A stretch of DNA of 33,446 nucleotides from a virus. Below the pieces are notes generated by a model. It was given only the letters and a program-made list of their open reading frames with translations. It was not told where the DNA came from and did not search any database. Positions 1 through 33,446 of this stretch are shown here, in pieces (within the stretch, counting starts at the first letter, position 1; each line of letters opens with the position of its first letter). Location of the stretch: IMG/VR virus record IMGVR_UViG_3300042691_010182, positions 1-33,446 of that record; one strand, given 5' to 3'. A program made the position numbers and the translations under genes.

Positions 1-325
1 CAACTATTTTCCAAGCGGGGACTTGGTGATGTGGACTCTACTGGACTGTTCTAGTCGAGTCAAACACCGAATCCCCTCGGCTGTTCTGGTCGGGGAAACC
101 ACGCGCAGAGTCAGCTTAAACCCACACCGGGGCAGTCAGCCTGTGGGCGCGCAGCGTCAGTCGGGAAGCGCGAATGACAGCAGGGAAACCTGTGAAAAGT
201 GGCCGACAGCGGATGGCTCCGTCAGTCATCTCCGCACGAGTGAACCTAGGCGTACTCCGTCTGGTCACCGTGCGGATTCACCATCAGTCATCTACCTAGA
301 ACACTACATCAGGAGATATACGGTC
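1..325 (+). other. Non-coding leader with many possible hairpins
   Basis: I see no convincing gene here. A reading frame is open from 23, but its protein has no recognisable features and the first good Shine-Dalgarno site is AGGAGA at 311-316, serving the ATG at 326. Possible stems, all read by eye: CCAAG/CTTGG (11-15 with 22-26); GACTC/GAGTC (34-38 with 57-61) stacked on GACT/AGTC (44-47 with 53-56); CCCACA/TGTGGG (121-126 with 142-147); CGCGC/GCGCG (148-152 with 168-172); CAGG/CCTG closed by a GAAA tetraloop (181-192); GCGG/CCGC (209-212 with 232-235). Several are adjacent without overlap, which would suit a folded 5' untranslated RNA. Short GC stems also arise by chance, so this is a candidate only. 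No convincing sigma-70 promoter was found. Confidence 0.4.
222..293 (+). repeat. Direct repeat TCAGTCATCT, two copies
   Basis: The ten bases TCAGTCATCT occur at 222-231 and again at 284-293, 62 bases apart, just before the first gene. The shorter core CAGTC also occurs at 133-137 and 158-162. Such copies could be operator or promoter elements for the rightward operon, or part of the RNA structure of the leader. No function can be assigned from the sequence alone. Confidence 0.4.
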
Positions 326-661
326 ATGGGAGACGAATACCAATACACCCCGAGCGCCGGGAAGTCCGGCCCGCAGGGACAGCCGGACGACCGGGTAGCG
401 AGTCTTATCAGGCAATCATCGGAGAGCTGGCAGCAGTCGATGCGTGAGAACCCGCTGAACCGACTCCGCTACCTTGACGCTAAACTCGCCCGCATCGGCC
501 TCGACAGTCCAGAGATACCCGAGCTGAAGGCCAGAGCTGGTGAGCTGATCCGCGAGTTGCCAGCCGAGGACGTACTCGGTGACCCCGGTTGCGTGGGGCT
601 GGTGCGGCAGTTATTCGGCGAACGGGGCGTGCAGCGATTGCGAGAGAGGGTAAAGCGATGA
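326..661 (+). CDS. Small hypothetical protein, first gene of the operon
   Basis: A 111-residue protein of unknown function. The start is chosen at the ATG at 326 because AGGAGATATA lies at 311-320, a strong Shine-Dalgarno sequence at correct distance; the same frame is open further upstream but that part does not look coding. The first 35 residues are polar and Gly/Pro-rich, probably disordered; the rest is charged and helical in appearance, with many Arg, Leu and Glu. No signal peptide, membrane segment or known catalytic motif is visible. Its stop overlaps the start of the next gene (ATGA at 658-661), so the two are probably translationally coupled. I do not recognise the family. Confidence 0.7.
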   Translation: MGDEYQYTPSAGKSGPQGQPDDRVASLIRQSSESWQQSMRENPLNRLRYLDAKLARIGLDSPEIPELKARAGELIRELPAEDVLGDPGCVGLVRQLFGERGVQRLRERVKR

Positions 662-855
662 TCGTCGATGACCAGTCACCGCCCGGCGCATGGGTGAACG
701 AGATGAAAGCAGCACCGTGGGCGTTCGGGCAGCAGGAGCGCAATATCAGGCTCGCCCTGACCACGATCCGCAAGGCAGGGCTTTGGCATGAAGCCGAGGT
801 ACTTGAGCGCCGTATCAGCGCCCTAGAGGCTGCGATCGAGGCACCGCTGAAATGA
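658..855 (+). CDS. Small hypothetical protein
   Basis: A 65-residue protein that starts inside the stop of the previous gene (ATGA, 658-661) with a GAGAGGG ribosome-binding site just upstream. Residues about 25-60 are rich in Arg, Leu, Glu and Ala and look like an amphipathic helix or short coiled coil. There are no cysteines, membrane segments or known motifs. It ends in a second ATGA overlap (852-855) with the following gene. The double overlap is the main support that it is a real gene. Function unknown. Confidence 0.7.
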   Translation: MIVDDQSPPGAWVNEMKAAPWAFGQQERNIRLALTTIRKAGLWHEAEVLERRISALEAAIEAPLK

Positions 856-1397
856 CGTACACACACGCCGGGTCATTGCCGCGGCACCTGTACGTCTGGA
901 TCGAGCCGAATGCGATCGGGCAACACGATTGGCTGCGAGCCGTTTGGTTCGGCATTACCAGCTATCCCGGTCGCGCATGGGGTTGCCATGTGCTACTCGA
1001 GTGCGGAGCGATCTACCGTAACGTACCGTTGCACAAGGTTGCGATGCGTAACACCGAGGAGGTGTGGCGACCGCAGGACGCGCAGACATGGGATGCGTAT
1101 GGGTGGCAGTTCTCGACGATTGAGTATTCGTACCTGATGAGTAACAACGTGCTGGTCAAGCTTAGAGACAAGCGAGAGTTTGCCGGCGAGTATCTCTTCA
1201 CGCTGGTGCCGATCAGCGATCCGTTCTCTGCAGCGCCGGAGCAGTCGAAAGAATTCATGTTCTGCGCGCTGGCGAACGGGCGCATTACCGCGCAGCCAAC
1301 CAACCATGTGCTCGTCGCTGATCGATCGTTCACGACAGAGTTGGTGTGGCCGAAGTTTCTGGCCCGGCAAACAGACTGGTTTTCATCGGAGGAATAA
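852..1397 (+). CDS. Hypothetical phage protein, 181 aa
   Basis: A 181-residue protein with no family I can name. It is rich in aromatic residues (many Trp, Tyr and Phe) and has a balanced soluble composition, which suggests a folded globular domain. Cysteines are few and not arranged in a metal-binding pattern, and no membrane segment is seen. It starts in an ATGA overlap with the gene before and ends in a TAATG overlap with the nuclease gene after it (1395-1399), so it belongs to the same translationally coupled run. Its place beside a PDDEXK nuclease may suggest a role in DNA handling, but that is inference from position only. Confidence 0.75.
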   Translation: MTYTHAGSLPRHLYVWIEPNAIGQHDWLRAVWFGITSYPGRAWGCHVLLECGAIYRNVPLHKVAMRNTEEVWRPQDAQTWDAYGWQFSTIEYSYLMSNNVLVKLRDKREFAGEYLFTLVPISDPFSAAPEQSKEFMFCALANGRITAQPTNHVLVADRSFTTELVWPKFLARQTDWFSSEE

Positions 1398-1720
1398 TGG
1401 GCGCAGGTCAACGTAGGAAGGGCGCGGCGGGAGAGCGTGAGCTCGCCCAGGTACTCTCAGAGCAGCTTGGCTGGGTGGTGAGTCGCAAGCTCGGGCAAGC
1501 CAGAGACGGCGGCGATGACATCCAGACCGGCAAGTTCCGTTGGGAGTGCAAGCGGCGCAAGAAGCTCGCAGTCTACGAGTTCATGGATCAGATCACCGCG
1601 GCGTGTGGGTCGGGCGATGTGCCGGTCGTTGCCATGCGGGCAGACGGCAAGGGCTGGCTGGTGATGATGAAGCTCGAAGATGCGCTGCCGCTTATCCGAG
1701 GGGAGCTGCCGCAGCGATGA
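1397..1720 (+). CDS. PDDEXK-type nuclease, Holliday-junction-resolvase-like
   Basis: A 107-residue putative DNA nuclease of the PDDEXK fold, similar in layout to Hjc-type Holliday junction resolvases used by phages to debranch DNA before packaging. The N-terminal helix holds Glu13/Glu15 in a KGAAGERE motif; Asp40-Asp41 sit in a GGDDI motif; Glu50-Cys-Lys52 form the ExK element (WECKRR). These three blocks, in this order and spacing, are the fold's active-site signature. The length is near the minimum for a single-domain resolvase. The ATG at 1397 is chosen over an upstream in-frame ATG at 1346 because GGAGG lies just before it and it forms a TAATG overlap with the preceding gene. It could instead be a recombination or restriction-type nuclease. 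Confidence 0.8.
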   Translation: MGAGQRRKGAAGERELAQVLSEQLGWVVSRKLGQARDGGDDIQTGKFRWECKRRKKLAVYEFMDQITAACGSGDVPVVAMRADGKGWLVMMKLEDALPLIRGELPQR

Positions 1721-2016
1721 AGCTCAAAACGTGCGACATCTGTGGCACTCGGTACTATAAAAACTGCAGACAGGAGAAGAACCATGACGCGATCATTCAG
1801 CATCGACAGTTCCATCGACTCTATCGACTTGTCTCCGCGGCGATTGATGACGCCAGAGCAAGAGCAGCGAAAGAGGCAAATTCTCTACCGGATAAAAGGC
1901 TTACGCGCAAACCTCGCAGAACTGGAGCGAGAGTTAAACCGCGTCGAACTTGGCCTGCCGGAACCTTATCGCTACGATCCCGAATGGTTGCCACCATTCA
2001 TTCGGAGGGGCCATGA
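1717..2016 (+). CDS. Putative C2H2-type zinc-binding small protein
   Basis: A 99-residue frame beginning in an ATGA overlap with the nuclease (1717-1720) and ending in an ATGA overlap with the next gene (2013-2016), the arrangement used by its neighbours. The N-terminus has Cys6-x2-Cys9 followed by His29-x3-His33, a spacing resembling zf-C2H2_3-type fingers. The finger part looks genuine. The remainder is Arg-rich and has poorer third-position GC than usual here, because another convincing frame (1784-2086) covers the same DNA. Either this gene is real with an overprinted tail, or only the finger is ancestral. Moderate confidence in the N-terminus, low for the C-terminal half. Confidence 0.5.
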   Translation: MKLKTCDICGTRYYKNCRQEKNHDAIIQHRQFHRLYRLVSAAIDDARARAAKEANSLPDKRLTRKPRRTGARVKPRRTWPAGTLSLRSRMVATIHSEGP

Positions 2017-2086
2017 GGTTCAACATCAAGATCGAGGAAGTGGAGAACGTGGCGACGATCGCGGAGCTCGCGGCGACGGTACTTGA
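1784..2086 (+). CDS. Overlapping coiled-coil hypothetical protein
   Basis: A 100-residue frame in +1 register to the zinc-finger frame, overlapping it by more than 230 bases. Its ATG at 1784 has a strong Shine-Dalgarno sequence (AGGAG at 1772-1776, seven bases of spacer). Residues about 20-55 form a charged heptad-like helix (MTPEQEQRKRQI to ELNRVELG), followed by a Pro/Tyr/Trp-rich segment ending PEWLPPFI. Codon third positions look more like neighbouring genes than the competing frame does. The last 22 residues run antiphase into the gene that starts at 2013 and are Arg/Gly-rich, so may be a read-through tail. Which of the two frames is translated cannot be settled here; both may be. Confidence 0.5.
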   Translation: MTRSFSIDSSIDSIDLSPRRLMTPEQEQRKRQILYRIKGLRANLAELERELNRVELGLPEPYRYDPEWLPPFIRRGHEVQHQDRGSGERGDDRGARGDGT

Positions 2087-2192
2087 TTACGAGCGTGTAC
2101 TCCGTAGAATTGAAAGGTGGGGCCGTGACCATGAGCCAAGTATATGGGCGAGGGAGATTCTGGAATCGAATCAACGAAGGCTGGATTCCTAG
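2013..2192 (+). CDS. Small hypothetical protein
   Basis: A 59-residue acidic-to-neutral protein starting at the ATG at 2013 behind GGAGGGG, and sharing ATGA with the end of the zinc-finger frame. It reads as two helices rich in Glu, Ile, Ala and Arg, without cysteines or a membrane segment. It overlaps the next small gene (start 2144) by 49 bases. No family recognised. Confidence 0.55.
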   Translation: MRFNIKIEEVENVATIAELAATVLDYERVLRRIERWGRDHEPSIWAREILESNQRRLDS

Positions 2193-2290
2193 CCGATGTG
2201 GTTTGGTTCGCCTACGCGAGCGTATCGATTGGCGTACTGGCTGGCCTCTGTTTCTCGGTCGCGTTTTGGGTATTTAAGATCCTGACATGA
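2144..2290 (+). CDS. Small single-pass membrane protein, 48 aa
   Basis: A short gene with ATG at 2144 and TGA at 2288-2290, which overlaps the next start as ATGA (2287-2290). The 48-residue product has a soluble, acidic N-terminus of about 15 residues and then a long hydrophobic segment, roughly residues 17-45, with Ala, Val, Phe, Trp, Gly and Ile (for example SIGVLAGLCFSVAFWVF), ending near the C-terminus. This fits a single membrane span. The coupled stop/start supports it over the competing frame at 2131-2277, whose product is Arg-rich and featureless. The Shine-Dalgarno site is weak. Function unknown; small phage membrane proteins here could act in host takeover or superinfection exclusion, but nothing shows it. 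Confidence 0.55.
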   Translation: MGEGDSGIESTKAGFLADVVWFAYASVSIGVLAGLCFSVAFWVFKILT

Positions 2291-2484
2291 GCGATGGGAT
2301 GAGATTGGTGCCGTGCCAGAACTGCAATGCTGCAGGCTGGATCGCGCACAACGGAGACTGGGTACGGTGCGAGGAGTGCAATCCTCTGCCGATCCCGAAG
2401 GCAACGGCCACGGTGTTGACATTCAGCCGCGGTGCCAAGGTCAGAAGGCCAGTAGTTGACAACGACCTGCCGCCGGCAGCGTGA
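2287..2484 (+). CDS. Zinc-ribbon-like small protein
   Basis: A 65-residue protein with Cys10-x2-Cys13 and Cys28-x2-Cys31, the paired CxxC knuckles of a zinc ribbon, reminiscent of one half of the DnaJ-type cysteine-rich domain. The C-terminal half is basic and probably extended. The start at 2287 overlaps the preceding TGA (ATGA); another ATG lies four codons in. Single zinc ribbons in phages often bind nucleic acid or host proteins, but the sequence does not show which. Confidence 0.65.
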   Translation: MSDGMRLVPCQNCNAAGWIAHNGDWVRCEECNPLPIPKATATVLTFSRGAKVRRPVVDNDLPPAA

Positions 2485-2491
2485 GGACGAT

Positions 2492-2641
2492 ATGAAGCAA
2501 GGTTTGTACGCAAACATCAATGCCAAGCGCGAGCGCATCAAGGCCGGAAGCGGCGAGAAGATGCGCAAGCCGGGCGAGAAGGGCGCACCGACAGCCAAGG
2601 CATTCCGCGAGTCCGTCAAGACGGCGATGAAGCGGAAATGA
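2492..2641 (+). CDS. Very basic small phage protein, 49 aa
   Basis: A 49-residue, strongly basic protein that begins MKQGLYANINAKRERIKAGS and continues through a Gly/Lys/Pro-rich centre. I recognise this opening as typical of a small protein found in many podovirus and siphovirus genomes, without known function. The start at 2492 is preferred to an in-frame upstream start. It overlaps the next gene as ATGA (2638-2641). It is the first of three consecutive basic proteins ahead of the terminase, so a DNA-associated role is plausible but unproven. Confidence 0.75.
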   Translation: MKQGLYANINAKRERIKAGSGEKMRKPGEKGAPTAKAFRESVKTAMKRK

Positions 2642-2940
2642 AAACGGCTGCGTGGCAGCGGAAAGAAGGACAGAACCCTAAGGGCGGGCTGAACGAAGCA
2701 GGAAGGGCCAGCTATGCTCGACAAACTGGTGGAAAGCTTAAGGCTCCGGTCAAGTCAGGCGACAACCCGCGTCGAGCAAGCTTTCTCGCACGCATGGGCA
2801 ACGCTGCAGGCCCGATGGAGAAAAACGGAAAGCCAACCCGTCTCGCCCTCGCCCTCCGAGCGTGGGGAGCCAGCTCCAAGGAAGATGCCAAAGCGAAAGC
2901 GGCGGCGATAAGTAAACGAAACAAAGGGAAGGTTAAATAA
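2638..2940 (+). CDS. DUF6321-like basic protein
   Basis: A 100-residue, Lys/Arg/Gly-rich protein. The opening [20 protein letters not shown], the later [19 protein letters not shown] and the alternating Ala/Lys C-terminus match the pattern I associate with DUF6321, a phage family of unknown function. There are no cysteines or membrane segments. It starts in an ATGA overlap with the previous basic gene and is followed two bases later by the third basic gene. Family assignment is from memory of the motif and should be checked by a profile search. Confidence 0.75.
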
Positions 2941-2942
2941 CC

Positions 2943-3116
2943 ATGCCGCTAAAGAAAGGCTACAGCCAGAAAACCATCTCATCGAACATCTCGAAAGAGG
3001 TCAGATCTGGCCGTCCCCAGAAGCAAGCGGTGGCGATCGCCCTGAGCACGGCACGCAAAGCCGCACAGAAGGCGGGTAAGGGAATGGCCGCTCGCAAACT
3101 GATGCCGAAGAAGTAA
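2943..3116 (+). CDS. DUF6496-like basic protein, 57 aa
   Basis: A 57-residue protein beginning [20 protein letters not shown], followed by a [17 protein letters not shown] segment and a Lys/Ala-rich tail. This matches the layout of the small DUF6496-type family often found in phages. Its stop overlaps the start of the small terminase gene as TAATG (3114-3118), so it is probably coupled to packaging gene expression. The high positive charge suggests nucleic-acid contact. No direct function is known. Confidence 0.75.
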
Positions 3117-3523
3117 TGCCCGCTGGACGCCCGTCCATCTATTCGCAAGAGCTGGCCGACAAGATCCTGTCGGAGTACAGCCTTGGCCGCAGCATCCGCG
3201 ACATCTGCTCCGAGGAAGGGATGCCAGACCGGGTGACCTTGTGGCGCTGGAGGAATGAGAATAAAGATTTTGCATCCGCTCTCGCGTACGCGCGCGAGGC
3301 AAACGCCGAGACGATTGAGGACGAGATCCACGACATCGAGCGCAAGGTGCTGACCGAGCAGGTCAATCCGCAGGCTGCGAACGTGGTGCTATCGTCTATG
3401 CGCTGGCGCGCCCGAGTGCTGCATCCAAGGCGATACGGCGACAAGGCCGAGGTCGAACACTCGGGCAATGTCGGCCTGACGGTCAACGTAGTGCGATTCG
3501 GAGACGACAGCCCTCAATCGTAG
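3116..3523 (+). CDS. terS: Terminase small subunit
   Basis: Predicted small terminase subunit, which recognises the packaging start on concatemeric DNA and regulates the large subunit. The 135-residue protein opens [18 protein letters not shown] and has a helix-turn-helix-like segment around residues 10-45 (GRSIRDICSEEGMPDRVTLW), then charged helices likely to form the oligomer core (EANAETIEDEIHDIERKV). This is the pattern of Sf6-like small terminases. It starts in a TAATG overlap with the basic gene upstream. Unusually, the large subunit does not follow directly: a reverse-strand HNH gene lies between, its 3' end overlapping this gene's end by ten bases. Confidence 0.88.
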   Translation: MPAGRPSIYSQELADKILSEYSLGRSIRDICSEEGMPDRVTLWRWRNENKDFASALAYAREANAETIEDEIHDIERKVLTEQVNPQAANVVLSSMRWRARVLHPRRYGDKAEVEHSGNVGLTVNVVRFGDDSPQS

Positions 3524-4005
3524 GGTTGCTTTTTCCATCTGGTCGGATGCTTGGTGGCCTCTAACATCTCGGCGGCAGTTCTGCCTCGTTTCCTGCGCAG
3601 TTCTTTGACCATGTTGCAATTCGCGCACAACACTTGCAGGCCGTCCATCCAGCCAATCGCCTTCAGCCTTTCGTATATCGTCGTGCCGCTGGTAGCTGAT
3701 CGGTTGCTGATGTTGAGTTGTTTGCGGTGAGCCGCTCCATCGTCATTGATATGATCCAGACAGAGCGCATCAAGGTCGGCGTCGAACCCACATCGGGCGC
3801 AGGACATAGCGCCATTCGAGTAGTGGTGAATTGCAGCAACCTTCAGTTTGAAGCGGTATTCTGCTTTTGCCTCGTTGTATCGTTCGCGGTTGCTGGCGAT
3901 CCAGTTGCGATTAAGCTCGCGGCGGCGCTCGAGAACGCCGGGCTTTTGCCGATAGCGTTTGCTGGCTTTGCGATGAGCTTCTGTAGTCTTGAATATCTTT
4001 TCCAT
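3514..4005 (-). CDS. HNH endonuclease, probable homing type
   Basis: The only convincing reverse-strand gene in the window; the 163-residue product is an HNH nuclease. From the ATG at 4005, a basic helical region of about 60 residues precedes the domain: Cys69-x2-Cys72 zinc knuckle, then Asp84-His85-Ile-Asn87 with a downstream His93, then Cys127-x2-Cys130-Asn131. These are the paired zinc cysteines and beta-beta-alpha metal site of HNH enzymes, in the form common in free-standing phage homing endonucleases. A TTG at 4032 could extend the N-terminus by nine residues but would overlap the large terminase start. It sits between terS and terL facing against both, which suggests insertion of a mobile gene rather than part of the packaging operon. 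Confidence 0.88.
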   Translation of the reverse strand: MEKIFKTTEAHRKASKRYRQKPGVLERRRELNRNWIASNRERYNEAKAEYRFKLKVAAIHHYSNGAMSCARCGFDADLDALCLDHINDDGAAHRKQLNISNRSATSGTTIYERLKAIGWMDGLQVLCANCNMVKELRRKRGRTAAEMLEATKHPTRWKKQPYD

Positions 4006-4025
4006 ATGATCTTGGACAAGTGACA

Positions 4026-5405
4026 ATGCCAAATCAGATTATACGGTTGCCAGCGAACGATTGGAAACCGCGTGACTATCAGATGCAGGCGTGGAATCGG
4101 TTAGAGCGCGGATGCAAACGTCTGGCTTTGGCGTGGCCGAGGCGGCACGGAAAGGACGAAGTTGCGCTTCATTGGGCAGCGGTCTCGATGATGACTAGAG
4201 TTGGAAGTTATTGGCACATGCTTCCCCAAGCCGCGCAATCCCGTAAAGCAATCTGGGATGCGATTGATGGCCACACTGGTCGTAGGCGTATCGACAATGC
4301 ATTCCCTCCCGAGATCCGCGAGACGACGCGCGAGCAAGACATGTTCATCCGGTTCAAGAACGGATCGACATGGCAGGTCGTAGGCTCGGACAACTACAAC
4401 AGCCTCGTCGGTTCGCCTCCGGTCGGTGTCGTGTTCTCCGAGTACGCGATGGCAGACCCGAATGCATGGGCATTCCTGCGCCCGATCCTTGCCGAGAACA
4501 ACGGCTGGGCGATCTTCATCTCGACGCCGAGAGGCCGAAACCATTTCGCTCGCCTCGTCGAATACGCACGCCAAGACCCGCAATGGTTCGGGCAAGTGCT
4601 GACGGTCGAGGACACGAAGGCGATCCCGATGGACACGATCCAGCGAGAGCGCAAAGAGCTGAAGATGGAGCGCGGCGACAAAGAAGCCGAGGCCATCATT
4701 CGGCAAGAGTATTACTGCGACTTCGATGCCGACATACCGGGCGCGTACTACGGCGAGCTCATGCGATCAGCAGAACTGCAGGGCCGCATCGGTTCCTTCC
4801 CGCATGTGATCGGCCAGCCGGTCGGCACCGCATGGGATATTGGCGTCGGCGATTCCACGGTGATCTGGTTCTACCAGTTCGTCGGTCACAAGATCCGCAT
4901 CATCAACGTACTTGAAGGCTCTGGCGTCGGGCTCGACTGGTACGCCAAGAAGCTCCTGAGCATGGATTACGTTTACGGCGACACGATCTGGCCGCATGAC
5001 GGGGCCGTGCGTGAGTGGGGCTCTGGCGTTACTCGAGTCGAGACTGCCGCTGGCTACGGGCTCAAGCCGCGCATCCTCGAAGCCGATTCGGTCGACGATG
5101 GCATTCAAGCTGTGCGACAGATGCTGCCGGTGTGTGAGTTCAACGCTACGCCAGATCCGTTTCCCGGCGAGACGCCAGATGATGCCAAGGCACGCATGAC
5201 GCGAGCGATCGATGCGCTGCGCCAATACCGCAGGGAGTATGACGAGAAGGGGCAGAGATTCCGCGACAGGCCGCTGCATGATTGGACGTCGCACTTTGCA
5301 GATGCGATGCGATATCTCGCCAAAGGTCGCCGGCCATTCAGAGGTACAGAGCGCCGGGGTCGACAGCCGGGTGCCGCTATAGCAGACTACGCTGTGTTGG
5401 GCTAG
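4026..5405 (+). CDS. terL: Terminase large subunit (ATPase and nuclease)
   Basis: Packaging motor and headful or cos nuclease, 459 residues from the ATG at 4026 (a GTG at 4020 is an alternative). The ATPase domain has a Walker A-like WPRRHGKDE around residues 37-45, a hydrophobic strand leading to the catalytic acid in VGVVFSEY (Glu139), and a likely coupling motif in FISTPRGRNHF. The C-terminal RNase-H-like nuclease begins with AWDIGVGDS, where Asp271 is the first metal ligand, and ends with HFADAMRYL, where Asp426 is likely the last. This matches terminases of podoviruses with WPRR-x-GK-type Walker A motifs. The gap to terS is occupied by the HNH gene; the next gene follows after about 25 bases. 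Confidence 0.95.
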   Translation: MPNQIIRLPANDWKPRDYQMQAWNRLERGCKRLALAWPRRHGKDEVALHWAAVSMMTRVGSYWHMLPQAAQSRKAIWDAIDGHTGRRRIDNAFPPEIRETTREQDMFIRFKNGSTWQVVGSDNYNSLVGSPPVGVVFSEYAMADPNAWAFLRPILAENNGWAIFISTPRGRNHFARLVEYARQDPQWFGQVLTVEDTKAIPMDTIQRERKELKMERGDKEAEAIIRQEYYCDFDADIPGAYYGELMRSAELQGRIGSFPHVIGQPVGTAWDIGVGDSTVIWFYQFVGHKIRIINVLEGSGVGLDWYAKKLLSMDYVYGDTIWPHDGAVREWGSGVTRVETAAGYGLKPRILEADSVDDGIQAVRQMLPVCEFNATPDPFPGETPDDAKARMTRAIDALRQYRREYDEKGQRFRDRPLHDWTSHFADAMRYLAKGRRPFRGTERRGRQPGAAIADYAVLG

Positions 5406-5430
5406 ACTCGCGTCAAACCGTGAGGTGTCT

Positions 5431-5631
5431 ATGTCTGGACTGTTCAAACCCAAGATGCCGAAGATCGAGCCGCCGCCGCCACCTCCCGAAACGGATGTCG
5501 CAAAGCAGCGCGAAATCGAATCCACCCGACTGCGCCGGCGTCGAGGCCGTGCCAGCACCATGATGTCGACGTCCGAATCCCGCCAGCAGGGCGGCGTGGC
5601 GACGACTAGACTCCTCGGAGGTGGCATGTAA
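5431..5631 (+). CDS. Small proline-rich phage protein
   Basis: A 66-residue protein with a run of six prolines near residues 15-20 (PKIEPPPPPPET), followed by a basic Arg-rich helix and a Gly-rich tail. Short proline-rich proteins of this type often lie beside the terminase or portal gene in podoviruses and siphoviruses and are of unknown function. The ATG at 5431 is preferred over a GTG at 5425. The stop overlaps the next gene as TAATG (5629-5633). Confidence 0.75.
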   Translation: MSGLFKPKMPKIEPPPPPPETDVAKQREIESTRLRRRRGRASTMMSTSESRQQGGVATTRLLGGGM

Positions 5632-6359
5632 TGGCTACCAAAAAGATCACTCAGCTCACCTCGCTCGCTCAGGTCGACGTTGCCAACGGCAGCGACGTTC
5701 TTGCGATCGTCGACCTCGGTGCGTCAGAGACGAAGAAGGTCACCCCGCAGGCGCTCGTCGGTTCAGCCGCGAGCGACATGGTGGCGACATGGAATAGCGT
5801 CTTGACCGCCTTCAACGGCGTCAAGCTCAACGTCACGGACACGGCGTCGGATGCTGCCTCGCGGCTATTGAGCTTGCAGGTCGGTGGCGTCGACAAAGCA
5901 TTCATCACCAAGGCCGGCACGATGAACATCGCCGGCGCGCTGGTCGTCTCCAGCGTCTCGACGCTTACGGGCGCGGTCACCGCGGTCAGCTCGGTCAAGT
6001 CGACGTCAGCCACGGCGGGCATCGGTTACGGCACGGGCGCAGGTAGCACGGTCACTCAGGCCACCAGCAAGTCGACCGGCGTCACGCTCGATAACGTTTG
6101 CGGCACGATCACGATGAACAACGCCACGCTCAACCGCGAGACTGCGGTGAGCTTTACGTTGACCAACAGCGCGATCGCGGCGACCGATGTGGTGGTCGTG
6201 AACATCAAGTCAGGCGCAACGGTGAATGCGTACAACATCGGCGTCACCGCGGTGGCTGCCGGGTCATGCCGCATCCAGTTGCATAACCTTCTGGGCGGCA
6301 CCGATCTTTCGGAAGCTCTCGTACTTTCCTTTGCGGTCATCAAGGCCGTCGCGGCTTAA
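5631..6359 (+). CDS. Putative tail fibre or virion surface protein
   Basis: A 242-residue protein rich in Ala, Val, Thr, Ser and Gly, almost free of charge clusters, as is usual for beta-structured trimeric fibre proteins. The N-terminus (KKITQLTSL, then VLAIVDL and KKVTPQAL) resembles that of the tail fibre at 6809, suggesting a shared virion-attachment segment. The middle has short repeating strands such as TLTGAVTAVSSVKSTSATAG. No enzymatic motif is visible. It opens the fibre cassette directly after the terminase genes. The exact virion position is not known from the sequence. Confidence 0.65.
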   Translation: MATKKITQLTSLAQVDVANGSDVLAIVDLGASETKKVTPQALVGSAASDMVATWNSVLTAFNGVKLNVTDTASDAASRLLSLQVGGVDKAFITKAGTMNIAGALVVSSVSTLTGAVTAVSSVKSTSATAGIGYGTGAGSTVTQATSKSTGVTLDNVCGTITMNNATLNRETAVSFTLTNSAIAATDVVVVNIKSGATVNAYNIGVTAVAAGSCRIQLHNLLGGTDLSEALVLSFAVIKAVAA

Positions 6360-6371
6360 CGGAGTCCCATC

Positions 6372-6656
6372 ATGGCAACAGGCATTGTTTTGGCATCGAA
6401 CGCCAGCGCGACGGGTAGCTGGTTCTTCTGGCCGGGCGGTCGCGGTGAGTTCCGCATCGAGGGCTCGTTCCCCGGCACGGTCAAGCTCGAATGCAAAGGC
6501 CCGAACGGTACCGCGCAGGATGTCGGCATCGACACCACGCTGACCGCGAACGGCGGCGGCATCTTCGAGCTCGGCGCTGGCGAGATCCGCTGCAACATTG
6601 CGACGGCGACCGCGGTCTACGCAATGGCCCTGCGCATTCCTGACGGCGGGTTCTAA
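6372..6656 (+). CDS. Small virion-associated protein candidate
   Basis: A 94-residue, Gly/Ala/Thr-rich protein with alternating hydrophobic residues typical of a compact beta sandwich. A GGAG ribosome site precedes the ATG at 6372. No catalytic motif or membrane segment. Small proteins of this kind next to fibres are commonly capsid or fibre decoration subunits, but this one could be any small structural protein. The stop overlaps the next tiny gene as TAATG (6654-6658). Confidence 0.65.
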   Translation: MATGIVLASNASATGSWFFWPGGRGEFRIEGSFPGTVKLECKGPNGTAQDVGIDTTLTANGGGIFELGAGEIRCNIATATAVYAMALRIPDGGF

Positions 6657-6805
6657 TGCGTACCTACAGCCGGACGCTGGAGCGCACCGCCAGCAGAACG
6701 CACCGTCGCGGTGATCCGGGCGGTGATCAAGATGTCGGCAACGTGCTGCTTGAGGACGGGTTCAACATCCTCCTCGAAACCGGCGCATTCCTGCTGAAGG
6801 AGTAA
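6656..6805 (+). CDS. Tiny protein with LLEDG repeat, 49 aa
   Basis: A 49-residue gene between two clear structural genes, starting in a TAATG overlap (6654-6658) and ending four bases before the tail fibre start. The N-terminal half is Arg-rich; the C-terminal half carries the repeat NVLLEDGFNILLETGAFLL, a pattern of short strands seen in many phage tail and fibre-associated proteins and similar to one in the tail tubular B product. Its placement suggests a fibre accessory. Function unknown. Confidence 0.65.
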   Translation: MRTYSRTLERTASRTHRRGDPGGDQDVGNVLLEDGFNILLETGAFLLKE

Positions 6806-6808
6806 GAC

Positions 6809-8011
6809 ATGGCAGATAGTAAAATCAGCGCGCTCGCATCAGGCGCACCGGCACAGGCTGGCGATGAGTACATCGTCGCTCGCTCTGGCGCTAACTACAA
6901 ACTTACCGGCGCAGAGGTTGCGGCGGGATCTGTTGCAAACTTCAGCAACGGCTTGTTCTTCCGTAACCGCATCATCAACGGCGATATGCGGATCGCGCAG
7001 CGCGGTACTGCGGCGGTAACGGCAGATGGCTCATTTCCAGTTGATAGATTTAAGGTATCGCAAAGCACAGACGGCGCATTTTCCGCTCAACAAGATACAT
7101 CTGTTCCTACGGGATTCGTAAATTCCGTCAAAATTACAACAACAACCGCAGATGCAACACTAACGACAACGCAGAATTTGAATTTGTCCCAGTTTATTGA
7201 AGGAACCAACATTGGTGATTTAGCGTGGGGAACGGCTAACGCTCGGGCGGTTACATTGTCATTCTGGGTTCGCAGTTCTTTGACTGGTACTTTTGGCGGT
7301 TCGTTAAGAAACGGCGCGCTTGACCGTTCATATGCATTTACTTATTCAATTTCCGCTGCCGACACTTGGGAATATAAAGCAGTCACCATTGCTGGCGACA
7401 CAAGCGGGACATGGTTGACCACAACAGGAATTGGAATAAACGTTGTGTTTGGTCTTGGCGCTGGCCCAGATCGTAGCGGTACGGCGGGCGCATGGGCAGG
7501 GGCAAACTATGTTGCCGCAACCGGCGCTGTTTCCGTCATCGGCACCCTCAACGCCACTTGGTATGTCACCGGAGTCCAACTAGAAACCGGCTCCGTCGCC
7601 ACTCCGTTTGAGCGTAGACCTTATGGCACGGAGTTGATGCTGTGTCAGCGGTACTATGAGAAGTCGTACGCACAAGAAACTGTGCCGGGAACGACTGGAA
7701 ATCTTGGTAACGGGTTTGTTGGAAATTGCACTGCTTTGGCAGCAAGTACGGCTGGAAATGTTTCTGGGATTAGCATTTTGCCGTTTAAGGTTACAAAGAG
7801 AGCGGCTCCGACAATGGTTGCTTATGCGTTTGATGGAACAGCAAATGCAGTTACCCAATTAGCCCTGCCTAATAGAACAGGAGTAACCGGATTTGCAAAT
7901 GTGCGCGATACAGGGGCATTTCAATTCATGTCATTTGATAGCAGCAGCGCCACAGCAATCGCCGCAAATAGCAATCTTTCATTTAGTTGGACAGCGGCAG
8001 CGGAGTTATAA
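6809..8011 (+). CDS. Tail fibre with carbohydrate-binding-like domain
   Basis: A 400-residue receptor-binding protein. Residues 1-45 form the attachment-like start (SKISALASGAPAQAGDEY) similar to the protein at 5631. From about residue 49, FFRNRIINGDMRIAQRG opens a jelly-roll domain well known from phage fibres, ending near residues 257-285 with QLETGSVATPFERRPYGTEL and LCQRYYEKSY. The last 110 residues form a further beta-rich tip. Codons from about 7000 to 8000 end much more often in A or T than in neighbouring genes, which suggests this module came by transfer. AAGGAG precedes the ATG. It likely binds a host surface glycan. Confidence 0.88.
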   Translation: MADSKISALASGAPAQAGDEYIVARSGANYKLTGAEVAAGSVANFSNGLFFRNRIINGDMRIAQRGTAAVTADGSFPVDRFKVSQSTDGAFSAQQDTSVPTGFVNSVKITTTTADATLTTTQNLNLSQFIEGTNIGDLAWGTANARAVTLSFWVRSSLTGTFGGSLRNGALDRSYAFTYSISAADTWEYKAVTIAGDTSGTWLTTTGIGINVVFGLGAGPDRSGTAGAWAGANYVAATGAVSVIGTLNATWYVTGVQLETGSVATPFERRPYGTELMLCQRYYEKSYAQETVPGTTGNLGNGFVGNCTALAASTAGNVSGISILPFKVTKRAAPTMVAYAFDGTANAVTQLALPNRTGVTGFANVRDTGAFQFMSFDSSSATAIAANSNLSFSWTAAAEL

Positions 8012-8013
8012 CC

Positions 8014-8178
8014 ATGAACTACAAAGTGGTGAATGATAAAGACGGCAATCTTGTTGGCATTTTTGAGCCGACTATTGGCTGCATCCCGCCAGGCCCCGCC
8101 AACACCGACTATCAGGAATATCTGAAATGGCTTGCAGAAGGCAACACGCCGCTGCCGCCGGATGAGGCTGGCGGCTGA
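8014..8178 (+). CDS. Small fibre-associated protein, 54 aa
   Basis: A 54-residue acidic protein just after the tail fibre, with GGAG upstream of the ATG at 8014. The ending DYQEYLKWLAEGNTPLPPDE is a motif I associate with short proteins and C-termini encoded next to phage fibres. It may be a fibre assembly factor or capping subunit; the evidence is position and motif only. Codon use is AT-richer like the fibre, so the two probably arrived together. Confidence 0.7.
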   Translation: MNYKVVNDKDGNLVGIFEPTIGCIPPGPANTDYQEYLKWLAEGNTPLPPDEAGG

Positions 8179-8180
8179 CA

Positions 8181-9848
8181 ATGGCAGAGTCACGCGCAGC
8201 AGAGGTTCTTGAGGGCTACGATCGCCTAAAGGGTGCGCGTGGCACTTGGGAGCAGCATTGGCAAGAAGTCGCCGAGCGCGTCTGGCCGACGATGGCCGAG
8301 ATGACAGGCTGGCGCACGCCGGGCGAGAAACGATCAGAGAAGATCTTCGACTCGACTGCCCAGCGCGCTCTGCCGCGATTTTCTGCTGCAATGGATTCGA
8401 TGCTGACGCCAGCCACCCAGATGTGGCACGGGTTGCGTACCGGCATCCCCGAGCTCGATGACAACGTGGCTGTGCAGCGTTGGTGCGATGCCTTGCGCGA
8501 CATCTTGTTCCGCCAGCGATATGCGCCGACTGCGAACTTTGCGAGTCAGGCATTCGAGTGCTACATGAGCCTAGGTGCGTTCGGCACCTCTGCGCTCTTC
8601 ATCGACGAGATTCCCGGCGTGACGCTGCGATACCGCGCGATCGCGCTCTCTGAGTTAGTCATCGATCTTGACCATACTGGCCGCGTCGACACCGTGTATC
8701 GCTGCTTCCAGCTCACGGCGAGACAGGCGATGCAGATCCCCGGCTGGGCTGACAAGCTGCCGCGTGGCATCAAGTCCTCGGCTGAGGCGCGTGCAAACGA
8801 TATGTTTGAGTTCGTGCATTGCGTGAAGCCGAACGGCGACTATGTGGCCGGTCGAGCTGGCCCGCAGGGCATGCGCTATCAATCGCGCTACGTCTCCCGT
8901 GAGGGGCAAGTGTTGCTCGATGACAGCGGCTATCGATCGATGCCGTATGCGGTTGGACGCTACGTCACCGGGCCGCGTGAAATTTATGGGCGGTCGCCCG
9001 CGATGGAGGCTCTGGCCGACATCAAGTCTCTGCAAGAGATGGAAAAGACCATGCTTCGGATGGCGCACCGCATGGTCGACCCGCCGCTCATTCTCGCCGA
9101 GGAGGGCGCCCTTAATGCGTTCTCGGTGCGCCCTAATGCATTGAACTACGGCTACCTCCGCGAGGACGGCACGCCGCTGGTTCAGCCGCTGCAGACGGGA
9201 GGCAATCTTCCGATCGGCATCGAGATGTCGGATCAGAAGCGCAAGGCGGTGAACGATTCCTTCCTTGTGACGCTGTTCCAGATCCTTGTCGAGAATCCGC
9301 GGGTGATGACGGCGACCGAAGTTCTGCAGCGTGCGCAGGAAAAAGGCGCGCTGCTTGGCCCGACGATGGGCCGTCAGCAGTCAGAGTTCCTCGGCCCGAT
9401 CATCGACCGCGAGCTCGACCTTCTTTCGGCTGGTGGCGATCTGCCGGTGCCGCCTCCGCAGCTCATGGATTACATCATGGGCGGTGGCGAGATCCTGCCG
9501 AAGTACACCGGCCCGCTCGCAAGGCTGATGAAAGCCGAGGAGGCCGCGGGCATTCTGCGCACGATTGAGGCGATCCTGCCGGTCGCGCAGGCGTCTGGCG
9601 ACATGACGGTGCTGCGCCGCATCAATGCGGATCAGGCGGTCAAGGTCATTGCCGAGGCCAACAACGTGCCGGCAAAGGCGCTGCGTACCGACGAAGAGCT
9701 CGAAGCGATGGACGTCGCGCAGCAAGAGGCCGCGCAGATGCAGCAGCTTTTGGCCGCGGCTCCGGCCGCAGGGCAGGCCGCGGAGAGGTTTGCAAGGGCG
9801 GAGCAGATCGCTGCGTCTGCTCCAAGACGAGCTGTGCCGGGAATCTAA
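8181..9848 (+). CDS. Portal (head-to-tail connector) protein
   Basis: The 555-residue portal, which forms the dodecameric ring through which DNA is packed and ejected. The start LEGYDRLKGARGTWEQHWQE followed by VAERVWP and GEKRSEKIFDSTAQRA is characteristic of podovirus head-to-tail connecting proteins. Later segments (YGRSPAMEALADIKSLQEME, and TATEVLQRAQEKGALLGPT) match the conserved stem and crown regions. The C-terminus is Ala/Gln-rich. Length agrees with the family. It stands apart from the capsid gene because the lysis and accessory genes lie between them, unlike the T7 order. Confidence 0.93.
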   Translation: MAESRAAEVLEGYDRLKGARGTWEQHWQEVAERVWPTMAEMTGWRTPGEKRSEKIFDSTAQRALPRFSAAMDSMLTPATQMWHGLRTGIPELDDNVAVQRWCDALRDILFRQRYAPTANFASQAFECYMSLGAFGTSALFIDEIPGVTLRYRAIALSELVIDLDHTGRVDTVYRCFQLTARQAMQIPGWADKLPRGIKSSAEARANDMFEFVHCVKPNGDYVAGRAGPQGMRYQSRYVSREGQVLLDDSGYRSMPYAVGRYVTGPREIYGRSPAMEALADIKSLQEMEKTMLRMAHRMVDPPLILAEEGALNAFSVRPNALNYGYLREDGTPLVQPLQTGGNLPIGIEMSDQKRKAVNDSFLVTLFQILVENPRVMTATEVLQRAQEKGALLGPTMGRQQSEFLGPIIDRELDLLSAGGDLPVPPPQLMDYIMGGGEILPKYTGPLARLMKAEEAAGILRTIEAILPVAQASGDMTVLRRINADQAVKVIAEANNVPAKALRTDEELEAMDVAQQEAAQMQQLLAAAPAAGQAAERFARAEQIAASAPRRAVPGI

Positions 9849-9851
9849 GTC

Positions 9852-10163
9852 ATGGCGAGCGATAACGACATTCTTGGAATGCGTTTGGATTTGCTGCATG
9901 AGGATGTCGGCGAGATCAAGACCGCCCTCGGCAAACTCTCGGATGCGATTACGAAGCTCGCGCTGGTCGAGCAGAGCCAGTTACAGACAGCCGAGGCGCT
10001 GGAGCGCGCATTCAAGGCCATTGAGCGCGTCGAGAATCGGCTGATGAAACTCGAGAGCGCCAACGTGAAAAACAGCGAATCGGCCAAGTGGGTCGACCGC
10101 GCTGCCGGCGCAATCATTGCCGGCCTCGCGGCGGCTGGGCTCAAGGCGCTTGGAGTATTCTGA
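9852..10163 (+). CDS. Coiled-coil protein with C-terminal membrane segment (XhlA-like)
   Basis: A 103-residue protein. Residues about 8-70 form a heptad-rich helix (DLLHEDVGEIKTALGKLSDA, then ALERAFKAIERVENRLMKLE), and residues about 80-103 are hydrophobic with Gly and Ala (AAGAIIAGLAAAGLKALGVF), ending the protein in a membrane span. This layout resembles XhlA-like membrane-associated lysis proteins. It starts the lysis cassette after the portal and overlaps the next gene as TGATG. It could also be a minor head or membrane-tethering protein. Confidence 0.65.
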   Translation: MASDNDILGMRLDLLHEDVGEIKTALGKLSDAITKLALVEQSQLQTAEALERAFKAIERVENRLMKLESANVKNSESAKWVDRAAGAIIAGLAAAGLKALGVF

Positions 10164-10309
10164 TGGATCTATTCGAGATCTTTACCAGAGCATGGCCGGT
10201 GATCCTCGCAGTTATTACGCTCATCATCGTGCTGTCGAAGCTCGATCTGCGCGTTGCTGTGCTTGAGGAAAAGGTCAAGTCGCTGTTCGATTTGATCAAC
10301 AAGAAGTAG
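10163..10309 (+). CDS. Small lysis-cassette membrane protein, 48 aa
   Basis: A 48-residue protein starting at the ATG at 10163, in a TGATG overlap with the previous gene; longer in-frame extension upstream runs inside that gene and is not used. It has one membrane span (about residues 10-28, AWPVILAVITLIIVL) and then a short charged amphipathic helix with heptad spacing. It may be an auxiliary holin, antiholin or pinholin-like protein. No lipobox or typical spanin length is seen. Confidence 0.65.
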   Translation: MDLFEIFTRAWPVILAVITLIIVLSKLDLRVAVLEEKVKSLFDLINKK

Positions 10310-10317
10310 GCAATCCC

Positions 10318-10800
10318 ATGATGACGATGATTTCAACTTTCTTGTCGTTTCTCGCTGGCGGTTTGCCCAAGATCCTCCAGATCTTCCAAGACCGACAGGA
10401 CAAGAAGCATGAGCTCGCTTTGGTTGCCGCGCAGAAAGAACGGGAGCTTGCCCTTGCTGAGAGGGGTTTTATCGCTCAAGCGAGAGTCGAGGAAATCAAG
10501 CTAGAGCAGATCCAGACGCAGACTGCTGGCGAAGAGCGTCAGGCGTTATATGCCCACGACATGGAAATCGGTAAAGGCGCGAGCCAATGGATGATCAATC
10601 TACGCGCCTCGGTGCGCCCGGTCGTGACCTACATCTTTGTGCTGGAGCTGGTCGCGCTGAACGTGGCTGGCGTTTGGTACGCCTATACAACTGGCATCCC
10701 GTTTGCGGTTGCAATGGACAACGTATTCAGCGATGACGAAATGCTGATCCTGTCCTCAATAATTGCATTCTGGTTCGGAACACAAGCGTTCAAAAAGTGA
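10318..10800 (+). CDS. Holin, three-TM type
   Basis: Probable holin that forms inner-membrane lesions to free the endolysin. The 160-residue product has a hydrophobic N-terminus (residues 4-18), a long charged helix (residues about 20-75, KHELALVAAQKERELALAER), then two further membrane segments: PVVTYIFVLELVALNVAGVW and MLILSSIIAFWFGTQAF. The RASVRPVVTY motif and the FWFGTQ end match the 3TM holin family associated with gene transfer agents and phages. The stop overlaps the endolysin start as GTGA (10797-10800), the usual holin-endolysin coupling. Confidence 0.85.
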   Translation: MMTMISTFLSFLAGGLPKILQIFQDRQDKKHELALVAAQKERELALAERGFIAQARVEEIKLEQIQTQTAGEERQALYAHDMEIGKGASQWMINLRASVRPVVTYIFVLELVALNVAGVWYAYTTGIPFAVAMDNVFSDDEMLILSSIIAFWFGTQAFKK

Positions 10801-11306
10801 AGGTTTCTGACGCCGCGATCCGTATGATCAAACACCATGAGGGTGTTAGACTGCGCGCGTATAGGTGTCCGGCCCTACTATGGACAGTCGGGGTCGGCCA
10901 CGTTATAGATCCAAAACACGCAACCATCCCATTCAATGAACGGCGCAATTTACCGATACCCGATGGCTGGGATCGCCAGCTCTCGATGGGAGAGGTGGAC
11001 GCTATCCTTGCTCAAGACCTTGCGCGGTTTGAGCGCGGCGTGGCCCGACTTTGCCCTGCTGCTCTTGGCGATCAAGGCATCTTCGACAGCCTCTGCAGTT
11101 TCTCCTTCAACGTGGGCCTCGGCAATCTGCAACGCTCTGGGTTGCGCATGAAAACGAATCGCGGCGAATTTGAGGAGGCAGCGCAGGAGTTTCTGAAATG
11201 GACAAAGGGCGGCGGCAAGGTTCTTCCCGGGCTGGTAAAAAGAAGGCGCGACGAAATGGCGATGTATCTGTCGTACAGATCTTCGACGGCGCGTGGTACA
11301 GAATAA
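10797..11306 (+). CDS. Endolysin, GH24 lysozyme
   Basis: A 169-residue muramidase that cleaves peptidoglycan at the end of infection. The active site is visible as HHEGVRLRAYRCP then WTVGVGHV: Glu15, Cys24 and Thr30, giving the E-8-C-5-T spacing used by P21-type lysozymes instead of T4's Glu-Asp-Thr. The later FDSLCSFSFNVGLGNLQRS and LVKRRRDEMAMY blocks are the usual C-terminal lobe. There is no signal peptide or anchor, so release depends on the holin. The start is GTG overlapping the holin stop. The gene's 3' end contains the start of a second gene at 11198. Confidence 0.92.
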   Translation: MKVSDAAIRMIKHHEGVRLRAYRCPALLWTVGVGHVIDPKHATIPFNERRNLPIPDGWDRQLSMGEVDAILAQDLARFERGVARLCPAALGDQGIFDSLCSFSFNVGLGNLQRSGLRMKTNRGEFEEAAQEFLKWTKGGGKVLPGLVKRRRDEMAMYLSYRSSTARGTE

Positions 11307-11461
11307 AAGGCTACACGCACACGGAATGCTGCGACTGCGCGCTGGTGCATAAAGAGGAAATTAGGCTGGTCGACGGCCATCTGGAATGGCGCGCCATGCG
11401 AGACGACAAGGAAACCGATAGACGTCGGAAAGAACTTGGAATCAAGGTAACTCGTAGGTAG
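11198..11461 (+). CDS. Small conserved phage protein nested in endolysin 3' end
   Basis: An 87-residue protein whose ATG lies 109 bases inside the endolysin gene in another frame. The start is supported by AGGAG at 11185-11189 with an eight-base spacer. The first 25 residues are basic and would coincide with the endolysin overlap; the main part reads DGAWYRIKGYTHTECCDCAL, then a Glu/Arg-rich WRAMRDDKETDRRRKELG. The THTECCDC stretch is one I have seen in small phage proteins of unknown function and may bind metal. It precedes the phosphoesterase by three bases. Confidence 0.7.
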   Translation: MDKGRRQGSSRAGKKKARRNGDVSVVQIFDGAWYRIKGYTHTECCDCALVHKEEIRLVDGHLEWRAMRDDKETDRRRKELGIKVTRR

Positions 11462-11464
11462 ATC

Positions 11465-12463
11465 ATGCCCAAGGCAGCTTGTTCGGATGACGAATTCATA
11501 TCCATTTGGAATCGGCTGGGAAGCCCGATAAAGGTTGCGAAGTTCCTCGGCGTCAGCGATCGAGCTGCGCAAGAAAGGCGTCGCAGGATTGAGCTGCGCT
11601 GCGGTGTGCATCTCGTAACCAAAGAGCGCAACCGTCCGGTATCTCAAGATGAGATGAAGGGCGCAAGGCTCGACGCGGTTGCTGCCGAGCGTGCGCGCAG
11701 GTACGAAAAAGACATGACGATGGATCTTGAGGACGGGGTCGTACTGGTGGCCTCCGACTGCCACTATTGGCCGCAGGTGGTAACGCCAGCGCATGAGGCA
11801 TTCTGCAAGCTGGCAAAGGCGCTGAAGCCGAAACTCGTAGTGCTGAACGGCGACATTCTCGATGGCGCTCGCATCTCTCGCCACGCGCGCATCATGTGGG
11901 AGAAACAGCCGGAGCTGAAGGACGAGATCTATGCGGTGCAGGATCGGTGTGCAGAGATCGAGCGGGCCGCGGGCGGCGCTGCATTCGTGCGCACGATCGG
12001 CAACCACGATGCAAGGTTTGAGAACTACCTATCCAGCCGGGTGAGCGAGTTCGAGGAGATGACCGGCATGACGCTGCTCGATTACCTGCCTCGCTGGCGG
12101 GCGGGTTGGGCGCTGCACCTCAACCACGGCACGAAAGGTTGGACTGCAATCCGGCACAGGCCGGTCGCTGGTGGCATTCATTCTGCCTACAACTCGACGC
12201 TCAAGGCTGGCGTGAACTACGTTCACGGGCATCTGCACAAGCTGCAGGTGACGCCGTGGGCTGACTACCGCGGACGTAGATACGGCGTAGATACGGGAAC
12301 GATGGCCGAGCCGTATGGGCCGCAGTTCAACTACACAGAGTCCGGCCCGGTGAACTGGGCGTCTGGGTTTGCGGTGCTGACCTTCCACAATGGCGTGATG
12401 CTTGAGCCGGAACTTTGCGTAGTGCAGCACGGCGCGGCATGGTTCAGAGGTGCGCAGGTATGA
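11465..12463 (+). CDS. Calcineurin-like metallophosphoesterase with N-terminal HTH-like segment
   Basis: A 332-residue predicted phosphoesterase. Residues about 15-45 resemble a helix-turn-helix (PIKVAKFLGVSDRAAQERRR). The catalytic domain shows the full set of metal motifs in order: Asp98-x-His100 (SDCHYWP), Gly129-Asp130 (LNGDILDG), Gly-Asn180-His181-Asp182 (IGNHDARF), His221 (NHGTKGW) and His256-x-His258 (YVHGHLHK). It may act on nucleotides or DNA ends. The N-terminal HTH suggests a DNA target. It lies between lysis and head genes; the stop overlaps the next start as ATGA (12460-12463). Confidence 0.85.
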   Translation: MPKAACSDDEFISIWNRLGSPIKVAKFLGVSDRAAQERRRRIELRCGVHLVTKERNRPVSQDEMKGARLDAVAAERARRYEKDMTMDLEDGVVLVASDCHYWPQVVTPAHEAFCKLAKALKPKLVVLNGDILDGARISRHARIMWEKQPELKDEIYAVQDRCAEIERAAGGAAFVRTIGNHDARFENYLSSRVSEFEEMTGMTLLDYLPRWRAGWALHLNHGTKGWTAIRHRPVAGGIHSAYNSTLKAGVNYVHGHLHKLQVTPWADYRGRRYGVDTGTMAEPYGPQFNYTESGPVNWASGFAVLTFHNGVMLEPELCVVQHGAAWFRGAQV

Positions 12464-12735
12464 AAATGATGCTGCTCTGGTTGCTGATTGTCCTGCAGGT
12501 CGTCGATGCGCTAACAACGATGAAGATTCTTGAGAAAGGTGGGCGCGAGCTGAACCCTGCGATGGACTGGATCTTTCGCAAGATCGGCGTGCTCGAAGGG
12601 CTCTTTATCGTCAAGACGCTGGTTTGCGGAATATGCTGGATATGGATGGAGTTCATCCCGGTCTGGGCGTTCCTGTTTCTGATCGGCGCGACCTCGCTGG
12701 TCGTTCACCACAACATCAAGCAACTGCAAAAGTGA
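12460..12735 (+). CDS. DUF5658-like membrane protein
   Basis: A 91-residue inner-membrane protein with three hydrophobic segments (about residues 3-20, 43-59 and 62-80) and between the first two a motif DALTTMKILEKGGRELNP typical of DUF5658-like proteins. The ATG at 12460 overlaps the phosphoesterase stop, so the upstream in-frame start at 12415 is rejected. The role is unknown; it may be a further lysis or envelope factor. Its stop overlaps the next start as GTGA (12732-12735). Confidence 0.75.
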   Translation: MKMMLLWLLIVLQVVDALTTMKILEKGGRELNPAMDWIFRKIGVLEGLFIVKTLVCGICWIWMEFIPVWAFLFLIGATSLVVHHNIKQLQK

Positions 12736-12926
12736 GCGAGTTCCAGCAGGCGTGGCAGGCACCGGAGCTGTGCCGCAAGTGCGTTTGGTTCTGCCCGTGG
12801 AATGGGCAGGGCTACGGGTGCGCGCACGATACCGTCAACGGCTTGCTCGGCGGCGTGGTGCGCTGCGAAGAGAGGCACTTCCAGCAATGGGAGCCGTGGG
12901 TCATGCCTAACATCAAGGATCTCTAA
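12732..12926 (+). CDS. Cysteine-rich small protein
   Basis: A 64-residue protein starting at a GTG that overlaps the previous TGA. Cysteines at 14, 17, 21, 30 and 45 (CRKCVWFCPW, then YGCAHD and VVRCEER), with His32, suggest a small metal-binding fold. Trp is abundant. The longer frame upstream (from 12624) lies inside the membrane gene and is not used. The stop overlaps the next gene as TAATG. Function unknown. Confidence 0.65.
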   Translation: MSEFQQAWQAPELCRKCVWFCPWNGQGYGCAHDTVNGLLGGVVRCEERHFQQWEPWVMPNIKDL

Positions 12927-13225
12927 TGACGTTCTCAATGATGCGGGCGCGGGTCGCCCAAGTGCTTCACCGCACTCGCGGGTACAAGCGGCTATTCATG
13001 GCCCCCGGCACCAACGAGCTGTCCGAGGATGGTCAGATTGTGATGGCGCATCTCAAGCGGTTTTCCAAGTACGGGAAGCCGCCGATCGCGCCGGGCGTGC
13101 AAGGGGATTTGTTTCAGCTTGGCCGGATGGTTGGCCGGCAAGAAACGGTGCAGATGATTGTCGAGGCGCTGCACTTGGACGAACGAACCTTGACCAATTT
13201 GCAAGAGGACTTCAGAGATGAGTGA
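12926..13225 (+). CDS. Bbp19-like phage protein
   Basis: A 99-residue protein with the pattern FMAPGTNELSEDGQIVMAHL and later GDLFQLGRMVGRQETVQMIV, which I match to the Bbp19-like domain first named from Bordetella phage BPP-1. Proteins of this kind sit between portal and scaffold in related podoviruses and are of unknown function, perhaps an assembly factor. It overlaps the scaffold start by eight bases. Confidence 0.75.
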   Translation: MTFSMMRARVAQVLHRTRGYKRLFMAPGTNELSEDGQIVMAHLKRFSKYGKPPIAPGVQGDLFQLGRMVGRQETVQMIVEALHLDERTLTNLQEDFRDE

Positions 13226-14072
13226 CGATCAAGGGTCTGCAGAGGCAGGCAACCCGACTGCAGCGGCACCTGCATGGTATGCGCCGGAAGGGATCGCTCC
13301 CGAGGTATCCACCTCGCTCGGCGAACTGGTGAAGGCGAAAGGCTGGAAAGGGCCGGCGGATGCGCTGCTTTCGTATCAGAATCTCGAAAAGGTATTCGGC
13401 GCTGACAAGGCAGGGCGCACGATTCTCGCTCCCAAATCGGACGATGACGCCGACGGGTGGAGTGCCGTCTACAACCGCCTAGGAAGGCCGGAGAGCGCAG
13501 ACAAGTACGAGCTGCCTGTGCCGGAGGGCGATGACGGTTCGTTCGCTCAGGCGGTCGCTCCGGTGCTGCATGAGCTTGGGCTGACCAGCAAGCAGGCCAA
13601 GGGGCTCGCCGAATGGTGGAACCAGACGTCTGCGCAGCGTATCGAAGCCGAGTCCGAGGGTTTCTCTGCCAAGTCGGAGGCCGAGTACAAGGAGCTGCAG
13701 AAGGAGTGGGGCGCTGCCGCGGCGCAGAATGAGGAGCTTGCCAAGCGTGCGGTACTCAAGTTCAGCAAGGAAGCCGGCATCGATGAGACGACCTTCGATG
13801 CGATGGAGCGGGCGATCGGCACCGCCAAGCTGATGAAGCTGTTTCACTCGATCGGCTCCCAGTTCGCAGAGGGCTCATTCGTTTCGAGCGACACGCCGAC
13901 GGGCGGCGCGATGACGCCAGCTCAGGCGAAGAACAAGATCGCCGGCATGTTTGCCGATCAGGAGTTCATGGGCCGTTACATGAACACCGACGAGCGCGTG
14001 CGCGCTGGGGCGATTGAAGAAATGATGAAGCTGCAGCGGATGGCGAATCCCGAGCTCTTTACATCAGAGTGA
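13218..14072 (+). CDS. Scaffolding (capsid assembly) protein
   Basis: A 284-residue scaffold that guides procapsid assembly. The N-terminus is Ala/Gly/Pro-rich, then WYAPEGIAPEVSTSLGELVK, followed by a Glu/Ala-rich helical centre (QRIEAESEGFSAKSEAEYKE) and a conserved MTPAQAKNKIAGMFADQEFM segment near the end, which is characteristic of podovirus scaffolds. Located directly upstream of the major capsid gene as usual, but separated from it by a terminator and a structured leader. Confidence 0.9.
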   Translation: MSDDQGSAEAGNPTAAAPAWYAPEGIAPEVSTSLGELVKAKGWKGPADALLSYQNLEKVFGADKAGRTILAPKSDDDADGWSAVYNRLGRPESADKYELPVPEGDDGSFAQAVAPVLHELGLTSKQAKGLAEWWNQTSAQRIEAESEGFSAKSEAEYKELQKEWGAAAAQNEELAKRAVLKFSKEAGIDETTFDAMERAIGTAKLMKLFHSIGSQFAEGSFVSSDTPTGGAMTPAQAKNKIAGMFADQEFMGRYMNTDERVRAGAIEEMMKLQRMANPELFTSE

Positions 14073-14122
14073 GCAGGGCATACCATCCGAATGTCTTGTG
14101 AATTTTCTCCTGAGAGTAACTT

Positions 14123-14149
14123 GCCGGGGAGGTAACTCCCCGGCCTTTT
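14123..14149 (+). terminator. Rho-independent terminator after scaffold
   Basis: A perfect nine-base-pair GC-rich stem (GCCGGGGAG at 14123-14131 with CTCCCCGGC at 14136-14144), loop GTAA, followed by CTTTT. This would attenuate transcription between scaffold and capsid, so the capsid may also have its own promoter or depend on partial read-through. Confidence 0.85.
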
Positions 14150-14290
14150 AGGAGACAGGGCAAGCCGCGAGGCCCCTAAGACAGTCGGAAAGACGACCGC
14201 CCGGCTAGAGCGTATCTGGCAAGGATTCTGGCCCCGGCAACGGACAAGCCATCCGAGAACAGTAATTCATTTTGTTTTTGGAGGGCTATC
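14150..14290 (+). promoter_or_regulatory. Structured leader of the major capsid gene
   Basis: Non-coding stretch with several possible hairpins. First, AGGG/CCCT (14157-14160 with 14174-14177) over GCC/GGC closed by a GCGA tetraloop, with a CAA bulge. Second, GTCG/CGAC (14184-14187 with 14194-14197). Third, GGAT/ATCC (14223-14226 with 14251-14254), GGC/GCC (14230-14232 with 14248-14250) and CCG/CGG closed by a GCAA tetraloop. The ribosome-binding site GGAGGG is at 14280-14285, after a T-rich segment. These could be RNase processing sites or a translational control element boosting capsid expression. The folds are by eye. Confidence 0.5.
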
Positions 14291-15178
14291 ATGGCCGATA
14301 ATATTGCAAGCGTTTATGCCGTCCAATACGGCACGAACATCTCGCTGCTTCTGCAGCAAAAGGGCTCCAAGCTGCGCTCTGCGGTGCAGACTGGTTCTTA
14401 CAAGGGCAAGCAGTCGGAAGTCGTCACGCAGTACGGTGCCACCTCGGCCCGTGCGGTTTCGACCCGCTACCAGCCGATCGTCCCGGTCAACACCCCGAAC
14501 AATCGTCGGTGGGTGTTCCCAGAGGATTACGACTGGGCCGACCTGATCGACAACTTCGACAAGCTCCGTCTCCTCGCTGACCCGCAGTCTGCCTATTCGC
14601 AGAACGGGCTCTATGCGATGGGCCGCGCGATCGATGACGTCATCATCTCGGGCATCTTCGGTGCGAACAAGACGGGCGAGGCTGGCGGCACGACCACCAA
14701 CTTTGCCACTTCGACTCAGCAGGTTGCTGTGAACTACGCTGCCTCTGGCAACGTGGGCCTCACGGTCGACAAGCTGCGCGAAGCGCGTCGCATCCTGATG
14801 GAGAACGAAGTCGACCTCGATGCCGAGCCGGTGTATTGCGCCATCTCTGCCGAGCAGCACGATGACCTTCTCGGTCAGATCCAAGTGACCTCGGCTGACT
14901 TCAGCTCCGGCATGCCGGTGCTTGAGGATGGCAAGGTGACCCGTTTCCTCGGGATCAACTTCATCCACACCGAGCGTCTCCCGACGAGTTCGAGCCACCG
15001 CCGTTGCCCCGTGTGGGTGCCGTCGGGCGTTCATCTCGGCATGTGGAATGACATCATGTCGAACATCACGCAGCGTCGTGACCTCTCTTCGCATCCGTAT
15101 CAGATTTATCTGATGGGAACTTTCGGTGCCACGCGCACGGAAGAGAAGAAGGTCGTCGACATCCTCTGCGCGGAATAA
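14291..15178 (+). CDS. Major capsid protein
   Basis: A 295-residue major capsid protein of the Phage_capsid_2 type. The N-terminus (VYAVQYGTNISLLLQQKGSK), the VSTRYQPIVPVNTPNNRRW segment, DYDWADLIDNFDKLRLLADP and AYSQNGLYAMGRAIDDVIIS, and the closing GTFGATRTEEKKVVDI are the family's conserved blocks in order. Length fits. Preceded by a terminator, a structured leader and a GGAGGG ribosome site, suggesting separate control and high expression. Followed by a decoration-like protein after 14 bases. Confidence 0.95.
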   Translation: MADNIASVYAVQYGTNISLLLQQKGSKLRSAVQTGSYKGKQSEVVTQYGATSARAVSTRYQPIVPVNTPNNRRWVFPEDYDWADLIDNFDKLRLLADPQSAYSQNGLYAMGRAIDDVIISGIFGANKTGEAGGTTTNFATSTQQVAVNYAASGNVGLTVDKLREARRILMENEVDLDAEPVYCAISAEQHDDLLGQIQVTSADFSSGMPVLEDGKVTRFLGINFIHTERLPTSSSHRRCPVWVPSGVHLGMWNDIMSNITQRRDLSSHPYQIYLMGTFGATRTEEKKVVDILCAE

Positions 15179-15192
15179 GGGAGTAAACGAAA

Positions 15193-15690
15193 ATGGCAGT
15201 TGTAGCAGTTAAGTCGACCCTTATCACCAATGCAGACGCGACCCCGGTCGTCCTCAACAGCCCGCGTGTTGATGGCGGCAGCGAGCGTGTGGCGGTAGCC
15301 ACGGCGGCGATTACGGACACCGATAGCATCGCTTCGACCTATCGCATGTTCCGTGTGCCGTCGAATGCTGTGATGACGGATCTCCGCATCTACTCGCCGG
15401 ACATCGGCACCACGACGATCACCGACATCGGCCTCTACGCCGCTGACGGTGGTGCGGTTGCTGATGCCGACTTCTTCGCCTCGGCCCTGTCCCTCAAGGA
15501 CGGTGCGCTGAACGGCGTGGATGTCCTGCATGAGGCTGCGGTGTTCACGATCGCCAACTCCGGTAAGGAGCTGTGGGACGCGCTTGCGCTCACCAGCGAC
15601 CCCGGCGTGTTCTACGATGTGACTCTCACGCTGACGGCGGCGGCTGACGCCACCGGCACCGTGAAGCTCGTCGGTCGTTACACGGCGTAA
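15193..15690 (+). CDS. Putative capsid decoration or minor head protein
   Basis: A 165-residue Ala/Val/Thr/Asp-rich protein of beta-strand character, directly after the capsid gene and before a terminator. No enzymatic motif. Position and composition suggest a capsid-associated structural protein present in many copies. The exact family is not recognised. Confidence 0.65.
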   Translation: MAVVAVKSTLITNADATPVVLNSPRVDGGSERVAVATAAITDTDSIASTYRMFRVPSNAVMTDLRIYSPDIGTTTITDIGLYAADGGAVADADFFASALSLKDGALNGVDVLHEAAVFTIANSGKELWDALALTSDPGVFYDVTLTLTAAADATGTVKLVGRYTA

Positions 15691-15696
15691 TGAATC

Positions 15697-15730
15697 GGGG
15701 CGGGCCTGTAACAGGGCTCGCCCCTTTCTT
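15697..15730 (+). terminator. Rho-independent terminator after the capsid unit
   Basis: GGGGCG at 15697-15702 pairs with CGCCCC at 15719-15724; the interior can continue pairing (GCCTG with CAGGGC, one bulge) around a TAA loop. The run TTTCTT follows. It would limit read-through from the highly expressed capsid unit into the tail genes. Confidence 0.8.
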
Positions 15731-15744
15731 GATGGAGAGCCAAC

Positions 15745-15939
15745 ATGGCAGACCGTTTCTACGGAATTGACCGCGGCGAGCAGGGCGTGCGTAACGTGAC
15801 GGAAGGCGCGGCCTCTACGGCCACGACCGACGTCGAAGTGCGCGTCGATCTCGATGCAAACATGCAAAAGATGGAAGTCTTGCTTGCCCTTGACACGATC
15901 AAGGAAGCGATCCTTCAGGACACTTGGCCGCCGGCTTAA
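15745..15939 (+). CDS. Small structural protein candidate, 64 aa
   Basis: A 64-residue protein between the capsid unit and tail tubular A. The N-terminus has an RFYGIDRGEQGVRNVTEGAA motif; the C-terminal half is a helical segment MQKMEVLLALDTIKEAI. GGAG precedes the ATG. It may be a minor virion or assembly protein. No family recognised. Confidence 0.65.
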   Translation: MADRFYGIDRGEQGVRNVTEGAASTATTDVEVRVDLDANMQKMEVLLALDTIKEAILQDTWPPA

Positions 15940-15957
15940 TAGCTGCGGGAGACGCCC

Positions 15958-16560
15958 GTGGCTGCTAGTGACGTCGCAATCGCAAACCTCGCGCTCACCA
16001 AGATTGGTGACTTGAGGATTACGAGCCTCTCGGACAATACCAAGCCGGCCCGAGAGGTTTCTGCCGTCTACTCGATGCTGCGCGACAAGCTGCAGCGAAC
16101 TTATAACTGGCGCTTTTGTGTAAAAAGGGCGGTTCTGGCAGCAGAAGTCGATACCCCAGTTTTCGACTACAGCTACCAATATCCCGTACCGTCCGACTGT
16201 CTGCGCATCCTGCAGATCAATGCCTACTACCCTGCGCCAGACCTGTCCGATCTGATTAGCAGCGGCGGGCAGGAATATGTGCTCGAAGGCGGCAAGATCC
16301 TGACCCGCAGCTCGGGCTCGCTGAATCTGCGCTATCTTGGGCGCGTGACTGACCCCACAAAGTTCGACACCTCGTTCGATGAAGCCTTCGCGTCATCGAT
16401 CGCTTACAACGTCGCCGAGGCGCTCACACAGTCTGACGGCAAGAAGAATGCGGCGCTGCGCGATTACCGCATGGCGCTGATGGAAGCCATCCGTGCCAAC
16501 GCTATCGAGAATCCACCGGAGTCCATTGCGGATACGACTTGGATTACTGTGAGGCTCTAA
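15958..16560 (+). CDS. Tail tubular protein A (gp11-like)
   Basis: A 200-residue head-to-tail adaptor of the T7 gp11 type, which forms the ring beneath the portal. Typical blocks: VAIANLALTKIGDLRITSLS near the N-terminus, VYSMLRDKLQRTYNWRFCVK, and YQYPVPSDCLRILQI. The start is a GTG at 15958 behind GGGAG. It directly precedes tail tubular protein B. Confidence 0.92.
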   Translation: MAASDVAIANLALTKIGDLRITSLSDNTKPAREVSAVYSMLRDKLQRTYNWRFCVKRAVLAAEVDTPVFDYSYQYPVPSDCLRILQINAYYPAPDLSDLISSGGQEYVLEGGKILTRSSGSLNLRYLGRVTDPTKFDTSFDEAFASSIAYNVAEALTQSDGKKNAALRDYRMALMEAIRANAIENPPESIADTTWITVRL

Positions 16561-19422
16561 ATGCCAAGCGCCAATCCAGCCGTAGTTAATTTTAACGGTG
16601 GTGAAGTCGGGCCAATGATGAGTGGCCGCACGGACTTCGATAAATATCCATCGAGTATGCACCGGATGCGGCGGTTCATCCCGACCGCGCAGGGGCCGGC
16701 CAAGCGATCGCCGGGTACAAAGTACGTCTTGCAGGCGCGCTATCCCGACAAACGGGTATGGCTGCAGAAGTTTGAGTTCGCTTTCGATCAAGCGTATGTC
16801 ATCGAGTTTGGCGATCAGTACTGTCGCTTCTACACCGACCGCGGCGTAGTGCTGGAGACTGGTCTTGACGTCAGCAACGTCACGAATGCCAGCCCCGGCG
16901 TGTTGACCTATGTCGGCACAGACCCGTCGAACGGCGACTGGATGTATGTCAAAGACGTTCTCGGCATGCCGGACATCAATGGCCGATACGTCAAGGTCAC
17001 GAATCTCAACGCTGGCGCTAAGACGTTCGAGCTCTACGACATCAACGACCAGCCGATCAACACGACCGGATACGGCACTTATGCCGGCAACGGCGACATC
17101 CAGCGCGTCTACACGATCGCGTCTCCGTACACGGTTGAGGATTTGTTCACCGCCGAGGGAACTTCTGCGCTCTCAATCACTCAGTCGGGCGATGTGCTCT
17201 ATGTCGGCTGCGAGGGCTATGCGCCGCGCACGCTGACGCGCAGCGGGCAAACAAGCTGGGCCTTCGCCGAGTACGCACCGACTGACGGGCCGTTCCAAGC
17301 GGAGCCGGTGACGAAGGTCAACTTCTCGCTCTCGGCAACGACCGGATCGGTAACGGTGACCGCGGGCAGCACGGTTTTTGATAACAATTCTGCTGGGATG
17401 CTGCTGCGTTTGCAGCCGATCAACATCACGACAACACAATGGGAAACCGGCAAGGCAACCACCGCCGGCAATATCCGCAAGAGCGCGGGCAAGTTTTACG
17501 AGGCGGTCAACTCGGCAACGACCGGCGCGGTGCGCCCGATTCACGAAGAGGGCGAGGACTATGACGGTACCGCTGGCGTTCTCTGGAAGTTCCTGCACCC
17601 CGGCTATGTGATTCTCAAGATCACGGCGGTGACGAGCGGAACGGTGGTCACGGCAGACGTTATCGGGCCGGGTGTTGCGCCGACCGAACTGCTGTCGTCG
17701 ACGCCTTGCGCCTATCGCGTGGGCGCGTGGGGTACGGGCATGGGTGCTTCGTTCCCGTACAAGGTCACTTTCTGGCGCGATCGCCTGTGGTGGGCTGGCG
17801 GTCAGAATGTGTACGCATCGGTGGCCGGCGACTACAGCTCGCAAGCGGTCGACACGATGGGCGAGATCCTTGCTGACAATGCAATCAATCTGACGCTCGC
17901 GGTCGGCAACGTCGACAAGGTGCGCTGGATGCGCCCCGGCAACGCGCTGATCGTTGGTACTGCGGGCGCTGAGATTGCGATCCGCGAGAACATTACGACT
18001 GCGGCGCTCGGGCCGGAGAACGTCAAGTTTGACTTGCAGTCGGCAGAGGGCTCGATGGAGCTTGAGCCGATCCTTGTTGAGGACGCGGTGCTGTTTGCCC
18101 GCGTCGGCGGTCGCCGGATCATCGAGCTGCGCTTTGACATCCAAGCGGATGCGTGGGTTCCACGCGACATGAACGCGCTCTATCCCGAGATCACCAAGTC
18201 GGGAATCATCGACATCGAGTTCCAGAAAGAGCCGGACGACATCATCTGGTGCGTACTTGGCGATGGTCGTCTTATCGGCCTGACCTACGACCGCGAGCAG
18301 AATATCTATGGCTGGCACCAGCACCCGATCGGTGGCCGCAACGTCAAGGTAGAGGCGGTGCAGGTTATCCCCGGCCCGGCTGGCGACGTCGATGACGTTT
18401 GGCTTGTGGTGTCGCGCACGGTCGAGGGCGATGTGGCGTATGAGCTGGCGACTGAGGCCGGTGATGAATTGATTACCGAGGGCGACGACCGGCTTGTGAC
18501 CGAGGCTGACGTCGAGTTCACCCGCCGCACGGTAGAGTATTTCGCGCAGGCGCTCGAAGAGGGCGAGGACATTCAAGGCGCGGTGTATCTTGACGACTCG
18601 CTGGAATATAACGATTTGATTCCGGCAGACCTGTTCCTTGGTTCTGGCTATGACACCGTGGGCAGTACCAACGTCACGGCTACGGTGACGTCCTCGCTGG
18701 AGCTGGCTACCGAGAACAATGAGATCATTGAGACTGAGGACGGCTTCGACATCGTGATTAACGATCCGGTGTTCGTGGCAAGCGATGTCGGGCGCGAAAT
18801 CGTTTATCGGTATTACGACGAGGCATTCGGCCAATGGCGCAGCTCGCGCGCGCTCATTACCAGCGTCGTCAATGAAGAGCAGGTGCTTGTCACAATTATT
18901 GCGGCATTTTCTGACAACGATGTGCTGTTTAATACTTGGCGCATGACCGCGACCTTGCTGCGCGGGCTGCACCACCTCGAAGGCGAAACAGTATCTGCGC
19001 TCGCAGACGGTGCTGAGGTAACGGGCTTGCTGGTTACGGACGGCAAGGTGACGCTGCCTGTGGCGGCTTCTCGGGCGGTTGTAGGCTTGCCCTATACCTC
19101 GACCCTAGCCACGCAGAGAATTGAGGCAGGAGCCTCCATAGGCACGGCGCAGGCCAAGACCAAGCGCATCCACAAGCTCGCCTTGCGGCTGTACAACAGC
19201 CTCGGCGGCAAGATCGGGCCGAGCGCAACGAATCTGGACTACATCATTTACCGCACCGGATCGGATTTGATGGACGAGGTGCCGCCGCCTGTGACGGGTG
19301 ACACCGATGTTCTTCCGTTCCCCGGTGGCTACGAGACGGACGGAAGAATCTGGGTGGTAGCGGATCAGCCGCTGCCGCTGAACGTGGTGGCGCTGTATCC
19401 CGAGCTGGAGACGGCGGGGTGA
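16561..19422 (+). CDS. Tail tubular protein B / nozzle (gp12-like)
   Basis: A 953-residue tail nozzle of the T7 gp12 type, forming the distal part of the short tail. The N-terminus FNGGEVGPMMSGRTDFDKYP and RFIPTAQGPAKRSPGTKYV are diagnostic. The middle has beta-propeller-like blocks (FWRDRLWWAGGQNVYASVAG, WVPRDMNALYPEI). Around residues 629-655 a repeat LATEAGDELITEGDDRLVTE occurs, and a related copy near 714-735 (ELATENNEIIETEDGFDI). It starts directly after tubular A, and its stop overlaps the next gene as GTGA. Confidence 0.93.
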   Translation: MPSANPAVVNFNGGEVGPMMSGRTDFDKYPSSMHRMRRFIPTAQGPAKRSPGTKYVLQARYPDKRVWLQKFEFAFDQAYVIEFGDQYCRFYTDRGVVLETGLDVSNVTNASPGVLTYVGTDPSNGDWMYVKDVLGMPDINGRYVKVTNLNAGAKTFELYDINDQPINTTGYGTYAGNGDIQRVYTIASPYTVEDLFTAEGTSALSITQSGDVLYVGCEGYAPRTLTRSGQTSWAFAEYAPTDGPFQAEPVTKVNFSLSATTGSVTVTAGSTVFDNNSAGMLLRLQPINITTTQWETGKATTAGNIRKSAGKFYEAVNSATTGAVRPIHEEGEDYDGTAGVLWKFLHPGYVILKITAVTSGTVVTADVIGPGVAPTELLSSTPCAYRVGAWGTGMGASFPYKVTFWRDRLWWAGGQNVYASVAGDYSSQAVDTMGEILADNAINLTLAVGNVDKVRWMRPGNALIVGTAGAEIAIRENITTAALGPENVKFDLQSAEGSMELEPILVEDAVLFARVGGRRIIELRFDIQADAWVPRDMNALYPEITKSGIIDIEFQKEPDDIIWCVLGDGRLIGLTYDREQNIYGWHQHPIGGRNVKVEAVQVIPGPAGDVDDVWLVVSRTVEGDVAYELATEAGDELITEGDDRLVTEADVEFTRRTVEYFAQALEEGEDIQGAVYLDDSLEYNDLIPADLFLGSGYDTVGSTNVTATVTSSLELATENNEIIETEDGFDIVINDPVFVASDVGREIVYRYYDEAFGQWRSSRALITSVVNEEQVLVTIIAAFSDNDVLFNTWRMTATLLRGLHHLEGETVSALADGAEVTGLLVTDGKVTLPVAASRAVVGLPYTSTLATQRIEAGASIGTAQAKTKRIHKLALRLYNSLGGKIGPSATNLDYIIYRTGSDLMDEVPPPVTGDTDVLPFPGGYETDGRIWVVADQPLPLNVVALYPELETAG

Positions 19423-19847
19423 TCGAGGTCGTGAAGTTCCGCCCGGCGCACCTCGATGAACTGAGGCTGCAGCCCTCGCAGGAATACCTCTCAGCCTTCG
19501 TCGGTCGACCGGGATATGGGCAGGAGCTGGTGGAGGCAGGGCCGTGTTATACGGTGCGCAGGGATGGAAAGATCATCTGCTGCGCTGGCGTGGTAAACCT
19601 GTGGACAGGCAGAGCGTCGGCATGGGCGCTTTTGTCGTGGGACGCAGGTAAGAGCATGAGGCCGCTGCACCGCGAGGTGTTGAAGTTCCTCGATCGCTGC
19701 GAGATTCGGCGCGTCGAGGCGTATGTATATCCGGCCTTTGAGCCCGGCCACAGATGGGCGAGAATGCTGGGGTTTGAGTTTGAAGGATTGATGCGGGCAT
19801 TCGGTCATGACGGAAACGACATGGCGATGTACGCGAGGATTCAGTAA
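19419..19847 (+). CDS. Internal virion protein A (gp13-like), GNAT-type fold
   Basis: A 142-residue protein with the layout of T7 gp13-like internal virion protein A, a family of GNAT-acetyltransferase appearance. It starts at a GTG overlapping the nozzle stop. The centre (GKIICCAGVVNLWTGRASAW) and the closing GHRWARMLGFEFEGLMRAFG are the motif regions equivalent to the acetyltransferase core and C-terminal strand. The acetyl-CoA-binding loop is not clearly intact, so a structural or chaperone role is likelier than catalysis. Confidence 0.75.
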   Translation: MIEVVKFRPAHLDELRLQPSQEYLSAFVGRPGYGQELVEAGPCYTVRRDGKIICCAGVVNLWTGRASAWALLSWDAGKSMRPLHREVLKFLDRCEIRRVEAYVYPAFEPGHRWARMLGFEFEGLMRAFGHDGNDMAMYARIQ

Positions 19848-20386
19848 TGGCACAGGCAATCCCATTCATAGCAGCGGCGGCATCAGCCGGCTCGTCTCTG
19901 ATGGCAACGGGCCAGCAGCGTCAGGTCGGAGCCGCGCAAGCGCGGCAGCTTGAGGTTGAGGCCGGCGTTGCCCGGCGTCAGGCTGGCATGCAGGAAGAGC
20001 AGCTCCGGCGTGAGACGCAGCGTGGATTTGGCGAACTGCGAGCTGCTGGCGCACAGGCTGGGCTTTCGGAGTCTGTGTCTTTCGGCGACGTCTACAAGCA
20101 AGCGGCCACCGCAGCCGAGCTCGATGCGCTGTCTCTGGCATATCAAGGCGAGACGCAAGCGCAGAGCTTGCTGACCGAGGCGCGCATCACTCGCGCTGCG
20201 CGGCCATCGTGGGCGCAAGGCATATTGCAAGCTGGATCTGCTGCGCTCGGTACTTACGCCGCTGCTGGCGGTCAACTGCCGAGCGGCCCAAAATTTAAGC
20301 CGAAGGTGACTGGTCGAACGGCAATAGCTCAACGCTCCACATTGCCGACATCATTTCGGTCGCCAACCGGCCCGCTCAACGCTTAG
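19847..20386 (+). CDS. Internal virion protein B (gp14-like)
   Basis: A 179-residue Ala/Gln-rich protein with an N-terminal hydrophobic segment (AIPFIAAAASAGSSLMATGQ) followed by a long helical coil (GAAQARQLEVEAGVARRQAG). This is the pattern of T7 gp14, an ejected protein thought to open a channel across the outer membrane. It overlaps the previous stop by one base. Confidence 0.82.
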   Translation: MAQAIPFIAAAASAGSSLMATGQQRQVGAAQARQLEVEAGVARRQAGMQEEQLRRETQRGFGELRAAGAQAGLSESVSFGDVYKQAATAAELDALSLAYQGETQAQSLLTEARITRAARPSWAQGILQAGSAALGTYAAAGGQLPSGPKFKPKVTGRTAIAQRSTLPTSFRSPTGPLNA

Positions 20387-20393
20387 GTGATAT
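20384..20393 (+). promoter_or_regulatory. Shine-Dalgarno element TAGGTGATAT, copy 1
   Basis: The ten bases TAGGTGATAT overlap the TAG stop of the gp14-like gene and lie right before the ATG at 20394. The same ten bases occur at 22455-22464, again overlapping a TAG stop, eleven kilobases apart in function but identical in form, which suggests a duplicated translation signal for the two following internal virion genes. Confidence 0.5.
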
Positions 20394-22457
20394 ATGGCAA
20401 GGCTTGAGTTCTACAGACAGCAAGTCGTCCCGCGGATCGCTACACCTAGCACGCGCGGGCTTGCGGCTGTTGGCGCTCAGGCTGCGGAGACGGCAGAGGC
20501 TGTTGCTCGGGGTGCGGCCGCTGTCGGCCAGTTGGTCGGCGAACGCAATCGCGAAATTGAAAGGCGGCGCGAGGATGAGGCTGCAATCGACGCATCATCA
20601 CGCGCTATCCGCATCAAGTCGCGCTGGCTAGACAAGTCCAGAGAGCTTGAGCAGCAAGCCATAGAGAAGGACGAACTCGACGACTACACCAATCGCGCTG
20701 CAGAGGCTTATCGCGAAATCGCGAATGAGGAGGTCAATCAGGCTCAGTCTGATCGCGCCCGCGCATGGCTGCGAGGTCAAGCCGACCAGTTCGGCCTTAA
20801 CGTCCAAGAGAGTTCGCTGCGATGGCAAGCGAACGCCAAGGTTGACCGCGACATCAACAAGGCCGAACAATCATACGAATCTGGTCGCCTTTTGGTTGCA
20901 GCAAAGCCGGAAGATTACGAGTCCGTCAAAAACGATGTCGGTTTGCAGTTCGCGATCTTGCCGCCGGACAAGCGCGAGCGAGCGTGGGCAAAGGCGAGAA
21001 GCAATCTCGCTCTGGACGCCGCGCTTTCATCGATGCGCGCCAATCCGGCTGCTATGCAAAAGGCGCTGGAAGCGGAACCCGGCAAGTCGCCTCTCGCGTT
21101 TATCAACGACCTCGATCAGGACGATCGCACTCGACTGACGGTACAGACGGAGGCTGAGATCGAGCAGATCCGCCGCGAGCAGGAGCGTCGGCGCGCAGAG
21201 ATGCGCGATGTGCTGCGCGATGATGTCGCGAACCAGACCGCGCTGATGAGCGTGGGCGTCATGCCAGAGAGCCCGATCCCGCGATCGCGATTCGTTGCCG
21301 CTGGCATGGGCGATGACTACGACAGTTATTCGGAAGCGTTCAAGCTCGCTCCGATGATGAACTCGCTTGCCAATATGAACCGGCAAGACGCAGTCACCAT
21401 GATTGAGGGTCTCAAGCCAAAGACCGAAAAGGGCGCTGCCGATGCGGTTAAGCGTTACGAGTTCGCGCTGAAAAACTACACGAACATCGTCAAGCAGCAA
21501 GAGGAAGATCCCGGTGCATTCCTAATCCAGAGCTCTCCATCCCTGCGCGCAGCCTATACCGCAATCGGCGAAGCCCAGACGCCGGAAGCATCAACTGCTG
21601 CTGCTCAAAATTACGCTCGGCTGGCTGTGACCGAGGCGAAAAGTATTGGCATCCAGAACCCGGCCATCCTGCCCAAGAACGTCGCTGACGATCTTGTGGC
21701 CCGCGTCTACGGCAGACCGGGTGACGACAAGGCAATCGTCGGCTCTTCGGTGATCCTTGCCGAGCGCCAGAAGTGGGGCAAGTATTGGCCGAACGTGTTC
21801 GCTCAAGTCGCTAAGGATCTGCCGGGATCGGCTGCGGTGATTGGCGCTGGCATGCGCGAGAAGCCGGCCGACCGATTAATTGAGCTGTCCGCGCTCTCTG
21901 AGAAAGAGCTCGGTGCGTTGCTGCCTTCCGACAAGGCTCCGAAAGATGTTCGCGACAAGGTCAACGATGTGATGAGCGACATATTCGCATCGTTCCAAGG
22001 CCAGCAAGGTGATGCAGCGATGATCGCCATGCTTGAGGATTCGGCCTATCGGCTGGCGGTCGATTACGCACGCGCCGGCAAGAGCATTAACGATGCGGCC
22101 GATCTAGCGTATTCCGAGGTTGTCGGAGAGCGGTATGTGCTTTCCGAAATCGAGGACAGCATGGTGCGAGTGCCGCGCCAGAATGCGATGCCGAATCGCG
22201 TATTGCGCAGCGGGCTGACCATTGCGAAAAACAAGGCCGTGAAGGATCTCGGTTACAGCAGAATCCGCGATGCGTACTGGCAGACGCTGCCGAGCGACGA
22301 TCGGGTGGCGCTGATGTACGACCGCGAGCCCGTACTCGACAAGAGCGGGAACCCGGTGATCTATACATGGGAAGAATTGCGAAACCTTAGTGCGACAAAG
22401 GAAGAGACGATGCGCCCACAAATGCGAGAGCTCTCGCGTGCCACGCTCGGTCAATAG
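20394..22457 (+). CDS. Internal virion protein C (gp15-like)
   Basis: A 687-residue protein that likely forms the periplasmic part of the DNA ejection channel, as T7 gp15 does. It is largely helical: an Ala/Arg-rich N-terminal region, a charged coil near residues 55-110 and a second around residues 255-285 (EIEQIRREQERRRAEMRDVL). No enzymatic motif is visible. Gene order between gp14-like and gp16-like genes supports the call more than any motif. TAGGTGATAT precedes the ATG. Confidence 0.8.
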   Translation: MARLEFYRQQVVPRIATPSTRGLAAVGAQAAETAEAVARGAAAVGQLVGERNREIERRREDEAAIDASSRAIRIKSRWLDKSRELEQQAIEKDELDDYTNRAAEAYREIANEEVNQAQSDRARAWLRGQADQFGLNVQESSLRWQANAKVDRDINKAEQSYESGRLLVAAKPEDYESVKNDVGLQFAILPPDKRERAWAKARSNLALDAALSSMRANPAAMQKALEAEPGKSPLAFINDLDQDDRTRLTVQTEAEIEQIRREQERRRAEMRDVLRDDVANQTALMSVGVMPESPIPRSRFVAAGMGDDYDSYSEAFKLAPMMNSLANMNRQDAVTMIEGLKPKTEKGAADAVKRYEFALKNYTNIVKQQEEDPGAFLIQSSPSLRAAYTAIGEAQTPEASTAAAQNYARLAVTEAKSIGIQNPAILPKNVADDLVARVYGRPGDDKAIVGSSVILAERQKWGKYWPNVFAQVAKDLPGSAAVIGAGMREKPADRLIELSALSEKELGALLPSDKAPKDVRDKVNDVMSDIFASFQGQQGDAAMIAMLEDSAYRLAVDYARAGKSINDAADLAYSEVVGERYVLSEIEDSMVRVPRQNAMPNRVLRSGLTIAKNKAVKDLGYSRIRDAYWQTLPSDDRVALMYDREPVLDKSGNPVIYTWEELRNLSATKEETMRPQMRELSRATLGQ

Positions 22458-22464
22458 GTGATAT
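22455..22464 (+). promoter_or_regulatory. Shine-Dalgarno element TAGGTGATAT, copy 2
   Basis: Identical to the element at 20384-20393: TAG stop of the gp15-like gene, then GTGATAT, with the ATG of the giant gene at 22468, three bases after the element's end. Confidence 0.5.
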
Positions 22465-22467
22465 CGC

Positions 22468-25400
22468 ATGAGCTTTGACGGACTGTTGTCGATTCGCCGG
22501 CCCTACGAGCGCCAAGTCGAAGTGCGCGAGCCGACGCTGGGCGAAGAGCTCATCGAGGTGGGGCGCGAAGCATTCGAGTTCAGTCCGACGCAATCCATCG
22601 TCCGCGGGCTGGAACTGCAAGAAGCCCGTCGCAGCAAGAACATCTTGTCAGCAGAAAGCGCCCGCGCCCAGCTTGGCAATGCGGGACTGCGCGAGCAGTT
22701 GACCGTGCCAGATCAAGGCATCAGTCAAGAGGCGCTCGACATCCTCATTCGTCGCAAGCAGATTGAGAATCGGCGCGCTGATCTCTATTCCAGAAGTCCC
22801 GGCGGTTTCGGTCGCGGCGCAGCTAAACTTGGGGCCAGCCTCGGGTATTCGCTCTTTGATCCGCTAAACATTGCCACGGCATTTGTGCCTGTGGTCAGTC
22901 AGGCTCGGTATGCGGCCATGCTCAGAGCGCAAGCCGGACTGGTTGGCCGCACCGGAGTGCGTGCCGGCGTCGGTTTTGTCGAGGGCGCTGCCGGTGCCGC
23001 GTTGGTTGAGCCACTCATTCTCGGCGTAGCTCAGGCAGAGCAGGCCGACTATGACGGCGCTGACTCCCTTCTCAATATCGCATTTGGAGGCATTCTGGGC
23101 GGTGGCCTTCATGCCGTGGGCGGCGCTGGGTACGAGGCCGTGCGTCGCCTCAGAGGGCTTGAGGCGCTGCCTCCGCGCACCGATGTCGAGGCTGCCGTGC
23201 AGCAGGCTCTCGCTGAGTCTCGCACCGAGCTGCCGAGCGCGCCGAGCGTGCCGCCGCCGGTCAAGGTGGAGACGTCCAAGCGGTTCGAGCCGTCTACTGT
23301 GCAGCCTGTCGACGCCTACACCGAGTCTGCGCAACGGATTCTGAAAGAGCTCAACAGCATCCTTGACCTCGACCCGAACAACACCAAGCAAGTGTCTCTG
23401 GCTACGGGCGAAAAAGCGGTATCGATTACTGAGTTCGTGCGCCGAGCCGGTGGAATTATCGATCAAGGCGGCGAGCTCTCGGCTAGAGACGTCACCAACA
23501 AGACTGCGCCCGGCTTGGTTCGCAAGGACACGCCAGAGAATCGGCAAATCGCCGGCATGGACTCCGTGCGCGAGCGGCTTTTCGATGCGGGATATTTCTT
23601 AGAAAAGACGGACTACAACCAGATTAGCGATTCCGAGATATTCGATGCGCTCGCCGAGGACATTGCCGGCAATCGAGTGTGGCAAGGCACGGTGCGCGAC
23701 AAGCTCTCCAAGTTCATTGGAGGCCGCGACTACATCTCGCTCATGGAGGCCGAAGGCTTTAGCCGGAGCATGTCTGTGGCGCAGATCGCCGATCGGCTGC
23801 GAGCGATGGACGATGAGGCCCGCGCCGAGTTCGATGTTGCCCGCGAGATCGACCCTGAGACGCTGCGCGAGTACGAAGCCTTTGCAGAGCGCCTCAATGC
23901 GCAAAATGCCGCGGTCAATATCGTCGACTCTCTGAACCCCGAAACCCGCCGCGCTGCGCTGCAGACTGGCGTGGCTCAAGCGATGGATGCCCGCGATATC
24001 AGCGTCGAAGCCATTGTCGGCCTTGATCCGTCGATTGCCCGCGGTGGCGAGGACTTCCCGCTGCAGTCTGCCCGCAATGCGGCCATTGAGAACTCACGCC
24101 CCGATCAGGCCGCGCTGGTGGACTTCGAGGCTGCTGCCGAGACGCCAGATCCGCGACGAGTGCCGATGCTAGACGCGGCCGATTCCGCGCTCGCCGATGC
24201 CCGTGCTGCGGCTGATGAAGCCGTCAATGCGGTCAATGCAGAAGGCGAGTTCCGTCGCAGCCTGATGGTGCAGGAAGAGCCGCAGCAGTTTGGCGATGTG
24301 CCGGTAACGGTCGACAATATCGCCAACGTCGAGGCAGCCTTTGAGCGCGCCCGCGGAAAGACGTTCCCGAATAACCGCGCATTCAAGAAAGAAATCCAAG
24401 ACGCGGTCAATGCCGCGGCCACGGATGCCGCGGTTGATCTTGCGGAGATGACGCCCGCCGTCGAGCGATACCTCATTCGCATGGCCGTGCGCGAAGCTCG
24501 GGTTGCCCTGCGCGATAACGCTAACGCGGTCGGCTGGTATAACGAAAAGGTCACCAAGGCGCTGCGCATCATCTCGCTGATTCATCCTGAGATCCTCAAA
24601 AGTCGTGAGGATAGGTTCGCGTTTACTTGGGCGCTGGCCGTTACGTCGAACGGGCTGAAGGTCGACAAGAACTTCGATCTCGCGATGAGGGCATACGAGG
24701 CTTGGAAAAAGACTGGCCGCATGCCAAGCGACATTGGCATTGGCACGGCCTCCAGCGCCATTAATAACTCGCTTGAGCTCTACAACGTGATGCTTAAGCA
24801 GCACGGATTCGATGCGCTTGAGAATTTCATGCGGTCGAAGGATACGGTCAAGAAAATCGAGGCGTTCTCGGGCCTTGAGGTTGGCGGAGAGAACCTTTCG
24901 ACGCAGGTCTATGGCTCGGCCATTCTCGGCCCGAAGATCGGCAACGGATTCTTCTCAAACTTGTACGGCAACTTTGAGCAGCTCACGATTGACCGCTGGC
25001 TCATGCGTACTTGGGGGCGCTGGACTGGGACGCTGATTGAGGAAAACCCGACGCAGGTCGCGGCCAAGAGAAAGTCACTTGTCTCGCTTATCCGATTGCT
25101 GGACAAGGACGAGCGCAAACAGCTTGAAGGCATCATTGGCAGGAAGATCGCTCTGGCTCGGCCGGACGAGATTGCGTTCGCCATTGCCAAGGCCAGTACC
25201 AAAAAGGCAAACAGAGCGGCTATTAATAAAATTGAGGCAGGGTTTTCCGAAGAAGCCTTGAGCTCGATTGTTGGCCCGTTGAAGAAAAACAAAGTCCGAA
25301 TCGGCCTAGGCGATGAAATTCGCAAAACGGGTAATGCTCTTGCAAAGTATATTGACGGGCAAAAAGAAGCTCCGTCTGGCCCGCCTGAGCGCGCCAACCT

Positions 25401-28400
25401 TCGCAAGGTGTTCGGCGCTGCCCTCGAGCAGCTCCAAAAAGACAACCCAGAGTTAACAATGGCTGACATGCAAGCCTTGCTCTGGTATCCTGAGAAGAGG
25501 TTATACGATGCAGCGGGTGCAGCAGATGAAGCAGTCGAAGCCGGATATGCAGACGATGCAGCCCCAGACTATGCCAACGCAGCGGCAAAGCTCGCCGAAG
25601 GACGAGGAGTCTCCAGAGACAGGATCGACGGAGTCACTCGAGCAGTTGACGAAGAGCTACAGGCCGAGCAACGCGCAGGACGAGCAGGACGAGCTGGTCA
25701 GCGAATTTCTAACTCTGCAGCGTTCACAGTAAATGAACAGCTCCAACTGTATCTCGATTTCGGGCCAGTTCCGACTCAAAGCGGCCCGCGAGCTGTCGCA
25801 GCCCAACGCGCCGCAGTCAAAGCGGTGGATGATCTACGATCCTCCTCCGACTTACTTGCACTCTCCTTGTCGCGTGATTTCGCTGCAAGACAGAGAGTCT
25901 CGCTTGTCGGGCAAAAAGTAAGCTCGACCGAAGACTTTGCCACGCTTGCGCAGGTCTACCGCGATCCGCGGTTCGAGACGCTGCGCTACGTCTTCACGGA
26001 TGATGACGGCGACATCGTTGCTCAGGCTGGCGTAACATCGCGTCTGCCGGCGTCTGCTAGCGCATTCGTTGGCCCAAGCGCCACGCTGTTCTTCGATAAC
26101 TTGATCGTGCGCGCCCAAGCAATGGGCGGCAAAAATGTCTATCTGCTGCACAACCACCCTAGCGAAATTGCGATCCCAAGTTCTGCCGATCGTAAATTCA
26201 CAGAAGACGCCGCTAAGTACTTCAAGGCTCGAGGAATGAAGTTCCTCGACCATGTGATCATCGACACCAACGAATACGCCGTTATTAAAGCAGACGGTGC
26301 TTTTGAAACGATCAAGAAAGACTTTGGTCAGCCAACACAGTTGCGGCTCAAGCGCATGGCGAACCGCCCAATATCTGGGCCGGCTGATCTCGCTAGCCTT
26401 GCTCGCGAACTCAAGTTCGATGACAAGGCGACTGTGCTGATCGCGACTAACAATAAGTACGTCGTTCAGAACATCACCGAGATTCCGCAAGAAAAACTGA
26501 TGTCCTATGGCGATACGCCGCAGGACAAGGCGCGTGCAATGTTTGCCCTGCGTAAGTTTGCGCTGGCGAGCGACTCGTCGTTCATCTTTGCCGTGACCCG
26601 CGATTACCCGTCTGCGCTCGCAATGCGCGACATTGCTCTCGACACGATCTTCATCGATGAGAGTGGCCGCGCAACATCTGTCGGCGCAGAGCAGGGTCGT
26701 GGCGGGCGCATCATTCCCGGTGAGCGACGAGCCCGTATGTCGCCAGAAACCAGCGCGGGGTTTGGCTATCTGCGTGAGCTCGGCGCCACGGAAGCCATGC
26801 GACAGAAGGGCGTGTTCGAGGAAGGCGCTGTCTACAATGCCGGCGATACCAAGGATCAGATGCGCCCGTTCGATGAGGCGATCACCCGCGCAGAGATGTA
26901 CGCTCAGGCTATCCGCGCTGCTGCTGATCGCGTTGGCAATGACGATGCCGCAAGAGGCGCGATGCAGATGGCATCGAAGGGCCAACTCACGGCGATGGAG
27001 ATCGACACGCTGCTGGCGCGGCTAAAGGACGAAAACACCCGCGTTCGCTCCACGCTCCGAAAAGCGCAGGAGCAATTCACGGCAGCAGACAAGATTGACT
27101 CACTCGAAGGCGACGCTACCCGCGCAGCCAACTCGCTCGCCAACAACATCAAGCTCGACGCCACAATCGCTGCCCGTAACGCCGCGCTCAGTCTCGCGGC
27201 ACGCACCAAGGCTGTCGGTCGCATCCTTACTCAGTTCGCAGACAACCCGTCAGAGGGTTTGCTGTCTCTGCTCGGCGGTTCGTCATTCGCCCGGTTCGGC
27301 TCCAAGGACTCGGCGTTCCATTGGCAGCGCACCTACTTCACCCGCTGGACGAAGGGCATGCTCGCCGAGATGGAGAAGGAAGGGCTCGTCGAGGGATTCG
27401 CGAGCGATGCCTACTCACGCGATGTTGCCCGCGCCCTGTACCAGATGGGTCGCGATGAGCCTCGCCTTGAAGGGCTCGACCCGACCGCGGTCAAGATCGC
27501 CAAGATCGTCTACAAGTACCGCGAGGACTCGCGCAACACCCGCAACCGATTCGGTGCGTGGATTCGTGACCTAACGGGATACATCACCCGCCAGCAGCAT
27601 GACTTCATGAAGATCCGTGCGGTGAGCGACAAGGACTGGAAAGACTTTGTGCGCCAGCGCATCGATGTCGAGCGATCGCTCAAGCCGGGGCAGAACCTTG
27701 AGGAGTTCCTCGATGTCGTCTATGCCGACCTCGCCGCTGGGCGTCACCTGTCTGCGATCGATGACGAGGCCGCGGCCTACACGGCACCGGGCTCGCTCGC
27801 CCGCCGAGCCTCGCAGTCTCGCGTCATCTACTTCAAGGATGCAGATGCCGAGTTCGATTACCTGACCGAGTTCGGCGTCGGCAAGCTCAACGAGGCAATC
27901 CTCGGCGATCTCAGTCGCGCAGCCCAGCAAGCCGGCTTGATGCGCGTGCTCGGCCCCAACCCCGGCTACACGCTCAAGGCGGTCATGGCCGAGGTCGAGG
28001 CTGGCCTTGTGCGCACGCCAGAACTGCGTGGCGAGTTTGCCGATGCCCGCGACACGGCAGAAGGCCTGCTCTCAATGCTCGACGGCACGGCCAATGTCCC
28101 CGGCAAGTCGATGGCCGCTCGCGTCGGCTCCAACGTGCGCGTCGTGCAGGCGATGGCAAAGCTCGGCGGTGCGGTCATCTCGGCCGTCACCGACCTGCCC
28201 GTATACGCGAGCCAGATCAAGTATCAGGGCCGCGGCGGTCTGTTCTCTGGTATTGCCGAAGGTATCGGTGGCCTCCTGCAGGGCCGCGCCAAGGGCGAGC
28301 GCAAACGCATCCTCGGGATGATCGACACCGTGGCCGACAATCTGGTTGGCAGCGTGGCGACTCGATTCGATTCAGATGACCTGATGTCTGCAGGGTCTGC

Positions 28401-29466
28401 CGATCTGATGCGGCTCTTCTTCCGGCTTAACGGTCTGCAATGGTGGACGGACACCCTGCGCGAGAGCATGGAGCTCGGCACCGCGAACTGGCTCGGCTCT
28501 CTCCGCGATACCTCGTTCGACGGTCTTGACGCCAATGCCAAGCGCCTCTTCGACCAGTACGGCATCACAGCCCCAGAGTGGGACGTTATCCGGCAGGGCG
28601 TCATCGATGCCGCAGATAAGCGCACCTATGTCGTCCCCGAGCAAATCAACCAGCTCGACATCGAGGTGTTTCGCAACTATCTGAGCAAGATCGGTCGAGA
28701 GCCAACGGATGCTGCAGCCGCCACGGCTCGCCGTGACTTGGCCGATCGCTTGCGCAACTTCATCATCGATCAAGCCATGACCGCCGTGATCGAGCCAGAC
28801 ATTCGGTCGCGCTACTTCTGGGTGCGCGGCCTGCGACCGGGAACTTTCTGGGGCGAGGCCGCTCGGTTTATTGCGCAGTTCAAGGGGTTCCCGACCGCGC
28901 TCACCCGGCAGGTGTTTGGTCGCGAGATCTACGGTCGCGGCTACGGCTCGCTGTCGGAATACCTCAAGTATGGCAAGGGCGACATGCTTGGCCTCGCTCA
29001 GATGATTCTGATGATGACGGCGTTCGGCTATATCGCCATGTCGGCGAAGGATCTGCTCAAGGGCAAGACCCCGCGAGATCCCGAGAACCCGCAGACTTGG
29101 CTTGCCGCCATGCTGCAGGGTGGCGCGCTCGGCATCTATGGTGACTTCCTGCTCGGCCAGTCAAACCGCTACGGGCGCAACATCATCGACACCTTAGCTG
29201 GCCCGACATTCGGCGTCATCGGTGACCTTGATGAGCTTCGCCAGCGGGCCATGCGCGGCGACGATGTGGCGGCCTCGGCCTTCCGCATCCTGATCGCAAA
29301 TACCCCATTTATGAATCTGTTCTACAGCCGTATAGTTCTCGACTACCTTGTGCTGTACCAGATTCAAGAGGCATTGAACCCCGGTTACTTGAGACGCATG
29401 GAGCGTCAGGTAGAGCGAGAGCAAGAGCAGGAGTTCCTGCTTGCGCCTTCAGAAGCTGTGCAATGA
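22468..29466 (+). CDS. Giant polyvalent internal virion protein (gp16-like) with RadC/JAB domain
   Basis: A 2332-residue protein, probably packed in the virion and ejected with the DNA. Residues 112-220 are Ala/Gly-rich and hydrophobic, suited to membrane contact. Around 310-405 lies a module (SITEFVRRAGGIIDQGGELS) seen in phage polyvalent proteins. Residues about 690-880 form another such module (YNEKVTKALRII onward). Residues about 1145-1277 are a RadC/JAB domain with LLHNHPSEIAIPSSAD: His1228, His1230, Ser1238 and Asp1241 fit the metal-binding JAMM motif. The C-terminal part (WGEAARFIAQFKGFPTALTR onward) is the conserved internal-virion end with membrane-like segments. No lytic transglycosylase motif was seen, unlike T7 gp16. 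The linker before the JAB domain carries a nested frame. Confidence 0.88.
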   Translation: MSFDGLLSIRRPYERQVEVREPTLGEELIEVGREAFEFSPTQSIVRGLELQEARRSKNILSAESARAQLGNAGLREQLTVPDQGISQEALDILIRRKQIENRRADLYSRSPGGFGRGAAKLGASLGYSLFDPLNIATAFVPVVSQARYAAMLRAQAGLVGRTGVRAGVGFVEGAAGAALVEPLILGVAQAEQADYDGADSLLNIAFGGILGGGLHAVGGAGYEAVRRLRGLEALPPRTDVEAAVQQALAESRTELPSAPSVPPPVKVETSKRFEPSTVQPVDAYTESAQRILKELNSILDLDPNNTKQVSLATGEKAVSITEFVRRAGGIIDQGGELSARDVTNKTAPGLVRKDTPENRQIAGMDSVRERLFDAGYFLEKTDYNQISDSEIFDALAEDIAGNRVWQGTVRDKLSKFIGGRDYISLMEAEGFSRSMSVAQIADRLRAMDDEARAEFDVAREIDPETLREYEAFAERLNAQNAAVNIVDSLNPETRRAALQTGVAQAMDARDISVEAIVGLDPSIARGGEDFPLQSARNAAIENSRPDQAALVDFEAAAETPDPRRVPMLDAADSALADARAAADEAVNAVNAEGEFRRSLMVQEEPQQFGDVPVTVDNIANVEAAFERARGKTFPNNRAFKKEIQDAVNAAATDAAVDLAEMTPAVERYLIRMAVREARVALRDNANAVGWYNEKVTKALRIISLIHPEILKSREDRFAFTWALAVTSNGLKVDKNFDLAMRAYEAWKKTGRMPSDIGIGTASSAINNSLELYNVMLKQHGFDALENFMRSKDTVKKIEAFSGLEVGGENLSTQVYGSAILGPKIGNGFFSNLYGNFEQLTIDRWLMRTWGRWTGTLIEENPTQVAAKRKSLVSLIRLLDKDERKQLEGIIGRKIALARPDEIAFAIAKASTKKANRAAINKIEAGFSEEALSSIVGPLKKNKVRIGLGDEIRKTGNALAKYIDGQKEAPSGPPERANLRKVFGAALEQLQKDNPELTMADMQALLWYPEKRLYDAAGAADEAVEAGYADDAAPDYANAAAKLAEGRGVSRDRIDGVTRAVDEELQAEQRAGRAGRAGQRISNSAAFTVNEQLQLYLDFGPVPTQSGPRAVAAQRAAVKAVDDLRSSSDLLALSLSRDFAARQRVSLVGQKVSSTEDFATLAQVYRDPRFETLRYVFTDDDGDIVAQAGVTSRLPASASAFVGPSATLFFDNLIVRAQAMGGKNVYLLHNHPSEIAIPSSADRKFTEDAAKYFKARGMKFLDHVIIDTNEYAVIKADGAFETIKKDFGQPTQLRLKRMANRPISGPADLASLARELKFDDKATVLIATNNKYVVQNITEIPQEKLMSYGDTPQDKARAMFALRKFALASDSSFIFAVTRDYPSALAMRDIALDTIFIDESGRATSVGAEQGRGGRIIPGERRARMSPETSAGFGYLRELGATEAMRQKGVFEEGAVYNAGDTKDQMRPFDEAITRAEMYAQAIRAAADRVGNDDAARGAMQMASKGQLTAMEIDTLLARLKDENTRVRSTLRKAQEQFTAADKIDSLEGDATRAANSLANNIKLDATIAARNAALSLAARTKAVGRILTQFADNPSEGLLSLLGGSSFARFGSKDSAFHWQRTYFTRWTKGMLAEMEKEGLVEGFASDAYSRDVARALYQMGRDEPRLEGLDPTAVKIAKIVYKYREDSRNTRNRFGAWIRDLTGYITRQQHDFMKIRAVSDKDWKDFVRQRIDVERSLKPGQNLEEFLDVVYADLAAGRHLSAIDDEAAAYTAPGSLARRASQSRVIYFKDADAEFDYLTEFGVGKLNEAILGDLSRAAQQAGLMRVLGPNPGYTLKAVMAEVEAGLVRTPELRGEFADARDTAEGLLSMLDGTANVPGKSMAARVGSNVRVVQAMAKLGGAVISAVTDLPVYASQIKYQGRGGLFSGIAEGIGGLLQGRAKGERKRILGMIDTVADNLVGSVATRFDSDDLMSAGSADLMRLFFRLNGLQWWTDTLRESMELGTANWLGSLRDTSFDGLDANAKRLFDQYGITAPEWDVIRQGVIDAADKRTYVVPEQINQLDIEVFRNYLSKIGREPTDAAAATARRDLADRLRNFIIDQAMTAVIEPDIRSRYFWVRGLRPGTFWGEAARFIAQFKGFPTALTRQVFGREIYGRGYGSLSEYLKYGKGDMLGLAQMILMMTAFGYIAMSAKDLLKGKTPRDPENPQTWLAAMLQGGALGIYGDFLLGQSNRYGRNIIDTLAGPTFGVIGDLDELRQRAMRGDDVAASAFRILIANTPFMNLFYSRIVLDYLVLYQIQEALNPGYLRRMERQVEREQEQEFLLAPSEAVQ
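25508..25732 (+). CDS. Candidate overprinted gene inside the polyvalent protein gene
   Basis: A 74-residue frame in +1 register to the polyvalent protein. The ATG at 25508 has a Shine-Dalgarno sequence AGAAGAGG at 25493-25500 with a seven-base spacer. The product is Gln/Met/Ser/Glu-rich and polar (MQRVQQMKQSKPDMQTMQ at the start, SLEQLTKSYRPSNAQDEQDE near the end), probably disordered or a short coil, without membrane span or cysteines. By hand count about 59 of 75 codons end in G or C, whereas the parent frame here has about 27 of 67 over 25513-25713, below its usual level. The stop TAA is followed at once by an ATG in the same frame (25733-25921). Function unknown. Confidence 0.45.
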   Translation: MQRVQQMKQSKPDMQTMQPQTMPTQRQSSPKDEESPETGSTESLEQLTKSYRPSNAQDEQDELVSEFLTLQRSQ

Positions 29467-29476
29467 GGATTGAACC

Positions 29477-32400
29477 ATGACCGTTTCATCGACAACCGCC
29501 CGAGTCAGCTATTCCGGTAACGGCACGACAACCGTTTTCCCGGTGCCGTTCTACTTCTTGGCAAACAGCGATCTGCTGGTGGTGCTGCGCTCATCTGCGG
29601 GCATCGAAACCCAGCAAACGCTGAATACCAATTACACGGTCACAGGCGCGGGCGTTCTGTCCGGCGGATCAGTCACGATGACCGTGGCTCCGCCATCTGG
29701 AACCTCGCTCACGATCCTGCGCAATGTGGCGCTGACGCAAACCACCGACTTCCTGCCGAATGATCGGTTGCCGGCAGAGAGCCTTGAGCAGACCGTCGAC
29801 AAGCTGACGATGATCGTGCAGCAGCTCGACGACTCCAGCGATCGCTCGATCAAGTTCCCGATCACAGACTTGCCATCGATCTCTGCGGTGCTGCCATCGT
29901 CATCCTCAAGGGCTGGCAAGTTCTTGAAGTTCAGCTCGACCGGATCGCCGACTGCCGAGGCCGTGCCGACGTTTGCGGTGAGCGTGACTGACTTTGGCGC
30001 GACCGGCGACGGCACGACCGACGACACGGCTGCGATCCAGACCGCGGTCAATACCGCCTATATGCTGTTTTTCCCGGCTGGCACCTACAAGGTGACAAGC
30101 CCGATCACCCTGCGCAGCAATAACCATCTCTTCGGCGAGGGCGCTTCCTCGGTTATCTCCTACACCGGCACGGCTACAAGCCAAGGTGCGCTGTACGCCA
30201 ACTCAGGATCGGCATCGACGTATGTCGAGAATCTGGTGGTGCGCGATCTTAAGGTGCTGGGCGACGTTGCTGCGTCAGGCTTCAGCGAGTTCGTCCATCT
30301 CATCTCGTTCCACGGTGTGCGCAACTGCCTTATCGATAGCTGCGAGATTGTCGGCTTCCGAGGTGACGGCATCATCTTTGGCAGCGGGTTGAATGATAAT
30401 CCGTTACCGAATAGCTCGACAGAACGGCACAACGTCGATGTTACGGTAACAAACTGCTACATCGACGGCGTAAACAATGACAACCGCAATGGCGTCAGCG
30501 TCATTGATGGCAACGGCGTCACGATCGAGAACAACTACTTTATTCGATGCAGCCGCAGCACCATGCCGGGCGCGATCGACATTGAGCCAGACGCCGGCGT
30601 GTTCTATTCAAGAACTGGCGATTTGAGCGCGGGCTCTGACGTAGTAACAAACACCAACACGACCGGCTTGCTGGCCGGGATGTCCGTGCTTAGTGCAAAC
30701 ATCCCGTTTGGTGTGACGATTGCGAGCATCGATAGCCCGACTCAGTTCACCTTGTCCTCTGGCGCTGGGGTTTCCGCGGGAACCGGCGTGACAATTTCTG
30801 CCGGATATTTTTCAAACTTCCACGTTATTCGGGACATCAGTATCCGCAATAACCATATTCTTGATTGTCGCGGTGGCGTGGCCCCGATCACCATCTTCCT
30901 GCCGATTCAAACATGGACGACCCCGGCAAGCGGATTTTTGATCGAAGGCAATTACATCGACACGCCGAATGCGCCGGGGAATCAAACGAGCGGCATTCTT
31001 TGCGAGCTTGGCAATCCGTTTGCCGTGCCGATTCCGATTCCGCCGATTACCGAGGCGACGCCTAACCTCGGCATCCGCATTCTCAATAACTACATCAAGT
31101 TCCCGAATGCCGGCCCCGGTCGCGGTATTGTGGTGTGGAACGTCAACGACACCATTATTGATGGAAACGAATTTGTCGGCGGCTCTGTGTCCATCATCGG
31201 CTGGCCCAACACCGCCGTTTACGATCTCGCGCTGACTAACAATGCATTTCGCAACGTCAACGGAACGGGAGATTACGCGGTCACCGTGAACGGTGGCGAG
31301 CGGCTCACGTTTGAAGGCAACACGTTTATCGATTGCGGCGCTACCTCTGGCGCGGCGCGAGGCGCCATTGAGTTTGCCGGAAACGAGATGTTGGCAAACA
31401 ACACGTTTGCAAGCGGCGCAAGCTGGATTACCGGCACCGGCTGGAGTATCGGCGCTGGCGTAGCAACGAAGTCGCCGGGAACGCAGTCTTCGCTTGCACA
31501 GACGCTGACCATTCCGACCGCTGCAAGCGTTACTTACAAGCTGACTTACACCATCACCCGCAGCGCAGGCACCATTACGCCGCGCTTTACGGGCGGGACG
31601 ACGGTCACCGGAACCTCTCGAAGTGCGTCTGGAACTTACACCGAATACATTACTGCGGTATCCGGTACGGTAACATTCGAACTGCTTGCTGATGCGGCAT
31701 TCGATGGTACCGTCGACAACGTGTATCTGGTGCGCGGCTGGTCGCGGTACGTCGATATCGTAAACAATACGTTTGCTTCGCCGGGCGGCACGTTCACCCA
31801 GCAAGCGGTGCGTGACTCTGGCCACGGGTTCGACGCGGCGACCAACCGATTTATCGGCAACTCGCTGCTTGCAGGAAGTAATCAGTTCCTTGCCGATATC
31901 ACGCTGAACAACAATCCTGTTGCGCTTAACAACAACATCCCGAACCTCGGGATTGGCGCAAACCCCACCACCTACGCACTAACCGTCGATACGGGAGGTG
32001 TGCCAGCGGCGTCCTTCAAAAGCACGACAGGTGGCCCGCAAGCTATTGCAACAGATGGCACGGTCACTCAGATCGTGGGTTACGCGGCAACTACTTATGC
32101 TTTTAACGGCGCTACTTCAAATCATCCGTGGGCGCTTTTGACTAATAACACGCCTCGTATTGAAGTGAGCGCGGCGGCTGGCAATGTGCTGTTTAACACC
32201 GGAAATGTCGGCATTGGACATGGCCCGAATGTCTGGAGCGCGTCGTCAAAAGCATTGCAGATTGGCAGTTGGGCAAGCCTTGCAACGGATGCCTCTAATC
32301 GGCCTGTCTGGGTTAACAACGCATTCTTGAATGCGTCGAATGTTTACGAGTACATCAACAACGGCCCTGCGCTTCGCGTTCGTCTTTTTCCGGATACCGC

Positions 32401-33446
32401 TGGCGGCAACCTCACCTCACAGTTTGAAGTTGCTACTGCGGCAAACGGAACTGCCGGCGGAACCGCTTCGTTTACTACGCGCTTCTTCGTCGACGCCGAC
32501 GGCCGTGCGTGCTTGAACAACAATAACGTAACTGACGCATGGGCTAAGTGGCGGTTTGGCGGCAACATACCAACGTCGTCCAATCAGTCTGTAGTATCAG
32601 ATGCTCGATACACGATTCCTAGCGGAACAACGAATTTCTGCTTGGGCTACCAAAGTTTCGCGTCAACGGAAGCGGCCTCTTTCACGCTCACGACGCTAAA
32701 GCATTACAGCGCAGAGCAAGGAACTATTGGCGCAGGATCGGCAATTACCGACCAGATTGCATTTTTTGCCGATAGTGGACTGACGGGCGCAACCAACAAC
32801 TACGGCTTCTACAGCAACATCGCCTCTGGCACAAACCGCTGGAACTTCTATGCAGCGGGGACGGCGCAGAATTATTTTGCTGGTAACGTCGGTATTGGTG
32901 TGTCGCCGGGCTATAGGCTAGATGTGTCCTCATCTAACGTTGTTGGGCGGTTTACATCGTCAACGGCTTTTGCAGGAACTTTGTTTGTATCGTCTACTAC
33001 TACAGGGAATGGGCGGTACGTTGCGGCAGAAGCCGATGCAATGACTTTTGGTCGGTACGGTGTTGCGGAGCACATGCGTATTACGTCGGGCGGCGAAGTT
33101 TATATTGCCGGAACCACCGACCAAGGCGCATACAACTTGCAATGCAACGGCACAGGCGTATGGGGTGCGGGTGCTTACGTCAACGGCTCTGACGCACGGT
33201 TGAAGGACAACATCCAATCGCTTGATTCCGGACTTGATGTCGTCAAGGCCATTCGTCCCGTGACGTTCCAGTACAAGCCGGACTACAGCAAGGATCAGAG
33301 CGTACAGCCCGGTTTCATCGCGCAGGAATTGCAGACTGCGATGGCGGGTAAAGCCTACCTTGAAGGCGTGGTGCAGGAAGGGCCGAACCATCTTAACGTG
33401 GCGTATCAGAATATTATTCCGATTTTGGTCAAAGCGATCCAAGAAT
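29477..33446 (+). CDS. Tailspike with S74 intramolecular chaperone (partial at 3' end)
   Basis: The gene runs off the window; 1323 codons are seen with no stop. Residues 1-125 form a T7 gp17-like attachment domain (TARVSYSGNGTTTVFPVPFY, then TDFLPNDRLPAESLEQTVDK). From about residue 166, VTDFGATGDGTTDDTAAIQ begins a pectate-lyase-like right-handed beta-helix, usual in polysaccharide-degrading tailspikes. Near 384-445 a small inserted beta domain occurs. Residues about 648-753 look like a carbohydrate-binding sandwich. The C-terminus has NGSDARLKDNIQSLDSG: Ser1238 and Lys1243 form the S74 dyad that cleaves the chaperone off after trimer folding. The remaining chaperone end lies beyond 33446. 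GAGG precedes the ATG. Confidence 0.9.
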   Translation, partial: MTVSSTTARVSYSGNGTTTVFPVPFYFLANSDLLVVLRSSAGIETQQTLNTNYTVTGAGVLSGGSVTMTVAPPSGTSLTILRNVALTQTTDFLPNDRLPAESLEQTVDKLTMIVQQLDDSSDRSIKFPITDLPSISAVLPSSSSRAGKFLKFSSTGSPTAEAVPTFAVSVTDFGATGDGTTDDTAAIQTAVNTAYMLFFPAGTYKVTSPITLRSNNHLFGEGASSVISYTGTATSQGALYANSGSASTYVENLVVRDLKVLGDVAASGFSEFVHLISFHGVRNCLIDSCEIVGFRGDGIIFGSGLNDNPLPNSSTERHNVDVTVTNCYIDGVNNDNRNGVSVIDGNGVTIENNYFIRCSRSTMPGAIDIEPDAGVFYSRTGDLSAGSDVVTNTNTTGLLAGMSVLSANIPFGVTIASIDSPTQFTLSSGAGVSAGTGVTISAGYFSNFHVIRDISIRNNHILDCRGGVAPITIFLPIQTWTTPASGFLIEGNYIDTPNAPGNQTSGILCELGNPFAVPIPIPPITEATPNLGIRILNNYIKFPNAGPGRGIVVWNVNDTIIDGNEFVGGSVSIIGWPNTAVYDLALTNNAFRNVNGTGDYAVTVNGGERLTFEGNTFIDCGATSGAARGAIEFAGNEMLANNTFASGASWITGTGWSIGAGVATKSPGTQSSLAQTLTIPTAASVTYKLTYTITRSAGTITPRFTGGTTVTGTSRSASGTYTEYITAVSGTVTFELLADAAFDGTVDNVYLVRGWSRYVDIVNNTFASPGGTFTQQAVRDSGHGFDAATNRFIGNSLLAGSNQFLADITLNNNPVALNNNIPNLGIGANPTTYALTVDTGGVPAASFKSTTGGPQAIATDGTVTQIVGYAATTYAFNGATSNHPWALLTNNTPRIEVSAAAGNVLFNTGNVGIGHGPNVWSASSKALQIGSWASLATDASNRPVWVNNAFLNASNVYEYINNGPALRVRLFPDTAGGNLTSQFEVATAANGTAGGTASFTTRFFVDADGRACLNNNNVTDAWAKWRFGGNIPTSSNQSVVSDARYTIPSGTTNFCLGYQSFASTEAASFTLTTLKHYSAEQGTIGAGSAITDQIAFFADSGLTGATNNYGFYSNIASGTNRWNFYAAGTAQNYFAGNVGIGVSPGYRLDVSSSNVVGRFTSSTAFAGTLFVSSTTTGNGRYVAAEADAMTFGRYGVAEHMRITSGGEVYIAGTTDQGAYNLQCNGTGVWGAGAYVNGSDARLKDNIQSLDSGLDVVKAIRPVTFQYKPDYSKDQSVQPGFIAQELQTAMAGKAYLEGVVQEGPNHLNVAYQNIIPILVKAIQE

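Follow-up and report, generated by a model that had tools for sequence, protein, structure and literature searches.

Some phage genes lie entirely inside another gene, in a different frame, and have ribosome-binding sites of their own; B, K and E of phiX174 are examples from the Microviridae. Those are small ssDNA genomes under packaging pressure, whereas the gene considered here lies within a gene of 7-9 kb in a tailed phage, and the likeness drawn is one of architecture. To our knowledge, tailed phages have few genes that are wholly embedded out of frame, and most of these serve lysis. An embedded +1 gene in a tailed dsDNA phage is exemplified by the spanins of phage lambda, in which Rz1 lies within Rz, and such genes are usually missed by gene callers (PMC6139136). 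In Pseudomonas phage Fc02, olg1/olg2 provide an alternate-frame overlapping ORF in a dsDNA phage gene; they sit by the repressor, and one overlapping protein gives superinfection exclusion (PMC9936078).

We analysed a stretch of viral DNA of 33,446 nucleotides, hereafter the window (IMG/VR record IMGVR_UViG_3300042691_010182). Comparison with relatives indicates, with a probability that we put at about 0.9, that positions 25508-25732 are a real overlapping coding gene, a member of a conserved family with the motif PxSAQQExNE, which would share the mRNA of its parent gene and be translated by internal initiation at an embedded Shine-Dalgarno (SD) sequence. Like Rz1, it is a small gene wholly within the +1 frame of another tailed-phage gene (PMC6139136). 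Rz1, however, is a lipobox lipoprotein in a lysis cassette, whereas the nested protein of the window lacks cysteine, and with it a lipobox, and its host gene encodes a virion protein. A Rz1-type o-spanin was rejected on two grounds: no cysteine was found in the nested proteins of the window or of the relatives scanned for starts, and the parent matches phrog_684/phrog_3003 and RadC, not an i-spanin gene in a lysis cassette. The Fc02 pair resembles the window in being an alternate-frame overlap in a dsDNA phage and differs in location, a likeness drawn by description (PMC9936078).

The parent is predicted to be a virion structural protein of the phrog_684/phrog_3003 kind, its designation in the earlier note as an ejected, polyvalent protein being at most putative, and most of the phage records that match it lack the middle, helical module that carries the nested gene. 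This module yielded no PDB match by fold comparison despite its confident model. The nested gene starts at the end of the helical module, just before a part of the parent that is variable among relatives. The earlier note had placed it in a linker between modules; this holds for about 25640-25732, whereas 25507-25640 still belongs to the upstream module of the parent and codes for helices that are conserved.

Features of the parent gene and of its +1 frame in the window (aa, residues of the parent protein)
Feature	Position	Strand	Basis or remark
Parent ORF, 2332 aa	22468..29466	+	ORF list, Pfam, PHROGs, AlphaFold model of module
Parent N-terminal phrog_3003 region			PHROGs
Parent all-helical module	~aa 611-1080		AlphaFold, mean pLDDT 87
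Parent RadC/JAB domain	aa 1215-1274		Pfam
Parent C-terminal phrog_684 virion structural region	aa 1500-2329		PHROGs
SD-like AAGAGG	25495..25500	+	7 nt before ATG 25508
Nested +1-frame gene as proposed	25508..25732	+	74 aa, ATG...TAA, pI 4.6
N-terminal extension, specific to the window's clade	25508..25640	+	start ATG 25508 or ATG 25526
Conserved core LTKSYRPSNAQDEQDELVSEFLTLQRSQ, then stop	25641..25732 (about; last third)	+	homologous to relatives' PxSAQQExNE proteins; possible TTG start 25646
Second +1-frame ORF, 62 aa	25733..25921	+	directly after nested stop (TAA ATG)

The gene had originally been proposed from a 74-codon +1 frame, an SD sequence seven bases before its ATG, and a GC content at third codon positions (GC3) of about 80% against about 40% in the parent. 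As descriptions these are accurate: the frame is in the ORF list, inside the parent ORF; the start region reads TCCTGAGAAGAGG-TTATACG-ATG, with 7 nt between AGAGG and the ATG; and over this segment GC3 is 0.787 when read in the nested frame versus 0.387 in that of the parent. The contrast in GC3 is nevertheless not evidence for a gene, because the third position of the +1 frame is the first position of the parent, whose codons in this segment almost always start with G or C (its product over the segment is rich in A, D, E, G and R); nested GC3 thus mirrors parent GC1 (0.80). The low GC3 of the parent also spans a region wider than the nested ORF. At 25168-25350 parent GC3 is likewise low without any synonymous constraint, so that low GC3 alone is no mark of overlap in this gene. 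The length of the ORF is a weak sign as well: the segment stays open in 41% of synonymous shuffles, and ATG-started +1 ORFs of at least 74 codons number six in the parent, with 3.8 expected from such shuffles (P=0.12). These values are compatible with a chance ORF, that is, a +1 frame open only because the parent is GC-rich and encodes many alanines and acidic residues, any conservation of the frame being a by-product of that of the parent. The signal above chance is the comparative one, not length or GC3.

Relatives were drawn from viral metagenomes, phage records and bacterial genomes; those of the parent module number 542. A first scan of bacterial genomes found none, and an alignment-based search gave six loci, several of them in genomes of Burkholderiales. 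When nested peptides were compared by tblastn with 50,697 phage records, only MW202640 matched, with the gene unannotated inside CDS UOF79766; Limnohabitans phage DC33 and MW202722 were located through the parent, not the nested peptide. No stand-alone nested gene was found: at all examined loci the nested gene sits in a parent frame that is open for at least 1,797 codons, some of these frames ending at contig ends. A +1 ORF at the nested site is kept in 96 of 97 distinct relatives, most with the motif PxSAQQExNE, and only L174 is truly broken. An automatic pattern scan recovered the core in 95 of the 97; L111 was missed by the pattern yet is intact, and L174 alone lacks the core. In the three most distant members (L021-L023) a small +1 ORF occupies the nested site, with less certain homology. 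L174, from a Hydrogenophaga sp. MAG, has an intact parent module and a +1 frame broken by stops, the only clear relative in this state; this natural loss can serve as a control.

Codon alignments of the parent were built for seven clades. Synonymous change was compared with a per-pair, per-amino-acid expectation taken from the flanks and, in five clades (W, the window's own, F1, F2, M and M3), from the whole gene; the rate test in W excludes L001/L003, whose divergence is uneven owing to recombination. As predicted in the earlier note for a nested gene, synonymous conservation is elevated over 25508-25732, which is the most constrained stretch of the 2332-codon parent: against the gene-wide expectation in W, the observed/expected ratio of the whole nested segment is 0.40, while the lowest value elsewhere for the same window size is 0.80. 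The nested core is the gene-wide synonymous minimum in all five clades tested. Over 30 codons its ratio, with a gene-wide expectation, is 0.26 in W, 0.45 in F1, 0.28 in F2, 0.03 in M and 0.18 in M3; the lowest non-overlapping 30-codon windows give 0.66, 0.63, 0.58, 0.59 and 0.42, respectively. Within the window's core, 12-codon windows fall to 0.04-0.09. The limits of the constraint were also located: in clades with an embedded SD the drop starts at the SD and start codon, and in F2 the constraint tapers off close to the +1 stop, at about codon 115 after the LTM motif.

The substitutions themselves change character over the core. Codons of the +1 frame have their wobble position at parent position 1. 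Substitutions at parent positions 1/2/3 are distributed 0.20/0.11/0.69 in the upstream flank of W and 0.26/0.17/0.57 in the flank of M; in the nested core they become 0.35/0.23/0.42 in W, 0.38/0.28/0.34 in F2 and 0.52/0.22/0.27 in M. The share of changes that are synonymous in the +1 frame rises from 0.10-0.19 in the flanks to 0.22-0.38 in the nested region, and the parent-synonymous share drops from 54-66% to 22-35% in five clades, with little change in M3. This shift toward the +1 wobble position is clear in F1, F2, most marine clades and the W core, and absent in the W extension, where substitutions remain mostly at third positions (0.19/0.16/0.65). At the protein level, among 105 pairs of representative sequences, whose counts are non-independent as sequences within clades are related, the +1 product scores above the parent in 76 and tops all 200 synonymous shuffles in 47. 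Pairs within W show a +1 identity of the core above the synonymous null, e.g. 0.90 vs 0.59 between the window and L005. Taken at the level of sequence, the comparison demonstrates selection on two frames, conservation of the SD and long-term maintenance.

A chance ORF predicts neither a gene-wide synonymous minimum nor a shift of substitutions to parent position 1, and would account neither for conserved embedded SDs nor for a +1 similarity exceeding that of the parent between deep clades. For the core it is refuted by the synonymous minimum, the position-1 shift and the +1 scores above shuffles, and we hold it to be highly improbable overall. Constraint on synonymous sites alone could also arise if a conserved RNA element (a structure, a regulatory or a packaging site) fixed them instead of a protein, and the normal codon-position pattern of the constrained W extension would suit such an element. 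Yet shuffled versions of the window segment fold better than the segment itself (z = +1.3), no Rfam family matches it, and an RNA does not explain the codon-position shift in the core, the conservation of the +1 protein, the motif shared among relatives or the start codon with its SD, which leaves an RNA element scarcely credible.

How translation would begin is best seen outside the window's clade. In most relatives the parent sequence (Q/K)EVDxEL is spelled CAG GAG GTA GAC xxT GAA, so that the +1 frame acquires AGGAGGT and, 5 nt further on, ATG, TTG or GTG. At the start site the residue of the parent varies (N/L/R/D), yet the +1 codon remains one of these three. In the AT-rich marine clades the parent uses CAG for 11-15% of its Gln residues and GAG for 9-12% of its Glu residues, and because both are rare there, the embedded-SD spelling is under selection. 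An SD match of at least 5 nt is present in 77 of the 97 distinct relatives; other relatives have GGAGAAGTCGATG or AAGGA-type variants. The nested protein would thus be made from the mRNA of the parent by internal initiation of ribosomes at an SD embedded in parent codons, in most relatives at the AGGAGGT site within (Q/K)EVDxEL; that it is translated, and where exactly it starts, we infer from these signals. A truncated parent with a nested tail would instead result if parent ribosomes underwent programmed +1 frameshifting. Frameshifting could explain F1, where the core is conserved, the upstream +1 frame is open and neither a clear start codon nor an SD adjoins the core (a few other clades also have the core without a convincing start codon or SD beside it), and it would fit the loss of the ancestral SD in W. 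In most relatives, however, the +1 frame is closed by a stop shortly before the site, and AGGAGGT follows at a distance suited to initiation from a start codon that is conserved; inspection of the codon alignment revealed no conspicuous slippery site. Frameshifting therefore appears unlikely.

In the window's clade, where the SD at the ancestral site has been lost, the nested frame reaches further upstream, and internal initiation may have moved with it, to ATG 25508 with AAGAGG as SD in the window and to the equivalent of 25526 in a sister subclade. The frame 25508-25732 is open in 11 of 11 W members. Near relatives of the window keep both the SD and the ATG at 25508, with AAGAGG matches in L176/L177/L180 and weaker ones in L005 and L009-L037. 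ATG 25526 is kept in 11/11 members, and the sister subclade, which includes L036/L037, has AGGAG-6nt-ATG there. The start claimed in the earlier note at 25508 thus applies to the window's own subclade and not beyond it, the ATG being absent in L036/L037 and the universal part of the gene being its C-terminal third; in the window it is the likeliest start, with 25526 and TTG 25646 as alternatives. The extension is itself constrained in W (0.47, with a minimum of 0.72 elsewhere in the gene), while the other four clades give 0.81-0.97 over it, values that do not stand out from the remainder of the gene. With its substitutions still rich in third positions, it is less certain as coding sequence than the core. 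The second +1-frame ORF is open in all W members. Over codons 93-156 the ratio is 0.69, below every other window of that size; in +1 identity the ORF surpasses the null when members of one subclade are compared, but not across subclades. It is possibly a continuation of the nested gene or a coupled gene.

Between L001/L003 and the window, divergence jumps from ~1-5% to ~20% just after the nested gene (25735 onward). This suggests a recombination breakpoint at which downstream modules of the parent (JAB and others) are swapped.

The products of the family are ~30-137 aa long and mostly acidic. The +1 product reads YRPSNAQDEQDELVSEFL in the window, YRPMSAQQEHDQENEDLALAREILG in L065 and MKNYQPYPESAQQEQNEDLENSFFAKLLG in L062; in marine relatives it reads MNSNVRPLSAQEEVNLEKEQEELYNEIILK and runs on to 124-137 aa, with VLENLMSTLPPELSQILAMVIPQLQSGSNLLDLVSMMNSQMDEEISDSQLESLEGLF or close variants at the C-terminal end. 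The marine product has a pI of 4.1 and is predicted to be helical at low confidence (mean pLDDT 68); fold comparison of its model gave no PDB match. Profile searches of the nested protein against Pfam and PHROGs returned no significant match. As neither a family nor a fold was matched, there is no independent clue to function. Since it is encoded inside a virion-protein gene, the product is probably made late, and a late-made accessory or chaperone of its virion protein is a guess that we offer as doubtful. We lean somewhat towards the wider view that this is an unseen tailed-phage family existing only out of frame in a giant virion gene and kept across deep lineages by its embedded ribosome-binding site, at an apparent point of module exchange, where it may act with the virion protein (in assembly, packaging or dosage control) and fix the module boundary.

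The proposed overprinting thus stands on the comparison of homologues, partly for other reasons than those first given. It would represent a rare hidden tailed-phage gene with comparative support, in the form of selection signatures in several clades, codon-level conservation of the SD and deep conservation of the product. A widespread phage protein would thereby be missed by gene callers: it is absent from Pfam and PHROGs and carries no annotation in any of the three phage records inspected (MW202640, DC33 and MW202722). We found no description of it in the open-access literature, a coverage outside which preprints and subscription journals largely fall.

In the marine relatives L082-L121 the nested protein's C-terminal half is encoded opposite a part of the parent that is itself conserved, TGLPLNPDGTVTVYHHT...SAGEPDVYVTTR, some 110-200 codons beyond the LTM motif; with conservation in both frames, this makes an unusually long dual-coding stretch. 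The hidden gene is open to testing in DC33 (L253, PQ492659.1), a cultured phage of 39 kb, in which the nested ORF occupies 27566-27781 on the complement strand, encodes 71 aa and has AAGGAG as its SD. The record of DC33 files the phage under Inoviridae, the filamentous ssDNA phages, a taxonomy that looks wrong given its tailed-phage virion gene.
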